Positions 1 through 64,000 of a DNA stretch of 64,000 bases are shown one piece after another. A program made the position numbers and the translations under genes. Every line of letters starts with the position of its first letter. Within the stretch, counting starts at the first letter, position 1. Source of the DNA: an uncultured SAR86 cluster bacterium. Lineage in GTDB: Bacteria > Pseudomonadota > Gammaproteobacteria > Magnimaribacterales > AG-339-G14. Under the pieces are notes generated by a model. The model was not told the DNA's origin. It searched no databases and was given only the letters and a program-made list of their open reading frames with translations. The stretch spans positions 62,001 to 126,000 of the forward strand of contig CACMKG010000002.1 of the NCBI GenBank assembly GCA_902614235.1, read 5' to 3'.

Positions 1-102
1 CAAATTAACCATTCTAGAAAGGTAAGATCTAAAGAACTGCATTACATAGACCATCCAAAATTCGGTGTTATTTTTCAGATATCGCCAACTAAGAATATAT
101 AG
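1..102 (+). CDS. C-terminal fragment of a CsiV-like protein (partial)
   Basis: An open frame enters from the left edge and ends at TAG (100-102), giving 33 residues with the stretch ELHYIDHPKFGV. This resembles the conserved C-terminal end of the gammaproteobacterial CsiV family of periplasmic proteins (recalled, not searched). The frame overlaps the last 14 nt of the convergent sbcB gene. Only the tail is visible, so start, signal peptide and domain content cannot be judged; it could also be a chance frame. Confidence 0.4.
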   Translation, partial: QINHSRKVRSKELHYIDHPKFGVIFQISPTKNI

Positions 103-1504
103 ATTTCTTTTCTTTGTAGTGATCGAGAAGTTTTTCTAAAATTTCTACATCCTCTTCTGAATTTTCCTCAGTCAGAGACGTTTCAGCTTCTATAATGGCT
201 TGATCTAAAGTTTGTCCTCGATCCTTAAGCCAAGGTCCCTTTGAAAAGAGTCTTGTCTTTACAAAAGACTCAAATCTATCAATCATTTCTTTAGAAGCAA
301 ATTCTGGCTTTTGATAACAAACAATCCTCTCAGCTAATTCTCGATATCTTTCATCTTCGAAGCCCTCAATCAATTTAGCTTTTTCAGCCCATGGCGCTAA
401 TTCAAACCTTTCCCTCCATAATTTATCAGCCTCCGAAGGAAAGCCATCATAGATCCTTTGCTCAACAATTTCTTGTGCTGGCCAATTAAATTGAGTTTCT
501 CCTAAGACATTAGAAATTCTTTCTTGAAAATCTATATTTTCTTTTACTAACTTTGCTCTTTCTTCTAATTGCTTTTCTGGGACGTCTAAAAATTCAAACA
601 AATTAGGTATGTTTTTTGCGTTAATAAGAGGAATAGTTTTATTGATTGCTATCTTTTTAAATGCACCTGATCTACCAAATTGTCCCTTTAGTTCGCTATC
701 TTTCATTTCAAAAAGCTCCTTGGGATCAAAATACAGATCAAGAAGGATTATTTCGTTTTTATTGTTGGGATTTTGGCCACATGGCACAACAGGATAGGTA
801 AATTTTTTACCGCCATATAACTCTCCTTGCATACAAAAAGGTTCTGAATTAAGTAGCTTCATACAACCTTCTTTAGATGATGCTGATACTGCAGAGGACC
901 AAACTTCAGGAATTTTTTCTTTGATGACTCTTAGAAGGTTAATCATTAAATAACAGTCAACTACAGCATCATGTGCATTTTGAGCAGAAATTCCATTTTC
1001 TTCTGCAAGCAGTTCTAACTTATATTTTATTTTTCCTTCATCATCCGTAGGAAAAAGAATTTGATCGGAATAAAAATTAGCAATTATCATCATCACCACC
1101 ATTAAATCTATTCGACTAGCGCCATTTGTGTTGGTCATATAGGGGTCATAGAGATTCCAATAAAATTGTCTTCGTAATAACTCTTCATCAAATTTCATTC
1201 CATTGTAAGTTACATGAATTAAATTCTTTTCTTTGCTCCATAGTGACCATTTGTCTTTTAAAGTAGTCATCATATCAAGATGAGACATATTGCTATTTAA
1301 GCTATCTAGCTGTTTGTGAACTTTATATGCTCCTACTGTAGGAACAACCCAAGGCAAAACCTTTGAAGAAATATCCAATTCTTCTAAAACTTCAAAGTTT
1401 TCATCACTTAGAACAGATCCAATTTGAATAATTTGGGAAAACCAAGTATTCAAACCGGTGGTTTCCGTATCATTAAATACGTAGAGTTTATTTTCGTCGC
1501 TCAT
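89..1504 (-). CDS. sbcB: Exodeoxyribonuclease I
   Basis: Degrades single-stranded DNA 3' to 5' and acts in mismatch repair and recombination. The N-terminal DEDDh nuclease domain is visible: DTET near residues 12-15 (metal-binding Asp and Glu), NGMKFDEELLRR near 100, and NAHDAVVD near 177-184 holding the His and final Asp. The C-terminal half follows E. coli ExoI, including a segment like VEQRIYDGFPSEAD. Length (471 aa) matches the family (about 475). It stands alone, converging with the partial gene at the left edge, with nfuA behind it on the same strand. Confidence 0.93.
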   Translation of the reverse strand: MSDENKLYVFNDTETTGLNTWFSQIIQIGSVLSDENFEVLEELDISSKVLPWVVPTVGAYKVHKQLDSLNSNMSHLDMMTTLKDKWSLWSKEKNLIHVTYNGMKFDEELLRRQFYWNLYDPYMTNTNGASRIDLMVVMMIIANFYSDQILFPTDDEGKIKYKLELLAEENGISAQNAHDAVVDCYLMINLLRVIKEKIPEVWSSAVSASSKEGCMKLLNSEPFCMQGELYGGKKFTYPVVPCGQNPNNKNEIILLDLYFDPKELFEMKDSELKGQFGRSGAFKKIAINKTIPLINAKNIPNLFEFLDVPEKQLEERAKLVKENIDFQERISNVLGETQFNWPAQEIVEQRIYDGFPSEADKLWRERFELAPWAEKAKLIEGFEDERYRELAERIVCYQKPEFASKEMIDRFESFVKTRLFSKGPWLKDRGQTLDQAIIEAETSLTEENSEEDVEILEKLLDHYKEKKSIYS

Positions 1505-1552
1505 TAATTTAATTATATTAAATAATTACGACAGATAGTGTCCAATGAAAGA

Positions 1553-2155
1553 CTATTTATAATAAGCGTTTTCTCTTTGAGAGTGATCGGTAGAGTCTAC
1601 TATTTCGGTTAATTCAGGAATATTATCTTTAAGAGTTTTTTCTACGCCGTCTCTGAGCGTTAAATCAACCATGCCACAACCTTGACATCCTCCACCGAAC
1701 CTTAAGACTGCTTTAGAATTTTCAATAACCTCGACTAAATGGACCTCTCCTCCGTGAGAAGCTAAAGAAGGATTTACCTCGCTGTATAGATAGTAATTAA
1801 TTTTATCTTCAATCGAGCTATCTTCTTTTAAATTCGGCGTCTTAGCGTTTGGCGCTCTTATTGTTAACTGACCCCCAAACTTATCGGGATTGTAATCAAC
1901 TTTAGTATCCTCTAAAAAAGGCAAGCTTAGATTTTCTAAATAAACTTTTATTTTTTTTAATTTTAAAAGTTTGTCATCTTTTTCCTGCTCCCCTTCTTTA
2001 CAATAAACGATGCAAGTTTCTGCAGAAGGCATTCCTGGGTCTGTTACAAAAATTTTAATATTTATATTATTTTCATCTTGCTTAGAAAGTAAGTCAGCTA
2101 AATAATCTTCAGCTGATTCAGAGATAAAAATATTTGGTAAACTTATATTTTTGAT
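1553..2155 (-). CDS. nfuA: Fe-S biogenesis protein NfuA (start probably non-canonical)
   Basis: Fe-S cluster carrier with a degenerate A-type N-terminal domain and a C-terminal Nfu domain holding the cluster-binding CQGC motif in [12 protein letters not shown]. The ORF track begins at ATG 2032 (159 aa), but the frame stays open upstream and continues the family sequence ([20 protein letters not shown], then IKIFVTDPG), matching the first 40 residues of E. coli NfuA. No ATG, GTG or TTG lies between the in-frame TGA and 2032. The best-placed start is ATC at 2155-2153, five bases after a GGAG, giving about 200 aa (E. coli 191). It overlaps the etfA end. The family call is firm; the 5' end is inference. 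Confidence 0.82.
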
Positions 2156-3072
2156 TCTAACTCCGGCATCGCTTCAAATAAATCAGCAACCAATCCATAA
2201 TCAGCAACTTGAAATATGGGTGCGTCCTCATCTTTATTGATTGCTACAATAACTTTGCTGTCTTTCATGCCAGCAAGATGTTGAATTGCCCCTGAAATTC
2301 CTACAGCAATGTATAAGTCCGGAGCAACAATTTTTCCAGTTTGTCCTACTTGGTAATCATTTGGCACAAATCCAGAATCGACAGCAGCCCTTGAGGCACC
2401 TATAGCCGCTCCTAATTTATCAGCGATACCTTCTAAAATAGAAAAATTATCTCCGTTTTGCATGCCTCGTCCTCCTGAAATAATGACATCCGCTGCCGTT
2501 AACTCAGGCCTATCTGATTCAGCGATTTCTTCTTTGACAAATTTTGAAATGCCTGCATCATTTATCTCTTCTAAAGTAATTATTTCAGCACTACCACCGG
2601 ATGCAGCTGCTGCATCAAAAGCAGTATTTCTAACAGTTATAATCTTTTTAGAATCTTTGCTTTTAACAGTAGCGATACAATTTCCAGCATAAATCGGTCT
2701 CTGGAAGGTATCAGAACTTTCTATCGCTGAAATATCTGAAATTTGACTAACATCTTGAAGAGCAGCGACTCTTGGCATTACATTTTTACCATTAGTTGTG
2801 GTTGGTGCAAGAATATAATCATAATCGCCTGAAATGTTAGACACCAATGTAGCAATGTTTTCAGCTAGGAAATTCTCGTAAGCGCCAGATTCGACTAAAA
2901 GTACTTTGGCTACTCCAGAAACCTTGGCAGCTTCTTCAGCCACAGCTGAACAAGCATTTCCTGCAATTAATACGTGGACTTCTTGATCTAGTCCTAAGGC
3001 CGCCGTAACTGTGTTTAAAGTAACTGGTTTGAGTTCTTGGTTGTTATGTTCTGCTACTACTAATGCTGTCAT
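2143..3072 (-). CDS. etfA: Electron transfer flavoprotein alpha subunit
   Basis: FAD-binding large subunit of the soluble ETF heterodimer, which collects electrons from acyl-CoA dehydrogenases and hands them to ETF-ubiquinone oxidoreductase. The C-terminal FAD domain is plain: [13 protein letters not shown], then [18 protein letters not shown] and [12 protein letters not shown]. At 309 aa it is the usual size. Its start overlaps the etfB stop by 4 nt, so the two are translationally coupled, and the divergent ETF-QO gene lies just beyond etfB. Several acyl-CoA dehydrogenases and crotonases elsewhere in the window are likely electron sources. Confidence 0.96.
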
Positions 3073-3821
3073 GAAATCACCTTTGCTTCGTTTTTAAGTT
3101 TATCTATTAATTCGTCGACCGTTTCAACAATTACTCCAGCTTCTCTTTCAGCCGGTAAAGTTACTTTTATAGTTTCAAGCCTTGGAGAAATATCCACTCC
3201 GAGGTCTGCTGCAGGAATAACATCTAGTGGCTTAGATTTAGCTTTCATAATATTAGGAAGAGAAGCATATCTTGGCTCATTTAATCTTAAATCTGTTGTG
3301 ACAATTGCTGGCAAATTTATATCTAAAGTTTGTAAACCCCCATCAATTTCTCTGGTTACAGAAAGACTGTCACCCTCTAAATTTACTTCAGAAGCAAATG
3401 TTGCTTGGGAAAAGCCAGTCAAGGCACCAAGCATCTGCCCAGTTTGGTTATTGTCACCATCTATCGCTTGTTTTCCCAAAATAATAAGATCAGGAGATTC
3501 TTTATCAACGATGGATTTTAGTAATTTAGAAATTCCTAGGGGTTCAGCTTCAACTTCAGTTTCAACTAAAATGGCTCTATCAGCTCCTAAAGCAAGAGCC
3601 GTTCTAAGTTGTTCTTGAGACGAGCTAGCTCCAATAGTAACAGCAATAATTTCTTCTGCTTTTCCAGCTTCTTTGAGTCTTACCGCCTCTTCAACAGCAA
3701 TTTCACAAAATGGATTCATAGCCATTTTTACATTATTTAGATCTACTCCAGTTTCGTCTGATTTAGGTCTAACTTTAACGTTGTAATCTACAACTCTTTT
3801 AATTGGTACTAAAATTTTCAT
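3069..3821 (-). CDS. etfB: Electron transfer flavoprotein beta subunit
   Basis: Small subunit of ETF, carrying AMP and shaping the flavin site in subunit alpha. It opens with [19 protein letters not shown], a family signature, and carries [16 protein letters not shown] plus [12 protein letters not shown]. At 250 aa it is typical. It is the first gene of etfBA, with a 4-nt overlap onto etfA, and is separated by 181 bp from the divergently transcribed ETF-QO gene, so promoters for both directions should sit in that gap. Confidence 0.96.
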
Positions 3822-4002
3822 AAAATTAATGATCTATTGGTCTTGAACGGAAATATTTTAATTGATATCAGTTATTCAAGCAAAGACTTGAAGGCATAAG
3901 TTTATATGAATATTTGAAAAAAGTTATTAAAAGAGGCATTTTTTTATGCTTATTTGCTATAAAACAACTTGATTATAGGTTTTTAAACTACAATATAAGT
4001 AA
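3822..4002. promoter_or_regulatory. Divergent promoter region, etfB / ETF-QO
   Basis: This 181-bp AT-rich gap separates two divergently transcribed halves of one pathway, so it must contain both start regions. I see no convincing -35/-10 pair for either gene and no clear operator. A short GCAT-T6-ATGC hairpin lies near 3937-3950. Shared control of etfBA and ETF-QO is inferred from position only. Confidence 0.45.
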
Positions 4003-5667
4003 ATGGAAGTTACTACAGAAGAAGTGTCAAGAGACGTTATGGAATATGACGTTGTTATTGTTGGTGCAGGACCATCTGGTCTCTCCTCAGCCATAAGATT
4101 AAAACAGCTGGCAGCAAAAAATAATTCTGATTTGAGTGTTTGCGTCATTGAAAAAGGTTCTGAAGTTGGAGCTCATATTTTATCTGGTAATTGTTTCGAG
4201 CCGAGAGCTTTAAACGAATTAATTCCTGATTGGAAAGAAAAAGGTGCACCTCTTAATAGCCCTGCTAAAAAAGATGTAATCAAGGTTCTCTTGAATGAAA
4301 AACTATCATTCAATGTTCCTTTCCCTTCCTTTTTCCTCCCAAATTTTAATAATCATGGAAACTACGTTATGAGCTTGGCTAACCTTTGCCGATGGCTTGC
4401 GACACAAGCCGAAGGTCTAGGTGTTGAAATATTTCCAGGTTTTACTGCTTCTGAAGTTATTTTTGAAGATAACGTTGTCAAAGGAATTCTTACTGGAGAG
4501 ATGGGAATTTCCAAGGAAGGCGAGAAAAAAGCCTCTTATCAGCCATCAATGGAATTAAGAGGAAAATACACAATTTTTGCCGAAGGTTGTCGCGGGCATT
4601 TAGGAAAGCAACTCATTTCAAAATACGAATTAGATGCTGAATGTGACCCTCAACATTACGGTATTGGTTTCAAAGAAGTTTGGGATGTGCCTGAAGAATT
4701 GCATTCTGAGGGAACAGTCATGCACACTTTAGGTTGGCCTAGTATGGAATCTAAAGCGGGCTCTTATTTTTACCATGGTGAAAATAATCAAGTTTATTTA
4801 GGAATTGTAGTTCCATTGGATTATTCAAATCCTCATTTAAGTCCGTTTGATGAATTTCAACAGTGGAAACAACACAAAGATATCAAGAAAATATTAGAAA
4901 AAGGTACTCGAGTTGCTTATGGGGCTAGAGCTCTCACTAAGGGTGGATATAGCTCCAGACCTAAAATGACTTTCCCTGGTGGGCTATTAGTAGGTTGTGA
5001 TGCAGGTTTAATGGTTTTCACCAAAATTAAGGGATCTCATACTGCTATGAAATCTGGAATGCTGGCTGCAGAGTCAACTTTTGAAGCAATCTCTGATAAC
5101 AAAGTAGGTGAAGATTTATTAGATTTCGAAGAAAAATTTCAAGCATCTTGGATTCAAAATGATTTATATAAATCAAGAAATATGGGAGCTCTTTTCCACA
5201 AATACGGTATTGCCTTGGGTGGATTGATATTAGGTATCGAACAATTTCTTTTCAGAGGAAAAATGCCTTTTACTTGGAGACATAAGACTCCTGATTATGC
5301 TTGTATGAAGAAAGCTAAAGAAGCAAAAAAAATAGATTATCCTAAGCCGGACGGTGTCGTAAGTTTTGACAAACTTTCATCAGTTTTTTTATCAAATACA
5401 AATCATGAAGAAGATCAACCTTGTCACTTAACTCTTAAAGACGCATCTATTCCGATTGCAGTTAACCTGCCTGAATATGATGAGCCCGCTCAGAGATATT
5501 GTCCTGCTGGAGTGTATGAAGTCGTAGAAAAAGAAGGTGAAAAAAAGTTTCAGATTAATGCTCAAAATTGTGTGCATTGTAAAACTTGCGACATTAAAGA
5601 TCCAAGTCAAAATATAGTTTGGGTAACTCCTGAAGGAATGGGTGGCCCTAATTATCCAAACATGTAA
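4003..5667 (+). CDS. Electron transfer flavoprotein-ubiquinone oxidoreductase
   Basis: Inner-membrane-associated flavoprotein that takes electrons from reduced ETF and reduces ubiquinone. The FAD dinucleotide-binding motif GAGPSG sits near residues 21-26. The C-terminal 4Fe-4S domain shows RYCPAGVYE and CVHCKTCDIKDPSQNI, and the protein ends in the family tail GGPNYPNM. Length 554 aa is normal. ATG 4003 has little ribosome-binding sequence; an in-frame ATG at 4039 is preceded by AAGAG, so the true start may be 12 codons later. It is divergent from etfBA and converges with the DUF1285 gene 9 nt away. Confidence 0.95.
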   Translation: MEVTTEEVSRDVMEYDVVIVGAGPSGLSSAIRLKQLAAKNNSDLSVCVIEKGSEVGAHILSGNCFEPRALNELIPDWKEKGAPLNSPAKKDVIKVLLNEKLSFNVPFPSFFLPNFNNHGNYVMSLANLCRWLATQAEGLGVEIFPGFTASEVIFEDNVVKGILTGEMGISKEGEKKASYQPSMELRGKYTIFAEGCRGHLGKQLISKYELDAECDPQHYGIGFKEVWDVPEELHSEGTVMHTLGWPSMESKAGSYFYHGENNQVYLGIVVPLDYSNPHLSPFDEFQQWKQHKDIKKILEKGTRVAYGARALTKGGYSSRPKMTFPGGLLVGCDAGLMVFTKIKGSHTAMKSGMLAAESTFEAISDNKVGEDLLDFEEKFQASWIQNDLYKSRNMGALFHKYGIALGGLILGIEQFLFRGKMPFTWRHKTPDYACMKKAKEAKKIDYPKPDGVVSFDKLSSVFLSNTNHEEDQPCHLTLKDASIPIAVNLPEYDEPAQRYCPAGVYEVVEKEGEKKFQINAQNCVHCKTCDIKDPSQNIVWVTPEGMGGPNYPNM

Positions 5668-5676
5668 ATTTAAGAA

Positions 5677-6255
5677 TTATTCTATTTTTCCTAAAGAAAA
5701 ATCTATCCCTGAACTTTCAATAATTAATTCCTTTGAGTTTCTATCTAGTGCAGCTTCCTGAACCAACTGGTAAAAAACATTTCTTGAAATCAATCCTTCT
5801 AAATTTTTTCTAACCAAAAGATAAGGAGATGGCTCATTAGTAGCTTCGGAAAACTCAATCCTTAATGGGTGAGAAGAATTCAAAGGCACAACATCGCCAA
5901 CATTAGTTTGAAAAAAGAATGTTTCCTGATCATCAATTATTTCCTTATCGTAAGTAACTATAACGAATGGTTTATCAGCGACTTCTATTTTGATTTTTTC
6001 AACTGGAGTAACTAAGTAATAAAAACCATCCTCATCTAGCCTTAATACTGAACTAAATAGTTTAACCATTTTTTCTCTTCCGATTAGCGAGCCCATAAAA
6101 AACCATTTACCATCCTTTGAAATTTTCATTTCCACATTTTCACAAAGAGGTGGATTCCATTTATCTACTGGCGGTAATTCTCCAGATGTTTTTTGAGCCT
6201 CTAGAATATCTTTTAGTATGCTTGCAGTATTAACTTCTCTATTCATTGTCAGCAA
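5677..6255 (-). CDS. DUF1285 family protein
   Basis: A 192-aa protein of the DUF1285 family, recognised from PPVDKWNPPLCENVEMKISK, the GKWFFMGSLIGR segment and YYLVTPVEKIKIEV. The family is common in proteobacteria and has no settled biochemical role. No signal peptide or membrane segment is visible, so it is probably cytoplasmic. Its start overlaps the murB stop by 7 nt, making it the last gene of the envelope operon; that position is only weak evidence for a cell-wall role. Confidence 0.82.
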   Translation of the reverse strand: MLTMNREVNTASILKDILEAQKTSGELPPVDKWNPPLCENVEMKISKDGKWFFMGSLIGREKMVKLFSSVLRLDEDGFYYLVTPVEKIKIEVADKPFVIVTYDKEIIDDQETFFFQTNVGDVVPLNSSHPLRIEFSEATNEPSPYLLVRKNLEGLISRNVFYQLVQEAALDRNSKELIIESSGIDFSLGKIE

Positions 6256-7235
6256 AGTATTGAAGGTTCATATTCCAAAATAATTCCAAACTTATCTTTT
6301 ATTATATCTATAACCTCTGAAGAATAAGACAAAAGAAAATCTGAAGTTTCAGAATAATTATAAAAAACAAGGGCATGTTTTTTGGATATACCACAATCTC
6401 CTTTTTTTGAACCCTTTAAACCTGCATTTTCTATTAACCAAGCAGCCGAAACTTTGAAGTTTTTATCCTCAAATAAATAGTATTTAATATCGGGAAAATC
6501 AAGAACTAGTCTTCTGAGTTGAGTTCCTGAGATTATTGGATTTTTAAAAAAGCTCCCTACATTAGGAATTTTTTGATGATCGGGTAATTTTTGAGATCGA
6601 ATATTTAAAATATTTTTCCTCTGCTCTTTAGCGTTCTTAACTATTTTTGGCAAAGCCTCATAATGTATATTGGGTTTAAATTCTTGGCTTAGATCAAGAC
6701 AAATTTTGGTGACCATCAAACAAGGATTGTCTTTAAAAATACTATCTCGATATGAAAAGTTACAAGCTTTGTTAGAAAATACCTCAAAACAACCTTTATT
6801 AAAATTAAAAGTTTCTACATAGTTCACAAAATTTGATATTTCAGATCCGTATGCGCCAATGTTTTGAATTGGTGTGGCTCCAACAGAACCAGGAATACCT
6901 GATAAATTCTCTAATCCATATAAATTTTTATTTAATGACTCAAATACTATGTCGTCCCAAATTTCTCCTGCACCGACTATTAAAGAATTTCCATTGACTG
7001 AAAATCCTTTTAAATTATTTTTAATAACTAGTCCTTTTAAATTATTTTTTAAAATGACATTAGTCCCGTCTCCAAAAATCCAATATTTAATTTTTTTTTC
7101 TTCCAGAAAGTCGTAAATTAAGAAAAGATCTTTTTCAGAGTTACAAGACACAAAGTAGTCAGAGGCATAATTCAACTTAAGCGAATTATTTTCTTTTAAA
7201 CTATAATTTGTATTAAAATTTTTTGGCAATTTCAT
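6249..7235 (-). CDS. murB: UDP-N-acetylenolpyruvoylglucosamine reductase
   Basis: FAD enzyme that reduces UDP-GlcNAc-enolpyruvate with NADPH to UDP-MurNAc, the second committed step of peptidoglycan synthesis. Visible motifs: FGDGTNV and the GSVGATPIQNIGAYG loop of the FAD domain, SYRDSIFK with substrate-binding Tyr/Arg, PNVGSFFKNP with the proton-donating Ser, and EYEP near the C-terminus with the catalytic Glu. It is the E. coli-like type I form (328 aa). It overlaps kdsB by 23 nt and the DUF1285 gene by 7 nt. Confidence 0.96.
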   Translation of the reverse strand: MKLPKNFNTNYSLKENNSLKLNYASDYFVSCNSEKDLFLIYDFLEEKKIKYWIFGDGTNVILKNNLKGLVIKNNLKGFSVNGNSLIVGAGEIWDDIVFESLNKNLYGLENLSGIPGSVGATPIQNIGAYGSEISNFVNYVETFNFNKGCFEVFSNKACNFSYRDSIFKDNPCLMVTKICLDLSQEFKPNIHYEALPKIVKNAKEQRKNILNIRSQKLPDHQKIPNVGSFFKNPIISGTQLRRLVLDFPDIKYYLFEDKNFKVSAAWLIENAGLKGSKKGDCGISKKHALVFYNYSETSDFLLSYSSEVIDIIKDKFGIILEYEPSILC

Positions 7236-7962
7236 TTGCTTCTATTAAATCTTTTTCTGTATCAACGCTAAGATGAAATAATGACTTTGATGGTAAAGCT
7301 TTAATCAAGACACCATTATCTAATGCGCGTAATTGCTCTAATTTAAACTCTAATTCCCGTTTAGATTGCTGCCATTTTACAAAATTCTTTAAACATTTAA
7401 ATTTGTAACCATAGATACCGAGATGAATAAACCAATCTGAAGTATCGCCCTCAACTTCTCTAGAAAAGTCTAATGAAATGCATTCATCAACTTTAATTTT
7501 TACTTCGTTAAAATTATTTTTAGTCGGTAATGTTTCATGTGCTGAGTAAAGGGTAGTCATTTCATGATCTAAAATATTTTCTAATTTAGAAGGAAGATTA
7601 TTTTCAACATCCAAAAAAGAATTGAAAATATTATTTATATCAACTGGGTCAATGAAAGGTTCATCTCCTTGCACATTAATTACAATATCTTCATCTTGTA
7701 AATCGAGATTATTAGCAACTTCAAATATTCTATCAGTTCCAGTTTGGTGCTGATCAGATGTTAAAACTACGTTTCCTTCAAATTCCTCCACTACTTTTTT
7801 AATTTTATTTGAATCAGTAGCAACAATAATCTCATCAGCTATAGAATTTTTTGCAGCTTGGTAAGTCCATTCAATCATGGGTTTCTTATCAATTAATTTT
7901 AAAGGTTTTTCAGGTAAACGCTCAGAATCTAATCTTGCTGGAATGATAACTATTTTTTTCAA
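7213..7962 (-). CDS. kdsB: 3-deoxy-manno-octulosonate cytidylyltransferase
   Basis: Activates Kdo with CTP to CMP-Kdo, the donor for the LPS inner core. The nucleotidyltransferase N-terminus PARLDSERLPEKPL is intact, followed by ATDSNKI, TSDQHQTGTDR and the metal-site region NVQGDEPFIDP. Length 249 aa is standard. It overlaps the msbA-lpxK stop by 4 nt and murB by 23 nt, so it belongs to the leftward envelope operon and works on the pathway next to LpxK. Confidence 0.96.
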   Translation of the reverse strand: MKKIVIIPARLDSERLPEKPLKLIDKKPMIEWTYQAAKNSIADEIIVATDSNKIKKVVEEFEGNVVLTSDQHQTGTDRIFEVANNLDLQDEDIVINVQGDEPFIDPVDINNIFNSFLDVENNLPSKLENILDHEMTTLYSAHETLPTKNNFNEVKIKVDECISLDFSREVEGDTSDWFIHLGIYGYKFKCLKNFVKWQQSKRELEFKLEQLRALDNGVLIKALPSKSLFHLSVDTEKDLIEANEIAKKF

Positions 7963-10757
7963 GATATAATTTCTTTATAAATTTTATCGGCAAAATCCTC
8001 GGATAATTTTGCTTCTATCTTAAGATACCAAAAATTACCTTTAAAATTTTTACACTTTATTGCATCTTTTTCGGTCATTATTATCGGTAAATCTTCAAGT
8101 CCAATAAAATCAGCCTTGTTATAAATATGATGATCAGGAAAAGAATTTTCAATAACTTCAAATCCTAGATTTCTAAGTGTAGAAAAAAAATTATTTGGAT
8201 TTGCAATACCTGCAACTGCATATACTAATTTTTCGTGGGGCCAATCTTCAATTTTTCTTTCTTCCCCAGAGGTTAATCTGACCCAAGAAACTGGTTCGTA
8301 CGTCATTAATATATCTTTATCAGATAAATTTTCTTCTTCAGCATAAAATTTATTTGTATTTATAATGTAATTTACTTCTCTCAATCTTTTTAGAGGCTCT
8401 CTCAACGGGCCAGCAGGAAAAGTAAACCCATTGCCAAATTTTCTAAAGCCATCAACTAATGCTACTTCTAAATCCCTATTAAGCTTATAGTGCTGCATTC
8501 CGTCATCACTTATTACTACATCGCAATTATGTTTTTTTAAAAGAAATTTTACCGCTTCCACTCTGTCAGGAGAGATTACAGTAGGACAACGAGTCTGATT
8601 AAAAATAAGCTTCGGTTCGTCACCAGATGCATTTACGTTAGTTTGCTCATTAACATCTAGTGGAAATTTAGAAGACGAGCTTTTGTATCCTCTTGAGACA
8701 ATTCCAGGTTTAAGTCCTTTATTTTTTAGAAGGTTAGCAAGCCATATCACAAAAGGAGTTTTACCGTTCCCTCCCACACTCAAATTTCCTACTACTATTA
8801 CTTTTTGGTCGGGTTTCCATGCTTTCTTTTTTTGTCTACTTTTTCTTATCGTGGTTAGAATATTAAATATCCAAGATAGAGGTAACATAAATTTTATCCA
8901 TGATTTATTTTCATACCAAGCCTTCTCTATCATTCCTTGTGGAGATTTTTCTTCAATTTTTATAGGAGGAAGAATTATTTTAGATTCTTCTGGAGCTTTT
9001 AAATCTTTATCAGAAAATTGATTCTTATACAGTTCAAAATATTCTCCTTCTAGAGATAGCAAATCTTTGTGATTTCCCTTTTCAACAATCTTCCCTTTTT
9101 TTATTACAATTATTTCATTGGCGTTTTCAACAGTAGATAATCGATGAGCTATGACTATTGTAGTTTTGCCAATTTTTAATTTTTCTATTGCATCCTGCAC
9201 AAGTTTTTCAGATTCAGAGTCCAGTGCTGATGTCGCTTCATCTAAAAGCAAGATTGAGCATTTTTTTAAAAAAGCTCGAGCGATTGCAATTCTTTGTCTT
9301 TGCCCACCAGATAAAAGGGTTCCATCATTACCAATTAGAGTTTCATATTTATTTGGAAGTTCTGAAATAAATTCATGGGCATGAGCTTGCTTGGATGCTT
9401 CGATTATTTCCTCTTCGGAAGCTTCGGGATTGGCATATTTAATGTTATTAAAAACGGTATCATTGAATAAAACGGTTGTTTGTCCTACTGCTGATATATT
9501 TTCTCTTAAATTTGAAAGTTCTATTTCATTTAAAGAATAGTCATCAATTAAAATTTCGCCGCTAGATACTTCATAAAACCTTGGAATTAAATTTATTATA
9601 GTTGACTTCCCTGCCCCTGAAGAACCAACTATTGCAAGAGTTTCACTTGGCGAAGCATTAAATGATAAGTTATCTAATGTAACATCGTTAGAGTTAGCAT
9701 AACTAAATGAGACGTCTTTAAATTCTAACTTTCCCTTGCACTCATTTAATATGATATCCCCATTGTCTTGTTCGGGTAACTCGTCAAGTTGATCAAAAAT
9801 TGTTTCAGATGCTGCAACTCCTCTTTGTACCATTGCGTTTACTTGAGTTAATTGTCTTATAGGCTTGGCCAACATTCCTGCTGCACCAAAGAATGCAATG
9901 AAAGTTCCAGCAGTCATCACCTCCAATACATTTGAATCTAAAGCAATCCAAGTTATCAAAGCAAGTGCAAGAGATAGAATGATTTGTATTAAAGGAGATG
10001 AAATTGCATTGGTTGATTCAAATTTTAAATAAGCGATAGTATTATCCATACTTGCTTTTTTGAATCTCATATTTTCAGCTTCTTGTTGATTGAATAATTT
10101 TATTTCTTTATTTGCATTAATTGATTCAGAGCTAACATGGGTTACATCTCCCATAGCGTTTTGTAGTCTAGTACTTACTCTTTTAAGCCTTCTTGCTGCT
10201 AAATATATAATCCCGCTTATAAAAGGCGCAGTTATTAAAAATACTAATGAAAGTTTCCAATTGAGGTACAAAAGATAACTTAGAAGACCTAATGCAATTA
10301 AGCCCTCTCTAAATAAAATCTTAATTGCTTCGCTACCAGAATCCCTTACTTGGCCTACATTAAAAGTAATCCTTGATAAAAGATGGCCTCTATTATTTTC
10401 GTCATAATACTTTGATGGAAGAAAAACTAATGATTTAAAGAGTTCAGATCTTAAATCGTGAACTAGATTCAAAGATACGTAATGCATGAAAAAATGACCC
10501 AAATAAGAGCCAATTCCCCTAAATGCTGCTAATCCTACTAAAGCTAAAGGTAGAAAAAGTGACTTTGATTTGTCAGGTGCAGCAATGTAGTCAACAATTT
10601 GTTTAAACCACTCAGCTATTGCAACTTGAGTAGATGCAAAAATTGCAAATCCAAAGAAGCTTATTAAAAAATAACCATAATAAGGTTTTACATAAGAAAG
10701 TAGTCTGAGATAGTAAGATTTTTTCTTAGACATATCAATTTGCCTGTGAAACTCCAT
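7959..10757 (-). CDS. msbA-lpxK: MsbA-LpxK fusion: lipid A flippase plus lipid A 4'-kinase
   Basis: One 932-aa frame joins two normally separate neighbours. Residues ~1-582 are the MsbA ABC exporter that flips lipid A-core: six membrane segments, Walker A GSSGAGKST (~378-386), signature LSGGQRQR (~482-489), Walker B ILLLDEATSALD (~502-513). After a ~26-residue Lys/Glu/Pro-rich linker, residues ~609-932 are LpxK, which phosphorylates tetraacyldisaccharide 1-phosphate; it starts MIEKAWYEN, like E. coli LpxK MIEKIW, with P-loop VGGNGKTP. The LpxK-like ATG at 8933 abuts AAGGA with no spacer, so separate initiation looks poor. ATG 10733 (MSKKKS), just after the exbD stop, may be the real start. 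Confidence 0.94.
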   Translation of the reverse strand: MEFHRQIDMSKKKSYYLRLLSYVKPYYGYFLISFFGFAIFASTQVAIAEWFKQIVDYIAAPDKSKSLFLPLALVGLAAFRGIGSYLGHFFMHYVSLNLVHDLRSELFKSLVFLPSKYYDENNRGHLLSRITFNVGQVRDSGSEAIKILFREGLIALGLLSYLLYLNWKLSLVFLITAPFISGIIYLAARRLKRVSTRLQNAMGDVTHVSSESINANKEIKLFNQQEAENMRFKKASMDNTIAYLKFESTNAISSPLIQIILSLALALITWIALDSNVLEVMTAGTFIAFFGAAGMLAKPIRQLTQVNAMVQRGVAASETIFDQLDELPEQDNGDIILNECKGKLEFKDVSFSYANSNDVTLDNLSFNASPSETLAIVGSSGAGKSTIINLIPRFYEVSSGEILIDDYSLNEIELSNLRENISAVGQTTVLFNDTVFNNIKYANPEASEEEIIEASKQAHAHEFISELPNKYETLIGNDGTLLSGGQRQRIAIARAFLKKCSILLLDEATSALDSESEKLVQDAIEKLKIGKTTIVIAHRLSTVENANEIIVIKKGKIVEKGNHKDLLSLEGEYFELYKNQFSDKDLKAPEESKIILPPIKIEEKSPQGMIEKAWYENKSWIKFMLPLSWIFNILTTIRKSRQKKKAWKPDQKVIVVGNLSVGGNGKTPFVIWLANLLKNKGLKPGIVSRGYKSSSSKFPLDVNEQTNVNASGDEPKLIFNQTRCPTVISPDRVEAVKFLLKKHNCDVVISDDGMQHYKLNRDLEVALVDGFRKFGNGFTFPAGPLREPLKRLREVNYIINTNKFYAEEENLSDKDILMTYEPVSWVRLTSGEERKIEDWPHEKLVYAVAGIANPNNFFSTLRNLGFEVIENSFPDHHIYNKADFIGLEDLPIIMTEKDAIKCKNFKGNFWYLKIEAKLSEDFADKIYKEIIS

Positions 10758-11148
10758 TAATTTGAATATTTTTAAAGCCGTTTCTATTCAAAGATTCCAT
10801 GATAGTAACTAAATATTGATATTTTGTATCTGAATCTGCAGAAATAGTGGCTGTTTTTATATCAGGAGAAATAGCTCTGAGCTCTTCATTTAATGCCTTG
10901 ATAGAAAAATTATCTAAAATTATATTATTGATCAAGACCTCTCCTTCTTTAGATATCTCTATTTTGACTCTTTTTTCCGGCAGATTACTCATTGTTTTTT
11001 TATCAATAGTTGGCAAATCGATGGACATGGTTTTTAAATCTATAAACTGTGTACTCAACACAAAGAATATGAGTAATAAAAAAATAACATCCACCAAAGG
11101 GGTAATTTCTAAATTAATTTCAGGAGATTTTTTTTTCTTAAATTTCAA
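10735..11148 (-). CDS. exbD: ExbD/TolR family biopolymer transport protein
   Basis: Single-span inner-membrane protein that, with an ExbB/TolQ partner, converts proton motive force into mechanical energy for an outer-membrane partner. The N-terminal segment EITPLVDVIFLLLIFFVLSTQF contains the conserved membrane Asp; the rest is a small periplasmic domain. Length 137 aa is normal. Its start overlaps exbB by 4 nt and its stop lies at the msbA start. In many gammaproteobacteria an exbB-exbD pair sits in this LPS operon; whether it serves TonB receptors or another partner cannot be read from sequence. Confidence 0.92.
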   Translation of the reverse strand: MKFKKKKSPEINLEITPLVDVIFLLLIFFVLSTQFIDLKTMSIDLPTIDKKTMSNLPEKRVKIEISKEGEVLINNIILDNFSIKALNEELRAISPDIKTATISADSDTKYQYLVTIMESLNRNGFKNIQINGVSQAN

Positions 11149-11747
11149 TTTTTTGATAAGTAATTAATTAATTTATTGGATTCTTCTTCAAGCTCTAGCG
11201 AATAATTTTCTATTGTCCTATTAAAAGATCTATAGAAAATAAGACTTGGAATAGCAACTATTAGTCCAGCAGCAGTTGTAACCAGGGCTTCTGCTATTCC
11301 CCCGGCCAGCGGCCCAATTGAATTAGTCCCTGAAACTAACAAATTACTGAATATAGAAATCATTCCAGTTACTGTTCCTAAAAGTCCTAAAATGGGAGAA
11401 ACAGAAGCAATTGTTCCTAACAACGTCAAAAATTTTTCAAGTCTATTTATTTCAAATCTTCCTATTTCTTCGGCGCGAAGCCTTAAATTAGTTTTACTTT
11501 TCAATTTTTCTTCCATAAGTCCAAGAAAAATATTTCCTTGAATAGAGTCACTAGCCATTTTTTCTTTCATACTGTTAGTTAAAGATTTTTTTTCAATTTG
11601 AGATATAACGTCTTTGGTTAAATCCTTTGGTAAAACTGCATCTCTCGCTAAGTTCCATGATTTTTCAATGACGATTGCTAAAGAAATAATCGAAAGTAGG
11701 ATTATTGGCCAAATTATAAAACCGCCTGAAAGAATTATGTAAGACAT
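11145..11747 (-). CDS. exbB: MotA/TolQ/ExbB proton channel family protein
   Basis: Three-span inner-membrane protein forming a proton channel with the adjacent ExbD. Membrane segments are visible at ~4-25, ~107-130 and ~150-172, with the family pattern LLGTVTGMISIF and GIAEALVTTAAGLIVAIPSL, which contains the channel-lining Thr residues. At 200 aa it is the short ExbB type. It overlaps exbD by 4 nt and follows lolD by 19 nt. comEC, often found between lolD/lolC and exbB in relatives, is absent. Confidence 0.92.
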   Translation of the reverse strand: MSYIILSGGFIIWPIILLSIISLAIVIEKSWNLARDAVLPKDLTKDVISQIEKKSLTNSMKEKMASDSIQGNIFLGLMEEKLKSKTNLRLRAEEIGRFEINRLEKFLTLLGTIASVSPILGLLGTVTGMISIFSNLLVSGTNSIGPLAGGIAEALVTTAAGLIVAIPSLIFYRSFNRTIENYSLELEEESNKLINYLSKN

Positions 11748-11766
11748 ATAAAGAATACTTTAGTGT

Positions 11767-12441
11767 TCATATAAAAGAACCTGAGTCCATTGTCTTCTGA
11801 AAATCAGAAATTTCTTCAAAACTTCTATCATGAGTAGCTATTATTAAGGAAGATTTAGAATTTATCATAAAATCTTTTAACATTTCTCTAACTTCTTGGG
11901 CAGTTTCACGATCTAGATCCCCTGTAGGCTCATCTAACAAAACAAACTTTGGATCATGTATTAGAGCTCTTGCAATAGCTACACGTTGCCTTTCTCCCCC
12001 GGATAATTGATTAGGCTTGTGGAATAATCTTTTTTCAAGTCCAAATTTAGTAAGTATTTGTCTTGATTTTTCATAAGCAACTTCTTTTGAGTGACCGTTA
12101 AGCAAGAGAGGAAATGCCGCATTATCAATTGCTTTAAATTCAGGAATTAAATGATGAAATTGATAAACAAATCCAATATTTGTCCTCCTTATTGATGCCA
12201 ATTCATCAAGTGTCAAATCTTGGAAAGTGTAATTTTCAAATTTTATTTGCCCACTAGTGATAATTTCTAACCCAGCTAACAAATGAAGAAGTGTCGATTT
12301 ACCTGAGCCGGAACGTCCAAAGACAATCATTATATCGGATTCATTAACTGAGAAACTGACCTCGTTTACTGCTTTTATAATGTTTGAATTATCAGAAAAG
12401 TTTTTCTTTAAATCTTTTACATCAATAACTTTATTACTCAT
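11767..12441 (-). CDS. lolD: Lipoprotein-releasing ABC transporter ATPase
   Basis: ATPase of the LolCDE-type complex that extracts mature lipoproteins from the inner membrane and hands them to LolA. Walker [10 protein letters not shown], signature [15 protein letters not shown] and Walker [14 protein letters not shown] are all intact, and the Q-loop region [12 protein letters not shown] is the form typical of LolD. Length 224 aa is normal. It overlaps the upstream lolC/E gene by 8 nt. The chaperone gene lolA is about 12 kb away in the ftsK cluster. Confidence 0.95.
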
Positions 12442-13678
12442 TTCTCAAAACCTCTGCTGGAACAATTTTGGAGGCGACTCTGGCGGGATATAAACAAACC
12501 AAAAGAGTGAGAATAATCGTAGAAAATAAGATAAAAAAGACCCAAGAAAACCTTATATCTATTGGAAAGTAATTTATAAAATAAGTATCTTGCATCAAAG
12601 AATTTATCACTTTTTCAAAAAATCTTGATGAAAGCAAATAGGTAATTAATATACCTAATCCAAGACCAACCAAAGAACCAATCAAAGAAATCATTGCCCC
12701 AAGATAAATAAATATTTTTCTAATTTCATATTTCGACATACCCATGGTTTTGAAAATTGCCAATTGAGCTTTTTTGTCGTTAATCATCATAATTAACATC
12801 GAGACAATATTAAAAGCCGCAACTATAACTATCAAAAATACCAAAATTCCAACTAATGTTTTTTCCATCATTATTGCTTCAAATAAAGGCCCATAGGTTA
12901 CTGTCCAATTTTCAGAAATTAATATCTGATCGCTGTAATCCTCTACATCCATCAGTACTTCCCATGATAAGTAATTAGCATCAAACAAATCATCAAACTT
13001 AATTCTAAAACCCTGAATTTGATCTTTGATTGATAGCAAATTTGCTGCGTGAACAATATTTATGTAAGCAACTCCTTCGTCAATGTCAGGCGCTCCAACT
13101 CTAAAAATTCCTGTTACTTTGAAGTTTTTGATTTTTGGAAAATAGCCAGAAAATGAAGCTTTGGTATCTGGGAGCATTAAAGACACCTGATTACCAATAT
13201 CTAAATTTAACTTTCTTGCTAACAGCTCTCCTATAATTATATTATTTCCGTTTTCATTTAAAGAGTCGTAACTACCTTTTATAATAAAATTAGAAACGAC
13301 AGATACGTTTTTTTCAGAATCTGGAACTATTCCTATTAAATTAGATCCATATACTTCGTCTGAACTTCCAATCAACATTTGAGATTGAACAAAAGGAGAA
13401 ACTCCCATCACTTTAGGATGCTTTTCCAATACATCGTACATATCACTCCAATTTGAAATTGGAACAACTCCCATTATTGAGGCATGAGGAATAACATTAA
13501 GTATCCTGTCACGAAGTTCTTTTTCAAAACCATTCATAACCGAAGAAACTATTATCAAAACAGCTACTCCAATTGCAACGCATGCATAGGCTAAAGAAGA
13601 AACAAAAGAAGTGGCTCCCTTGGTTTTCGATCTTAGATATTCAAAAGCAATGGATAGAGATATATCTTTAGTTTCCAT
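12434..13678 (-). CDS. lolC: Lipoprotein-releasing system transmembrane protein LolC/LolE
   Basis: Permease subunit of the lipoprotein release complex. Four membrane segments are visible: one at ~25-50 (FVSSLAYACVAIGVAVLIIVSS) and three in the C-terminal FtsX-like domain (~270-400), with a large periplasmic loop between. MSIAFEYLRSKTKG-type N-terminus (here LSIAFEYLRSK) and GMSKYEIRKIFI are family marks. Only one permease gene is present here, so the complex is either a LolF-type homodimer or has a second subunit elsewhere. It is the first gene of the operon. Confidence 0.92.
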   Translation of the reverse strand: METKDISLSIAFEYLRSKTKGATSFVSSLAYACVAIGVAVLIIVSSVMNGFEKELRDRILNVIPHASIMGVVPISNWSDMYDVLEKHPKVMGVSPFVQSQMLIGSSDEVYGSNLIGIVPDSEKNVSVVSNFIIKGSYDSLNENGNNIIIGELLARKLNLDIGNQVSLMLPDTKASFSGYFPKIKNFKVTGIFRVGAPDIDEGVAYINIVHAANLLSIKDQIQGFRIKFDDLFDANYLSWEVLMDVEDYSDQILISENWTVTYGPLFEAIMMEKTLVGILVFLIVIVAAFNIVSMLIMMINDKKAQLAIFKTMGMSKYEIRKIFIYLGAMISLIGSLVGLGLGILITYLLSSRFFEKVINSLMQDTYFINYFPIDIRFSWVFFILFSTIILTLLVCLYPARVASKIVPAEVLRNE

Positions 13679-13702
13679 AAGATATAAAACTATACAGAAA
13701 AA

Positions 13703-15154
13703 TTATTTCAATACTGAGTCTTTAGTTGAATCGAATTGCTTTCCTTTATAGGGAGGCATCATTGGGGCTAAAAGGTCAGCCGAAAATTGTTTATAAATTG
13801 CTTTTGCATGGCTAAAGTTTTTAAAACCATCGAAGCCATGATAATTTCCAGTGCCACTTGGTCCAACCCCTCCAAAAGGGATGTCTTCTTGACCTATATG
13901 CCAAATAACATCATTGAGAGTCACTCCGCCCGAAATAGTGTTATTTAAAACGTCATTTTCTCTTTTTTTATCATTCCCAAAATAGTACAAACCTAGAGGC
14001 CTATCTTTGGAATTTACATAACCTATTGTCTCTTGAAAATCATCATATTCTTTAACTGGCAATAAAGGGCCAAATATTTCCTCTTTCATAATATCCATAT
14101 CGTCCGTAGGATTTAATACCAAGGTTGGTGGAATTTTATGAACTTCTTGTTGACTGAAATCCTCATCAGCGGGATTTATTACTCTTATGTCTGCGCCTTT
14201 TTCTTTAGCATCTTCAATTAAACTATTTAAGCGATCATAATGTTTTTCATTAATCACTGAAGTATAACTCTGGTTATATTTTAAATTTTCATACATTGAC
14301 TTAACTGCATTTTCCGATTCTTTTACAAAATCCTCAGATTTTCCCTTCGGCACCATTACATAATCAGGAGCTAAACAGATTTGTCCCGCATTCATTGTCT
14401 TCCCTCTCATAACTTTAGTAGCAGTATTTTTTAGATCAGCATTTTCATCAACTATTACAGGTGATTTTCCACCCAGCTCCAAAGTTACTGGGACCAAATT
14501 TTCTGACGCTGATTTCATAACTAATTTTCCAGTTTGAGTACTTCCTGTGAAAAGTAAGTGATCGAAAGGCAAAGCACTAAATGCTGCTGCCACATCTGGT
14601 CCCCCAGTGAAAACGGCAGCTTCTGAAGGATCAAAAAACTCTTTGAACATTTTTTCTGTTAAATCAGAAGTCGCTGGTGTAAATTCAGATGGTTTAATCA
14701 TAACTCTATTACCCGCGGCGAAAATTGTCCCTAATGGAGATAGAACAAGATTAATTGGAAAATTCCATGGACTTATTACACCAACTGTTCCTAAAGGCTG
14801 GTATTTAATCCATGATTTCGCTCCAAATAAAGACATAACTGTCCTTATTGCAAAAGGTTGAGAAGGATTGCTTTTCCTTTTTTCATCTTTCATCCATTTT
14901 CTTACATTTTCTTTAGCATGATTAATAGAACCAATCGTGGACATAATTTCTGATATAAAACCTGCTTTATAATCTCTGTTACCAAAATCTTCTTGAATAG
15001 CATCTAGAATTTCAACATTATATTTCTTGAGCATTTCAACACATCTGTTTAGTCTGTCTTCCCTTAATTCTAGACTTGGAGTTTCTTCTTCAATATATAA
15101 TTTTTTTTGAAGTTTAAGGATCTTTTCCATTTCCTGTATTTTTTCGTTAGACAT
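13703..15154 (-). CDS. Aldehyde dehydrogenase, coniferyl-aldehyde dehydrogenase-like
   Basis: NAD(P)-dependent aldehyde dehydrogenase of 483 aa. Cofactor-binding ISPWNFPINL and FTGSTQTGK, the catalytic-base segment LELGGKSP and the nucleophile segment NAGQICLAPDY are all present. The N-terminal layout and short length resemble the coniferyl-aldehyde dehydrogenase (CalB) and fatty-aldehyde branch; the true substrate is unknown. It lies 18 bp downstream of an SDR reductase on the same strand, so the two probably form an operon for oxidising an aldehyde or unsaturated acyl compound. Confidence 0.88.
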   Translation of the reverse strand: MSNEKIQEMEKILKLQKKLYIEEETPSLELREDRLNRCVEMLKKYNVEILDAIQEDFGNRDYKAGFISEIMSTIGSINHAKENVRKWMKDEKRKSNPSQPFAIRTVMSLFGAKSWIKYQPLGTVGVISPWNFPINLVLSPLGTIFAAGNRVMIKPSEFTPATSDLTEKMFKEFFDPSEAAVFTGGPDVAAAFSALPFDHLLFTGSTQTGKLVMKSASENLVPVTLELGGKSPVIVDENADLKNTATKVMRGKTMNAGQICLAPDYVMVPKGKSEDFVKESENAVKSMYENLKYNQSYTSVINEKHYDRLNSLIEDAKEKGADIRVINPADEDFSQQEVHKIPPTLVLNPTDDMDIMKEEIFGPLLPVKEYDDFQETIGYVNSKDRPLGLYYFGNDKKRENDVLNNTISGGVTLNDVIWHIGQEDIPFGGVGPSGTGNYHGFDGFKNFSHAKAIYKQFSADLLAPMMPPYKGKQFDSTKDSVLK

Positions 15155-15172
15155 ATCTTCTCCCGTTTATTT

Positions 15173-16066
15173 TTATTTAGTATTTCTTAAATTCTTATCT
15201 TTCTCATTACTTTTCTTAATAGTATCTCTTATATTCGTCCAATCTTCATCTTTAAGTTTACCTAAACTTGCAAAGGTTCCTCCAGCAGAAAGATAAGCCG
15301 CTCCATCAATTGCAATAGTTTGTCCTGTCAAATAATCGCATCCATCAGCCATCAAAAAAGTTGCAAGGTTACCCAGTTCACTCATTTCTCCTACTCTACC
15401 CATTGGATTTGACGACATAGAACTTTGATCCAATGCACCTTTATTATCTTCTGTTTCAGGACTCAGTCTAGACCATGCACCTTCGGTAGGGAATGGCCCA
15501 GGGGCAATGCAATTTAATCTAATATTATGTGGACCCCATTCTACCGCTAACGATTTTGTCATTGCATTTATTCCTGATTTAGACATTGCCGAAGGAACAA
15601 CAAATGGAGACCCTGTCCATACCCAGGTCGTTGTAATCGAAAGAATATTTCCAGGTTTATTTTGTTCTATCCATTTTTTTCCAACTGTATTTGTCATATT
15701 AAATGTTCCATGAAAAACAATTGAAGCGATAGCATTGAAAGCATTTGGTGATAAATCTTTGGTCCTGCTTATAAAATTACCGGCAGCATTATTTACTAAT
15801 CCATCAAGACCGCCATTAGCAAAAACTGTATCAATAGCTTCTTCAATTGCTAAAGAATCTCTAATATCCAAACTAAAAGAAGAAATTTTTCCATTGGTAG
15901 TTTCTGCTAACTCCTTTTCTGTTTCTTTTAAAACTGAATCTCTTCTTCCACAGATAATTACTTCGGCGCCATGAGATAAAAAATGTTTTGCCATTTCTTT
16001 TCCTAAACCGCTGCCTCCACCTGTGACTAAAATTCTTTTTCCTTCTAATGCATCTTCTTTGAACAT
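15173..16066 (-). CDS. SDR oxidoreductase, 2,4-dienoyl-CoA reductase-like
   Basis: Rossmann-fold SDR (297 aa) with TGGGSGLGKEMA near residue 15 and NNAAGNF near 91. The segment FVVPSAMSKSGINAMTKSLAVEW, followed by PGPFPTEGAWSRLSP, follows mitochondrial 2,4-dienoyl-CoA reductase more closely than classical SDRs: the usual YxxxK Tyr is replaced by Ser (SxxxK), as in that family. It would reduce dienoyl-CoA with NADPH during unsaturated fatty acid oxidation. It lies between an MFS transporter (12 bp) and the aldehyde dehydrogenase (18 bp). Substrate is inference. Confidence 0.85.
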   Translation of the reverse strand: MFKEDALEGKRILVTGGGSGLGKEMAKHFLSHGAEVIICGRRDSVLKETEKELAETTNGKISSFSLDIRDSLAIEEAIDTVFANGGLDGLVNNAAGNFISRTKDLSPNAFNAIASIVFHGTFNMTNTVGKKWIEQNKPGNILSITTTWVWTGSPFVVPSAMSKSGINAMTKSLAVEWGPHNIRLNCIAPGPFPTEGAWSRLSPETEDNKGALDQSSMSSNPMGRVGEMSELGNLATFLMADGCDYLTGQTIAIDGAAYLSAGGTFASLGKLKDEDWTNIRDTIKKSNEKDKNLRNTK

Positions 16067-16078
16067 AATTTTTGAATC

Positions 16079-17296
16079 TTAATAATAAAAATATTTTTTT
16101 TGATTTAAAAGTATAAATACTATTAGTAATAAAGCCAAAAAACTAATGGCTAAGTACGGTAAATTTGGACTCAACATATAAAGAGGCATTATCGTAAAAG
16201 GCGTTATTAGATGTCCGATTGGGAAAACTGTACCCATCCAACCGCTTGCAGCACCCTGTTCCTTCGGACTAACAGACAATGAAAGGATAGTTATGTTTCC
16301 AGGTCTTATGAGGCCTGAACCCAGCCCAAAAATAATCAATGATAAATATAAATTAGATATCGAATTAGCATTAGCTAAAAATAAATAACTGAACAAAATT
16401 AAAGTACATCCCCATTTAATAAGATTCAGAGGTCTAATTTTAAATTTATCAACGATAAACAAATTAGCAAACATTCCTGACATAGCTACCAATGAAAAGC
16501 CAATAGCTATTACTGCATAAACACTTTCTCCACTGGTTACTATTACATCTTTTGTGTAAAGAGCAGATGTTAAAACCAAACATGCATTCGAAATTCCCAT
16601 AAATGATGCAACTAGCAATGAGGGCCAAACCCTTGAGTCATAAAATTTAAGTTTTGTTAATTTTTCAGATTCTGAAAATCCATCAGCTTCGTTCATATTT
16701 TTATAGTTATAAAATCCAATCAACAAACCTATCAAGGCTATGAATAAAAAAGGAGCTAAAAGATTTTCATTGAAAATAGATAAAAGGATACCTACAACAA
16801 TAGGTCCTATCACAACTCCAAATTGCCAGCCAGCATCAAATCGTGCAAATCCTGCCGTTCTAGTTGTTGGCGAAGTTAAATCAGCTATTCTTCCTCCAGC
16901 AGCAGGTCTAACAGCACTTCCTAAGAGTCCATTTATTAATCTCGTTAAAACTAATAAAGGAAAAACTAGTGCTAAAGGCAAAAAAAGGTTTTGAGCAGAA
17001 ATTAATATTGCTGCAAAAGAAGCCATGGAAAGTGCGAATCCGATCATTCCGATTAAAAAAATAGACCCCCTGCCAAACCTATCACTTAGTCTTCCCCAAA
17101 AAGGACTGAATATCATCCATGCTAAAGCAGATATTGAAAAAATTAGTCCAACCTCAAATTCACTAAACCCAAGACCTCTTACTTCTGATGGAATAAGAAT
17201 GAACACTGTTGATTGACCAGCGCCTACACAAGCTAAAGCAGCAGAAAGAAACCAGATAGACTTATGGGGTTTTTCTTGCTCATTAATCATATGCAA
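16079..17296 (-). CDS. MFS transporter
   Basis: A 405-aa major facilitator with about 12 predicted membrane segments. The loop 2-3 motif appears as FWGRLSDRFGRGSIFLIG (~65-82), and the motif-C-like region is around FDAGWQFGVVIGPIVVG. This layout suits a drug/metabolite:H+ antiporter of the TetA/MdtG kind, but the substrate cannot be read. It overlaps the upstream hypothetical gene by 14 nt (or 8 if the second Met at 17290 is used) and leads into the SDR gene. Confidence 0.85.
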   Translation of the reverse strand: MHMINEQEKPHKSIWFLSAALACVGAGQSTVFILIPSEVRGLGFSEFEVGLIFSISALAWMIFSPFWGRLSDRFGRGSIFLIGMIGFALSMASFAAILISAQNLFLPLALVFPLLVLTRLINGLLGSAVRPAAGGRIADLTSPTTRTAGFARFDAGWQFGVVIGPIVVGILLSIFNENLLAPFLFIALIGLLIGFYNYKNMNEADGFSESEKLTKLKFYDSRVWPSLLVASFMGISNACLVLTSALYTKDVIVTSGESVYAVIAIGFSLVAMSGMFANLFIVDKFKIRPLNLIKWGCTLILFSYLFLANANSISNLYLSLIIFGLGSGLIRPGNITILSLSVSPKEQGAASGWMGTVFPIGHLITPFTIMPLYMLSPNLPYLAISFLALLLIVFILLNQKKYFYY

Positions 17297-17843
17297 GAAT
17301 TATAGAAAAGCATTCGTTTGCTTCTAGAGAAAATATAACAAATTCATGATATTCATTTAATGCATGAGACCATTCATGTTCAAATTTTATTTGGTTTTTT
17401 TTATCATTTATTGACCTATTTAAAAAAAAACAAATAGTTTTTCTGTTTAAAATTATGTCGATAAAATATTTGAATCTTGTCAAAACTTGTTCAGAAATTT
17501 CAGGAGTGTTTGTTCTAGTTTTCCTTAAAACCTCCAATAATCTTTTTTCAATTTTTTTACCATCTAATTCTTCAAAATCTTTATTAGATAATAATTTAGT
17601 AGAAAATGGGCCATGAAAGCCTGGCGCTCTTAAAAACATAAAATCTGTCAATTGAAAATTATTAAAATCTTCAGATAAATACTTATCAATTATAAAAGGA
17701 AAGCCGTGCTTTTCTATTGGGTGGGAGCATCTTGATCTTGAAATGATTCCCTGCCCATGTTTATGAAGTCTCATAAACTCTAACCCTAAAAACTCAAAAT
17801 TAATATTTTTTGGATAAATTAAGAGGTTTTTTTTATTTTTCAT
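17283..17843 (-). CDS. Hypothetical protein (186 aa)
   Basis: I do not recognise this protein. It is basic and rich in Lys, Phe and Ile, has no signal peptide or membrane span, and contains one His/Cys-rich patch, RLHKHGQGIISRSRCSHPIEKHG (split here: RLHKHGQG, then SRCSHPIEKHG). It overlaps the trpS stop by 11 nt and the MFS start by 14 nt, so it is cotranscribed and probably real. No function can be assigned. Confidence 0.6.
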   Translation of the reverse strand: MKNKKNLLIYPKNINFEFLGLEFMRLHKHGQGIISRSRCSHPIEKHGFPFIIDKYLSEDFNNFQLTDFMFLRAPGFHGPFSTKLLSNKDFEELDGKKIEKRLLEVLRKTRTNTPEISEQVLTRFKYFIDIILNRKTICFFLNRSINDKKNQIKFEHEWSHALNEYHEFVIFSLEANECFSIILAYD

Positions 17844-18840
17844 CTAAGGGCTTTATTCCTATTTTGTTTCTTACATCAATAAGTTTTTTTTCTGCGAGAA
17901 GAGAAGCTTGAATTTCCCCTTTTTTTAAAATAGCTTCAACCTCATTAGCATTGTTAAGAAAATAAAAGTAATTTTCTCTTGAGTCTTTCAATTCGGTATT
18001 AATTAAATTGAATAAATCAGATTTTAATTCACCCCAACCTTTACCATTAGAAAACATTTTATTTACTTCTTCTAAATATGTTTCAGTAGCAAATGCTTGA
18101 AAATAATTATACAAAACTGAATTCTTTGTTTCCTTTGGCTCTCCAGGCATAAGAGAATCAGTAACGATTTGATTTAGAGATTTCTTTAAGGCTTCTTCTT
18201 CAGAAAATAGTTCGATATAGTTTTTATACGATTTGCTCATTTTTCTTCCGTCTGTTCCTAGCAAGAGAGGTATATTTTTAGAAATTTGTGCTTCTGGAAT
18301 TTTAAGTGTTTCTCCATATAAATGATTAAACCGTGCCGCAATATCTCTGGTCATTTCAATGTGTTGCTTTTGATCGCTTCCTACTGGAACGATATCAGCA
18401 TCAAATATTAAAATATCAGCAGCCATCAGTACTGGATAATTAAATAAACCAGCCGTTATACCTTTATCTAAGTCTTTTACTTTTTTTTCAGAATTTAAAT
18501 CTTGAGCAGCTTTATAGGCATGCGCTCTATTGAGAAGTCCTTTTGAGGTCGCATTGGATAAGATCCAATTCAACTCCATAATCTGAGGAACCTTTGATTG
18601 TCTGTAGAAACAAGTTTTTTTAGGATCTAATCCACAAGCCAACCAAGCAGAAGCAATTTCCAAACTAGATTTATGAGTTAGCAAAGGATCTTGCTGTTTA
18701 ATTAATGAATGATAGTCGGCTAAAAATAAAAAAGATTTTTTTGATTTTTTTATTTTCTCAAGAGCAGGTCTTATGGCTCCCACATAATTACCCAAATGCG
18801 GGGTTCCGCTAGTTGTTATGCCAGTTAAGATGGAGGACAT
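17833..18840 (-). CDS. trpS: Tryptophanyl-tRNA synthetase
   Basis: Class I aminoacyl-tRNA synthetase charging tRNA-Trp. The HIGH-like motif is TPHLGNY near residues 13-19, and the KMSKS loop is intact (GRKMSKSYKNYI). Substrate-pocket stretches such as VPVGSDQKQHIEMTRDIA match the family. Length 335 aa is typical. It is preceded by an intrinsic terminator on the same strand (18852-18877), so it starts its own transcription unit. Confidence 0.97.
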   Translation of the reverse strand: MSSILTGITTSGTPHLGNYVGAIRPALEKIKKSKKSFLFLADYHSLIKQQDPLLTHKSSLEIASAWLACGLDPKKTCFYRQSKVPQIMELNWILSNATSKGLLNRAHAYKAAQDLNSEKKVKDLDKGITAGLFNYPVLMAADILIFDADIVPVGSDQKQHIEMTRDIAARFNHLYGETLKIPEAQISKNIPLLLGTDGRKMSKSYKNYIELFSEEEALKKSLNQIVTDSLMPGEPKETKNSVLYNYFQAFATETYLEEVNKMFSNGKGWGELKSDLFNLINTELKDSRENYFYFLNNANEVEAILKKGEIQASLLAEKKLIDVRNKIGIKPLDEK

Positions 18841-18851
18841 GAGTTTAGTAT

Positions 18852-18877
18852 AAAAAAAAACACCACAAAGTGATGTT
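18852..18877 (-). terminator. Intrinsic terminator upstream of trpS
   Basis: Read on the minus strand: AACATCAC, loop TTT, GTGGTGTT, then a run of eight or more T. All eight stem pairs form, one as G-U. The stem begins directly after the TAA (18880-18878) of a small Arg-rich frame, so it ends a transcript that is neither trpS nor the GST gene. Confidence 0.8.
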
Positions 18878-19028
18878 TTATTTATCGAAGTTGAAGGGGT
18901 CTAGCGGGTTATCTAGTGCAAGCGAGTTACCCTTTCCTTGCATGTGGCGAAATTTCTTTCGTCTTCTCACCCTTCTTCTTCTACTCCTTAGCTTCTTTCT
19001 TTCCGTCTCGAGTTGTAAAGCTTCCCAC
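18878..19028 (-). pseudogene. Possible tiny Arg-rich protein lacking an in-frame start
   Basis: Between trpS and the GST gene a minus-strand frame codes for 49 residues: a helix-like EALQLETERKKL, an Arg/Lys run (RSRRRRVRRRKKFRH) and an acidic-ended tail NPLDPFNFDK. It stops right before a good terminator. Its first codon after an upstream TAG is TGG, not a start. A GTG at 19028, nine bases after AAGG, is one base out of frame; removing one G from GTGGG would give GTG GAA GCT and restore the gene. So this is either a sequence error, a programmed frameshift, a dead gene, or a 21-residue peptide from ATG 18943. Not in the ORF track. GC is higher than the flanks. Confidence 0.45.
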
Positions 19029-19148
19029 TAAGTTATGCCTTTATGTTAGAGAAAATAAAAAGAATTTACAACACCTAATTTGACGTTTTTTAGACTAAGT
19101 TTGAATTAAAAAAAAATTTTTTATTATTAAAGGATTTTAAAAATTAAA
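19029..19148. other. AT-rich intergenic stretch
   Basis: About 120 bp between the GST stop and the Arg-rich frame. It is very AT-rich with long A/T runs. It presumably holds the promoter for the minus-strand small transcript, but no clear -35/-10 pair stands out. Confidence 0.4.
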
Positions 19149-19928
19149 TTATAAAACTTTATCGAGATAATCGAACATAATTTCCTTAAATTCTTCTTTT
19201 TTTGATAGTTTTTTTAAGTGATTGGTTGCTTTGGGAAATTCTTTTTCGAAATTTTTTGAAATAACTTCGTATCCTTGTTCATTAATGATTTTTTCTTTAT
19301 CTCTTTCACGCAAAAATTGAGCAACATCACAAACAAAAGATATATCGGCGATTGTTAAATCACTTCCGGCAATGAATTTATCATTTGATAAGGCTGTTTC
19401 TATCCCATCTAAATAAAATGAATAAGCTGACTTCATCCTTTCATATAAATATTCGTTTAGCGTATTAATTTCTAAAACATAAACTTGAAACTCTCTTGCA
19501 AACACAAGATTTGCATCTAAAAAACTATCTATTCTTGATTTTTTAAATGCATCTTCGCTACCGTATAGAGATTTCACAGCAGATACTCTAGCAACAGCCC
19601 TCATAATGCTGTTGGATTCAAAGATACCCTCAGATCCATCAGAACTAAATCCAGCGGGGACTGTACCAAAAGGATGTTTTTCAAGAAATTTATCGGTTTT
19701 ATATAATATGCCTTTAAATCCTCTTTTGCTTGTTCTTTTATAATGCTTGATTTTATCTAATTCAGTGGAATCTATTTCTTTGGCTTCAAAGTCCCATAAC
19801 CAATTACTTAAATTTAAAGGCTTGTCGCCGGTAATTTTTAAATCTACCTTCCCAATCTTTGCGGTAATCATTGATTTCCATACCCTTGGGTTAGGTAAAT
19901 ACGAAAATATTCTTACTTCTTCAGACAT
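19149..19928 (-). CDS. Glutathione S-transferase family protein
   Basis: A 259-aa protein with a thioredoxin-fold N-terminus (MSEEVRIFSYLPNPRVWK) and the typical GST turn before helix 3, here FGTVPAGFSSDGSEGIFESNSIMRAVARV, where cis-Pro and ES(N) contact glutathione. The C-terminal helical domain carries FIAGSDLTIADI, the GST N-capping/hydrophobic-staple region. An unusual insertion of about 30 basic residues (KHYKRTSKRGFKGIL) lies between strand 2 and the cis-Pro. It resembles the eEF1B-gamma-like/theta-type branch. Substrate unknown. Confidence 0.75.
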   Translation of the reverse strand: MSEEVRIFSYLPNPRVWKSMITAKIGKVDLKITGDKPLNLSNWLWDFEAKEIDSTELDKIKHYKRTSKRGFKGILYKTDKFLEKHPFGTVPAGFSSDGSEGIFESNSIMRAVARVSAVKSLYGSEDAFKKSRIDSFLDANLVFAREFQVYVLEINTLNEYLYERMKSAYSFYLDGIETALSNDKFIAGSDLTIADISFVCDVAQFLRERDKEKIINEQGYEVISKNFEKEFPKATNHLKKLSKKEEFKEIMFDYLDKVL

Positions 19929-19943
19929 CTATTCTGTATTTAT

Positions 19944-20035
19944 TGGCGGAGGGGGTGGGATTCGAACCCACGAGGCCATTTCTGACCTGCTGGTTTTCAA
20001 GACCAGTGCATTCAACCAAGCTCTGCCACCCCTCC
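19944..20035 (-). tRNA. tRNA-Ser (UGA anticodon)
   Basis: 92-nt class II tRNA on the minus strand. Acceptor GGAGGGG pairs with CCCCTCC, the CCA is encoded (TGG at 19944-19946), the anticodon arm reads CTGGT-CTTGAAA-ACCAG with UGA anticodon, a long variable arm follows (CAGGTCAGAAATGGCCTC region) and the T arm has GGTTCGAATCC. The long variable arm and anticodon agree on serine. Confidence 0.97.
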
Positions 20036-20081
20036 AAAAAAATAAAAACTATACAGGTTTTTTACTTATTTTTATTAAAAC

Positions 20082-20753
20082 TTAACCAATCAAGTTTATT
20101 GCTTCTTCGAAGCTACATATAGGCAACTCGTCTAAAATTTCTAGAAATTTATCAAATTCTGATCTTAATAGAACATCAGAGAGATCAGGAACAAGATAAT
20201 CATTAGTAATTTTTCTCATTAGTCCAACGCCTCGATCTATTTCAACAATTTTAAATTCAATGTTTTTGGCCTGACTCAATTCGTAAGCAAGCTTCCAGCA
20301 ATCTCCTGTCCATGGCCAACCATTTCCTAATCTTGGAATGTGCTGTTCTAAATAATTTGCAGGCAAAAAATCATGAAATGCAATCCAACCATTTTCATCA
20401 ATACAATCCAGGCTATTTAAAGCATCTTTTCTAACTTGAGAGTACTCGTGAAGACCGTCAATAAAAATTACATTAAATCTTTTTTTATTATCTTTAAAAA
20501 AATCATCAGAAGTAATTCTATGAGTACCTCCTGAAGTAGGGTCTACTCCTATTTTGTTAAAGCAAGTTACAGAATCGAAAAGCTCATTCTGATCACAGCC
20601 AATCTCTAAATAATTGCTGTTCAACCCTCCGGTTTTTTCAATTAATCTGTTTACTAAAGCAATTCGATTGAATTTTTTTTCATTCCATTTCCAATCAATG
20701 TCGCCATCTTTAGAATTATAAATTTTTTTATATATGCTTCTTTTTAAATCCAT
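20082..20753 (-). CDS. Class I SAM-dependent methyltransferase-like protein
   Basis: A 223-aa protein with a Rossmann methyltransferase core: motif I is NYLEIGCDQNELFD (~55-68), the acidic turn is GVDPTSGG, and VIFIDGLHEYSQVRKDALNSL (~95-116) matches the Methyltransf_24 pattern with IDG.H. A following HDFLP segment is also usual for that group. These enzymes often modify sugars or small metabolites, but neighbours (tRNA-Ser, tiny membrane genes) give no hint of the substrate. Confidence 0.72.
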   Translation of the reverse strand: MDLKRSIYKKIYNSKDGDIDWKWNEKKFNRIALVNRLIEKTGGLNSNYLEIGCDQNELFDSVTCFNKIGVDPTSGGTHRITSDDFFKDNKKRFNVIFIDGLHEYSQVRKDALNSLDCIDENGWIAFHDFLPANYLEQHIPRLGNGWPWTGDCWKLAYELSQAKNIEFKIVEIDRGVGLMRKITNDYLVPDLSDVLLRSEFDKFLEILDELPICSFEEAINLIG

Positions 20754-20962
20754 AACAAACTCTAAAATATTATAAGTTTTATGTAAAAATTTGTATCTTT
20801 TATTATTAAATTTGGAAAATTTATAAAATTGTGCCTTGATTTTTTACCTTTGTTTGACATTATTTGAAAAAAGATGTTCCTTTATTTTTTTTTGAGTTAT
20901 TTCTTAATTTTTTATATGTTTAAATTTAAATTGCTAATTACATAAACTCTGGGGAGGAAATT
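20754..20962. promoter_or_regulatory. Divergent AT-rich leader before the tiny membrane proteins
   Basis: 209 bp between the methyltransferase (leftward) and the first tiny membrane gene (rightward). A TTGACA hexamer is at 20854-20859 but no good -10 lies 16-18 bp after it. A very strong ribosome-binding site GGGGAGG (20951-20957) sits five to six bases before ATG 20963. The rest is A/T runs. Confidence 0.4.
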
Positions 20963-21184
20963 ATGGAAAATGCATTTAATATGATTCGTGACTTGGTTTC
21001 AGGTTTAACTGGAATCTTAGTCGGTGTAATCGGGTTGGGAGTTGTTGCTGGAATAGTTTTTGGCGGAAACTCTTTTTTCTTTGGTGATGTTTTAAACCAG
21101 CTTATTGCTGTCATACAAACATTAGGTGACAATGGAATCGTTGGGCTTTTAGCAGCGGCTATTCTTATACAGTTACTTAGATAA
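20963..21184 (+). CDS. Tiny two-span membrane protein A (73 aa)
   Basis: Unrecognised 73-aa hydrophobic protein. Two membrane segments are visible (~14-36, GILVGVIGLGVVAGIVF, and ~57-72, IVGLLAAAILIQLL) joined by a Phe-rich loop FGGNSFFFGDV and a GDNG turn. The second gene (21238) shares this plan, so they are tandem paralogues: both have GI-(V/I)-FG, then FFG.V, then G(D/E)(N/E)G(I/L). It has the strongest ribosome-binding site seen in the window. Candidate roles (holin-like, small channel, assembly factor) are speculation; I cannot name the family. Confidence 0.72.
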   Translation: MENAFNMIRDLVSGLTGILVGVIGLGVVAGIVFGGNSFFFGDVLNQLIAVIQTLGDNGIVGLLAAAILIQLLR

Positions 21185-21194
21185 CTAAAGATAT

Positions 21195-21229
21195 AGGTTA
21201 GGGGTCTTTCATTAGGCCCCTTGCCTTTT
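21195..21229 (+). terminator. Terminator-like hairpin between the tiny membrane genes
   Basis: AGG TTA GGGG ... CCCC TTG CCT forms a 7-bp stem with a symmetrical 3x3 internal loop and an 12-nt loop, followed by TTTTC. It sits 10 nt after the stop of gene A and just before gene B, whose ATG (21238) has no ribosome-binding site. It could cause partial termination so that A is made in excess of B. Confidence 0.55.
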
Positions 21230-21237
21230 CAAAAATT

Positions 21238-21465
21238 ATGGACTGGTTTAATTTGGAAACAGTAAAAAACTTTCTGTACAAAGTTACAGAAGTCTTGGCT
21301 TTGTTTGTGGCTGTTTCATTATTGGTCGGTATTATTTTTGGACCTGAGACCGCTTTCTTCGGGTCAGTGGTGTCTAATTTTTCTTCAATCTTATCAATAA
21401 TTGGGGAGGAAGGCTTAATTGCCTTGGTTTCGCTGCTAATAATAGCCGCGATTCTTAAAAAATAA
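21238..21465 (+). CDS. Tiny two-span membrane protein B (75 aa)
   Basis: Paralogue of the preceding gene: 75 aa, two membrane segments (~17-36 and ~55-73), with the shared linker here FGPETAFFGSV and turn GEEG. N-terminus MDWFNLETVKNFLYK is more amphipathic than in A and the C-terminus ends KK. The start at 21238 lacks a Shine-Dalgarno sequence, so translation may depend on upstream ribosomes or be weak. Unknown family; function not assignable. Confidence 0.68.
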   Translation: MDWFNLETVKNFLYKVTEVLALFVAVSLLVGIIFGPETAFFGSVVSNFSSILSIIGEEGLIALVSLLIIAAILKK

Positions 21466-21482
21466 GTTTTAATATTTTTGGA

Positions 21483-21557
21483 GGCTGGAAAGTCTGCAAC
21501 GATACATTCCAGCCAAAAATTGGTGGCTGAATAGAGGGCTAATTCTCTATAACAGCC
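21483..21557. ncRNA. Paired hairpins with competing arms after the tiny membrane genes
   Basis: Hairpin 1: GGCTGGAA (21483-21490) with TTCCAGCC (21507-21514). Hairpin 2: GGCTG-A-ATAGAG (21525-21536) with CTCTAT-AA-CAGCC (21545-21557). The inner arms CAGCC (21510-21514) and GGCTG (21525-21529) can also pair, excluding both hairpins, as in an attenuator. On the minus strand hairpin 2 is followed by ACCAATTTTT and can terminate the RRM gene. On the plus strand neither hairpin has a U-tract, so its role after gene B is unclear. Confidence 0.55.
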
Positions 21558-21565
21558 AAAATAAA

Positions 21566-21805
21566 TTATGTTTTGGGTCTTGCTTCGTTGACAATAACTT
21601 TTCTTCCTTCTACTTCAGATTCATTCATTGCTTCAATTGCTTCTGGTCCACCAGAATCTAATTCAACGAAACCGAATCCTCTAGACCTTTTAGTGTCTCT
21701 GTCTGTAATTACATTAGCAGAGGTTACAGTCCCATAACTTGAAAATAATTCTTCTAATTCCTGATTACCAATGCTCCATGGGAGATTTCCTACGTAAAGT
21801 TTCAT
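21566..21805 (-). CDS. RRM-domain RNA-binding protein
   Basis: A 79-aa protein that is a single RNA recognition motif: RNP2 is KLYVGNLPW at the N-terminus and RNP1 is RGFGFVEL near residues 41-48, with the usual helix QELEELFSSYG. Such small RRM proteins are known in cyanobacteria and marine proteobacteria, where some are cold-induced; here that is only a family parallel. It ends just before the paired-hairpin element, which could also be its terminator. Confidence 0.93.
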   Translation of the reverse strand: MKLYVGNLPWSIGNQELEELFSSYGTVTSANVITDRDTKRSRGFGFVELDSGGPEAIEAMNESEVEGRKVIVNEARPKT

Positions 21806-21943
21806 ATATACCTATCTGTAAATTGTTTCAAAGAGTGTATTAAATACTAATTTGATCAAACTGAAAGATATATTTAAATAAAATTTTTATTCTTCAATTC
21901 AGTTACTCTTTTCTTGCAAGTCTTTTAAAAATTTAAATAGAGT

Positions 21944-22327
21944 TTAATTTTGTTGTTTTGCTATTAAATATGTCCCTGCAATAGAAAGAATCAATATAAC
22001 AATTTCTGGCAAAAACATTTCCATAATAAAACCAGTTCCATGAATTGTTGCTGCAATAATATGAGCTAAAACTACCAGTGCAAACAAAATTGCTACAGCC
22101 AAAATCCAACGATAATTAACAGTAATTACACTCATAAGACAAAGAATTGGAACGACCAGAAAAAAAGCTGTTAAATCTCGAATCAAGGCATTTTGAGCCG
22201 CCGAACTTAAGTCCTCGAAAATAAATCCAAAACTAATACTAGTTTCTGCTGGATTGATCATCCACCCTATTCCACTTGGTAAAAGCATTAATCCTGGAAG
22301 TAAACATATTATTCTAGCTAATATCAT
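21944..22327 (-). CDS. Four-span membrane protein of unknown function
   Basis: A 127-aa hydrophobic protein with four predicted membrane helices (~5-27, ~48-68, ~72-93, ~100-122) and a short polar loop NPAETSISFGF. It has the general look of DUF4345-like small membrane proteins, but I cannot confirm the family. It lies 12 nt downstream of sohB on the same strand and may be cotranscribed with it. Confidence 0.6.
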   Translation of the reverse strand: MILARIICLLPGLMLLPSGIGWMINPAETSISFGFIFEDLSSAAQNALIRDLTAFFLVVPILCLMSVITVNYRWILAVAILFALVVLAHIIAATIHGTGFIMEMFLPEIVILILSIAGTYLIAKQQN

Positions 22328-22339
22328 TATCTCTCCTTT

Positions 22340-23359
22340 TTATTTAAATCTGTTTTTGTTTAAAGTTTCTTCGACTGTATTTATGAAATCTTTAAGCAGT
22401 GTATTTAAAAATCTACTAAGTTTATCCTGTATTTTTTTCTTCGTTTCAAATTTTATTTCGTAAACATCATGTTTTTTTGAAAAATTCATTAAGTATTCAT
22501 CACTGGTAGAAATCTCGTCTACTAAGCCTACCTCTAGAGCTTTCGTACCCTCCCAAATTTCTCCAGTAGCAACCTTGGAAATATCTAATTCAGGTCTAAA
22601 TTTAGTAACATGTTCTTTAAAAAGATCATGAATTTCTTGAAGATCTTTTTTAAATTTTTCTCTTCCCTCATCAGTGGTCTCTCCAAAAGTTGTAATCGTT
22701 CTCTTAAATTCACCAGCTGTATGAAGCTCATAATCAACATCTAATTTTTTTAAAATTTTACTGAAATTTGGAATTGCTGCTACGACACCAATTGAACCGA
22801 TTATCGCAAAAGGAGCTGAGACTATTTTGTTCGCAACACAAGCCATCATATAGCCACCCGATGCAGCTACTTTGTCTACACAAGCTGTTAGTTTAATTCC
22901 GGCATCTCTAATTCTCTTAAGTTGTGCTGCAGCTAAACCATACCCAATGACAGTGCCGCCTGCACTTTCTAAATTGAGAACTATTTCCTCGCATTTAGTT
23001 TCGCTTTGAAGAATTGCACTTATTTCTTCTTTTAAATTTTCTACGTTAGATGCTTCAATGTCTCCTTGAAAATTTAAAACGTAAACTGGTTTCTTCTTTG
23101 TTTTTACTTTTGAATTCGTCTTTTTTTCTTTCTTAAGAGTTTTTTTTAATTTCTTTTTTTCTTCTTTATTCATGGTTAGTACTTTTAAAGAATTAGCCAT
23201 TGATTGATATCGTTTAGTTAAATTTTTTATTTTTAAAGATTCATTTGTCTCAGGAGGTTGGCGCATTGTGGAGACTAGAAAAAAAATAGGTATAAAAATT
23301 AGAACAATTATAGTTAATGCTTTTAAAACAAAAAGACCGTACTCAATAAGAATTTCCAT
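22340..23359 (-). CDS. sohB: Inner-membrane peptidase SohB
   Basis: Family S49 Ser/Lys protease anchored in the inner membrane, related to signal peptide peptidase SppA. One N-terminal membrane helix (~8-28) is followed by a Lys-rich region (~65-90) and the protease domain. The nucleophile lies in DKVAASGGYMMAC and the general-base Lys region follows GSIGVVAAIPNF and VDYELHTAGEFKRT. At 339 aa it matches SohB rather than the longer SppA. It sits between serS and a small membrane protein gene. Confidence 0.92.
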   Translation of the reverse strand: MEILIEYGLFVLKALTIIVLIFIPIFFLVSTMRQPPETNESLKIKNLTKRYQSMANSLKVLTMNKEEKKKLKKTLKKEKKTNSKVKTKKKPVYVLNFQGDIEASNVENLKEEISAILQSETKCEEIVLNLESAGGTVIGYGLAAAQLKRIRDAGIKLTACVDKVAASGGYMMACVANKIVSAPFAIIGSIGVVAAIPNFSKILKKLDVDYELHTAGEFKRTITTFGETTDEGREKFKKDLQEIHDLFKEHVTKFRPELDISKVATGEIWEGTKALEVGLVDEISTSDEYLMNFSKKHDVYEIKFETKKKIQDKLSRFLNTLLKDFINTVEETLNKNRFK

Positions 23360-23425
23360 AATATTCGATGTTAAATTTGAGTGGAGATTCTATCAGTAAT
23401 AATTGATATCTTGAATTAAAAAAAA

Positions 23426-24694
23426 TTAAAGAGTCTCTAAATTATTCATATATGGTCTTAATACTTTAGGAATAGATACAGTCCCATCTTCATTTTGATA
23501 ATTTTCTAAAATCGCGGCCATCGTTCTGCCAATTGCCAATCCAGAACCATTTAAAGTATGACAAAGAATATTTTTTTTATCTTTCTTTATTCTTATTTTC
23601 ATTCTTCTTGATTGAAAATCTTTAAAATTACTACAAGAAGAAATTTCTCTATATTTATCTTGGCTTGGAAGCCAGACTTCCAAGTCATAAGTTAAGCTTG
23701 ATGAAAAGCCTATATCTTTTGAGCATAGAATTACTTTTCTAAAAGGTAAATTGAGCTGTTTGAGAATATTCTCGGCATGTGAGGTAAGAATTTCTAACTG
23801 TTCATCAGACTTATCTGGTTCTACGAAACTTACCAGTTCTACTTTTTCAAATTGATGTTGACGAATAATGCCCTTGGTATCAAGCCCATAACTTCCTGCT
23901 TCACTTCTAAAACATGGAGTATGACAAACATAGGAAAGCGGTAATTCTTCTGATTCTATAATTTCATTTCTATGGTAGTTAGTTACAGGGACTTCTGCAG
24001 TAGGAATCAAATATAAATCTTGTTCGCTATCATCAATTTTAAATTGATCTTCTTTGAATTTTGGTAATTGGCCTGTTCCAGTTAGAGAATCTGAATTCAC
24101 AATTAAAGGTACGTATATCTCTTTGTATAAATGTTCTTTCGTATGAACATTCATCATAAAATTTATTAATGCTCTGTTGAGTAAAGCAAGGGAGTCTTTG
24201 AAAACCACGAATCTTGACTTTGAAATCTTTGCAGCCGCTTCAAAATCCATTCCGTCGCTCAAAAGACCTAATTCTTGATGATCTTTAATTTCAAAGTTAA
24301 ATTTTGGTTTTTTTCCTATTTCTTCGACAACGGTATTATCTGCCTCTGAATTACCATCTGGAACTCTAGCATCAATCAGGTTCGGTATTGATAATAAAAA
24401 ATCATGCAATTCGGCTTGGACTTTATCTAATTCAATCTTTTTTATTTTTAAATCGGCAGAAGATTTTGATGCTTCCTTCTTAACCTTTGAAAAGTCTTTT
24501 CTATTTTTTTGCAATTTTCCAATTTCTCGAGCCAAATTATTTTGATTTTCCTGTAATTGTTCGGTTTCTATTTGTAATTTTTTTCTTTTCTCCTCTGTTT
24601 TTAACCAATAGTCTTCGTCAAGTTCAAAACCTCTTCTTGAAAGATTATCTATAGTTTCAGACAGGTTTTTTTTTAAGTTTTGAATATCAATCAT
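23426..24694 (-). CDS. serS: Seryl-tRNA synthetase
   Basis: Class II synthetase that charges tRNA-Ser (a tRNA-Ser gene is about 3.5 kb away). The N-terminal coiled-coil tRNA-binding arm covers ~30-105; motif 2 is FRSEAGSYGLDTKGIIRQHQFEKVE (quoted in part: FRSEAGS, RQHQFEKVE) and motif 3 is NGSGLAIGRTMAAILENYQ. Length 422 aa is normal. It overlaps lolA by 8 nt, giving the conserved ftsK-lolA-serS order without rarA between. Confidence 0.97.
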   Translation of the reverse strand: MIDIQNLKKNLSETIDNLSRRGFELDEDYWLKTEEKRKKLQIETEQLQENQNNLAREIGKLQKNRKDFSKVKKEASKSSADLKIKKIELDKVQAELHDFLLSIPNLIDARVPDGNSEADNTVVEEIGKKPKFNFEIKDHQELGLLSDGMDFEAAAKISKSRFVVFKDSLALLNRALINFMMNVHTKEHLYKEIYVPLIVNSDSLTGTGQLPKFKEDQFKIDDSEQDLYLIPTAEVPVTNYHRNEIIESEELPLSYVCHTPCFRSEAGSYGLDTKGIIRQHQFEKVELVSFVEPDKSDEQLEILTSHAENILKQLNLPFRKVILCSKDIGFSSSLTYDLEVWLPSQDKYREISSCSNFKDFQSRRMKIRIKKDKKNILCHTLNGSGLAIGRTMAAILENYQNEDGTVSIPKVLRPYMNNLETL

Positions 24695-25301
24695 CTTGGT
24701 CTAGTGAGATTAAATCTTTCACTTCATAATTATAGCTAAATACAGAAGACGATAGTTCGGGTCGTGAAGTAAAATTGGTAATTGCGACTTCACTCTTGAC
24801 TCCAAAAGCATCCAGGTACTTAATGTTTGTCAGAAAAACATCATTAAAAATGAGATCTATTTTAGAAATATAGGTTTTATCTTTAGGAAAAATAGCACAG
24901 GAATTATCAATACAATCTATTTTTTCGGAGTTGCGACAGATAGAGTCTGAATCTTCGAGGAGAAAGGCCGCAGGAATTTGATGAATGATGTTTTCTTTCT
25001 TATATTTGACCGCCTGGTCTAAATCGTAATCAATTCTATAAATTGAGTTTTCGTTGATAATAATTTCTGATTCGACCGAATTAGAATTTAAATTTGAAAC
25101 TTTAAGAAAGAAAGGTTTTTTCAAAATAATTTTGCCAAATACTGGTTCTTTTTGCTTGTTTTCAAATGTTTGAGAGAAATCAGCGCTATAAAATTTCTCT
25201 TTAGAAAAATTTAATAAATGTTTATTTTCTTCTAGGCAAGTTGCATTTGACATTGAAAGAAAAAAGACAAGAAAAAAAAATATGAGATTTTTATTCGGCA
25301 T
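24687..25301 (-). CDS. lolA: Outer-membrane lipoprotein carrier protein LolA
   Basis: Periplasmic chaperone that carries lipoproteins from the LolCDE complex to the outer membrane. It has an N-terminal signal sequence (KNLIFFFLVFFLSMSNA) and a divergent LolA core: FYSADFSQTFENKQKEPVFGKIILKKPFFLK fits the family pattern of F.QT...G...L.KP. A small Cys cluster (CRNSEKIDCIDNSC) in the middle is unusual. The assignment leans on this pattern plus position between ftsK and serS. It overlaps both neighbours (11 and 8 nt). Confidence 0.85.
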   Translation of the reverse strand: MPNKNLIFFFLVFFLSMSNATCLEENKHLLNFSKEKFYSADFSQTFENKQKEPVFGKIILKKPFFLKVSNLNSNSVESEIIINENSIYRIDYDLDQAVKYKKENIIHQIPAAFLLEDSDSICRNSEKIDCIDNSCAIFPKDKTYISKIDLIFNDVFLTNIKYLDAFGVKSEVAITNFTSRPELSSSVFSYNYEVKDLISLDQDD

Positions 25302-27648
25302 CAGGCCCAGGCGCTAAAACCTCTCTATTTCCATTTGAATTCATCTCGCTCACAAGGCCAGCGGTTTCCATTGTTTCTATCAAGCGAGCTGCTCTATTAT
25401 AACCTATTCTAAATTTTCTCTGGACTGCTGATATAGACGCTCTTCTGGATTCAACCACAAAAGCAACTGCTTGATCGTAGAATTCATCTTTTTCCGAATT
25501 ATCTCTATCGGAATCTGTGCCATCTGCGACTTCGGGAGCTTTTGTAACTTCATCTAAATAGCTCACCGTTTCTTTATCTTTCCAGTCTTTCACGACTCTA
25601 ATTATTTCTTCTTCTCCAACAAAAGCACCATGAACTCTAAGAGGAATGGAGGTTCCAGATCCAACGTAAAGCATATCTCCCTTTCCCAAAAGCTGCTCTG
25701 CTCCGACTTGATCTAAAACAACCCTAGAATCCATTGATGAAGCAACGTTAAAAGCCATTCTGGCAGAAATATTTGCCTTGATTAGACCGGTAATAACGTC
25801 AACAGAAGGTCTTTGAGTTGCTAGCAACATATGTATTCCTGCGGCTCTCGCTTTTTGAGCTAACCTAGCAATTAATTGTTCAACTTTTTTTCCAACAACC
25901 ATCATCAAGTCAGCAAGCTCATCAACAGCTATTACAATTTGAGGTAATTCAGTCAAATCAGGAATATCGTTTTCCGAAATACCTTTATCTTCATCTATTT
26001 TCATTGTTGGATCCTTAATTGGATTATCATCAGCAATAGCTTTGTTTACTTTTGTATTAAAACCGCTTAAGTTTCTTACCGATAACGCAGACATAAGTTT
26101 GTATCTTCTTTCCATTTCATTTACACACCACCTAAGTCCATATGCAGCCTCAGACATATCTGTGATCACTGGACAAAGTAAATGAGGTAAATCTTCATAA
26201 ACTGAAAGTTCCAACATTTTAGGATCAATCAAAACTAATTTAACTTCTTGAGGGTTTGCTTTATAAAGAATACTCATCAACATTGAATTAAGGGCTACTG
26301 ACTTTCCTGATCCAGTAGTTCCTGCTATTAATAAGTGTGGTAGTGAGGCCAAGTCTTCTAATACGGGTTTGCCTTCAATATCTTTTCCGTAAGCCAAAGT
26401 TAAAGGACTTTTGGCATCTTCAAATTCTTTCGAGGCAATAACTTCTCCTAACATAACGCTTTCTCTATCGGCATTTGGAATTTCAACTCCAATGGTCTCT
26501 CTCCCTTCAATGACTTCTACTATTCTTATACTGCCTACTCCTAACGAACGAGCTAAATCTTTGTTTAGATTTGAAACCATTGAAACTTTTATACCTTTTG
26601 GCAGTTCAACTTCAAATCTAGTCACCACAGGACCGCGCATGGTTTCTCTTACAATTGCATATTCACCTTCAGGACCAGTTACTTTGAATTCTGCTAGCTT
26701 AGTAATTAACGCTTCTTTCAAAATATCCAATTCATAAAGTTGTTGAGAAGACATTTCTTTATTGTTTTCTTTTCTTTCATCCAGTAAAGAAATTTTTGGC
26801 ATCTCGCCAGGGATTTTCTTTTCAAATAACTCTTCTTGCTTCTCTAAAATTACTTTCTTACCCTCGGGTATTTTAGACTCGGCCTTCTTTATTTCAGGTT
26901 TTGGCATTGATCTTATTTTTGACTTATGTTCATTAAGAAATTCTTGCCTATTTTTCTTTTCTCTACTTTTCGCTATTTTTTCTTTCAAAGAAGAAAAGCT
27001 TTCTTTCGATATTTTATTAAGATAAAAAATAAAGTTTATAAACCTATCTTTTAAAACTGAAATCAAATCTTGCCAGTGCAAATTAACTAATAAACTCAAA
27101 CTAACCATAAAGAAAAAAGCTCCAACAATGGTTGTACCAACTGAGCTTAGGTAAGGCAAAGTAGCTTCTGACAAATAACTTCCAAAAATTCCAGCTGAAG
27201 TTTCTGGGAAGTAATTGCTGTAAGGATCTATATGCAGGCTAACTAAAAGAGAAACCGAAAAACAAAGAATAATAAATCCAAAAAAAGTAAAAAGCCCAGA
27301 TTTAACTGGCGCCTCTGAATCTAAACCATCAGCTTTTTTCAAATAATAATTTAGAGGATTAATGAAAAGAACTAACGAGATTATCCAGGCAGTAAGTCCT
27401 AAAAAAGAATATAGAAAGCTACTTATCCAAGCGCCTACAAGACCAATACTATTATTGACAGAAACATCTATGGATTCTCTCCATTGAAAATCATCAATTG
27501 AATATGTCAATAAAGATAGGCTTAGAATTATTCCTGATAACAATTGAAATAAAACGAAGAGGTCTAAGAGAAGCTTCTTTGTTGAAGAACTCACTTGGAA
27601 TCTGGCTTTTACAGATTCAGAAATCGAAGATGTTTTCTTTTTATTCAA
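25291..27648 (-). CDS. ftsK: DNA translocase FtsK
   Basis: Septum-bound motor that pumps chromosome ends and activates XerCD at dif. Four N-terminal membrane helices lie in ~25-190, followed by a short charged linker (~215-310), then the RecA-like motor with Walker A GTTGSGKSVALN and Walker B IVIAVDELADLMM. The C-terminal gamma winged helix (RRASISAVQRKFRIGYNRAARLI region) reads KOPS sites. At 785 aa the linker is much shorter than in E. coli (1329 aa), as usual for compact genomes. Confidence 0.96.
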   Translation of the reverse strand: MNKKKTSSISESVKARFQVSSSTKKLLLDLFVLFQLLSGIILSLSLLTYSIDDFQWRESIDVSVNNSIGLVGAWISSFLYSFLGLTAWIISLVLFINPLNYYLKKADGLDSEAPVKSGLFTFFGFIILCFSVSLLVSLHIDPYSNYFPETSAGIFGSYLSEATLPYLSSVGTTIVGAFFFMVSLSLLVNLHWQDLISVLKDRFINFIFYLNKISKESFSSLKEKIAKSREKKNRQEFLNEHKSKIRSMPKPEIKKAESKIPEGKKVILEKQEELFEKKIPGEMPKISLLDERKENNKEMSSQQLYELDILKEALITKLAEFKVTGPEGEYAIVRETMRGPVVTRFEVELPKGIKVSMVSNLNKDLARSLGVGSIRIVEVIEGRETIGVEIPNADRESVMLGEVIASKEFEDAKSPLTLAYGKDIEGKPVLEDLASLPHLLIAGTTGSGKSVALNSMLMSILYKANPQEVKLVLIDPKMLELSVYEDLPHLLCPVITDMSEAAYGLRWCVNEMERRYKLMSALSVRNLSGFNTKVNKAIADDNPIKDPTMKIDEDKGISENDIPDLTELPQIVIAVDELADLMMVVGKKVEQLIARLAQKARAAGIHMLLATQRPSVDVITGLIKANISARMAFNVASSMDSRVVLDQVGAEQLLGKGDMLYVGSGTSIPLRVHGAFVGEEEIIRVVKDWKDKETVSYLDEVTKAPEVADGTDSDRDNSEKDEFYDQAVAFVVESRRASISAVQRKFRIGYNRAARLIETMETAGLVSEMNSNGNREVLAPGPDAE

Positions 27649-28648
<1,000 letters not shown>

Positions 28649-28660
28649 ATTAAATCTACA

Positions 28661-29389
28661 ATGATTAAAAAGAATATTTATAAAAATATTTCAATCTCAA
28701 AAAAAACTGATACATGCCATATTTCTTTAAATAACCCTAAAAAGTTAAATGCTCTAAGTTCATCCACTTTAGTAGAAATTTCGAAAGCTTGTGACGAAGT
28801 TGCATCGAACAAAAAAATTAAAATAGTCATCTTTTCTTCGACTTCAAAAAATTTTTCTGCTGGAGCTGATTTGACAGAGATAGAAAAAAATAAAACTCTC
28901 GAAGATTACTGGCATGAGAATTACGGAAGAAAATGCATAAATTCCATTTTAAATTTACCACAATTATCTATCTGCTTAATTGAGGGCTATTGTCTTGGAG
29001 GCGCTGCAGTCATTGCCTCCGCTTGTGATTTTAGAATGGCTGAAAAAAATTCCTTAATTGGCTATCCAGAAATAGAACTAGGCATGAACCTGAGCTGGTT
29101 TGGCCTACCTCTTGCTATAAGTTGTTTGGGTTTATCGGAAGCAAAACATGTAATTTTAAGTGGAGAAAAATTTAGTGCTCTGGAAATGCAAAATAAAGGG
29201 TTTATAAATGAAACTTTTGATTTGAGTGACAAGAATAAGTGTTTAAAAAAATGGACTAGTAAGTTTAAGAAAATGCCTGGATTGCAATTAAAAATGATTA
29301 AAAAAAGCGCAAATGAAATAGCTTTTGCTCAAGCCAAAGCTGTGATGCATATGGAATTTGATCAGTTTTTGTTATCAAGAAATAATTAA
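28661..29389 (+). CDS. Enoyl-CoA hydratase/isomerase family protein
   Basis: Crotonase-fold protein of 242 aa. Oxyanion-hole segments are FSAGADLTEIEKN (~65) and GYCLGGAAVIASACDFRMAE (~108-127), and IGYPEIELGMN (~132) carries the acidic residue at the usual catalytic position. It is shorter than typical hydratases (about 258 aa), and the substrate is unknown. It follows trxB by 12 nt and its end overlaps the convergent nitronate monooxygenase gene by 4 nt. Confidence 0.85.
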   Translation: MIKKNIYKNISISKKTDTCHISLNNPKKLNALSSSTLVEISKACDEVASNKKIKIVIFSSTSKNFSAGADLTEIEKNKTLEDYWHENYGRKCINSILNLPQLSICLIEGYCLGGAAVIASACDFRMAEKNSLIGYPEIELGMNLSWFGLPLAISCLGLSEAKHVILSGEKFSALEMQNKGFINETFDLSDKNKCLKKWTSKFKKMPGLQLKMIKKSANEIAFAQAKAVMHMEFDQFLLSRNN

Positions 29390-30363
29390 AAATTATCTAA
29401 TCTGGATTTAGCTTCTTCATATTCAGAGACCATTTGATCTACTGCAGTTTGAACTGAAGGAGCATCTTTAATTGTACCAATTCCCTGTCCAGATCCCCAA
29501 ATGTCTTTCCAAGCTTTTGAAGAATTATCTTTTTTTGCTATAGCGGAAGTACTGAAATTCATGTCATCTTTACTTCCAGAAGTATGTTCCTCTGGATTCA
29601 ATCCAGCTGCTTCTACACTTGGTCGTAAATAATTACCATTTACTCCAGTAAAAGTTGCAGAATACATTATGTCGTCTGCAGTGCTATCAATAATCATCTG
29701 CTTATAACCAGGGGAAGCATTGGCTTCTTCTGTTGCAATGAATTTAGTTCCAACATAAGCAAAATCAGCTCCAAGTGCTAACGCTGATAAGACCGATGAA
29801 CCTTCTGAAATGCTTCCAGAGAGAGCAATAGGGCCATCAAAGAATTCTCTTACTTCTCGAACCAAAGCAAAAGGACTCAAGGTACCAGCATGACCTCCTG
29901 CACCAGCACATACTAAAATTAAACCATCGGCACCTTCTGACAAAGCTTTTTTTGCATGTCTAATATTTATAACGTCGTGCATAACCACTCCGCCATAACT
30001 GTGCACCGCTTCGGTTACAAATTTTGGTGCTCTTAAGCTGGTAATGATTATTGGTACCTTATGTTTGACACAAACTTCCATGTCATGTTCTAAGCGATCA
30101 TTTGAACTGTGACAAATTTGATTTACTGCAAATGGAGCAACTTTTTTTTCAGGGTTTGCTTCTTTATATTCTTCTAATTCTTTAGAAATTTTTTCAATCC
30201 ATACTTCTAGTTGATCTGCAGGTCTTGCGTTTAAAGCAGGGAAAGATCCAACTATTCCAGCCTTACATTGAGCAATCACCAGTTCAGGATAAGAAACGGT
30301 AAATAGCGGAGCTCCAATGACAGGAATTCGTGTGTTATCTTTTAAAAGTTTTCTTATATCCAT
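29386..30363 (-). CDS. Nitronate monooxygenase family protein
   Basis: FMN-dependent TIM-barrel enzyme of the 2-nitropropane dioxygenase family, which oxidises alkyl nitronates. Family marks are PVIGAPLFTVSYPELV at the N-terminus, QCKAGIVGSFPALNARP, the catalytic-His segment CAGAGGHAG, and the FMN phosphate site around ALGADFAYVGTKF. The track starts at 30381, but ATG 30363 (MDIRKLLKDN) fits homologues better and overlaps by one base (TAATG) the stop of a small membrane gene. The family has many members of unknown substrate. Confidence 0.88.
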   Translation of the reverse strand: MDIRKLLKDNTRIPVIGAPLFTVSYPELVIAQCKAGIVGSFPALNARPADQLEVWIEKISKELEEYKEANPEKKVAPFAVNQICHSSNDRLEHDMEVCVKHKVPIIITSLRAPKFVTEAVHSYGGVVMHDVINIRHAKKALSEGADGLILVCAGAGGHAGTLSPFALVREVREFFDGPIALSGSISEGSSVLSALALGADFAYVGTKFIATEEANASPGYKQMIIDSTADDIMYSATFTGVNGNYLRPSVEAAGLNPEEHTSGSKDDMNFSTSAIAKKDNSSKAWKDIWGSGQGIGTIKDAPSVQTAVDQMVSEYEEAKSRLDNF

Positions 30364-30494
30364 TATTGCGATGCCACCCAAAAAACAACCATTGCTGTAA
30401 CTGTTAACATGATGATTACAGCAACTAAAGCATCAACTTTGCTATCTGCCTCGGCCGCTTCTTCATCAAATTTTGTTTCTTGATTGTCTTCCAT
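30363..30494 (-). CDS. Small single-span membrane protein (43 aa)
   Basis: Too short for the ORF track. ATG 30494 begins two bases after the acuI stop (TAA-TC-ATG) and the TAA at 30365-30363 overlaps the next ATG. The product has an acidic N-terminus (EDNQETKFDEEAAEAD) and one C-terminal membrane helix (ALVAVIIMLTVTAMVVFWVA). Tight coupling on both sides argues that it is translated. It might anchor or regulate one of the flanking enzymes; function unknown. Confidence 0.7.
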   Translation of the reverse strand: MEDNQETKFDEEAAEADSKVDALVAVIIMLTVTAMVVFWVASQ

Positions 30495-30496
30495 GA

Positions 30497-31480
30497 TTAA
30501 TTTTTTAATCTAACTCTACCAATTTGTTGGCCCTTGAGAATTTTGTCTATTTCAGAGAATAACTCTTCAAGTCCAACGTCTTTTATTTGATCGTTAATTT
30601 TTTCTAATTTCCAATCCGATGCGAAATTATTCCATATTTCTTTTTTTACATCTATTAAAGTTTCTGCAGAGTCGATACCTAATAAAGACAGTCCTCTCAA
30701 AATAAAAGGGAAAATGCTTGTATTCAAATTAACTCCTCCGACCATGCCACAGCATGCAATTGCTGCTCTTTGGTGAGTGGCTGTTATCAAGTTGGATAGA
30801 ATGTCACTTCCAACGGCATCTACTCCACCTGCCCATCTTGGTTTTGCCAAAGGGCTTTTGATATCTCCTTCAAATTCAGATCTATTAATCACCTCTTTAG
30901 CGCCTAATGATAAAAGAAGATCTGTTTCAGTATCTTTTCCAGTTATTGCCACAACTTCAAATCCAAGTTTTGCTAAAAGCATAACTGCTATAATCCCTAC
31001 TCCTCCAGTTGCACCAGTTACAAAAACTTCTCCGTCCACTGGTTTTACTCCACTAAGTAATATTTTTCTTACACATAATCCAGCAGTCAAACCAGCGGTT
31101 CCGTAGGCCATAGATTCTTCCAAGTCAAAATTATCTGGTTTTTTAATAATCCATTCTTTAGGGACTCTAATGTACTCAGAAAATCCGCCAGAGGTATTCA
31201 TGCCTAAATCGTATCCCGTAACAATTACTTCATCCCCTACTGAAAATTCATCTGAATTTGATTCTTCTACTATGCCAGCAGCATCAATACCTGGAGAATG
31301 GGGATAATTTCTTGATACCCCTTTATTTCCAGAAGCTGAAAGAGCATCTTTGTAATTCAAAGAGGAAAATAAAACTTTGATTAAAACATCTCCCTCAGGA
31401 AGGTCGTCCAAAGTTCTCTCTATCACGTTTGAAACGAAACCATTTTCAGTTTCTTCTGTTACAAAAGCTTTAAAATTCAT
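30497..31480 (-). CDS. acuI: Acrylyl-CoA reductase (NADPH) / YhdH-type quinone oxidoreductase
   Basis: Zinc-independent MDR-family reductase (327 aa) of the YhdH/AcuI group. N-terminal SSLNYKDALSASG and HSPGIDAAGIV, Rossmann motif GATGGVGIIAVMLLAKLG and CCGMVGG are family features. AcuI reduces acryloyl-CoA to propionyl-CoA and protects marine bacteria during DMSP catabolism; that substrate is inferred from family. No DMSP lyase or acuK/acuN gene is beside it; instead it leads an operon with a 43-aa membrane protein and nitronate monooxygenase. Confidence 0.85.
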   Translation of the reverse strand: MNFKAFVTEETENGFVSNVIERTLDDLPEGDVLIKVLFSSLNYKDALSASGNKGVSRNYPHSPGIDAAGIVEESNSDEFSVGDEVIVTGYDLGMNTSGGFSEYIRVPKEWIIKKPDNFDLEESMAYGTAGLTAGLCVRKILLSGVKPVDGEVFVTGATGGVGIIAVMLLAKLGFEVVAITGKDTETDLLLSLGAKEVINRSEFEGDIKSPLAKPRWAGGVDAVGSDILSNLITATHQRAAIACCGMVGGVNLNTSIFPFILRGLSLLGIDSAETLIDVKKEIWNNFASDWKLEKINDQIKDVGLEELFSEIDKILKGQQIGRVRLKN

Positions 31481-31696
31481 AAGTTAAATTTAAAAGCACA
31501 TTTAACATTAAATAAAAAAAATAAGATACTTTAAGTTTACTTTTGCTTTAAATCAGTACAAGACCTAGAGCAATATACTTTAAATGCACTTAAATAGTTC
31601 ATAAAAGCTTAAAAATTTACAAATGTTAAAAATAAAAGGTTTTAATTTATCCGGTTTAATTACCTCTTATTTATTAATTAATAAACAGGAGATGTA
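31481..31696 (+). promoter_or_regulatory. Upstream region of outer-membrane protein 1
   Basis: 216 bp between acuI and the first TIGR02001-type gene. AGGAG at 31687-31691 is a good ribosome-binding site five bases before ATG 31697. A perfect but wholly AT palindrome TTTATTAATTAATAAA (31670-31685) abuts it. No convincing -35/-10 pair was found. Confidence 0.4.
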
Positions 31697-32299
31697 ATGA
31701 ATAAACTTAAACTATTAATAGTTAGTATTTCTCTGATTCTTGCTTCAGGAATTGCATCAGCAGCTTCAGTATCTGCTAACGCGACTCTACAAAGTGACTA
31801 TACATGGAGAGGTATGACACAAAACAATGGAGATGCATCTGTAAACGGTGGGTTAGACATTGAGTTTGATTCAGGTTTCTATGCTGGAACATGGCTTGCT
31901 GCTGTAGGATCAGGTTCTGAGGTGGATTACTATGGTGGACTAACTGGCGAATTAGGCGATGTTTCTTATGATATCGGCTACATAAAATTTGATTACCCAG
32001 CAGTTGCCGGTGGTGGTGCTGATTTTGAAGAAGCTTACTTAGGTCTTGGAATTGGTGACTTTGGATTAACTTTTGCTTCTGGTCAGGATGCAGCTACTGA
32101 TAATCTCGAAATCTCTTATGCTTTTGGAGACTTTGGTGTTGCTTTTGGTGATTACGACGAAGTAGGTGAGTATTTTTATCTAACTTATGGATTCGAATTT
32201 GCTGGCTTTGCTATGACCGTTGGTTATACAGAATTTGAACATGACACAACTGCTGCAAGTGATGAAGACGCTTTTTTCCTAGATATAGGAATTCTATAA
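31697..32299 (+). CDS. TIGR02001-type outer-membrane protein, copy 1
   Basis: 200-aa protein with signal peptide (KLKLLIVSISLILASGIASA) and a beta-rich, Gly/Asp/Tyr-rich body. SANATLQSDYTWRGMTQNNGDASVNGGLD (in part: DYTWRGMTQ) is the N-terminal signature of the TIGR02001 family, predicted outer-membrane beta-barrels of unknown role. Alternating aromatic strands continue to the C-terminus. A paralogue follows at 32519 and a strong terminator separates them, so each is its own unit. Confidence 0.82.
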   Translation: MNKLKLLIVSISLILASGIASAASVSANATLQSDYTWRGMTQNNGDASVNGGLDIEFDSGFYAGTWLAAVGSGSEVDYYGGLTGELGDVSYDIGYIKFDYPAVAGGGADFEEAYLGLGIGDFGLTFASGQDAATDNLEISYAFGDFGVAFGDYDEVGEYFYLTYGFEFAGFAMTVGYTEFEHDTTAASDEDAFFLDIGIL

Positions 32300-32319
32300 G
32301 CTAATTTTTCATATTACCT

Positions 32320-32350
32320 AAAAAACCCCCTTTTTTAAGGGGGTTTTTTT
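32320..32350 (+). terminator. Intrinsic terminator after OMP copy 1
   Basis: CCCCCTT-TTTT-AAGGGGG stem-loop followed by seven T (32326-32350), preceded by an A-run, 20 nt after the stop codon. Confidence 0.92.
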
Positions 32351-32424
32351 ATGGAAATCTCAAATACCACAATATATGGTGTTTTTTTGTTCCAGAAAGA
32401 AGCACATTTGCTTGCAGGATGTAA

Positions 32425-32469
32425 AAAAAAGGTATAGACCTTTTTTAGTTTAATGGTTTTTAACTAAAA
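32425..32469 (+). promoter_or_regulatory. Two adjacent inverted repeats upstream of OMP copy 2
   Basis: AAAAAAGGT-ATAG-ACCTTTTTT (32425-32446) is a terminator-like hairpin, overlapped by TTTTAGTT (32443-32450) and AACTAAAA (32462-32469) separated by 11 bp. The second has perfect 8-bp arms and sits 50 bp before ATG 32519, as an operator would. Neither is found upstream of copy 1. Confidence 0.4.
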
Positions 32470-32518
32470 TATTATGTTTTAATAGCGGCTTATTTATAAA
32501 TTTATAAATGGAGAAGAT

Positions 32519-33160
32519 ATGAATAAACTAAAATTAACGTTAATTGGTTTAGCCTTAGTATTTGTTTCCACATTTGCTAATGCTGTTTCTGTCTCTGGAA
32601 ATGCGGCTATACAGACCGACTACATCTGGAGAGGAATGACCCAAAATGGTGGCGAAAATTCTGTCAATGTTGGCTTAGATGTTGACTTTGAAAATGGATT
32701 TTACGTTGGTACTTGGGGAGCTACTGTGGGTGTAGGTAATTCTAACTTAGAATTAGACTACTACGGCGGTTATACATTTGAAATGGGTGGCATTGGTGTA
32801 AATATTGGTGCAATTCAAGTTAAATATGATGGGGATAATCAATATGATTTCTCTGAAAACTACATTGCTTTATCACTTCCTATGAATGTTGGCCTTCATT
32901 ATTCTGAAGGTGATGAACTAGGAGACTATGCTGAAATAAGTTGGGGCATGGATGTTGGTGCTGGTTCGTTAGCCATTGCTTATGGCGACATGGATAGCTC
33001 TAATGGAGCAGCTGATGGTGGATCTCATACAACTATCGGTTACAGCATACCGGCTGGAGACCTAACAGTTGATCTTTCTTACAGCGACTTTAGTGGAGAT
33101 ACTAACGCAAATGGAACTATGGCAGACCAAGATGCAGTTGTTTTAACAATTAGCATGTAA
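32519..33160 (+). CDS. TIGR02001-type outer-membrane protein, copy 2
   Basis: 213-aa paralogue of the preceding gene, with signal peptide (KLKLTLIGLALVFVSTFANA) and the same signature DYIWRGMTQNGGENSVNVGLD (first part DYIWRGMTQ). The barrel-like alternation of hydrophobic and polar residues runs throughout, and it ends in hydrophobic VVLTISM, compatible with an outer-membrane C-terminal strand. Ribosome-binding site GGAGAAG lies directly before the ATG. Tandem copies suggest duplication; the ligand, if any, is unknown. Confidence 0.82.
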   Translation: MNKLKLTLIGLALVFVSTFANAVSVSGNAAIQTDYIWRGMTQNGGENSVNVGLDVDFENGFYVGTWGATVGVGNSNLELDYYGGYTFEMGGIGVNIGAIQVKYDGDNQYDFSENYIALSLPMNVGLHYSEGDELGDYAEISWGMDVGAGSLAIAYGDMDSSNGAADGGSHTTIGYSIPAGDLTVDLSYSDFSGDTNANGTMADQDAVVLTISM

Positions 33161-33180
33161 GTTAGTCTTAGAACTTAATA

Positions 33181-33208
33181 AAAAACCTCTCTTCGGAGAG
33201 GTTTTTTT
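33181..33208. terminator. Bidirectional terminator with UUCG-type loop
   Basis: AAAAACCTCTC-TTCG-GAGAGGTTTTTTT: a 6-bp GC-containing stem plus A/T extension capped by a TTCG tetraloop on the plus strand. It ends OMP copy 2 and, read leftward, the alpha/beta hydrolase would come in from the other side. Confidence 0.9.
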
Positions 33209-33212
33209 ATTC

Positions 33213-34175
33213 CTAATTTTTATTAATGAAATCAAATAGATATTTTCCTACTTCTGTAGGTTGTCGATAAGCAATATCATGCGTACCGTCTTTTATCTCT
33301 TTAAAACTTATCTCTGGAATATCAAGTTTTAATTTCTCTAAACCCAATATAGGACAAACTCCATCATGGGTGCCCCAAATAACTTGGGTATTAATTCTAT
33401 CTAGTCCTATTTTTTTAAAAGCTTCTGAAGAATCTGTCATATTAAAATTTCTAGCCGTCGATAGTAAGGAATCAGTGAAGCCTTTGTATAAAGTTTGCTG
33501 CAAAAAATAATTTTCAAACTCTTCTTTGCCTATAGCCTTAGGATCGTCACTATTTTCTGTTTCAGATGCTGATATATTTTTATAAATCGATGGCAAGGCT
33601 TTAAAAAAATAATCTCCAACTATCGGCATCATAAACAACTTCATTGCCCAATGTGGCTCAGGAATGTAACCAGCGGGCGCGATTAGATTTAAAGTTTTAA
33701 TTTTTTGTTTATTTCTATGGGAGAACAAAGCAGAAATTGGACCTCCCATAGAATAGCCTATCAAATGAAGATCTTCAGAAACTTTCAACGATGTTAATAA
33801 TTCTTCCAAAGTATCTACATAGAAATTAATACTATATTTTTCTTTGGGACGATCAGAATACCCTCTGCCAAAATGATCATAAGATAAAACTTTTCTACCT
33901 GTTGAAAGCAAATCTTCCAAAATTCCATTCCAAACAAAACTTGGAGTTGCAAATCCATGAACCAATACAATTATCTCATCTGAATATAATTCCTTAGGCT
34001 CATGCCAGCGATAAAATATTTTGCCTTTGCTTAAAGATGCTTGATTTCCATAAGAAGGAATTTTAATTTTATTAGGATTTTTTAATTTTAGAGTATTAAA
34101 AATATAAGGAAAACTAATTAAAACTATTAAAGTGATAAAAATTGTTAATGCTGTTAAAGTCATAATTCTCCCCAC
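33213..34175 (-). CDS. Alpha/beta hydrolase, membrane-anchored
   Basis: 320-aa hydrolase with an N-terminal membrane segment (LTALTIFITLIVLISFPYIF). The fold is clear: oxyanion strand VLVHGFATPSFVW (~70), nucleophile elbow IGYSMGGP (~140), an acid near VIWGTHDGVCP (~265) and His in KDGTHDIAYRQP (~296). The cap region is short. It is probably an esterase or lipase acting at the periplasmic or cytoplasmic face; substrate unknown. It is divergent from the GDPD gene with 25 bp between them. Confidence 0.83.
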   Translation of the reverse strand: MGRIMTLTALTIFITLIVLISFPYIFNTLKLKNPNKIKIPSYGNQASLSKGKIFYRWHEPKELYSDEIIVLVHGFATPSFVWNGILEDLLSTGRKVLSYDHFGRGYSDRPKEKYSINFYVDTLEELLTSLKVSEDLHLIGYSMGGPISALFSHRNKQKIKTLNLIAPAGYIPEPHWAMKLFMMPIVGDYFFKALPSIYKNISASETENSDDPKAIGKEEFENYFLQQTLYKGFTDSLLSTARNFNMTDSSEAFKKIGLDRINTQVIWGTHDGVCPILGLEKLKLDIPEISFKEIKDGTHDIAYRQPTEVGKYLFDFINKN

Positions 34176-34200
34176 AAAAGATTATATATAAAAATTCTTT

Positions 34201-34926
34201 ATGAATTCTTTTTTAGATAGTGTATTTCAGGGTTTTGTCCATAGAGGGGATACTTCTATTTTTTTAGAGAACACTATCGAAGCCTTTCAATCGGCTGTTT
34301 CTTCAGGTTATCAATATTTAGAAACGGATTTGAGAGAAACTGTTGACGGCAAAATAATAACTTTTCACGATCCTAACTTAAAAAGAATCACTGGCGCTAA
34401 CATAACAATAAGTGAAACTAAGTTTTCTGATATCAGAATGAGAAGATTGCCATCGAGAGAGACCATTCCAACTATTGACGAACTTTTAGAAGAATTTCCA
34501 GATTCTTTTTTTAATATGGATCTCAAAGTAAGTCACATTGAAGAAAAAGTTTTAAGAAAAATTAATTCACATAATGCATTAGAAAGAGTTTGCCTTGGTT
34601 CTTTTAATTCAAGAACAATAAAGAAAATTAATGCTTTGGAACCTAAAATTCTGACTTCAATGGGAGTATCACAAGTAATAATGTATAAATTTTTTTGGAA
34701 AAAAAATAATTCTAGATTGATTCAAATCCCTACTAGTAGGTATGGCATTAAAGTCGTCACAAAAAAATTTATCGACAGGCTCCATGAAGATGGCTATAAG
34801 GTTCATGTCTGGACAATAAATAGCGAGTCGCAAATGCAAACGCTAATTGATTTAGGTGTTGACGGAATAATGACAGACAACGCATCTGGTTTAATGAATG
34901 TCATGAGACAAAATAAACTTATTTGA
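34201..34926 (+). CDS. Glycerophosphodiester phosphodiesterase
   Basis: Hydrolyses glycerophosphodiesters to glycerol 3-phosphate and an alcohol. The TIM-barrel signature is intact: FVHRGDTSIFLENTIEAF (in part HRGD, ENT), YLETDLRETVDGKIITFHDPNLKR with the metal ligands E.D and the catalytic HD pair. The end carries WTINSESQMQTLIDLGVDGIMTD, normal for the family. At 241 aa with no signal peptide it is likely cytoplasmic (UgpQ-like). It overlaps the convergent MFS gene by 8 nt. Confidence 0.93.
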   Translation: MNSFLDSVFQGFVHRGDTSIFLENTIEAFQSAVSSGYQYLETDLRETVDGKIITFHDPNLKRITGANITISETKFSDIRMRRLPSRETIPTIDELLEEFPDSFFNMDLKVSHIEEKVLRKINSHNALERVCLGSFNSRTIKKINALEPKILTSMGVSQVIMYKFFWKKNNSRLIQIPTSRYGIKVVTKKFIDRLHEDGYKVHVWTINSESQMQTLIDLGVDGIMTDNASGLMNVMRQNKLI

Positions 34927-36178
34927 TTTTAGGAACCATCCATAAGACTAACAAGCCAGGTATAAATAAGAGCAATAAACTCAAAATTCCAAAATCAGGA
35001 TTATCAAAAGTATATGCTACCCAACCAACCATAATGGGTCCAAAGACTACTGCAGATTTACCAACTAGATTATAAAAACCAAAAAATTCTGCGGATTTTT
35101 CTGGTGGTATTAATTGAGAAAAAATAGTTCTGCTTATAGATTGAACCCCCCCTTGAAAAAGACCGATAGTAGCTGCCAAAAAGTAAAAACCTGAAATTTG
35201 AGTAATGAAAATACTAAATATGGTTACGAAAATATAACCAATAATTCCAATAGAGAGCATCAGCTTGAGACCAAACTTATCTCCTAAAATTCCATATATG
35301 ATAGTGGCGGGAAATCCTACAAACTGAGTAATGATCAAAGCTAAAATCATATCAGATGCTTCCAAGCCAATATCAGCCCCATAAGCCAATGCCATTCTAA
35401 CAATAGTGTCTATTCCATCCATATAAAGCCAATAAGCTAGGAGAAATAAAGATAAAGTTTTATATTTTCTAATGTCTTTGAAAGTCGAAACTACTCTTTG
35501 CAAAGAGTGTACAAAAAGATTTGAAAATTCTATTGAAATGATATTTTCTTTTTTTTCTTGAACGAATTTTAAAAGTGGTAATGAAAAGATACCCCACCAA
35601 ATAGAAACACTTAAAAAAGAAAAAAGTACAGCATCTGTTATTGATTTGAGACCAAAAAATTCTGGATTTTGATACATCGCAACATTAAGTACAAAAAGAA
35701 ACCCTCCTCCTAAGTATCCCAATGAATAACCTAGAGCAGAAACTCTGTTTCTGTTCTCATCCGATGAAACGTTAATTATTAGAGAATCATAAAAAACATT
35801 TCCTCCAGAAAATCCAATGCAAGCAAGTATATAAACTGACATAGCGGTAATCCACATTCCTTGAGCAATAAAAAAAAGCGAACCAGTTGCAATTATTCCA
35901 AGGAAGGCTAAAAGTCCTAAAAAAAGTTTTTTCTTATTAGCTATATCTGCAAGAGCTCCTAAGAAAGGAGCAATACAAACAATTATCAATCCTGAGATCG
36001 AATTTGCGGTTCCCAGCCACGCAGAGCTTTCTGGACCAGATAAATCTCCAGCCCAAAAACTTTTAAAAAAAATTGGAAAAAATCCAGCCATTACTGTTGT
36101 AGCAAATGCAGAATTTGCCCAATCATAAAAAGCCCATGAAATAATTTCTCTGTTTAAATATCTTTTCTTAGAATTCAC
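34919..36178 (-). CDS. MFS transporter, UMF1 (Atg22-like) family
   Basis: 419-aa transporter with 11-12 membrane helices. The N-terminal segment REIISWAFYDWANSAFATTVMAGFFPIFFK (in part SWAFYDWANSAFAT) is the hallmark of the UMF1/Atg22-like family. Further marks are LGALADIANKKKLFLG in loop 2-3 and GGVQSISRTIFSQLIPPEKSAEFFGFY (in part SRTIFSQLIPP). Related yeast Atg22 exports amino acids from the vacuole; bacterial members have no fixed substrate. A small membrane gene is divergent from it. Confidence 0.88.
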   Translation of the reverse strand: MNSKKRYLNREIISWAFYDWANSAFATTVMAGFFPIFFKSFWAGDLSGPESSAWLGTANSISGLIIVCIAPFLGALADIANKKKLFLGLLAFLGIIATGSLFFIAQGMWITAMSVYILACIGFSGGNVFYDSLIINVSSDENRNRVSALGYSLGYLGGGFLFVLNVAMYQNPEFFGLKSITDAVLFSFLSVSIWWGIFSLPLLKFVQEKKENIISIEFSNLFVHSLQRVVSTFKDIRKYKTLSLFLLAYWLYMDGIDTIVRMALAYGADIGLEASDMILALIITQFVGFPATIIYGILGDKFGLKLMLSIGIIGYIFVTIFSIFITQISGFYFLAATIGLFQGGVQSISRTIFSQLIPPEKSAEFFGFYNLVGKSAVVFGPIMVGWVAYTFDNPDFGILSLLLLFIPGLLVLWMVPKIK

Positions 36179-36213
36179 TTTTTTTTTAAATTTTCTTAAG
36201 TATCATATGCATC

Positions 36214-36381
36214 ATGTCAAAAGACCTAAATGACTCTCAAATTACTAAAAATTTAATAATTTTCTTTTTAGTTGTGGCGATTGTAACAGTTGGCTTGGCT
36301 TATTTAGGAATTTATATTCAAGAGTCTGATTACAGAAAAAATATTGAAATAGAGACTAGAGAATCTCTTAAAGAAGACTAG
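36214..36381 (+). CDS. Small single-span membrane protein (55 aa)
   Basis: Just under the track cutoff. ATG 36214 to TAG 36381 codes for 55 aa with a polar N-terminus, one strong membrane helix (LIIFFLVVAIVTVGLAYLGIYI) and a charged tail (RKNIEIETRESLKED). There is no good ribosome-binding site (AAGTATCATATGCATC precedes). It fills the gap between the divergent MFS gene and the convergent pyrC. The long coherent helix argues for a real gene; function unknown. Confidence 0.55.
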   Translation: MSKDLNDSQITKNLIIFFLVVAIVTVGLAYLGIYIQESDYRKNIEIETRESLKED

Positions 36382-36392
36382 TCTAAGTTTGA

Positions 36393-37730
36393 TTATCTAT
36401 CGAATCTTATTTTTTCAGAAGCAAGGCTTTTAGCAACCATTTTTCCATCTAAAACTATAGGCTGACCATTCACTATGGTTCCATAAACCGAAGAGCTAAA
36501 CTTTTTCCCATCAAACGGGGTCCAACCGCATTTAGTAAGTTCTGTCTCATTAGAGACAAGAGTTTCTTTATTAAGATCAAACATCATCAGATCTGCTTTG
36601 TAACCCTCTCTTACATAGCCACGATCAATAATTGAAAAACGATCGGCGACTTTATGACTCATATAAGAAATGACTTCTTCAAGAGTGTAAAAACCCTGTT
36701 TGTGAAGTTCTATCATCATATGAAAAGAATGTTCAATAAGAGGAATACCTGCAGAAGCTTGAAGATAAGGCAGCTTTTTATCTTCATACACGTGAGGAGC
36801 ATGATCAGTGGCAACATAATCGATGTAACCTTCTTTTAACGCTTTACGTAAGGCGTCTCGATCCGATTTTTTTTTAATAGCTGGATTACAAACTATTAAA
36901 TTACCCAATTCAGTGTAATCTCTTTCATCAAACCAAAGATGATGTACACAGACTTCACAGGTAATCTTTTTTTCTTTCAGAGCAATGTTGCTGAATAATT
37001 CAATTTCTTTTTCAGTAGTTAAGTGCAAGACATGCAAATCAGAGCCATATTTTTTTGCCAAATTTATGACTTTTGAAGAAGAAAGGTAACAACAAATATC
37101 GTCTTTAATAACAGGATGAAAACTTGCATCGATTTCTTTATTTTCAAGTTTTACTTTTTCTAAATTTTTTTGCATTGTTTCGTTATCTTCACAATGAGTA
37201 ACAATAGTTACAGGGCATTGTTCAAAAATCTGTTCTAGGGCATTGTCATCTTCGACCAATAGAGTTCCTGTAGAAGTACCCATAAAAACCTTAAGTCCAC
37301 ACGTTTCTTTTGGATCAAGTTTTTTAATTTCTTCCAGATTGGTTTCCATAGCTCCAAAATAGTAAGAGTAGTTAGTCCATGATTTTTCAGCGCCCAACTG
37401 ATTTCTTTCAGCCAGTAATTCCATTGTTGTCATGTTTGGATTCACATTAGGCATATCAAAAGTTGAAGTTACTCCAGCATGAACTGCAGCTAGTGATTCT
37501 GATCGAATATCGCCTTTTTCGGTAAGACCTGGATCTCTAAAGTGAACTTGGTCATCAATTATCCCAGGTGCCAGGAACTTGCCCTCTAAATCTATAACTT
37601 CTTTGGATTCGCTTGAGATTTCACTTGCTATTTTTTCTATGCGGTCGTTAGTAATACCGACATCTACATGTGTTTGTTTGCCTTCATTCACAAGCAAACA
37701 GTTTTTAAGGACTAAGTCTAATTTACTCAT
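36393..37730 (-). CDS. pyrC: Dihydroorotase
   Basis: Zinc amidohydrolase closing carbamoyl-aspartate to dihydroorotate in pyrimidine synthesis. Visible: PGIIDDQVHFRDPGLTEKGD (metal His pair is H-x-R here, with HFRDPG typical), DMPNVNPNMTT, TCGLKVFMG with the Lys likely carboxylated, THCEDNE, HVLHLTTEKE, and ATDHAPH with the catalytic Asp. At 445 aa it is the long (PyrC-type III/allantoinase-like) form. DHOase is favoured over allantoinase by these loops. It is the last gene of an operon with a COMT-like enzyme. Confidence 0.88.
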   Translation of the reverse strand: MSKLDLVLKNCLLVNEGKQTHVDVGITNDRIEKIASEISSESKEVIDLEGKFLAPGIIDDQVHFRDPGLTEKGDIRSESLAAVHAGVTSTFDMPNVNPNMTTMELLAERNQLGAEKSWTNYSYYFGAMETNLEEIKKLDPKETCGLKVFMGTSTGTLLVEDDNALEQIFEQCPVTIVTHCEDNETMQKNLEKVKLENKEIDASFHPVIKDDICCYLSSSKVINLAKKYGSDLHVLHLTTEKEIELFSNIALKEKKITCEVCVHHLWFDERDYTELGNLIVCNPAIKKKSDRDALRKALKEGYIDYVATDHAPHVYEDKKLPYLQASAGIPLIEHSFHMMIELHKQGFYTLEEVISYMSHKVADRFSIIDRGYVREGYKADLMMFDLNKETLVSNETELTKCGWTPFDGKKFSSSVYGTIVNGQPIVLDGKMVAKSLASEKIRFDR

Positions 37731-37731
37731 A

Positions 37732-38067
37732 TTATTTTAATGTGGTTAGCAAAAGTATTATTTTTAAATTCTTTGGATTAATTTCAAGATTCAGTCTTTG
37801 AGGGATTTCATCTAAAGTTTTGTATACATCAAATATAGATAAATCTAAAAATGATGCAAGTGCAGAAGCCGATCTACAATAATTGGACCTAAAAATTATT
37901 TTAAAACAAAGAAAAAAAGTATTGTTTTTGAAAGAAATAGTTCTTTTTAAAATTTGTTTTAAACAAAAAAGATCAACCAATAAATATTCATTTGATTCAG
38001 TTTCAAGGGAAAAAGATTCAATTATTGTTCCTTCTGAATTTATACAAATTGCGTTTTCTATTTTCAT
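37732..38067 (-). CDS. Hypothetical protein (111 aa)
   Basis: Not recognised. It has an N-terminal beta-like stretch (ENAICINSEGTIIESFSLE), a Phe/Cys/Lys-rich middle (FKNNTFFLCFKIIFRSNYCR) and a helical tail. No signal peptide or clear membrane span. Its start lies directly at the Smr gene stop and its end one base before pyrC, so cotranscription is near certain even though the role is unknown. Confidence 0.55.
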   Translation of the reverse strand: MKIENAICINSEGTIIESFSLETESNEYLLVDLFCLKQILKRTISFKNNTFFLCFKIIFRSNYCRSASALASFLDLSIFDVYKTLDEIPQRLNLEINPKNLKIILLLTTLK

Positions 38068-38292
38068 TTAAATTTGTCTTACTATAACAGTTCCATAGTT
38101 GTGGCCTTTGCCTTCTTCATAATTAGATCCAACTCTATCCAAAACTTGAATTACTAATGAAATCATTTTTTGGCTATTTCCACAGATTATCAGCAAAGGG
38201 CAATCGTCTTGATTTAAAAAAATAAAGTTTTCTACTATTAAATCAACTTCATGATGTCGTTTACCATGCAAATCTAAAGTAGTTAATTTCAT
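38068..38292 (-). CDS. Smr-domain-like small protein
   Basis: 74-aa protein starting TLDLHGKRHHEVDLIVENFI, the LDLHG opening of Smr (MutS2-tail) domains, followed by a hydrophobic strand and CGNSQKM where canonical Smr has a HGKG-type loop, and ending in GTVIVRQI. Stand-alone Smr proteins can be nucleases, but the altered loop leaves activity open. Overlaps the COMT-like gene by 4 nt. Confidence 0.6.
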   Translation of the reverse strand: MKLTTLDLHGKRHHEVDLIVENFIFLNQDDCPLLIICGNSQKMISLVIQVLDRVGSNYEEGKGHNYGTVIVRQI

Positions 38293-39071
38293 GATTTATA
38301 TCTTGATATTTCTACTCCATCAGGATGAGATTTTGAATACTCCCTCAAAGTAGGAATGAATTTACTTTCGAAATTTGGAGAAGTTCTGACATAATCTAAG
38401 TAGTCTTCCAGATTAAATAAAACTACATTATCAGCAAAGACCCAAGCACCCTTTTTAAGCAAGCCAAATTCTTCTAATAATTTTAAATCTTTAAGATATA
38501 TATCTTTCCAATGATCTATAAAGACAAAATCATATTGCTCTCTTAGTAAAGGAATTATCTCACTTGATTTACCTACTTTTAGTAAATGATTCTTGGATAA
38601 ACCAGATATTTCAATATGTTCTCTAGCTATTTGAGAAAATTCCTTATTTGCCTCTATAGAAGTTAATTTTGAGACCTCATTCAAATTTTTTAATATTCTT
38701 ATAGAAGAATAGCCAAGATAAACTCCCAATTCCAAAATATTCGTTGCCTGTGAATCTCTGATTGCTTCTTCAAGAATCTCCCCTTTTTGATCTCCGATAT
38801 TCATTAAAAAAGTTTTCTTGTATGCGTAATCATCAATTATTTTTAAAATTGACTCAGGATTATTTTTGGTAGCATTTTTTCTAACAAGCTCCAGAACTTC
38901 AAACTCTTTAGGTTTTTTAAATTTGGTTTTAGTCAAGAAACTATCTACAAATTCTTGATAAGCTAAACTCAAAATACCTAAAATACTTCTTCTATTAATA
39001 TTAAAAGGTAATTTAGATTTTTTATTTAATTTATTTCTTGTCGAGCTCATCAGGATATAATCTATTGTCAA
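38289..39071 (-). CDS. Catechol O-methyltransferase homologue
   Basis: SAM-dependent O-methyltransferase (260 aa) that tracks animal COMT over its whole core. After a ~50-residue basic N-terminal extension come NIGDQKGEIL (COMT NVGDAKGQI), LELGVYLGYSSIRI at the SAM motif, GKSSEIIPLL, then FIDHWKDIYLKDLKLLEEFG with Mg-binding Asp and catalytic Lys, and ADNV with the second Asp and Asn. All catalytic residues are kept. Which catechol it methylates is unknown. It heads the COMT-Smr-hypothetical-pyrC operon and is 15 bp from the divergent SbmA-like gene. Confidence 0.87.
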   Translation of the reverse strand: MTIDYILMSSTRNKLNKKSKLPFNINRRSILGILSLAYQEFVDSFLTKTKFKKPKEFEVLELVRKNATKNNPESILKIIDDYAYKKTFLMNIGDQKGEILEEAIRDSQATNILELGVYLGYSSIRILKNLNEVSKLTSIEANKEFSQIAREHIEISGLSKNHLLKVGKSSEIIPLLREQYDFVFIDHWKDIYLKDLKLLEEFGLLKKGAWVFADNVVLFNLEDYLDYVRTSPNFESKFIPTLREYSKSHPDGVEISRYKS

Positions 39072-39086
39072 TTTTAAAGTAAAAAC

Positions 39087-40133
39087 ATGATCAGAGCATT
39101 TTATAAATCAGAAGAGTGGGCTCTCTGGGCCTATGGTGGTCTGGCGCTTTTGATTTCCTCTCTTTGGGTTCAAGTGCAGCTGACTGTTGCCATAAATACA
39201 TGGTACGGAGGCTTTTACGATCATCTTCAAAAAGCTGCTGACTTTGCAGACGATCCTCAAGAAGGCATAGATATTTTTTATGATTTTTTAATTTCCACCG
39301 ATTATTTAGTAAATGGATTTGAGGGCCAACCAAGTTTTTTAGTAATTGCAATGCCTTATGTGATACTTGCAACATTTACTGCTTGGTTTACCAGGATTTA
39401 TGGTCTTAGATGGCGACAAGCAATAACCTTCAATTACATTCCCAGATGGCAAAGCGTTGAAGAAGAAATTGAAGGTGCTAGTCAGAGGATTCAAGAGGAC
39501 TGTAATAGGTTTGCTCGAATTGTTGAAAGTCTAGGCTTGCAACTTGTAAGAGCAATCATGACTTTGGTTGCCTTTGTTCCTGTTCTTTGGGGCTTGAGCG
39601 AATCCGTAACCATTCCCTTCTTTAGCGATATCCCCGGGTCATTGGTATGGACTGCTCTTTCAGTTTCTATAGGAGGATTAATAATTTCTTGGTTTGTTGG
39701 TTACAAATTGCCTGGACTGGAATATAACAATCAAAAAGTAGAAGCTGCTTTTCGTAAAGATTTAGTTCTTGGTGAAGACGACAAAGTTAATTATGCCCAA
39801 ACTGATACTTTGTGGAATTTATTTACAGGCATAAGATTTAATTATCAAAGATTGTATTTGCATTATGGCTATTTTGATATTTGGATTGAAAGTTATGGGC
39901 AATTTATGGTGGTAGTTCCTTTTTTAATTATTGGGCCTAGTTTGTTTACCGGAGCGGCTTTATTGGGAGTTGTAATTCAGATAGCAAATGCCTTTGACAG
40001 AGTGCATAGTGGTTTTGCTTTATTTTTATTTAATTGGACAACTATTACTGAACTAAGAAGTATTTGGAAAAGATTGCATGAGTTTGAAGCAAATTTGGAT
40101 AGATTCTCAAAGCGAGATGAGCTTACCGCGTAA
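39087..40133 (+). CDS. SbmA/BacA-like peptide transporter
   Basis: 348-aa inner-membrane protein of the SbmA/BacA family, proton-driven importers of peptide antibiotics and other bulky molecules. Matching stretches include NTWYGGFYDHLQKA, LRWRQAITFNYIPRWQ, GASQRIQEDCNRFA, GYKLPGLEYNNQKVEAAFRK and LFNWTTITELRSIWKRL. It lacks the first ~60 residues of E. coli SbmA (406 aa), so one membrane helix is missing or the start lies elsewhere; no upstream extension is possible before the divergent COMT start without overlapping it. No ribosome-binding site is evident. Confidence 0.86.
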   Translation: MIRAFYKSEEWALWAYGGLALLISSLWVQVQLTVAINTWYGGFYDHLQKAADFADDPQEGIDIFYDFLISTDYLVNGFEGQPSFLVIAMPYVILATFTAWFTRIYGLRWRQAITFNYIPRWQSVEEEIEGASQRIQEDCNRFARIVESLGLQLVRAIMTLVAFVPVLWGLSESVTIPFFSDIPGSLVWTALSVSIGGLIISWFVGYKLPGLEYNNQKVEAAFRKDLVLGEDDKVNYAQTDTLWNLFTGIRFNYQRLYLHYGYFDIWIESYGQFMVVVPFLIIGPSLFTGAALLGVVIQIANAFDRVHSGFALFLFNWTTITELRSIWKRLHEFEANLDRFSKRDELTA

Positions 40134-41112
40134 CTTTTTTCAAAAAATCTAATAAATATTTATTAACTTCTTCAGGTTTTTCTTGTTGCACCCAGTGTCC
40201 CGCACCTTCAATCATTTGAATATCAACCAAGTTTTCGTAATACCCACCAATTGTATTTTTAATATCATCGGCATCTTTATAGCCTACTCCATTGAAAAAG
40301 TTTACCGGATCTAAAGAGCCAGTAATAAAAGATGCAGGTTGTTTTAATTTGGCATCTTTAAAATCTTTCAAATCTTCAAAATCTATTTCCAAGGCACGAT
40401 ATCTGTTAATTGGTCCTCGCATTCCACTTATTTCGAATTGACTAACAAAATAATCCATCTCTTCTTCGCTGATCCATTCTGGATAAACATCAAATTCAAA
40501 AGTGCCTTCAAGGAATTTAGAATTTGGATCTTTGTCCAAAGTCTCTGCTGAGTTTTCAAATCGTTTAAGCATGCCTCTGGCATCTCCAGAGAAATAAGTC
40601 AGTTCCAATCCTTTTTTCATATCTTTTTCAAATTCTGCTTCCGCTTCTCCTTCTTTTTGAAAATAAAGAATATAAAAAAACTTGCCCTCAAATACCATTT
40701 TGAATAATTCAATTTGTGACATTTCTCCCCTGGGGCTATATGGAACGGAAAGACCGGCCACAGCGCTTATTCTGTCTTCATTCAACAAAGCAGTTGTATG
40801 CACAATTGGGGCACCCCAATCATGTCCAACCAATATTGCTTTTTCAAACTCAAGAGCATCCATCACACCTATAACATCATTACTGATATTTTTAAGTGAA
40901 TAGGCATTGATTTCATGAGGTTTGTCAGATTCTCCATAACCTCTGACATCAAAGGCTGCTGCTGTATAACCGGCTTCAGCAATTTTTGGTATTTGGTGAC
41001 GCCAGCTGTACCAACTTTCAGGCCATCCATGGACCATCAAAACCAAAGGGCCTTCTCCTTCAATTGCTGTTCTTATTTTTATACCGTTTGCGTCTAATAC
41101 TTTGAATTCCAT
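40123..41112 (-). CDS. Alpha/beta hydrolase, epoxide hydrolase-like
   Basis: 329-aa hydrolase with HGWPESWYSWRHQIP (oxyanion HGWP), nucleophile elbow VGHDWGAP in which Asp replaces Ser, the acid near ITGSLDPVNFF (~265) and His in EGAGHWVQQEKPEE. GHDWG plus HGWP is the pattern of soluble epoxide hydrolases, which open epoxides by an Asp-ester intermediate; haloalkane dehalogenase is less likely. It overlaps the convergent SbmA-like gene by 11 nt. SAR86-type genomes carry many such hydrolases. Confidence 0.87.
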   Translation of the reverse strand: MEFKVLDANGIKIRTAIEGEGPLVLMVHGWPESWYSWRHQIPKIAEAGYTAAAFDVRGYGESDKPHEINAYSLKNISNDVIGVMDALEFEKAILVGHDWGAPIVHTTALLNEDRISAVAGLSVPYSPRGEMSQIELFKMVFEGKFFYILYFQKEGEAEAEFEKDMKKGLELTYFSGDARGMLKRFENSAETLDKDPNSKFLEGTFEFDVYPEWISEEEMDYFVSQFEISGMRGPINRYRALEIDFEDLKDFKDAKLKQPASFITGSLDPVNFFNGVGYKDADDIKNTIGGYYENLVDIQMIEGAGHWVQQEKPEEVNKYLLDFLKKVTR

Positions 41113-41141
41113 AGGCTATAATAACCATAAAAATAACTATT

Positions 41142-41807
41142 ATGGCAATTCTTAAAGCAGCAATTATTACTGTTACTCCATTCCAGCAAAATTGTTCTGT
41201 GATATGGAAAGAAGACACAAAGGTCGCAGCTGTCACCGATCCTGGTGGAGATTTGGAATTGATAGAAAAATTTATTAACGATCAAAATTTAACTTTGTCA
41301 AAGATATTTATTACTCACGGACATCTGGATCATGCTGCAGAAGCTAAAGCATTAGCTGATAAATTCAGTGTAGTGATAGAAGGACCTCAAATTGAAGATG
41401 AATTTCTCACCTCAACTTTAGAAACTCAAGGCAAAGCTTATGGTATGCCAAATGCTCAAAACTTCGTGCCAGACAGATGGCTCAACGAAGGTGATCAAAT
41501 AGAATTAGATGGAGAAAAATTAGACGTATATCACTGCCCTGGTCATACTCCGGGACATGTAATCTTTCATCATATTGAATCTAAGCTTGCCATTGTCGGC
41601 GATGTTTTATTTCAAGGCTCTGTAGGTAGAACAGATTTACCAGGCGGAAACATGGAAGCATTAATATCAGCAATTAGAGAAAAACTTTTACCTTTGGGAG
41701 ATGACATAACTTTCATCCCAGGACACGGACCAATCTCTACTTTAGGCCAAGAACGTTTGACTAACCCCTTTGTAGCAGATCAATTATTTAAAGAAAACAC
41801 GAAATGA
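41142..41807 (+). CDS. MBL-fold metallohydrolase, YcbL/glyoxalase II-like
   Basis: 221-aa metallo-beta-lactamase fold protein. Metal ligands are in THGHLDHA (~59-66), HCPGHTPGH (~131), GDVLFQGSVGRTDLPGG (~152-168) and PGHG near the end. This arrangement matches YcbL, a type II glyoxalase-like thioesterase that may hydrolyse S-lactoylglutathione. It has no C-terminal substrate domain of true GloB. Its stop overlaps the following M20 gene start by 4 nt. Confidence 0.87.
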   Translation: MAILKAAIITVTPFQQNCSVIWKEDTKVAAVTDPGGDLELIEKFINDQNLTLSKIFITHGHLDHAAEAKALADKFSVVIEGPQIEDEFLTSTLETQGKAYGMPNAQNFVPDRWLNEGDQIELDGEKLDVYHCPGHTPGHVIFHHIESKLAIVGDVLFQGSVGRTDLPGGNMEALISAIREKLLPLGDDITFIPGHGPISTLGQERLTNPFVADQLFKENTK

Positions 41808-43108
41808 AAAAAATTTTTTTAATATATGTTTTTTTATCTTCGTCTTTTCTATTTTCAAATTCTTCAGAAATTGTCAATTTATATAACAATCAAGCTGATG
41901 AGTTACTAGAAAAAATTACTAAATGGAGACATCATCTTCATGAATTTCCTGAGCTTTCAAACAGAGAATTTAAAACTGCTAAATATATTGAAAATCATCT
42001 AAAAGAAATTGGTTTAGAAGTGAAAACCGGGATAGCTAAAACTGGAATTATCGCCATTTTAGAAGGATACAAACCTGGACCTTTTGTTGCTCTGAGAGCA
42101 GACATGGATGCTTTACCAGTAGTTGAAAGAACAGGCTTACCCTATGCTTCAATACAAAAAGCTAAATACAATGGTTTGGAAGTAGGCGTCATGCATGCTT
42201 GTGGTCATGATGCCCATATGGCTATCTTGATGGGAGTCGCAGAATTTTTTGCGTCGAATAAAGATAAAATTCCTGGATCAATTATGTTTATTTTTCAACC
42301 CGCCGAAGAAGGTCCTCCTGTTGGTGAAGAAGGAGGAGCAAAACTTATGCTGCAGGAAGGGATTTTCAAAGAACGCAAACCCGATGTAATTTATGGCCTT
42401 CATGTTAATCCAGCGCCTCATGGTGTAATAGCTTATAGAGAAGGTCCAACTATGGCTGCGGCTGATTCTTGGAAAATCATTATAAAAGGAAAACAAGCCC
42501 ATGGCTCAACTCCTTGGGCTGGTATTGATCCAGTTATGATCAGCTCTCAAATTATCAATAGCTTTAATACAATAGTTTCTAGAAAGTTGGATATAAGAAA
42601 TTTACCAGCTGTTGTTTCAGTTGGAAGCGTTCACGGCGGAGTGAGAAGTAATATTATCCCTGATGAAGTTGTCTTGGAAGGAACAATCAGAACTTATGAC
42701 CCAAAAATGAGAGATATAATCATTAAAGAAATGACTACAATTGCAGAAAGTATTGCAGCCATGAATGGAGGCTCAGCAAAAGTAATTATCCCTAATGGCG
42801 CAAATTATCCAGTGACTATCAATGACGAAAATTTAACTGCTAGGGTAGTACCAATATTGGAAAAAGTGGTTTCTTCTAAAGAATTTCTTGTGAGAACTGA
42901 CAGATCAACTGGTGCAGAGGACTTTTCTTATTATGCTCAGCAAGTACCAGGTTTCTTTTTCTTTCTTGGAGTTACTGAAGAAGGAAAGGATTGGACAAAA
43001 GTAGCAGGAAATCATTCACCTTATTTTGAGGTAAGTGATCCTTCTCTAGAATTAGGAGCAAAAGCTTTTGTTCATCTTACTTCAGGATTTCTATTTCAAG
43101 AATATTAG
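41804..43108 (+). CDS. M20 family amidohydrolase with signal peptide
   Basis: 434-aa peptidase-like amidohydrolase of the IAA-amino-acid/hippurate hydrolase group. An N-terminal signal peptide (KIFLIYVFLSSSFLFS) implies export. The fold marks are HEFPELSNREFKTA, ALRADMDALPV, MHACGHDAHMA, FQPAEEGPPVGEEGGA and TGAEDFSYYAQQVPG, covering the metal ligands and the dimerisation lid in between. It would cleave N-acyl amino acids in the periplasm. It is coupled by a 4-nt overlap to the MBL-fold gene. Confidence 0.88.
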   Translation: MKKIFLIYVFLSSSFLFSNSSEIVNLYNNQADELLEKITKWRHHLHEFPELSNREFKTAKYIENHLKEIGLEVKTGIAKTGIIAILEGYKPGPFVALRADMDALPVVERTGLPYASIQKAKYNGLEVGVMHACGHDAHMAILMGVAEFFASNKDKIPGSIMFIFQPAEEGPPVGEEGGAKLMLQEGIFKERKPDVIYGLHVNPAPHGVIAYREGPTMAAADSWKIIIKGKQAHGSTPWAGIDPVMISSQIINSFNTIVSRKLDIRNLPAVVSVGSVHGGVRSNIIPDEVVLEGTIRTYDPKMRDIIIKEMTTIAESIAAMNGGSAKVIIPNGANYPVTINDENLTARVVPILEKVVSSKEFLVRTDRSTGAEDFSYYAQQVPGFFFFLGVTEEGKDWTKVAGNHSPYFEVSDPSLELGAKAFVHLTSGFLFQEY

Positions 43109-43124
43109 TCAATCTTAATAAGTA

Positions 43125-44282
43125 TTAAATAAATTTATAAATCGCTTCTTCAAATCTTTTAAGGACTTGCTTGGGTTTTTCATGATAACAAGGGGCAATC
43201 TGCATCATTATGGTTCCACCTATGTCTTTTTCTTTATCAAACCAAAAGAAGGTATTCATTATTCCTGACCAAGCACAAGAGCCTTTGGTTCTTCTATTCG
43301 GTATATCTTCGCAATTAATCATAAAGCTATAGCCCCATTTTTTTTCGATTCCTGGAAACCATTCATTTGGAGCGATGATACTCGGGCTGAATGTTGGTTG
43401 GAAAGGCACGTTGAGTTCACCGATTTGATTAGTAGTCATTTGTTTGACTGTTTCACTGCTCAATATATTGTCTCCATTTACATTGCCAGAATTTAGGAAC
43501 ATTCTTAAGAATTTTGCATAGTCCTCTGGGCAAGAAAATACTCCGCCGCCGCCATAGGCAAATTTGTCTATTTGAGGAGGAGACATTAACTCGCTGATAT
43601 CAACTAAACTTCCATTCTCTTCGATTGAATATATTTTGGGCAATCTATCCTCTCCTAATTTTGTAATGTCAAAGGAAGTATTGTTCATCTCTAAAGGTTT
43701 GAATAATTTTTCTGTCATGAAATCATTCAAAGATTGCTCTGACAGAGTTTCGATAATCCTGCCTATCCAACCCAAGCCAATACCGTAGTGCCAATATTTA
43801 CCAGGTTGCTCTATGAGAGGAGCCTCTAAAAACTTTCCTTCTTTATCTAACAGACCGGCTATTTTTTCATCCAATAAGAGATGAGAAAGTGTTTCGTGAT
43901 GAAAATCATATCCAAATCCTGATGTGTGAGTTAATAGTTGATGCAAAGTTACTTTTGTTTCTGGTTCGCTATAAACAATTTCATTATTTTCCAAAGAGGC
44001 AACTTTAAGACTTTTTAAATCATCTATGTAATTTTCTGCTGGAGTGTGAAGATCCAATCCTTTTTCCTTAGCAAGTAACATAAAGGCAGAAGTTGTTAGA
44101 GCTTTAGTCATTGAGGCAATTCTAAAGACTGCATCAGTTTCAAGTGGTTTGGTTTTCTCTAAGTCTTCGTAACCTACTGAACCTGATAATAAAGTTTCTT
44201 TAGAATTGGTTACAGCGAAAGAGGCGTATGGAATGTTGCTTTCTTCTAAAGCAGCTTCAATAACTTGGTTTATTTCTTCCAT
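43125..44282 (-). CDS. Serine hydrolase, beta-lactamase (class C-like) family
   Basis: 385-aa penicillin-binding-protein-fold hydrolase. The SxxK motif is SMTKAL (IASMTKALTTSAF, ~58-70), the Tyr motif is probably HYGIGLGWIG, and the C-terminal part keeps WSGIMNTFFWFD. There is no signal peptide, so a cytoplasmic esterase (EstB-like) is more likely than a beta-lactamase. It lies just 17 bp from tRNA-Gly and converges with the M20 gene. Confidence 0.83.
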   Translation of the reverse strand: MEEINQVIEAALEESNIPYASFAVTNSKETLLSGSVGYEDLEKTKPLETDAVFRIASMTKALTTSAFMLLAKEKGLDLHTPAENYIDDLKSLKVASLENNEIVYSEPETKVTLHQLLTHTSGFGYDFHHETLSHLLLDEKIAGLLDKEGKFLEAPLIEQPGKYWHYGIGLGWIGRIIETLSEQSLNDFMTEKLFKPLEMNNTSFDITKLGEDRLPKIYSIEENGSLVDISELMSPPQIDKFAYGGGGVFSCPEDYAKFLRMFLNSGNVNGDNILSSETVKQMTTNQIGELNVPFQPTFSPSIIAPNEWFPGIEKKWGYSFMINCEDIPNRRTKGSCAWSGIMNTFFWFDKEKDIGGTIMMQIAPCYHEKPKQVLKRFEEAIYKFI

Positions 44283-44299
44283 AACACTCTCCTAGTTAA

Positions 44300-44374
<75 letters not shown>

Positions 44375-44432
44375 AAATCTTAATTTGAAGGGAGATTATA
44401 CATAATGCACAAATTAATTTTATACTTCTTGT

Positions 44433-44537
44433 ATGATGAATAAAAATTGCTTATCTATTTTTCTAATTTTATTTTCTCTAAATTACTTAGGTAAAATTTT
44501 GTTGCAAACAATAAAATTAGTTCTGGGGAAAATTTAA
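44433..44537 (+). CDS. Possible 34-aa hydrophobic leader peptide
   Basis: ATG 44433 (or 44436) to TAA 44537 codes for 34 residues, mostly hydrophobic (NCLSIFLILFSLNYLG). Its stop overlaps the ATG of the next gene by one base (TAATG), as seen in coupled genes. AT-rich DNA readily gives such frames by chance, and there is no ribosome-binding site, so this is a weak call. Confidence 0.25.
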   Translation: MMNKNCLSIFLILFSLNYLGKILLQTIKLVLGKI

Positions 44538-45397
44538 TGTTCGAATCATTTAAGAAAGATACAATTGAAAGATTAGAAGGCAATAGCAAAGTTATAAAAA
44601 CTCAACTGGGTTTAGTTGAGTATGCTGAATTTGGGAATTCTGGTCCAATTATTTTAGAAATTCATGGCAGTCCAGGTGGGTTTGATCAGATCTTTGAAAC
44701 AAAAGGATTTAAAACAATTGCGCCTAGCAGACCGGGTTATTTAAGAACTCCTCTCTCCTCCGGAGAAAGTCCTGAAAATCAGGCAAGATTATTTAATGCA
44801 TTGTTAGATGAATTAAAAATAGATTCAGTAATTATTAAAGGTACCTCTGGTGGAGGTCCGGCAGCTATTGAATTTGCTTCCAATTTTCCAGAAAGAACTC
44901 AAGGCTTAATTCTTTTTGAGGCTTTAACTGGAGCTTGGACTCCAAATCAAGATCCAGCAGAAGACATCGAAAATTTTTCAGATCATGATATGTGGAACCT
45001 TTTATCTAGTCTCGTAAAAAGTGGCGACGAAAGCATGATTTCTTTTTTAATCCCAAATAAGAATAATCAAAAATTAGTTCTGAATAAAAAAGAAAATATT
45101 GAAAATTTAAAGAAGCTATTTTGGTCGATTTGGCCATTGAGCCTGAGATTAGATGGCTGGAAAAATGACAAGAACAATTTTAAAAATTTATCTCTTCCAC
45201 TCAACAAAATTAAATGTCCAACCCTTATTATTCATGGAACAGAAGATACCAACGTTGATATTAAACATGCAGAAAAAGCTCTTAAAGAAATTCAAAACTC
45301 AAAGCTTTATATCGTTGAAGGAGGAGACCACTACATGAGTTTCAGTCACAGCAATGAAATAGAAAAAGAAATATCAAATTTTATAAAAAGCCTTTAA
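44537..45397 (+). CDS. Alpha/beta hydrolase
   Basis: 286-aa hydrolase: oxyanion strand LEIHGSPGGFDQ (~43), nucleophile elbow KGTSGGGPAAIEFA (~94), acid near LIIHGTEDTNVDI (~232) and His in EGGDHYMSFS (~268). GTSGGG is a little unusual against the common GxSxG (G-T-S-G-G still fits). No signal peptide. The substrate is unknown. A small secreted protein gene follows after 18 bp. Confidence 0.83.
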   Translation: MFESFKKDTIERLEGNSKVIKTQLGLVEYAEFGNSGPIILEIHGSPGGFDQIFETKGFKTIAPSRPGYLRTPLSSGESPENQARLFNALLDELKIDSVIIKGTSGGGPAAIEFASNFPERTQGLILFEALTGAWTPNQDPAEDIENFSDHDMWNLLSSLVKSGDESMISFLIPNKNNQKLVLNKKENIENLKKLFWSIWPLSLRLDGWKNDKNNFKNLSLPLNKIKCPTLIIHGTEDTNVDIKHAEKALKEIQNSKLYIVEGGDHYMSFSHSNEIEKEISNFIKSL

Positions 45398-45415
45398 AAG
45401 AGTAATATAAAATTA

Positions 45416-45718
45416 GTGAAAAAGTTAGTTTTTTTATTTTTCTTATTTAGTATTAATTCTTGGGCAGGTTTTGATGATATCTGCTTAATACCTAATTTGA
45501 ATTTGACCTCTATCGAAGCAGAATTAAAAGAAAAAGGCTGTGAAAAAAATGACATTCTTTATGTCATGACTGAAAAACAGACAGACTTACCATTCATGAT
45601 GGCTAATTATTGCATGTATCGAAATCATGAGATTACTCAAAATGTTACTCAAGAAGTTTCTATCGTTTATCATCTAACTTGTGTATTTAGAGGAGAGAGA
45701 AGAGAGTTTAGAAATTAA
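45416..45718 (+). CDS. Small secreted protein (100 aa)
   Basis: Starts at GTG 45416 with a signal peptide (KKLVFLFFLFSINSWA, cleavage after AWAG-like SWA). The mature part has four Cys (ICLIPN, KGCEKND, NYCMYRN, LTCVF), consistent with two disulfides in the periplasm. No family recognised. It lies just downstream of the hydrolase and converges with the epimerase gene 3 nt away. Confidence 0.62.
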   Translation: MKKLVFLFFLFSINSWAGFDDICLIPNLNLTSIEAELKEKGCEKNDILYVMTEKQTDLPFMMANYCMYRNHEITQNVTQEVSIVYHLTCVFRGERREFRN

Positions 45719-45721
45719 TAT

Positions 45722-46774
45722 TTAATTTAGCGAATCAAACTTAATTAAACTTTCAGCCGCTGCTTTTATAGCTTCTTTAGCTGGTCTAGGTTTCCAGCCA
45801 AGTAATTCTTTTGCTCTGGATGAATCCAATTTTCTATTTTTTCCAAGCTCAGGAGCAATCATTTTTAAAGGCGGTCTTAGAAAAGCAAAAAGTTTTAAAA
45901 GCCAAGTCGGTGCTTCACGATTTGGTATTTTGTTTTGAAATTCTGGAAAAGCATCTCTTAGAAAATCAGTTTGTTCTTTCATCATCATATTGCTTTCTGA
46001 ACAGACAAATCTTTTCCCTGCTGCCTCAGGACGAGTCATTGCAAGTAATTGAAGATCTGCAACATCTCTAACATCGACTATTCCCATATCCATATTAGGT
46101 ACCATCGGATAGTTGCCTGACATCATTTCAAGAATTACTCCAACACTTGTCCCATAGTCTTCTTCAAGCACAGGACCAAAAACCATTGCTGGATTTACAA
46201 CAGAAAGTTCCATTCCACTAGAATCTTTTTCTATAAATTCCCATGCAGCTTTTTCTGCGAGCGTTTTAGATTTAGCGTAAGCACTTGTATTTTTGTGATT
46301 TACATCAGTCCAATGCTCTTCATTAAATGAAAAATCCTCATCAATTTCATCGTCTCTGCCATAAAGGATTGCTGCAACAGAAGATGTCACGACAACTCTC
46401 TTCACACCGGCTTCTGAAGCTGCTCTTAAAACATTTTTCGTACCTTCTAGAGCAGGAGTAATCAATTCATTTTCATCTTTGGGATTTTCCATCATGACAG
46501 GTGAGGCGACATGAAGAACATAATCACAGCCTTCCATTGCTTCTTTCCACCCTTCCGATTCAGTTAGGTTTGCTACTTTCCAATCTATCGCGAGTTCTGA
46601 TTGTCCCTCATATTCTTGCAATCCATCTGAGATAACTTGGTTTAGTTTATTTGTTCTGCCTAAATCTCTAACTGTTGATCTCACATTAAAGCCTGCTGCT
46701 GTGAGCTTGATAATGCAGTGAGTGGCAATAAACCCTGATCCTCCGGTGACCAATACTGTTTTCTTTTCTTCCAT
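45722..46774 (-). CDS. NAD(P)-dependent epimerase/reductase (dihydroflavonol reductase-like)
   Basis: Extended SDR of 350 aa: cofactor motif VTGGSGFIATHCI at ~9-21, VLHVASPV near 85, and the catalytic YAKSK (SAYAKSKTLAEKAA) with Ser in TSSVAAILYG. This pattern is typical of the flavonol/cinnamoyl-CoA reductase-like aldehyde reductases. No signal peptide. In marine bacteria such enzymes often act in aldehyde reduction; substrate is unknown here. Confidence 0.85.
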   Translation of the reverse strand: MEEKKTVLVTGGSGFIATHCIIKLTAAGFNVRSTVRDLGRTNKLNQVISDGLQEYEGQSELAIDWKVANLTESEGWKEAMEGCDYVLHVASPVMMENPKDENELITPALEGTKNVLRAASEAGVKRVVVTSSVAAILYGRDDEIDEDFSFNEEHWTDVNHKNTSAYAKSKTLAEKAAWEFIEKDSSGMELSVVNPAMVFGPVLEEDYGTSVGVILEMMSGNYPMVPNMDMGIVDVRDVADLQLLAMTRPEAAGKRFVCSESNMMMKEQTDFLRDAFPEFQNKIPNREAPTWLLKLFAFLRPPLKMIAPELGKNRKLDSSRAKELLGWKPRPAKEAIKAAAESLIKFDSLN

Positions 46775-46828
46775 GATTTGATTTTAAATCAAATGTTGTA
46801 AAAAATTAAATAAGTTTTTTAGATCTGG

Positions 46829-47224
46829 TTAAAAAGTAGAAACATCTTTTTGTCTCTTGTTATGTGCAATTCTCAAGATCACTGTAGTAAATAAAGAGAG
46901 CACAAAACTAATAATCATCGCAATTCTTATAGGAGAAGTAAAAAATGCTAAAAATTGAACAAAAGTAAAGGCTGCGAACATGACAAAAACAGGCCAAACT
47001 GAAGATGTAGGATTTTTGCCAGTGAAATATCTAAAAATAAAGTAAGCCCCTGTTAAGTACAAAGTTGGTCTCACAGTTTTAGTTCTTAAAGATTCTAACT
47101 GATCTGCATCCACACCTAAAAGAAGAAGGTTAGTATGATATTTGAGTTCTAAAACGCCATCTATTGATAGAAATATTAGAGTAAGAAATAACCCACCCAT
47201 TAAAAGCTTAATAAATCTATCCAT
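46829..47224 (-). CDS. Four-span membrane protein, paired copy 1
   Basis: 131-aa membrane protein with four helices (~8-24, ~53-66, ~77-95, ~100-119). The middle segment RPTLYLTGAYFIFRYFTGKNPTSSVWPVFV (part: RYFTGKNPTS) and the tail RIAHNKRQKDVSTF are repeated almost unchanged in the next gene, so they are tandem paralogues. Function unknown. Confidence 0.65.
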   Translation of the reverse strand: MDRFIKLLMGGLFLTLIFLSIDGVLELKYHTNLLLLGVDADQLESLRTKTVRPTLYLTGAYFIFRYFTGKNPTSSVWPVFVMFAAFTFVQFLAFFTSPIRIAMIISFVLSLFTTVILRIAHNKRQKDVSTF

Positions 47225-47268
47225 CCAAAATCTCCCAACTCCTAAAACTAAAACGATCTTAACAGAAT

Positions 47269-47688
47269 CTAAAAAGTTGAGATTTCTTTTTTTCTTCTAT
47301 TATGGGCAGTCCTAAAAATAATAACTGCAAAAACAGTTATTACTAAATTTATGATCATAAAGAGATTTATTTTATCGAAAGTAAATAAAGCAATGAATTG
47401 AGTAAAACTAAAAGATATTGTTATTACATAGACTGGCCAAATTGTAGAAGTGGGATTTTTTCCAACGAAATATCTATAAATGAAATACAAAAGAGTCAAA
47501 TACAGTGTCGAATCAATAGTTCTTGATTTCCAATTTGAAAGCTCTTCTACTGTCAATCCTGAACCAGGAAAGTTTTGATAGTCAAAAAAAACTATTCTTA
47601 GCATTGCCATCCCAAGAAAAAAAATCGCCGCAGCGATCATAATTCCATCTACTAACTTAGTCATAATCAAATTTAGAAACTCTCTCAA
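47269..47688 (-). CDS. Four-span membrane protein, paired copy 2
   Basis: 139-aa paralogue of the preceding gene: shared blocks are the DSTLYLTLLYFIYRYFVGKNPTSTIWPVYV region (part: RYFVGKNPTS) and the ending RTAHNRRKKEISTF. The N-terminus (up to MTKLVDGI) may be over-long by nine residues. The family is not recognised. The conserved charged core between helices 2 and 3 (RYF.GKNPTS..WPV) suggests a shared, maybe membrane-associated function. Confidence 0.65.
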   Translation of the reverse strand: MREFLNLIMTKLVDGIMIAAAIFFLGMAMLRIVFFDYQNFPGSGLTVEELSNWKSRTIDSTLYLTLLYFIYRYFVGKNPTSTIWPVYVITISFSFTQFIALFTFDKINLFMIINLVITVFAVIIFRTAHNRRKKEISTF

Positions 47689-47777
47689 ATTTATTTTAAA
47701 TAATTTTTAATGTGCTGTGGTTTTTTTTTATTTTGCCTATAAAATGATTTTTGAAATATTTATTTAAGGAGAAAAAA

Positions 47778-49025
47778 ATGGATCTTGAATTCGGCTCAGA
47801 ATATGATGAATTTACAAAGGATGTTCAAGACTTTTGTAAGGAATATAGTAATGCAATCATAAGTAATGCCAATGATAAAAAATTTGAAATGCATGACGCC
47901 TTATCCGGCAATTCAAATGAAAAAACTGGAAAAGTCGTAAATCGATCTGAGTGGCAAAGATTACTTATAGAAAAAGGTTATTTTGCAAGATCTATACCCA
48001 AAGAATATGGAGGCTATGGTGGAGAGCCTGACATAATAAAAAGTCGGATCATCGCAACTGAGTTTTCAAAAAATAAGGTGCCAAATGCAATGGGTGGTCA
48101 AGGTATAGATATGTTGGTACCTACTCTTCTAGAATGGGGTACTGAAGAACAAAAACAAAAATACATTAAATCTACTCTTCATGGCGAAACAATCTGGTGC
48201 CAAGGTTATTCTGAACCAAATGCAGGAAGTGACTTAGCAAATCTTCAAACAAAAGGAGAGTTGATTGACGGTAATTGGGTGATTAACGGCCAAAAAATAT
48301 GGACTAGTACTGCTCAATTTTCTCAAATGATGTTTTGTTTGATTCGAACCGAACCAGATGCTTCTAAACATGCAGGCATAAGCTTCATTTTAATACCCAT
48401 GGACACGCCTGGAATTGAAATAAGGCCTTTAGTCGATATGACTCTAAAAGCAGGATTCAATGAAGTTTTCTTCGATGACGTAACTGTTCCGGAGGAAAAT
48501 CTTGTCGCGAAAAGAGGAGAAGGATGGTCTGTAGCTAATTCTGTTTTAGGTCATGAAAGAGGCTCTCTTGCAAATCCGAATGCAACAATGAATAGACTTA
48601 ACACTCTTATTAATTTAATGAAAGAGGAGACAATAGACGGTAGAAGACTAATTGATGTTCCCTCTTACAGAGATAGATTGCTTCAAGTTCAAGGAAAAGT
48701 AATGGCTGTTCAAGCCCACTCCTTGCGTTTACTATCTTCAAAAATTAATCCAAATCAAAATGTGAAATTAGGCGGAATGATTCAAAAATTAGTTGGAACA
48801 GAACTTAGACATGAATTGGAAGGTTTAGCTATAGATATCATGGGCGAATTAGGAACTCTTTATGAAGATGATCCCAATGTTAGAGACGGAGGATCGTGGC
48901 AATTTACCTATATGTATTTCTTAGGATTGATAATTGGTGGAGGTACAAATCAAATTCAGAAAAATATTATTTCTGAGAGAGGATTGGGCATGCCAAGAGA
49001 ACCAAAAGTTACTGTAGAGGTTTAA
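47778..49025 (+). CDS. Acyl-CoA dehydrogenase (large subunit-type)
   Basis: 415-aa FAD acyl-CoA dehydrogenase. The track starts at 47751, but AAGGAG lies seven bases before ATG 47778 (MDLEFGSEYDEF), so that start is preferred. Family marks are WCQGYSEPNAGSDLANLQT (~140), KIWTSTAQF and the C-terminal GGGTNQIQKNIISERGLG, which is the version found in steroid/cholesterol-type FadE subunits. The following gene is a second ACAD 1 nt away; together they probably form an alpha2-beta2 enzyme. Electrons would go to the ETF encoded near 2-4 kb. Confidence 0.9.
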   Translation: MDLEFGSEYDEFTKDVQDFCKEYSNAIISNANDKKFEMHDALSGNSNEKTGKVVNRSEWQRLLIEKGYFARSIPKEYGGYGGEPDIIKSRIIATEFSKNKVPNAMGGQGIDMLVPTLLEWGTEEQKQKYIKSTLHGETIWCQGYSEPNAGSDLANLQTKGELIDGNWVINGQKIWTSTAQFSQMMFCLIRTEPDASKHAGISFILIPMDTPGIEIRPLVDMTLKAGFNEVFFDDVTVPEENLVAKRGEGWSVANSVLGHERGSLANPNATMNRLNTLINLMKEETIDGRRLIDVPSYRDRLLQVQGKVMAVQAHSLRLLSSKINPNQNVKLGGMIQKLVGTELRHELEGLAIDIMGELGTLYEDDPNVRDGGSWQFTYMYFLGLIIGGGTNQIQKNIISERGLGMPREPKVTVEV

Positions 49026-49026
49026 C

Positions 49027-50124
49027 GTGTACTTCGGTTTATCAGAGGAACAAGAGTTTTTTCAAGATAATGTTAAAAAATTTCTTGCAGATAATGCCTC
49101 TATTGATGAGATAAGAAAAATAGCAAGTGGTGAAGGACAAGATCTTCAATCTGAAATTTTTCAAGGTATTATCAACTTAGGTATTAACTCCCTGCTTGTT
49201 CCAGAGAAATATGGAGGACTGGGTGTGGGTTTGCTTCATGCTGTTGCAATATCCCAAGCTCTGGGCAATGGAGTTGGTCCCATTCCTTTTTCAGGCTCAT
49301 ACGTAATGGCTCCTTTGGCAATTAATTTGGGAGGTAGCGAGAAACAAAAAGAAGAGCTTCTTCCAAAGATTGTATCTAACGAAACGAGATTTGGTATTGG
49401 TTTGAGTGAATTCGTTGGAGCTAGAGAAGATGCTGGATTAGAAATAAAAAATAACAAAGCTTCAGGAAGAGCATTGTTTGTAATGGACGCAGAAAATTCA
49501 GACAAAATAATTTTGGCTACTAAAGCTGGAGTTTTATTTTTTATAGATTCAAAAGACAAAAATTTAACTGCTAGCGGATTGACTACTGTAGATAAAACTA
49601 GAACATTTCAAGAATTAATTTTAGACAAGGTTGACTGTGAGATTCTAGAAGAATCTGCAAAGGATATTGAAATAGTTAAAAAGGTTATCGATGCTGGCAG
49701 AATTATTTTAGCTGCCGATACTTTAGGTGCATCGGAATCTATGATTGAGAAAGCTGTCGCTTATTCGAAAGAGAGAAAACAATTCAATAGGACTATCGGA
49801 TCGTTTCAAGCAGTAAAACATATGTGTGCGGAGATGGCAGCTGATCTTGAGCCTTGTTACTCTCTAGTTTGGCAAGCGGCTCATTCTTTTGATGTTGACT
49901 CTCCAATTGAATCAAGATTACTAGCTTGTCAGGCCAAATCTCATTTATCTGAAATTGGCAAATCTGTTTCAAAAAAAGCAACGGAAGTCCATGGTGGAAT
50001 GGGTTTTACCGATTTACTAGGGCTACATTATTGGTTCAAAAGAATTGGTCTGAATAGACAAATCTTAGGAGCGCCAGAGATAGTTCGAGAAGAAGCTGCT
50101 GAAATCCAAGGCTTCAACCAATAA
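49027..50124 (+). CDS. Acyl-CoA dehydrogenase (small subunit-type)
   Basis: 365-aa ACAD-like partner starting at GTG 49027, 1 nt after the previous gene. It keeps VPEKYGGLGVG and KKATEVHGGMGFTD but has a short, divergent middle domain (IGLSEFVGAREDAG replaces the canonical substrate loop), as in the second subunits of heteromeric steroid-degrading ACADs (ChsE-type). It retains a Trp-Phe-Lys-Arg FAD contact near HYWFKRIGL. Substrate is not readable from sequence. Confidence 0.86.
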   Translation: MYFGLSEEQEFFQDNVKKFLADNASIDEIRKIASGEGQDLQSEIFQGIINLGINSLLVPEKYGGLGVGLLHAVAISQALGNGVGPIPFSGSYVMAPLAINLGGSEKQKEELLPKIVSNETRFGIGLSEFVGAREDAGLEIKNNKASGRALFVMDAENSDKIILATKAGVLFFIDSKDKNLTASGLTTVDKTRTFQELILDKVDCEILEESAKDIEIVKKVIDAGRIILAADTLGASESMIEKAVAYSKERKQFNRTIGSFQAVKHMCAEMAADLEPCYSLVWQAAHSFDVDSPIESRLLACQAKSHLSEIGKSVSKKATEVHGGMGFTDLLGLHYWFKRIGLNRQILGAPEIVREEAAEIQGFNQ

Positions 50125-50125
50125 T

Positions 50126-51124
50126 CTAAAGAGAATAAAAATTTTCAGCTGATTTTAAGAAAAGATATTCTTTATCTTCTTCTGTGTAGTCTTTTGATAT
50201 TTTTTTGAAAGCATTCCAAATAACATGGTAAGAAACTGATTGTTTATCAACTGGAAAATTACCTTCAAACATACACCTTTCAGGCCCAAAGCTTTTAATG
50301 GAATAATCATAATAATTTTTTTGTGCTTCTACTATTTGATCTGACGAAGGCGGCATGGATTGCTTGTGAAAATTGTACCCATTGATTGGCATAGCTAGAC
50401 CGCCTAATTTGGCATAAACATTTTTATTTTTCACTAACTCATCTATATCTTTTTTCCATTGTTCAAAAATTTCATTTCGCATATCTTTGTAGGGACCAAT
50501 TCCAATAGGGCCACTGAAATGATTCAAAACGATTTTTAAATTTGGATGTTCTCTAGCTAAAAGAGATACTTGATTTATCTGATGATGATACTGCCAGGCT
50601 TCAAAAGTAAGATTTTTATTTTCTAATTCGTTTAGACCTTCTGAAAATTCATCAGAAAGATAAAGATTTTTTTGTGGATTATGATGAGAATTTCCAATCT
50701 CATCATGATGATCCCATCCGCCTGCATGCCTTATACCTTTAAATAGTCCATGCCCTTCTTCTAGGTGCCTACCCAGGACATCGGATACATTATTTGCAAG
50801 CAAGTCCACATGTCCAACAATTCCTGAAATTTGAGCTTTATCAGGTTGGTTTTTTGCTTCCAATGCAATATCTCTGACAAAAATAGTTTCGCCAACCGGT
50901 TGAAAACTCTCATCAGTGTCAGATAAATACTCCTGTGAGCATTCTATAAAAACTGTTTTTTTAATATTGTGACCATCATCTGTATCTTTCCACAGGTCAT
51001 CCAATAAATAAGGAAGTTCTCCAGGCCAAAGATGATGGTGAGGATCTATAATTGGCCTTTCAGGATCGAGAATATCTTCTTTAACCTGCTTAAGCCAAAT
51101 TAAATGATCTTCAAGAGCACTCAC
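50126..51124 (-). CDS. Amidohydrolase 2 family metal-dependent hydrolase
   Basis: 332-aa TIM-barrel hydrolase. The metal site opens with PIIDPHHHLWPGEL (~22), followed by VLNHFSGP (~200), ENVYAKLGGLAM and the terminal FEGNFPVD (~268) carrying the metal-binding Asp equivalent. This is the pattern of the lactonase/decarboxylase-like PF04909 family. It lies 1 nt after glcB and is likely cotranscribed. Substrate unknown. Confidence 0.84.
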   Translation of the reverse strand: MSALEDHLIWLKQVKEDILDPERPIIDPHHHLWPGELPYLLDDLWKDTDDGHNIKKTVFIECSQEYLSDTDESFQPVGETIFVRDIALEAKNQPDKAQISGIVGHVDLLANNVSDVLGRHLEEGHGLFKGIRHAGGWDHHDEIGNSHHNPQKNLYLSDEFSEGLNELENKNLTFEAWQYHHQINQVSLLAREHPNLKIVLNHFSGPIGIGPYKDMRNEIFEQWKKDIDELVKNKNVYAKLGGLAMPINGYNFHKQSMPPSSDQIVEAQKNYYDYSIKSFGPERCMFEGNFPVDKQSVSYHVIWNAFKKISKDYTEEDKEYLFLKSAENFYSL

Positions 51125-51125
51125 A

Positions 51126-53288
51126 TCAAGACTTATATTCTAATCTTTTAGAATGCAAGATTGGTTCAGTATATCCGCTTGGTTGGTTTCTGCCCTCTAA
51201 AACTAATGCACAGGCTGCTTTAAAAGCGTATCCGGAATAGTCAGGTGACATATTTTCATATTTTGGATCACCTTTATTTTGATCATCAACTACTTGTGCC
51301 ATCTTTTTCATCGTTTCAATTACTTGATCTTCATTTGTCAAACCATGATGCAACCAATTAGCAATGTGCTGACTAGATATTCTACAAGTTGCTCTATCTT
51401 CCATTAACCCGACATTGTTAATATCTGGAACTTTTGAACAACCTACGCCCTGATCAACCCAACGAACAACATATCCTAATATGCCTTGGGCATTGTTATC
51501 TAACTCAGCCTGAATTTCTTCTGCAGATAATTCTTCTGGATTTTTTAGTAGAGGGATTTCAAGAATATCTTCCAAACTCGCCTTTGACCTCTTTATCAAA
51601 TCTTCTTGAACAGATGGTACATTCAGCTGATGATAATGCAGAGCATGCAAAGTTGCTGCAGTGGGAGATGGCACCCAAGCACAGTCTGCTCCAGCTTCCG
51701 GATGCATTGTTTTTGTTTCATACATATTCAACATTTCATCGGGCATCGGCCACATTCCTTTTCCGATTTGAGCTTTTCCTTTAAAACCAGTTTCTAATCC
51801 AGTATCAACATTCCAATCTTCATAAGCAGCTATCCATGGTTGTTGTTTCATTTCAGATTTCTTAATAAATGGTCCAGCCTCCATGCTTGTATGAATTTCA
51901 TCGCCAGTTCTATCCAAAAAGCCAGTATTTATAAATATCACTCTGTCTTTCGCAACCTTGATGCATTCTTTCAAGTTAACCGTCGTTCTTCTTTCTTCAT
52001 CCATAATGCCTACTTTTACTGTTAGAGGATCTAAACCTACAGCTTTTTCTACTGCCGCAAATAAATCACAAGTAAATTTAACCTCTTCGGGGCCATGCAT
52101 CTTAGGTTTTACTATGTAAATACTTTTAGCTCTACTATTTGAAAATTCGCCCGAGGAAAGCAGATCATGTTTTGCAATTGTAATAGTGAACATTGCATCC
52201 ATAATACCTTCGAAAACTTCTTGATTATCGCCGTCCAAAATCCCCGGATTTGTCATTAAATGTCCAACATTCCTGACTAACATTGTGCTTCTGCCCGGAA
52301 GAAAAAAGCTTTTTCCACTTGAATCGAGATACTCCCTATCCTTGTTTAAAGTACGCGTCAAACTTTCTCCATTTTTTTCGAAAGTTTCCGATAAATCTCC
52401 TTTCATTAATCCCAACCAATTTCCATAAACCTCTGCTTTATCAGTGCCATCTACTGCAGCAACTGAGTCTTCACAATCCTGAATTGTTGTAATCGCACTT
52501 TCAACTAGTACATCTTTAATTCCTGCTGGATCATCACTTCCAATGGAATCATTCCTATCAATTTGAATTTCTAAATGCAAAAGATTATTTTTTAATAAAA
52601 TCCCTGTTGGGTTTTCCTCAGAACCAACATAACCAATAAATTTTGAATCGTCTTCAATAGTTGTTTGGGTTTGATCAGATAGCGTAATTTGGAGATTACC
52701 TTCCTTTATCTGAAATGCAGTAATGTCCTTATAGGAACCGTTACTTAAAGGAAGATTTTCATCAAGAAATTTTTTTGAAAACTCAATAACCTTGGCTCCT
52801 CTTTTTGGATTATAAGCTCCAGCTTTTTCAGCTCCTTCTTCTTCAGAAATTACATCAGTTCCGTAAAGTGCATCGTATAAACTTCCCCATCTTGCATTTG
52901 CTGCATTTAAAGCAAATCTAGCGTTCATAACTGGAACAACAAGTTGAGGACCAGCTATGGAAGCTATTTCAGGATCAACGTTTTTTGTTTCTATTGAAAA
53001 ATCATCTGCTTCTTCAAGCAAATATCCAATTTCTTTCAAGAAATTTTTATATTCAGCTTTATCTATTGGTTTGTTATTGGCTAAATGCCACTCATCAATT
53101 TTTTTTTGAAGATCTTCTCTTTTTTCAAGTAATGCTTTATTTCTTGGAGTAAATTCCTCTACTACTTTTTCCAAACTATCCCAAAAACTATCAGGATTTA
53201 CATCTATACCTATGCAAACTTTTTTTGTGATTAAATCGTCTAATTCTTTAGAAACTTTTAGAGAGCCATGATTTATATATTCAGTCAT
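51126..53288 (-). CDS. glcB: Malate synthase G
   Basis: Condenses glyoxylate and acetyl-CoA to malate; 720 aa is the G-isoform length. Visible: [47 protein letters not shown], and [14 protein letters not shown], with the catalytic Asp region [20 protein letters not shown]. It belongs to the glyoxylate shunt or to glycolate use; isocitrate lyase and glycolate oxidase are not in the window. It is upstream of the amidohydrolase gene. Confidence 0.97.
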
Positions 53289-53354
53289 AATATTTTTATA
53301 TTGATTAAAGGATAGATAATTCTAGCAGATGTTTTCAGCTTATAATTACGTAAT

Positions 53355-54479
53355 ATGAATTTAGAAAAACTTACTAAACAGCTTATTGAAATCGAATCTA
53401 TATCGCCAAATGATGCGGGTTGTTTTGATATTTTAGAGTCTGTGCTGTGTGGAATGAATTTTTCTTGCGAAAGAATTAACTATAAAAGTGTTGAAAATCT
53501 TTATGCAGTATTAGGTTCTGAAGGACCTACGTTTTGTTTTTTAGGTCACACAGATGTTGTTCCTACCGGACCATTAGACAAATGGACTTATCCTCCGTTT
53601 GGTGGAGAAATTCATAATGACCACATGTATGGAAGAGGAGCTGCAGATATGAAAGGTAATATTTGTGCTTTTATAGAAGCCTTAGAAACTTTTTTAAGTA
53701 CAGAAAAGTTAAACTTTAGAATAGCTGTTCTTCTAACAAGTAATGAAGAAGGAATACCAGAAGATGGCTTTATCGATGAGTTATTAGAAAAACTCAAAGC
53801 CAGAGGAGAAACTATAGATTATTGTTTAGTAGGAGAGCCCTCATCTTCATCTACAGTAGCTGACACTATAAGAATTGGCAGAAGAGGTTCATTAAGTGGT
53901 AAGTTAAAAATAATTGGCAAACAAGGGCATATCGCTTATCCAGAAAAATTCGTCAATCCTATTTTTTTAATTTCGGATCTAATAAAGATTTTAAAAGAAA
54001 AAAAATGGGATGAGGGAAACGAACATTTTCAGCCAACGTCTTTTCAGATATCAAATATAAATTCTGGAACTGGTGCAGGGAATATAGTGCCTGGCGAGTT
54101 GATTATGGATTTTAATTTTAGATTTTGTTCCGAATCTACAAGCGACGATCTGATTACTAGCTTTGAAGAAATACTTAATTCTTTAGACCTAAAATACGAA
54201 TTGGATTGGTCATTAAGCGGAAACCCATATTTGACAACAAAAGATTTCTTTATTAACAAGGTTATTTCTGCAATTAAAGAAACCACCGGCAGAGAACCTA
54301 TCATTAATAACGGTGGTGGAACTTCTGACGGAAGATTTATGATTGCCATGGATGCAGAGATAGTTGAGCTCGGTCCCTTGAATGAGTCCATCCATAAAAT
54401 CGATGAAAACGTATCTTTGAACGATTTAAAAACGCTTAAAGATATTTATGTAAACTTATTGAAAAATCTATCTACTTAA
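53355..54479 (+). CDS. dapE: Succinyl-diaminopimelate desuccinylase
   Basis: M20-type zinc hydrolase making LL-DAP for lysine and peptidoglycan. Motifs: LGHTDVVPTGPLDKW, GRGAADMKGN with bridging Asp, SNEEG with the general-base Glu (TSNEEGIPEDG), and NNGGGTSDGRFM at the substrate site. At 374 aa it is normal. It starts a single-gene unit 67 bp from glcB on the other strand, and its end overlaps the convergent crotonase by 8 nt. Confidence 0.94.
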   Translation: MNLEKLTKQLIEIESISPNDAGCFDILESVLCGMNFSCERINYKSVENLYAVLGSEGPTFCFLGHTDVVPTGPLDKWTYPPFGGEIHNDHMYGRGAADMKGNICAFIEALETFLSTEKLNFRIAVLLTSNEEGIPEDGFIDELLEKLKARGETIDYCLVGEPSSSSTVADTIRIGRRGSLSGKLKIIGKQGHIAYPEKFVNPIFLISDLIKILKEKKWDEGNEHFQPTSFQISNINSGTGAGNIVPGELIMDFNFRFCSESTSDDLITSFEEILNSLDLKYELDWSLSGNPYLTTKDFFINKVISAIKETTGREPIINNGGGTSDGRFMIAMDAEIVELGPLNESIHKIDENVSLNDLKTLKDIYVNLLKNLST

Positions 54480-55278
54480 GATTTCTAAAATTAGGTTTGC
54501 GCTTTTCTAAAAATGCCATTATTCCTTCTTTAAAAGGAGGAGCATCACACAAAACTCTCTGAGTTTTAGTTTCATATTCAAGCTGATCCTCTAAAGTAGA
54601 AATCAAAGCATTGTCATGAGAATGAACTATCGCTTTCAAGCCTTCAATAGCTCCATCTGCCATTTTTGATGCAATTTTCATGGCTTCATCCATCAAATCT
54701 TCATCAGAAAATGTTTTCCATAAAAGTCCCCATTCCTCAGCTTTTTCAGCTGATAAATCTTCGCCTAACATTGCCAGACCATTTGCCCTTGCTCTGGATA
54801 AAAGATTAGGGACAAACCAAGATGCTCCTACATCGGAAATTATGCCTAACTGATTTCCAAAAACTAATTTGAATTTAGCTGATTTTGAAGCAATTATTAT
54901 ATCGCCACTCAAAGCAAGTCCAGCTCCGCCGCCAGCTGCCACACCATTGATAGCATTCACAACAGGCTTAGGACAATTAACAATTTTTTTTATCATTGGA
55001 TTCATTCCAATAATCATGCTGTTGGCTGCTGATTCTCCAGCGGTCCATTTAGGTTCATTCGGCCAACCGCCGCCAGTTAAATCCGCACCAGAGCAAAAAC
55101 CTCTTCCTTCGCCAGTAAGAATGACTGATCTAATTTCATCATTTGAGCTTGCTTCATCAAAAGCAGCTATGACTCCCATGACAAGTTCATAATTGAGACT
55201 ATTTAAACTCTCAGGCCTATTCAAAGTGACAGTTAAAACTCCATCTTCACTAATTTCTCTTTTTACAACATCTCCCAT
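54472..55278 (-). CDS. Enoyl-CoA hydratase/isomerase, PaaG-like
   Basis: 268-aa crotonase-fold enzyme: GRGFCSGADLTGGGW (~62) and NGVAAGGGAGLALSGDIIIAS (~108) form the oxyanion hole. At the usual second Glu the sequence is IISDVGASW, with Asp, as in PaaG-like isomerases rather than standard hydratases. It lies 2 nt after the FAD monooxygenase gene on the same strand and is probably coexpressed, suggesting an aromatic or acyl-CoA pathway; inference. Confidence 0.85.
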   Translation of the reverse strand: MGDVVKREISEDGVLTVTLNRPESLNSLNYELVMGVIAAFDEASSNDEIRSVILTGEGRGFCSGADLTGGGWPNEPKWTAGESAANSMIIGMNPMIKKIVNCPKPVVNAINGVAAGGGAGLALSGDIIIASKSAKFKLVFGNQLGIISDVGASWFVPNLLSRARANGLAMLGEDLSAEKAEEWGLLWKTFSDEDLMDEAMKIASKMADGAIEGLKAIVHSHDNALISTLEDQLEYETKTQRVLCDAPPFKEGIMAFLEKRKPNFRNLK

Positions 55279-55280
55279 TT

Positions 55281-56507
55281 TTAAACCTCTAATTTTACTT
55301 TATCAAATCCGTTAGAAATTTTATCAAATTCTTTATCTGCAAACCTCTTAAAAACCTTAAATTTAAAAATAATTTTTATTATTGGTAATATTAAGTCTAC
55401 TAAATATTTATTTACAAAAATGAATTTTGGAGGTCTTGATTGAATTTCTTGGACTTGCCTTACCTCATTCAGTCTCTCTTTTTCTATTTTTTCAAAAGCA
55501 AAATCTAAATCCGTTTTATCAGCATCTGTTTTTAATAAAGGCACTAGATGATTTGCACAAACAATAGCATCTCTAAGAGCAATATTTAATCCTTGCCCTC
55601 CAACCGCATTCATAGTGTGTGCTGCATCTCCCAATAACAACGCGCCACTTTTATTCCATTTTTTTACACGATCCAAAGTCATTTTTAAAACAAAAGGATC
55701 TGAAATTTCATTTTTATCCAAACAATCTTTGAGATGATCGGAAAAATCTTTTGGAGAATTTTCTCTTATAAATTCAATCCATTTCTCTTTGCCCTGTCGC
55801 TTTAATTCACCATATGATCCCGAAGGTATTACCCAACCGACTTGCATCTTCTGATCATAGACAGGCACACAAACAAGCATAGACATTGGAAATAAACTAA
55901 AAAAAGCCTGGGAACCTGGAATAAAATTTTCGGGATAAGGAACTTTAAACCATAAAACATCCGCAGGCTGGTGGAATTTCTCAACTGAAAAAGCAAGCTT
56001 TCTTCTAACCATTGAATTTCTCCCATCAAATCCGATGACAACTTTCCCGCTCAGAAAAATATCTTCGTCTAAATTGCTTATTTTTACTCCGCTAACTCTA
56101 TCGTTTTCATAAACTAAGTCTTCTGCTCTGTATCCTCTAAAGAATTTAAAATTTTTAAAATTAGATGACTTTTCTACAATTTTTTCTAACAACTGGGGTT
56201 GAGAGGCCCACCTGAATTGACCTTTTTTAATAAATTCAATATCTGGATTTCCTATCAAAGCTCCTTTGTAAAAAATATTTAATTTATCAACCTTCCTATA
56301 TTTAATATTTTCATTATCTAAATCAATTCCTATTTGATTCAGAACTTCTTTCCCACTGGGCATTAAGGCTTCACCTCTAAATTCTTTAGAAAAGTCTTTC
56401 TGTCTTTCGATTAAAGCAACTTTAATACCTCTAGAGGCAAAAATATTTGCAAGGGTAGCGCCACCCGGACCGCCGCCAACAATGACTGCATCGAAATTAT
56501 TCATCAA
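55281..56507 (-). CDS. FAD-dependent monooxygenase
   Basis: 408-aa flavoprotein hydroxylase: VGGGPGGATLANIFASRG at the N-terminus, DGRNSMVRRK (~175) and GDAAHTMNAVGGQGLNIALRDA (~305), the second FAD motif of p-hydroxybenzoate-hydroxylase-type and tetracycline-inactivating monooxygenases. The C-terminus has a helical region (KYLVDLILPIIKIIFKF) that could be membrane-associated. Substrate unknown. It is divergent from the AOX gene across a 81-bp gap with a palindrome. Confidence 0.86.
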   Translation of the reverse strand: MMNNFDAVIVGGGPGGATLANIFASRGIKVALIERQKDFSKEFRGEALMPSGKEVLNQIGIDLDNENIKYRKVDKLNIFYKGALIGNPDIEFIKKGQFRWASQPQLLEKIVEKSSNFKNFKFFRGYRAEDLVYENDRVSGVKISNLDEDIFLSGKVVIGFDGRNSMVRRKLAFSVEKFHQPADVLWFKVPYPENFIPGSQAFFSLFPMSMLVCVPVYDQKMQVGWVIPSGSYGELKRQGKEKWIEFIRENSPKDFSDHLKDCLDKNEISDPFVLKMTLDRVKKWNKSGALLLGDAAHTMNAVGGQGLNIALRDAIVCANHLVPLLKTDADKTDLDFAFEKIEKERLNEVRQVQEIQSRPPKFIFVNKYLVDLILPIIKIIFKFKVFKRFADKEFDKISNGFDKVKLEV

Positions 56508-56588
56508 TAAACATTAACATTAGTGAACAAGAAGTTCCTAAATAAATGATATTACTAAAAGTAATATATAACTAATAATTAGATACCT
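56508..56588. promoter_or_regulatory. Divergent regulatory gap with AT palindrome, FAD monooxygenase / AOX
   Basis: Within this 81-bp gap lies ATATTACT-AAA-AGTAATAT (56549-56567), a perfect inverted repeat with 8-bp arms and a 3-bp centre, sized like a TetR- or MarR-type operator. It is 22 bp before the TTG start of AOX and 42 bp from the monooxygenase start. It does not match known NsrR or FNR consensus. A regulator is not encoded beside it. Confidence 0.5.
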
Positions 56589-57275
56589 TTGATTAACATC
56601 AAAAAAAAAGTTATATATAGTCTGCATATGTTAAGTCGAGATGAACTTCCAAAAAACTTAGAACTAAATTCTAGTAATAGAACTCACGTTCATTTACACC
56701 CTGAATGCTTTTCAGATAGTGTTGCTCTTTTCATCACAAGATCTCTTAGATTTTTTGCCGACACTTTTTTTAAAAAAAGATATGGTCATAGAGCTGTTGT
56801 TTTAGAAACCGTGGCTGCTGTGCCTGGTATGGTAGGTGGAATGCTTGCTCATTTTAAATCTCTTAGAAAGATGATAGACGATGGTGACTTCATCAAAGAG
56901 CTTCTAGAAGAAGCAGATAATGAAAGAATGCATTTAATGACTTTTATAGCGATTGCTAAGCCCTCAACTTTTGAAAGATTTATCATAATGGCTGGCCAAT
57001 TCATATTCGGGGCCTTTTACACTATTTTATATATTTTCTTCAAAAGAACGGCCCACAGAATGGTGGGATACTTTGAAGAAGAAGCAGTTTTCTCTTACAC
57101 AGAATATTTATACGAAATAGACTCTGGGAAAATTCCCAATACTCCCGCACCAGAAATAGCTATTAATTATTGGGGCTTGGATAAAAATGCAACTTTAAGA
57201 GAAGTAATAGAAGTTATTCGTGACGATGAGGCTGGACACAGAGATAGAAACCACGCTATCGCTGACTCTATTTAA
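56589..57275 (+). CDS. aox: Alternative (cyanide-insensitive) ubiquinol oxidase
   Basis: Di-iron AOX (228 aa from TTG; 215 from ATG 56628). All iron-ligand motifs are present: LETVAAVPGMVGGM, EEADNERMHL, YFEEEAVFSYTEYL and DDEAGHRDRNH, i.e. Glu, Glu-x-x-His, Glu and Glu-x-x-His. It is an interfacial membrane protein that oxidises ubiquinol and reduces O2 to water without pumping protons. Two weak starts (TTG, and MLSRDELPKN) leave the N-terminus open. It sits alone, beside the palindrome. Confidence 0.95.
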   Translation: MINIKKKVIYSLHMLSRDELPKNLELNSSNRTHVHLHPECFSDSVALFITRSLRFFADTFFKKRYGHRAVVLETVAAVPGMVGGMLAHFKSLRKMIDDGDFIKELLEEADNERMHLMTFIAIAKPSTFERFIIMAGQFIFGAFYTILYIFFKRTAHRMVGYFEEEAVFSYTEYLYEIDSGKIPNTPAPEIAINYWGLDKNATLREVIEVIRDDEAGHRDRNHAIADSI

Positions 57276-57277
57276 AC

Positions 57278-58207
57278 TTATCTAATTGCAATTGGATTTA
57301 TTATCATTTGCACAGCGCCTCGAACCTTAGCTTGGCCCAAAATGAATAAAAATTTATAAGCTTCATCTCTAGCCAAAGGTCCAGTGTTCATATTTTCCAA
57401 AATATAAATTCCATTCTCTTTTAACAAGACAGTGTGTCCTGAATGAATATCGTTGGGATCCACAGGTGGCTGAACATCTAACCCGTATGTATCCGCACCA
57501 ACTGCTAAAACATCTTTTTTTGCAAGAAATTTTGCAACTTCTGGGCTGATGCCTGGAATATTTCCTCCCCACTCTTCTGGATTGGAGACTAATTTAGCGT
57601 CTGTCCATCCTGTGTGAAATAAAACTACATCTCCTTTTTGAATTTCAATACTTTGATTATTTAAAGCTTTTTTCAATTGATCTACAGAAATGCTTTGACC
57701 ACCTTTCATGAAATCAATTCCAAGCAGTTTTGGCATATCAATCAATATGCCTCTGGCTACTAAAGGTGGAATTTTCTCAATTCCTAGTTTTTTCAGTCCT
57801 GTTATAGGTGCAATCTCTTTTCCATCAAAACAATTATAAAAAACACCATCTTTCGATCCTACATGTCCCAAACCGTCAATTTGAGAACCAATACCAAACC
57901 AACCTTGAAAAATGTCATCATTATAAGTTGCATTAGGTAATGCTTGATTTCCAAACTGTTGCAGAGGCTGAACTACTTGTAAGCTCATAGTTCGAGGAGG
58001 ATAGGCTGGAGTATCTTTATCAATAGTTATTCCAAGACTATATGTCTTGCCTTCAGTAATTAATTTAGAGGCTTTTAAAACACTCTCGGCTGTTATTAAA
58101 TTTGCATTTCCTATTTCATCTCCTTTCCCCCATTTTGAATGAGAACATTCTTCAGCAAATAAATGAGAAAAAGATAATAAAATAATAAATATATGAAAAA
58201 TTTTCAT
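57278..58207 (-). CDS. Cyclase family protein (kynurenine-formamidase-like), exported
   Basis: 309-aa protein of the PF04199 cyclase family with signal peptide (KIFHIFIILLSFSHLFA). GIGSQIDGLGHVGSKDG stands where the family has a HGTHxD-type metal site; VLFHTGWTDA (~197), GADTYGLDV and SGHTVLLKENGIYILENM complete the fold. The variant GSQIDGLGH form is common in the subfamily and probably keeps only some metal ligands. Substrate unknown, periplasmic hydrolysis likely. Confidence 0.83.
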   Translation of the reverse strand: MKIFHIFIILLSFSHLFAEECSHSKWGKGDEIGNANLITAESVLKASKLITEGKTYSLGITIDKDTPAYPPRTMSLQVVQPLQQFGNQALPNATYNDDIFQGWFGIGSQIDGLGHVGSKDGVFYNCFDGKEIAPITGLKKLGIEKIPPLVARGILIDMPKLLGIDFMKGGQSISVDQLKKALNNQSIEIQKGDVVLFHTGWTDAKLVSNPEEWGGNIPGISPEVAKFLAKKDVLAVGADTYGLDVQPPVDPNDIHSGHTVLLKENGIYILENMNTGPLARDEAYKFLFILGQAKVRGAVQMIINPIAIR

Positions 58208-58221
58208 TTTTTTTTAAAAGA

Positions 58222-58297
58222 TGGAGCGATTGACGGGGTTCGAACCCGTGGCCTCGACCTTGGCAAGGTCGCGCTCTACCAACTGAGCTACAATCGC
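58222..58297 (-). tRNA. tRNA-Gly (GCC anticodon)
   Basis: 76-nt tRNA on the minus strand. Acceptor GCGATTG, D arm TAGCTCAGTTGGTAGAGC, anticodon arm GACC-TTGCCAA-GGTC with GCC, T arm GGTTCGAACCC, encoded CCA (58222-58224). Sequence follows the canonical bacterial tRNA-Gly(GCC). Confidence 0.97.
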
Positions 58298-58390
58298 ATT
58301 TTTAAAACGTTAATTTACATCAATTTAAAGCTTGTAAACAATTATTTTTGTTTAATTCTGGTTAATATGTTAGAAAAAAGAAAAAAAATT

Positions 58391-58499
58391 TTGACGTATT
58401 GATAGATTTTTTATAAATTAATCTTCGCTTCTTGAGTCTTGGGGGAGAATCTCAAGAAGCTCCATCAAAAAAAACCCCGGCATTTGCCGGGGTTTTTTA
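58391..58499 (+). ncRNA. Candidate small RNA with promoter and terminator
   Basis: TTGACG (58391-58396) with TATAAA (58412-58417, 15-bp spacing) or TAAATT (17-bp spacing) forms a promoter. About 10 bp on, GCTTCTTGAG (58427-58436) and CTCAAGAAGC (58451-58460) give a perfect 10-bp hairpin with a 14-nt G-rich loop (TCTTGGGGGAGAAT). It is followed by the CCCCGGC-ATTT-GCCGGGG terminator ending in T6. The predicted transcript of ~75 nt has no ORF. It lies convergent to the proteorhodopsin gene and shares its terminator. No family match known to me. Confidence 0.55.
58466..58499. terminator. Bidirectional terminator after proteorhodopsin
   Basis: AAAAAAAACCCCGGC-ATTT-GCCGGGGTTTTTT: a 7-bp GC stem flanked by A8 and T6, functional on both strands. 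On the minus strand it ends the proteorhodopsin message 20 nt after the stop; on the plus strand it ends the candidate small RNA. Confidence 0.93.
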
Positions 58500-58518
58500 T
58501 TATTAAATGTTAAATTTA

Positions 58519-59223
58519 TTAAGCTTCTGAAGTCTGTGAGTCAGCTACTGCTGCAGCCCATATGGCTAAACCAAATGCAGTTTTATTAATTAAATCTGCA
58601 AGGTTATAAATAATATTTAAAGAATTAGCATCGACACCGCCAGGTGAAAAATATCCAATGGCATAGCCTAAAGGATAAATTGCCCAACCTACAGTAACAA
58701 TCCATTTGATTGTGTTAAATGCTTGTTGACTAGCAGCGTTTCCACTTGAAGCGTTGGCCGCGGCTGTTTCTCCAAAGAAAATTTCATAAATTATGTATAG
58801 CCAAGCGACCATACCAATTACGAAACCAACAGTGACATTCATTAATCCCGTTTCGCCTAAATAACCAAAAACTAGCATCACTATGGAAGCTATTAAAAGC
58901 TTCCAGAATATAGCTGCTGAAATTGCAGTTACTGCAGCAATAACCAGATAAAACTCGATTATTTGAAGTGGTACTGTTATTAACCAGTCAATGTAACGAT
59001 AAACTGTTGGAGTATCTCCCATTACTACCCACACTTCTCTCATGTATAGGTAATGCCAGAAAGCTACACCAGTTACTAATCCAGCAACAGTCATAGATGT
59101 TTTCCACTTGCCCTTTACATCAGATCTTTCAACAAAGAAAAATACTGTTGAAGCAAGCATAATTGCTGTTGCTAACCAAAAAGAAATACCAACATAATCA
59201 TTGGTAGCTAAAATTGATTCCAT
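58519..59223 (-). CDS. Proteorhodopsin, blue-absorbing proton-pump type
   Basis: 234-aa, seven-helix retinal protein acting as a light-driven proton pump. Proton-path residues match green proteorhodopsin: His57 (H75), Asp79 (D97) as Schiff-base counterion, Thr83, Glu90 (E108) as donor, and Lys214 in ADLINKTAFG for retinal. The tuning residue at GPR position 105 is Gln (TVPLQIIEF), the blue-type. There is no signal peptide ahead of helix A, unlike green proteorhodopsin. A GGGAGG site is 4-5 bases before the ATG. It has a 98-bp 5' gap. No blh or crt gene is here. Confidence 0.97.
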   Translation of the reverse strand: MESILATNDYVGISFWLATAIMLASTVFFFVERSDVKGKWKTSMTVAGLVTGVAFWHYLYMREVWVVMGDTPTVYRYIDWLITVPLQIIEFYLVIAAVTAISAAIFWKLLIASIVMLVFGYLGETGLMNVTVGFVIGMVAWLYIIYEIFFGETAAANASSGNAASQQAFNTIKWIVTVGWAIYPLGYAIGYFSPGGVDANSLNIIYNLADLINKTAFGLAIWAAAVADSQTSEA

Positions 59224-59321
59224 AAAACCTCCCCGTTTTATATCTAAAAAATCCTTTTTCGAACATTCTCAAATTACAATATATAACAATTTTTTAACTT
59301 TTTACAGCAACAAAATGTTTT
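59224..59321 (-). promoter_or_regulatory. Proteorhodopsin leader
   Basis: 98 bp between the MATE stop and proteorhodopsin. Read on the minus strand it contains a TTGCTG element, then 18 A/T-rich bases and TTATAT/TATATT about 60 bases before the ATG, plus the GGGAGG ribosome-binding site. The pair is weak, so this is only a candidate promoter. Confidence 0.4.
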
Positions 59322-60701
59322 TTAGACTAATTTTTTTATCCACTTTCCTGAGTTAAACCTATAAGAAAAGAGAACTGCTTTAACCAAATAGTCGATCATC
59401 AAGCTCGAAAAAATATATTCAATTGGTAAGTTAAAGACTAGAAAGACGAAGGCCACACTGAGTCTAAAAAAAACTAAGCCTATCATGGTAATGATCAATG
59501 GAGATTTAGTATCTCCAGCACCCCTCAAAGCGCCACCTAAAGCAAATTCAATTGCCATAAGTGGTTGCATTGAACCCAGAAACCAAACAAAAATAACCGT
59601 CAGCCTTATAACTTCAGGATCATTAATTAAAAATCCAGATATCTCCTTAGAAAAAATTGCAACAGTTAGGCCAATAAAAGTCATTGAAATTATAGATAAC
59701 CCTGTACTTCTCCATCCACTTCTCTTGGCTTCTTTTGGATTGTCAGCGCCTAAAAATTGACCAGTCAAAGTTGCCCCGGCTATTGAAAACCCCTGCCCGA
59801 TCATAAATGAAAGCATCAAAATATTAATGCCTATGTTGTATGCTGCAACGGGGGCTGTTCCATATAAAGAAATTATCCAAAAATAAATTAATAAACCAAA
59901 TTGGAAAATTCCCTGTTCAATAGTCGCAGGTGTTGAAATTTTTAAAATTAATTTAATTCTATTTCTATTGAAAGAATTAAAATTGGGGCGTTTGATAATA
60001 GTCAGGTTAGATAACCAAAGAAAAAAACAAATTAATGTTCCGATAGTAAAAGAAATCCCCCATGCAAATGCTGCTCCAACCACACCAAGGTTTGGCAATC
60101 CAAAGCTGCCATTGACAAGACCGATTAAAAGAAAAACGTTTATGATATTTTGAAAAATCATAATCGCTAAAGGTGTTTTTGCGTCGCCAGCAGCTCTCAA
60201 AGCAGCTCCGAAGATAAAAGAAGCTGAAAACATTGCTGAGAAGAGCATTGAGTATTTCAGATAATCAACTGCTAATTCCTTTGATTGCTCATTCAATCCA
60301 AATAGTCCAAGGATATTCTCTCCATATATCCAACCAACGAAAGTAGTAAAAACTCCCAAAGCTATACCAATCCACAAGGAGTCAAATAAAACTAAAGCAC
60401 CTTCATTTTTGTTGCCTGAGCCATAAGCTCTAGCTATTAAAGCAGTTGTTCCAGTTGAAACTGCCATGATTAAAGATTGAATAACAAAAAAAATTCTTTG
60501 TCCTGTGCCAACAGCTGCCAAAGCCTCGGTCCCTAATGCCCCTACTGCCTTAAGGCCAACAATTCCAACAGCCGCAAAAAGAATATTAGCTAATATAGAT
60601 GGCCAAGCTAGACCCCATATTGACAAAGTTTCAGGGCTTGAAACCTTTTCTATTTCTTCTTGAGAAACTTCAATATCAGATGCCTGGTCAATGCTCGCCA
60701 T
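59322..60701 (-). CDS. MATE family efflux transporter
   Basis: 459-aa, twelve-span multidrug/toxin exporter of the NorM/DinF-like superfamily. Typical repeated stretches are GLAWPSILANILFAAVGIVGLKAVG (N-lobe), RAAGDAKTPLAIMI and ALRGAGDTKSPLIITM (C-lobe). It lies 22 bp downstream of the TonB receptor on the same strand and probably shares its transcript. Substrate unknown. Confidence 0.9.
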   Translation of the reverse strand: MASIDQASDIEVSQEEIEKVSSPETLSIWGLAWPSILANILFAAVGIVGLKAVGALGTEALAAVGTGQRIFFVIQSLIMAVSTGTTALIARAYGSGNKNEGALVLFDSLWIGIALGVFTTFVGWIYGENILGLFGLNEQSKELAVDYLKYSMLFSAMFSASFIFGAALRAAGDAKTPLAIMIFQNIINVFLLIGLVNGSFGLPNLGVVGAAFAWGISFTIGTLICFFLWLSNLTIIKRPNFNSFNRNRIKLILKISTPATIEQGIFQFGLLIYFWIISLYGTAPVAAYNIGINILMLSFMIGQGFSIAGATLTGQFLGADNPKEAKRSGWRSTGLSIISMTFIGLTVAIFSKEISGFLINDPEVIRLTVIFVWFLGSMQPLMAIEFALGGALRGAGDTKSPLIITMIGLVFFRLSVAFVFLVFNLPIEYIFSSLMIDYLVKAVLFSYRFNSGKWIKKLV

Positions 60702-60723
60702 AGAATTCCTTATATTTTGATAT

Positions 60724-63285
60724 TTATAAGTTTATTTCAATCCCAAAAGAGAAAATTCTGCCTCTGGGATCTATTTGTCTTGGATCATAACTAAACTCAG
60801 GCTGACTATTGACTTTCGGTGCGTCCTCGTCAGTTAAATTTAGAATTGAAAAATTCAAGTTATAGTCTAAATTGTTTGTTTTAAAACTGCGCTGATAACC
60901 TAGATCAAACATCAAAGAAGAATCTACCTTATTGGTATATCCTCCAACAGAAATTGCTCTTGTAAGCAATCTTTTATGGTTGTCGTAACCACTTACATAT
61001 CTGGCATTGAAAGTATATTTGTTAAGATTTTTTTCCATTAAAGCAAATAGATTTAATTTGTATTCAGGAAGAGAATATCCGTCGATATCATGATTAAATC
61101 TTCCAGCTCTTTCTATTGAAGTACCTCCTTGAGTAGTTTCATATTCCATTAAATAGGTACCATTTATCTTATAATCAAATTGCCCATAACTACTGTTGTA
61201 TTTTCCAGATTCAAAAGAAAAATCTATACCAGATAAATCTGTCTTTTCTTCATTAATATATTTTACATTAGCTGCAAAAAGCACTCCTGAATTGTAAGTA
61301 AAAATTGGATTAATAGGATTTGCAGCATAAAGAGTTTTCGCACTTTCAACGGTCAATCGGTCTTTGTAATCTATTTGCCAATAATCTAAAGAGATTTTCC
61401 TATCTTCATAAAGATAAATAATTCCAAAATTTGAATTTGTCGATGATTGAGGTTTTAGATCTGGATCTCCCACCTTAGAAACTCGAATAAAAATTCCAGA
61501 TACGTTACCCAAAGATGTATTTGCAGAATACAATTGCCCCAAAGAAGGCATAGCGAAGGAAGTTCCCAACGAACCTCTTAGTATTAAATTATTGTTTACA
61601 TATTTTTTTAAAGATATTTTTGGATCAAATGAGGATTCGTCGCCAATTTTTTCAAACCTTGCTGAAATTTTTAAATCTAAATCATTACTTATCTGAGGAT
61701 TAAATTCAGAAAAAATCGCATATTTTTCTCTGTCAGAATTAACATTTGATCCTCCTCCTAAAAATAATAAATCTGCAGATTTGGTCATTTTACCGTCTGC
61801 ATCAAATTCAACTCTTGCTAAGTCATTCCAAGTTACATCAAGACTTTCTGAACCAGCTTGAAAGCCAACAACATAATTAACGTCATTTATTTGACCCTCG
61901 TAAAGAAGATCAAAAATAGATAATTTTGCTTGATGCACCGAATCTTCGCTTCCTAAAATATAGTTTTTTAATGTTTCTGAATTTTGAGAAGGATCAAAGA
62001 TATTCCATGTCAAATTATTATTTGGACCTCCAGAATTATTCAAAGCGGCTATCAACCTTGAATTAACAGTATCCGGACGACTCATTGAGTTTTCATGCTC
62101 ACTATGAGTGAATGTTAATTTCATTTTATCGCTTTTATTTAAATCGATATCAAAATTAGTTGAAAAATGGAATTGATCTATTTCCTTTGGAGATAGTGGA
62201 GAAGGAGATGAAGCGCCCAAAGGTCGACCATTCCATTTTACGGGATTATTGAATGGGCTGCCTGCTTTTCCTACTGCTATTACGGGAAATGATAGTGCTG
62301 GATAAGATGGAGATTGGGGATTATCATTTACATCTACACTTGAAAAAATAAAAGTTGAGGAAAAACTATACTTCTCGAAGGATTGATTAGCATTTAGATA
62401 AACCTTTTCGTGATCCTCATCATTTGTGATATTAAACCTATCACCGTATAAAAATCCACAATATAACTTTCCGTAAGCTGAGTAATCAGGAATTCCTCCG
62501 TTTTGAAGACAGTTGGCATCTTGGATGACATCTCCAGATGAATAAACATTCCCGGCATAAGCTCCTGTACCAGTCGTGCCATCAACTGTTGCTTCAAAGC
62601 TATTTCCAAACATACTTACTCCTAACTCAGAGATGCCTTCAATTTTTTTTGAGGGTAAACTAGATCTATCTAAAATCTCTAAACCTAAAACAAAATTAAT
62701 ATCGTTCAAACTATTTCCGTATAGAAACTCTAATTTCCTTTCATTTTGTCCGTAATGTTGCGTCTTTTGGTTTCCAAATTTTAACTTTCCTCCATTAAAA
62801 TTTTTATAAGTTAAGAAATTTACCACTCCAGCAATAGCGTCTGAGCCGTATAAAGAAGTTGCTCCTTCTTTTAAGATTTCAATTCGCTCAACAGCAATTT
62901 GAGGAATTAAATTTATATCTACATAGCTATCTCCGCTTTCTGCAGGCAATCCGGCTAAAGCATTTCTCTTGGAATTAATCATTACTAAAGTCGCTGATAA
63001 ATTTAAACCCCTTAGATTTATATTAGCCATTCCTTGATCCGTTCCTTCTAATGAGTCACTTTGAAAATGAGAACCGGATGAGGTATGGATGTATTTTCCA
63101 ATTTCTGCTAGAGAAGAAATATTTAAATTTTCTATTTCAGCCGCAGATAAAACATCTACTGGAGAAGATTCAATAGTTCTGTCTTTTAAATAAGAACCTG
63201 TAACCACAAGCTCTTCATCTGCTGAAGTTAAAATTTGAGCAGTTGAAATTAAGCAAATAATTAGTAAGAAATTTAAAAATCTCAT
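60724..63285 (-). CDS. TonB-dependent outer-membrane receptor
   Basis: 853-aa receptor with signal peptide (MRFLNFLLIICLISTAQILTS). After EELVVTGSYL, the plug contains SPVDVLSAAEIENL, NLRGLNLSATLVMINSKRN and LKEGATSLYGSDAIAGVVNF; the rest is a 22-stranded barrel ending RGRIFSFGIEINL with a C-terminal aromatic/hydrophobic strand. It likely takes up a polysaccharide, lipid or metal complex using TonB-ExbB-ExbD energy. The N-terminal TonB box region (EELVVTG) is compatible. Substrate cannot be assigned. Confidence 0.94.
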   Translation of the reverse strand: MRFLNFLLIICLISTAQILTSADEELVVTGSYLKDRTIESSPVDVLSAAEIENLNISSLAEIGKYIHTSSGSHFQSDSLEGTDQGMANINLRGLNLSATLVMINSKRNALAGLPAESGDSYVDINLIPQIAVERIEILKEGATSLYGSDAIAGVVNFLTYKNFNGGKLKFGNQKTQHYGQNERKLEFLYGNSLNDINFVLGLEILDRSSLPSKKIEGISELGVSMFGNSFEATVDGTTGTGAYAGNVYSSGDVIQDANCLQNGGIPDYSAYGKLYCGFLYGDRFNITNDEDHEKVYLNANQSFEKYSFSSTFIFSSVDVNDNPQSPSYPALSFPVIAVGKAGSPFNNPVKWNGRPLGASSPSPLSPKEIDQFHFSTNFDIDLNKSDKMKLTFTHSEHENSMSRPDTVNSRLIAALNNSGGPNNNLTWNIFDPSQNSETLKNYILGSEDSVHQAKLSIFDLLYEGQINDVNYVVGFQAGSESLDVTWNDLARVEFDADGKMTKSADLLFLGGGSNVNSDREKYAIFSEFNPQISNDLDLKISARFEKIGDESSFDPKISLKKYVNNNLILRGSLGTSFAMPSLGQLYSANTSLGNVSGIFIRVSKVGDPDLKPQSSTNSNFGIIYLYEDRKISLDYWQIDYKDRLTVESAKTLYAANPINPIFTYNSGVLFAANVKYINEEKTDLSGIDFSFESGKYNSSYGQFDYKINGTYLMEYETTQGGTSIERAGRFNHDIDGYSLPEYKLNLFALMEKNLNKYTFNARYVSGYDNHKRLLTRAISVGGYTNKVDSSLMFDLGYQRSFKTNNLDYNLNFSILNLTDEDAPKVNSQPEFSYDPRQIDPRGRIFSFGIEINL

Positions 63286-63387
63286 GAAGAGTGGATTATA
63301 TCTTCTTTGAAGTCTATATCTAGTGTATATGTCGATAAGTTATTTATTGACAATTAAATTGAAAAATGAATATTTTTTTAAAAAAAC

Positions 63388-63618
63388 TTGTAAAAAAAGT
63401 CTCTTAACTTTATAATCGCACTGCAATCGTTCATTCCCTGCACTATTTTAATGCAAGGAACGGAAGTAGGAAGATAGGAAAACCTCTTTCTTTTTTAAAG
63501 AAAGGCAAGCAAGTACCGATAAGGGAACGAGACCGAATATCTACCGAAGGAACGCGTTGAGAAGGGTGTGCATTTTAGGATGCATGTACGAAATCGAAAC
63601 GAAAACTGGAGGCACGAT
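63388..63618 (+). promoter_or_regulatory. Promoter and long structured leader of the YRGxK protein
   Basis: A near-consensus promoter TTGTAA (63388-63393)-17 bp-TATAAT (63411-63416) predicts a start near 63423, leaving a leader of about 195 nt. It holds several hairpin candidates: TTCC.TGCA/TGCA.GGAA (around 63434-63462), CCTCTTTCTTT/AAAGAAAGG (around 63482-63506) and GCAT/ATGC near 63570-63584. GC content is raised. GGAGG (63608-63612) precedes ATG 63619 by six bases. No ORF of note lies inside. Confidence 0.6.
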
Positions 63619-63783
63619 ATGACTACTTACAGAGGTATCAAAGTTACTCCTGAAAATATCGCTAGAGATGAAAAATCTCCTAAAGCTGGTATTTACAGAG
63701 GTACAAAGCACGATGCTGTTAAAAGTGAAAAGTCTAACACGTCAGGTGAAGGAATTTACCGTGGTGTTAAACACGTAGCTTAA
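63619..63783 (+). CDS. Small YRGxK-repeat protein (DUF4278-like)
   Basis: 54-aa protein. The track starts at 63568, but ATG 63619 has a GGAGG six bases before it and a start there gives MTTYRGIKVTPEN. The motif Y-R-G-x-K occurs three times (TYRGIK, IYRGTK, IYRGVK) spaced by ~21-23 residues, with Lys/Ser-rich linkers. DUF4278 proteins carry this motif; the biological role is unknown. It is strongly expressed-looking: near-consensus promoter, long leader and immediate terminator. Confidence 0.72.
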   Translation: MTTYRGIKVTPENIARDEKSPKAGIYRGTKHDAVKSEKSNTSGEGIYRGVKHVA

Positions 63784-63798
63784 TTATTAATGGCTTGA

Positions 63799-63826
63799 AA
63801 AAGGGAGACTCTGTCTCCCTTTTTTA
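63799..63826 (+). terminator. Terminator after the YRGxK gene
   Basis: AAGGGAGAC-TCT-GTCTCCCTT followed by T5, 17 nt after the stop codon. Confidence 0.9.
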
Positions 63827-63830
63827 TAGA

Positions 63831-63862
63831 AAAAAGGCAGATCTTTCGATCTGCCTTTTTAT
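63831..63862. terminator. Terminator between YRGxK gene and amt
   Basis: AAAAAGGCAGATC-TTTC-GATCTGCCTTTTT: an 8-bp stem with A5/T5 flanks, usable both ways. Read leftward it ends the ammonium transporter gene. Confidence 0.88.
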
Positions 63863-63876
63863 TGGGGGGGAGAATT

Positions 63877-64000
63877 TTACTCTGAAAACTCAGGGTAAGC
63901 TGAAACTCCAACTTCTGAAGCATCCATACCTTCCATTTCGTCTTCCACTGTAGGACGAAGTCCCATAATAGCTTTAATGACAAGAAGAGTTGCTCCTGCA
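63877..64000 (-). CDS. amt: Ammonium transporter Amt, C-terminal end (partial)
   Basis: The last 40 codons of a minus-strand gene run off the window edge. The residues LLVIKAIMGLRPTVEDEMEGMDASEVGVSAYPEF match the cytoplasmic C-terminal tail of Amt/Rh channels, where the G-L-R-...-E..G.D motif regulates gating. The ORF track lists a shadow frame over this position instead. The transport core and any glnK partner would lie beyond 64000. Confidence 0.8.
   Translation of the reverse strand, partial: AGATLLVIKAIMGLRPTVEDEMEGMDASEVGVSAYPEFSE

Follow-up and report, generated by a model that had tools for sequence, protein, structure and literature searches.

What is the role of two adjacent short genes, here called A and B, that encode related small membrane proteins in an uncultured SAR86 cluster bacterium, and do their products work together? 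The window in which they lie, meaning the whole stretch of DNA analyzed here, spans 64,000 nucleotides of contig CACMKG010000002.1. The two genes (Table 1) are homologous, strictly adjacent, and fixed in order, differ in this genome by a very strong Shine-Dalgarno (SD) sequence on A and none on B, and are separated by a hairpin that is conserved in structure. With a probability of about 0.5, an abundant A and a scarce B would be homologous two-span inner-membrane proteins working as a pair or assembly.

Two homologous proteins with unequal Shine-Dalgarno sequences

A and B align from end to end, with 23% identity and 62% positives over 73 columns (E=1e-10), and share the plan helix, FG...FFG.V, GDNG-GEEG, helix. 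A sequence-only reading of this locus had proposed two neighboring genes with one plan, and the open reading frames, the motif, and the alignment bear this out. B has the variant motif FGP(E/D)..F(F/V)G and a more basic N terminus than A. In the predicted topology of A, the outer segment is acidic and the first span is rich in Gly, Ala, and Ser. Basic ends with an acidic middle recur in nearly every group compared, the N terminus of SAR86 A being slightly acidic, and this charge pattern predicts an N-in/C-in topology for both proteins. Small residues in the first span of A (positions 21, 24, 26, and 30) may allow tight helix packing; in each group, at least 92% of sequences have Gly, Ala, or Ser in the column of G26. 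AlphaFold modeled B as a helical hairpin (pLDDT 88) and A as three helical segments with modest confidence (pLDDT 74).

Table 1. Features of the A-B locus, in window coordinates
Feature	Position	Strand	Basis or remark
TTGACA element 5' of A, promoter -35 candidate	20854..20859	+	upstream alignment
TTGCTAATTACATAAAC, conserved 5'-leader element just 5' of A's ribosome-binding site	20931..20947	+	upstream alignment
GGGGAGG Shine-Dalgarno of A	20951..20957	+	duplex energy
Gene A, 73-aa two-span membrane protein	20963..21184	+	ATG start, ORF
Intercistronic hairpin, core stem 21200-21221 plus outer pairs	21195..21229	+	starts ~10 nt past A stop
Gene B, 75-aa two-span paralogue of A	21238..21465	+	ATG start, ORF

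Upstream of A, the TTGACA element is kept in all eight aligned genomes of SAR86 family f1, and the remaining upstream DNA is divergent. Its promoter function is putative, because the search for a matching -10 hexamer found none and a consensus scan lists no promoter at this position. The ribosome-binding site of A has a duplex energy of -11.3 kcal/mol, ranking 2 of 61 starts in the window (median, -0.9). The proteorhodopsin gene (58519-59223, minus strand) has a slightly stronger GGGGAGG site at -11.6 kcal/mol, and across the 64 kb this motif precedes an ATG only at these two genes. The claim that A has the strongest ribosome-binding site of the window thus holds as to great strength, and A shares the top with the rhodopsin gene. 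The start of B scored +2.2 kcal/mol (rank 60 of 61), with no SD sequence in this genome; the absence of a ribosome-binding site had been read correctly, and the two energies support the expectation that A and B are probably expressed unequally. In SAR86 family f2, B has a good SD sequence (-7 to -11 kcal/mol), so the A:B ratio may be less extreme in some lineages.

Both genes are under purifying selection, which is stronger on A, with pN/pS values of 0.000 in genus g1 and 0.024 in genus g3, than on B, where values of 0.063 and 0.055 are themselves evidence of strong constraint (about 0.06). The pS of A was about half that of B, which fits a highly expressed gene. With its strong SD sequence and a pN/pS of 0.00 to 0.02, A looks highly expressed.

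A hairpin conserved in structure between A and B

The core stem between the genes is terminator-like, with 8 bp, 5 of them GC. Counted within the window only, such hairpins are not above chance (1 found, 0.8 expected), and significance comes from comparison across spacers. All 44 SAR86 A-B spacers fold at -16.7 to -24.4 kcal/mol, with a median z of -4.7 against dinucleotide shuffles (window control spacers, +0.8 to -3.8); the weak exceptions are three f2 spacers with z about -1. Including spacers from a SAR11-like order described below, a stem lies 3' of A in 54 of 54 cases, two SAR11-like ones (L212 and L213) being doubtful, as these spacers are longer and place the main stem differently. The median stem has 12 pairs and the median start is 10 nt past the stop codon of A. 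Since the 5' arms comprise 43 distinct sequences among the 54 spacers, it is structure that is kept, not sequence. Paired columns also change together in two close groups, where 93% and 100% of cells are paired and two pairs in each group show two-sided changes; with five or six sequences per group, this covariation is supportive only.

A U-rich tail (at least 5 U in the next 8 nt) follows the stem in 14 of the 54 spacers and in none of the SAR11-like ones, so in most cases the hairpin does not qualify as a classical intrinsic terminator. The terminator-like hairpin described ahead of B is real and has a counterpart in 54 of 54 spacers (two of them doubtful), mostly in a form that is not terminator-like. 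In most lineages, it more likely protects or processes the A message than plainly terminates it. A search of Rfam over 20750-21600 returned no RNA family. Two more stems lie 3' of B (21483-21560), ahead of a convergent RRM-protein gene (21566-21805). Elsewhere in the window are an IMES-5 small RNA, a marine RNA family (RF02995; 18886-19033, minus strand; 130.8 bits), between a trpS-like gene and a glutathione-transferase-like gene, and a Glutamine riboswitch (glnA leader; 63426-63558, plus strand; 42.0 bits), whose span of 133 nt is unusually long for a 53-position model.

Distribution of the pair and of single relatives

The family is carried by 45 of 61 genomes of the SAR86 order and by 26 of the 29 near-complete ones. 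A wider sample yielded 165 matching genomes, all within four SAR86 families (f1 to f4), and 159 of these have exactly two copies (three have one; three have three or four). The 44 SAR86 pairs whose DNA was read all have A first and B second, on one strand. The conserved pairing across SAR86 on which the sequence-only reading had staked its case is thus confirmed, and the family also extends to the SAR11-like order, Thioglobaceae, and phages, beyond the SAR86 frame of that reading. Most genomes of genus g2 have no pair, near-complete ones included, so the lifestyle does not depend on it. In families f2 and f3, rpsO-pnp lies upstream and ychF-pth-rplY-prs lies convergent downstream; f4 has other upstream genes, and in the genus of the window the flanks are methyltransferase and RRM genes. 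Because neighbors vary while the pair stays together, the ancestral SAR86 site is probably pnp-A-B-ychF. The sole match in a phylum-wide sample of 399 genomes was the genome of the window itself, and the class sample held only three matching genomes outside SAR86.

In an order of a different class, with 1.2-Mb genomes and rhodopsin, which is presumably SAR11, 39 of 97 genomes were positive, and 38 of these 39 have exactly two copies, the exception lying at a contig edge. In this SAR11-like module, A usually has an SD sequence, the motif in B is FGP..PFLG, and the hairpin between them folds at -20 kcal/mol or better. The pair adjoins an amino-acid ABC transporter in family f257, and most genomes of family f252 have no pair. 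The order A-hairpin-B recurs at unrelated loci: methyltransferase/RRM, pnp/ychF (f2 and f3), and the ABC transporter (f257).

Thioglobaceae (SUP05) present another arrangement. Here, 46 of 80 genomes of the order were positive, with one to three tandem copies, flanked by ubiA and dapD at every locus read. Each copy has a good SD sequence and a canonical terminator, at the position matching the A-B hairpin, and single-copy genomes exist. Genomes of genus g122 in this order (about 1.0 to 1.6 Mb), presumably those of animal symbionts, had no family member. One chromosome (L126, 3241-4294, plus strand) has three tandem copies, with TTGACA...TACTATA ahead of each later copy; the first and third are nearly identical, which suggests recent duplication or gene conversion. 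Another gammaproteobacterium (L138, 3384-3935, minus strand) has a member of 183 aa in total with a long low-complexity Lys/Thr-repeat tail.

Such self-contained copies, together with the single copy on most phage contigs, are what would be expected if A and B were two independent proteins, A abundant with its own 3' hairpin and B a retained paralogue read by leak-through, and adjacent paralogues need not form one complex. Still, in SAR86 and the SAR11-like order, A or B stands alone only where a contig ends or in a small number of incomplete genomes, the pair stays together across relocations, and B is itself strongly constrained. We therefore regard independence as the less likely reading, although the strongest of the rivals to a joint assembly.

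The best tree unites SAR86 A, SAR11-like A, and three phage copies in one group (99/94), with the phage copies inside SAR86 A, and shows SAR86 B and Thioglobaceae each as a single group. A weak split (79/86) leaves SAR86 B and SAR11-like B on one side. Over 76 columns, the AU test did not reject independent duplication in SAR86 (P=0.13), nor did it reject a placement of the phage copies outside SAR86 A (P=0.32). The simplest reading would be one ancestral A/B pair passed between two classes by transfer.

Likenesses to known proteins and a possible working of the pair

Neither Pfam, NCBIfam, PHROGs, nor PADLOC gave a credible match, only scattered weak matches, mostly to one member each. The PDB sequence, PDB fold, and viral fold libraries likewise gave none, the model of A being of modest confidence; recA matches in the PDB sequence search stem from fused recA chains, in which no single stretch passed alone. 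In the open-access literature, we found no paper describing the family, the module, its breadth, or the structure-only hairpin. The suspicion that no described family has this signature is upheld across all these collections. As a kind, small two-span membrane proteins under unequal expression are known.

Several named proteins resemble A or B in part. ATP synthase subunit c is also a helical hairpin of ~75 aa with a first helix rich in small residues, but A and B have no conserved second-span carboxylate, no polar cytoplasmic loop (theirs is predicted to be outside), and no Pfam match; this candidate was rejected because no second-span column is acidic, the acidic position lying in the turn and being absent from Thioglobaceae. 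MscL shares with A a short amphipathic N terminus followed by a Gly/Ala-rich first span, but A is about half as long and has no Pfam match to it. VirB2/TrbC pilins also place two hydrophobic spans in a short protein, but A and B have no signal-peptide extension, no adjoining secretion genes, and no Pfam VirB2/TrbC match; this candidate too was rejected, the one weak match being to TrbL (E=0.017), a different family.

Two groups of relatives occur on marine T4-like phage contigs. The neighbors of one group resemble genes of Kyanoviridae phages, such as C48C1, Melnitz, and HTVC008M, and the family profile found no member in seven whole phage records that included these three. A tblastn search of the GenBank phage collection also gave no match, although its low-complexity filter may hide such hydrophobic queries. 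One contig carries both groups, as two divergent members ~25 kb apart (L061, 8001-8228, plus strand; L072, 1498-1740, minus strand).

Class II holins are small proteins with two spans, both ends inside, and a basic C terminus. At about 70 to 75 aa, A and B are within the size limit for such holins (under 100 aa) and are predicted to have the same two spans, N-in/C-in topology, and basic C terminus. In one phage group, a gene for a SleB-like cell-wall hydrolase lies ~0.5 kb away from the relative. That the cell has taken over a holin/antiholin-like pair, which would open or guard membrane lesions, is nevertheless improbable: transcription of the phage gene runs away from the hydrolase gene, with another gene between; no PHROG or Pfam holin profile matched; and a chromosomal pair this constrained and apparently highly expressed, with such an SD sequence, is unlike a tightly restrained lytic gene. 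More improbable still is phage exclusion at the membrane, with cell and phage versions blocking DNA entry by competing phages. Small membrane proteins can block DNA entry, and in one phage group the gene stands alone, runs against its neighbors, and has its own SD sequence and terminator. PADLOC gave no match, however, and slow, order-wide conservation at stable loci is unlike patchy, fast-evolving defense genes.

Another likeness is one of organization. In the puf operon of Rhodobacter, small light-harvesting membrane subunits are also encoded before a hairpin that contributes to their excess, and segmental mRNA stability contributes to the stoichiometry of LHI to reaction center (PMC6238624). 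Differential decay reshapes at least 12% of Escherichia coli operons (PMC5927463). The A-B module has the conserved hairpin, and an abundant A with a scarce B would follow from the SD sequences and selection. Unlike the puf subunits, A and B are paralogues, with no evident sequence relation to puf, and differential decay of their message is putative.

This puf-type anatomy leads us to propose an A-rich, B-poor membrane assembly. Transcription would start upstream of A, and A would be translated very efficiently. The hairpin past the A stop codon would protect the A segment against decay from the 3' end; in those lineages that have a U-tract, it would also end part of the transcripts. Little B would then be made, and the A:B ratio would be set by the unequal ribosome-binding sites together with the hairpin. 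A may form a homo-oligomer in the inner membrane, which B would join in small number as a cap, nucleator, or gate. We infer this co-assembly, its stoichiometry, and any biochemical function, and strict pairing makes the earlier idea of a two-component membrane device plausible. Of possible functions for the assembly, a small pore or a membrane-stabilizing element of free-living marine cells seems the likeliest, but this is a guess of low probability. Somewhat more probable, but tentative, is the view of an undescribed system of two-paralogue hetero-oligomers with fixed unequal stoichiometry. Horizontal transfer would have spread it between SAR86 and the SAR11-like order; SUP05 would have relatives, and phages would have taken up copies that keep the function running during infection.

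Relatives occur in two cultured strains, "Candidatus Thioglobus singularis" PS1 (two copies; chromosome of 1,714,148 bp; PMC4616169) and "Candidatus T. autotrophicus" EF1 (one copy; 1,512,449 bp; PMC4616170), so the function can be tested.

Few marine bacteria are as abundant as SAR86, SAR11, and SUP05, and their genomes have shed most dispensable genes. A nearly unchanged protein pair with a top-tier translation signal and no match in the family libraries searched points to a common, unnamed membrane function.

Follow-up and report, generated by a model that had tools for sequence, protein, structure and literature searches.

The window, a stretch of 64,000 nucleotides from an uncultured SAR86 cluster bacterium (contig CACMKG010000002.1, positions 62,001 to 126,000), ends with a small gene on the + strand that encodes a 54-aa YRG-repeat protein, preceded by a GC-richer, non-coding leader of about 195 nt (63423-63618, + strand) and followed by the end of an ammonium transporter gene. 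The reading frame of the small gene was confirmed; its YRG motifs begin at residues 4, 26 and 47. Elsewhere in the window, an IMES-5 RNA, a marine environmental RNA of unknown function, is located at 18886-19033 (- strand, 130.8 bits), and a rhodopsin gene (PF01036) at 58519-59223 (- strand) fits a proteorhodopsin-bearing SAR86 genome. The features of the locus are as follows.

63388..63416, + strand: promoter-like site TTGTAA-17 nt-TATAAT, with a -10 position common to most SAR86 relatives
63426..63558, + strand: glutamine riboswitch aptamer (RF01739, type 1 or glnA), 42.0 bits against a cut-off of 35
63428..63432, + strand: helix P1, 5′ strand CGUUC (3′ strand at 63550-63554), invariant part of the RF01739 core
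63434..63460, + strand: helix P2, all five counted pairs changed on both sides
63461..63468, + strand: aptamer core CGGAAGUA (J2/3), invariant in 40 sequences
63469..63476, + strand: helix P3, 5′ strand (3′ strand at 63538-63545), with G-C/A-U and U-A/C-G exchanges
63477..63537, + strand: P3 domain, an insertion that ordinary glutamine aptamers do not have, holding P4 and P5
63486..63504, + strand: hairpin P4, six of eight pairs changed on both sides
63513..63528, + strand: hairpin P5 (GUA-stem-GAAC), with C-G to A-U and C-G to G-C changes and a stem of variable length
63555..63558, + strand: helix P7, 5′ strand CGUU directly 3′ of P1 (3′ strand AACG at 63598-63601)
63566..63587, + strand: hairpin P6, inside P7, four pairs changed on both sides
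63608..63612, + strand: Shine-Dalgarno sequence GGAGG within the conserved GAAAAC(U/C)GGAGG, invariant in 40 sequences
63619..63783, + strand: gene for a 54-aa DUF4278-like protein with three YRG motifs (open reading frame and profile match)
63800..63862, no strand assigned: a pair of hairpins, each side with T runs, that are probably bidirectional terminators between this gene and amtB, as read from the sequence
63877..63999, - strand: C-terminal end of the ammonium transporter gene amtB, convergent on the YRG gene

The initial annotation described a near-consensus promoter upstream of a long, GC-richer leader with several candidate hairpins. The promoter-like site is present, but matches to its pattern are at chance level (six seen in the region, 5.0 expected). 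Because a -10-like hexamer recurs 7-13 nt 5′ of the aptamer in most SAR86 leaders, transcription is likely to start near 63423, about 195 nt upstream of the start codon at 63619 rather than close to it. The GC content of the leader (0.43-0.45) does exceed that of the upstream sequence (0.22-0.38). The leader was rejected as coding sequence, since its lengths in relatives are spread evenly modulo 3 and 36 of 40 copies have stops in all frames. A terminator scan detected no terminator-like site in the leader, nor did it report the hairpins at 63800..63862. Folding energy gives no sign of the hairpins (z = 0.38; 134 of 200 shuffled sequences fold as well); as minimum free energy offered no support, the structure was derived from homology and covariation, which do reveal them.

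The only curated Rfam match at the leader is the type 1 glutamine riboswitch, RF01739, with 73 nt inserted in helix P3 where the model has about six positions between the P3 strands; a short P3 is usual but is no criterion of the model. The type 2 riboswitch, RF01704 (Downstream-peptide RNA), does not match the window. The three-way junction of P1, P2 and P3 is present with its segments CGGAAGUA and GAAGGAACGC, both invariant in an alignment of 40 sequences (26 from the SAR86 order and 14 viral), and PII and amtB genes adjoin the riboswitch, an association with nitrogen assimilation. All 14 further enlarged leaders tested score at least 35 bits with RF01739, although a faster whole-genome search with the same model missed or under-scored several enlarged copies, including that of the window. 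The initial suggestion of a ligand-controlled leader is supported by a glutamine aptamer core lying inside a leader that is conserved, with covariation, in relatives.

Over the 40 sequences, 95.2% of the cells in the seven helices hold standard pairs, and at 22 pairs both partners have changed. No shuffled alignment out of 500 reached as high a value, in a control that ignores relatedness and evaluates a structure hand-drawn on the same alignment; when partners were slid by one to three columns, pairing fell to 36-48%. The result is unchanged when P1, P2 and the outer pairs of P3 are left out. P1 never varies in the alignment and for that reason cannot be confirmed by covariation. P7 by itself, with exchanges of G-C/U-A/A-U at one pair and U-A/A-U at another, has 14 double-change cells at these two pairs and exceeds all shuffles in pairing, cells and score, though not in the counts of pairs and types. 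From the RNA core to the Shine-Dalgarno sequence, the window is 87-94% identical to other SAR86 genera, while the proteins are 50-71% identical. The inserted P3 domain is a conserved RNA domain in its own right, with conserved segments GAAAACCUC, AGC-AGUA and GAGACCGA. The domain alone has no Rfam match, and the idea that it is a second copy of the glutamine aptamer was rejected on that ground; an AGUA-stem-GAA motif common to the domain and the glutamine aptamer is only suggestive of such an origin. The 3′ strand of P7 (AACG) lies just 5′ of the Shine-Dalgarno region. A pseudoknot between an invariant CCUC and GGAGG is possible, a pairing that never varies. The 3′ strand of P3 was considered as an anti-Shine-Dalgarno sequence and rejected: its own pairs score -5.14, pairs permuted between lineages score -5.42, and there is no compensation.

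A pattern describing this RNA of about 185 nt, with at most one mismatch, was found in 42 genomes out of the 203 in the SAR86 order; 33 of these belong to the family of the window (40 genomes), six to family f2 and three to f3. A leader pattern has 37 exact matches among 84,980 species genomes, of which 35 are named SAR86 and two, named only as Gammaproteobacteria, are probably G011 and G033, members of the family of the window. In a class sample of 369 genomes, a search for the enlarged form outside the order returned the genome of the window and G008, together with a weak match in an f4 relative that has ordinary aptamers and a candidate match of 25.8 bits in G549. The leader precedes a YRG gene at all 30 protein loci read and at seven more loci of genus g4. 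The PII gene lies about 70 bases beyond amtB, outside the window and 1.4 kb from the YRG gene. Of 23 genomes compared, 20 have the YRG gene no more than 12.5 kb from a PII gene; as many of these genomes are close relatives, this amounts to a handful of independent arrangements. In g4 the YRG gene lies 3′ of PII-amtB, in the same orientation; in g3 the two are divergent and separated by about 2.1 kb; the distance is about 12.5 kb in g2 and 4.7 kb in the f3 genome G044; in f2 the gene is distant from PII-amtB or on a separate contig. GlnD, the glutamine sensor of other proteobacteria, was not found in the genome of the window, nor in eight genomes of the same family (completeness 64-97%); two genomes of f2 and one of f3 do have it. 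The enlarged riboswitch and GlnD are not mutually exclusive, because G043 carries both.

The pattern also occurs in 36 marine viral contigs (L138-L173), all with a YRG reading frame behind the RNA, one of which (L162) is truncated by the end of its contig. Those contigs that were read further have T4-like structural genes, and two portal proteins are nearest to those of OM43 phages, SAR11 phages and the unassigned phage C48C1. No psbA gene was found in the seven viral records tested, which may be incomplete. Many viral copies have, about 20 nt 5′ of P1, the sequence TATAAATA, which resembles the T4 late promoter. A similar insertion in the P5 loop (GGGUCAAUA...CC; loci L140, L144, L158 and L204) is common to viral copies and one genome of the SAR86 order (G176), which hints at exchange between viruses and the SAR86 order. 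DNA and protein BLAST searches of cultured phage records found no relatives; a match of 15.9 bits in phage C48C1 was rejected, as it overlaps a gene and has no core.

Ordinary glutamine aptamers, often in tandem, were also noted in the SAR86 order (L001-L030) before glutamine synthetase and glutamate synthase genes, as well as before genes for an ATP-grasp-like protein and, near amtB, a porin-like one; these gene identities were read by eye from translations, without profiles. In two genomes, G095 and G062 (loci L088 and L089), two ordinary aptamers in tandem stand 5′ of a YRG gene and are followed by a similar platform of P6, P7 and GGAGG, comprising a hairpin and ACGA(A/G)AACUGGAGG. These loci resemble known tandem glnA riboswitches, whereas the locus of the window has a single enlarged aptamer in their place. 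This exchange on a similar platform is the best argument that the enlarged RNA senses glutamine: either form of aptamer can stand before a gene and platform of this kind.

The YRG repeat had been described as known only as a domain of unknown function. A likeness to DUF4278 (PF14105) stands, at 20.0 bits for the protein of the window, below the Pfam gathering score of 25.3, and 28 of 29 relatives match at E values up to 0.1 (best 1.1e-6). The word "only" is incomplete: DUF4278 accounts for the N-terminal part of IF17, a factor that inactivates glutamine synthetase, and the glutamine riboswitches of cyanobacteria stand mainly before DUF4278 genes (PMC6316151). No related solved structure was found for the YRG protein.

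The preferred reading, with a probability of about 0.68, is that the leader is a type 1 (glnA) glutamine riboswitch with an enlarged, conserved P3 domain that exerts glutamine-ON translational control over a DUF4278-like protein in SAR86. Glutamine would bind at the junction of P1, P2 and P3 and stabilise P1, and P7, adjoining P1, would set the state of the region just 5′ of the Shine-Dalgarno sequence; high glutamine, a sign of nitrogen excess, would then turn translation on, and the YRG protein would restrain nitrogen assimilation by binding a partner, for example PII, AmtB or glutamine synthetase. The likely role of the P3 domain is to tune or stabilise the aptamer. Control is placed at translation because the leader has a strong Shine-Dalgarno sequence and no terminator-like site. 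When the model helices are enforced, the mean pairing of the Shine-Dalgarno sequence over 40 sequences drops from 0.53 in free folds to 0.38, a weak signal in the ON direction; modelled access is mixed among individual sequences, a point in favour of an OFF switch, but that polarity is improbable given that both type 1 and type 2 riboswitches 5′ of DUF4278 genes in cyanobacteria are ON switches activated by glutamine (PMC6316151).

The invariant unpaired segments of the P3 domain (GAAAACCUC, AGUA and GAGACCGA) look like a binding pocket and go beyond the needs of a stabilising stem. They speak for an alternative in which the RNA keeps its glutamine core but through the enlarged domain senses a second or different ligand (such as another nitrogen metabolite) or acts as a two-input switch. 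This appears unlikely: no position of the glutamine core has changed, and ordinary aptamers in tandem can replace the enlarged RNA on a similar platform. Slightly less unlikely is that the P3 domain is a second sensing or regulatory module nested in the glutamine aptamer, which would make a two-input nitrogen switch in SAR86 and marine phages. A leader that has lost glutamine binding and is instead bound by a protein, for example as an autoregulatory site of the YRG protein, would fit an RNA that is more conserved than the protein and accompanies it in viral contigs; every copy tested nevertheless has an intact Rfam glutamine core, making this very unlikely. Least credible is an RNA thermometer, the temperature-controlled leader that the initial annotation had also proposed: a structured leader and a nearby Shine-Dalgarno sequence are all that it can claim, against a folding energy no better than that of shuffles, invariant unpaired segments and a known ligand-binding core, and no finding points to temperature.

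The glnA motif was described in PMC2864571, and a 2018 review considered glutamine riboswitches to be "restricted but common to cyanobacteria", with associations to glutamine synthetase, PII and ammonium transporter genes only in environmental sequences of uncultured strains (PMC6316151). It is plausible that SAR86 is the source of some of those sequences. In the literature library searched, no text mentions a "glutamine riboswitch" together with SAR86; an earlier mention of large P3 variants is possible. In this major order of heterotrophic marine bacteria, glutamine riboswitches occur widely, also ahead of the genes for glutamine synthetase and glutamate synthase, and one form has acquired a large conserved domain. 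In the genomes of this abundant oceanic group in which GlnD was not detected, RNA could serve as the glutamine sensor, as it does in cyanobacteria. The same unit of RNA and protein in T4-like phages suggests an action of phages on the nitrogen status of heterotrophs.

The closest known system is the type 1 glutamine riboswitch (glnA RNA, RF01739) of the gifB 5′ UTR of Synechocystis, which has the same core, the same layout of P1, P2 and P3 and a DUF4278-type gene on its 3′ side. In contrast, P3 of the SAR86 form bears a conserved, covarying domain with P4 and P5, the RNA has its own 3′ platform (P6 and P7), and the carriers of the enlarged form are heterotrophic SAR86 and T4-like phages. The type 2 riboswitch of marine picocyanobacteria likewise regulates very small DUF4278-type proteins, but is the RNA for which the window has no match. 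IF17 is a small protein with a DUF4278 N-terminus, which the YRG protein resembles weakly (below the cut-off); IF7 and IF17 bind and inhibit glutamine synthetase, an activity that is putative in the YRG protein. PirA, a small PII-binding protein (PMC8092223), is a cyanobacterial regulator of nitrogen assimilation to which the YRG protein, encoded beside PII-amtB, is likened by description and not by sequence; PirA binds PII and relieves the activation of NAGK, and the genome of the window has PII, binding of which by the YRG protein is putative. Finally, a glutamine riboswitch has been described in a T4-like marine phage of a heterotroph, Methylophilales phage Melnitz (PMC9004378), where it was reported with ssrA/tmRNA, whereas the viral copies described here precede YRG genes and have the enlarged P3 domain.
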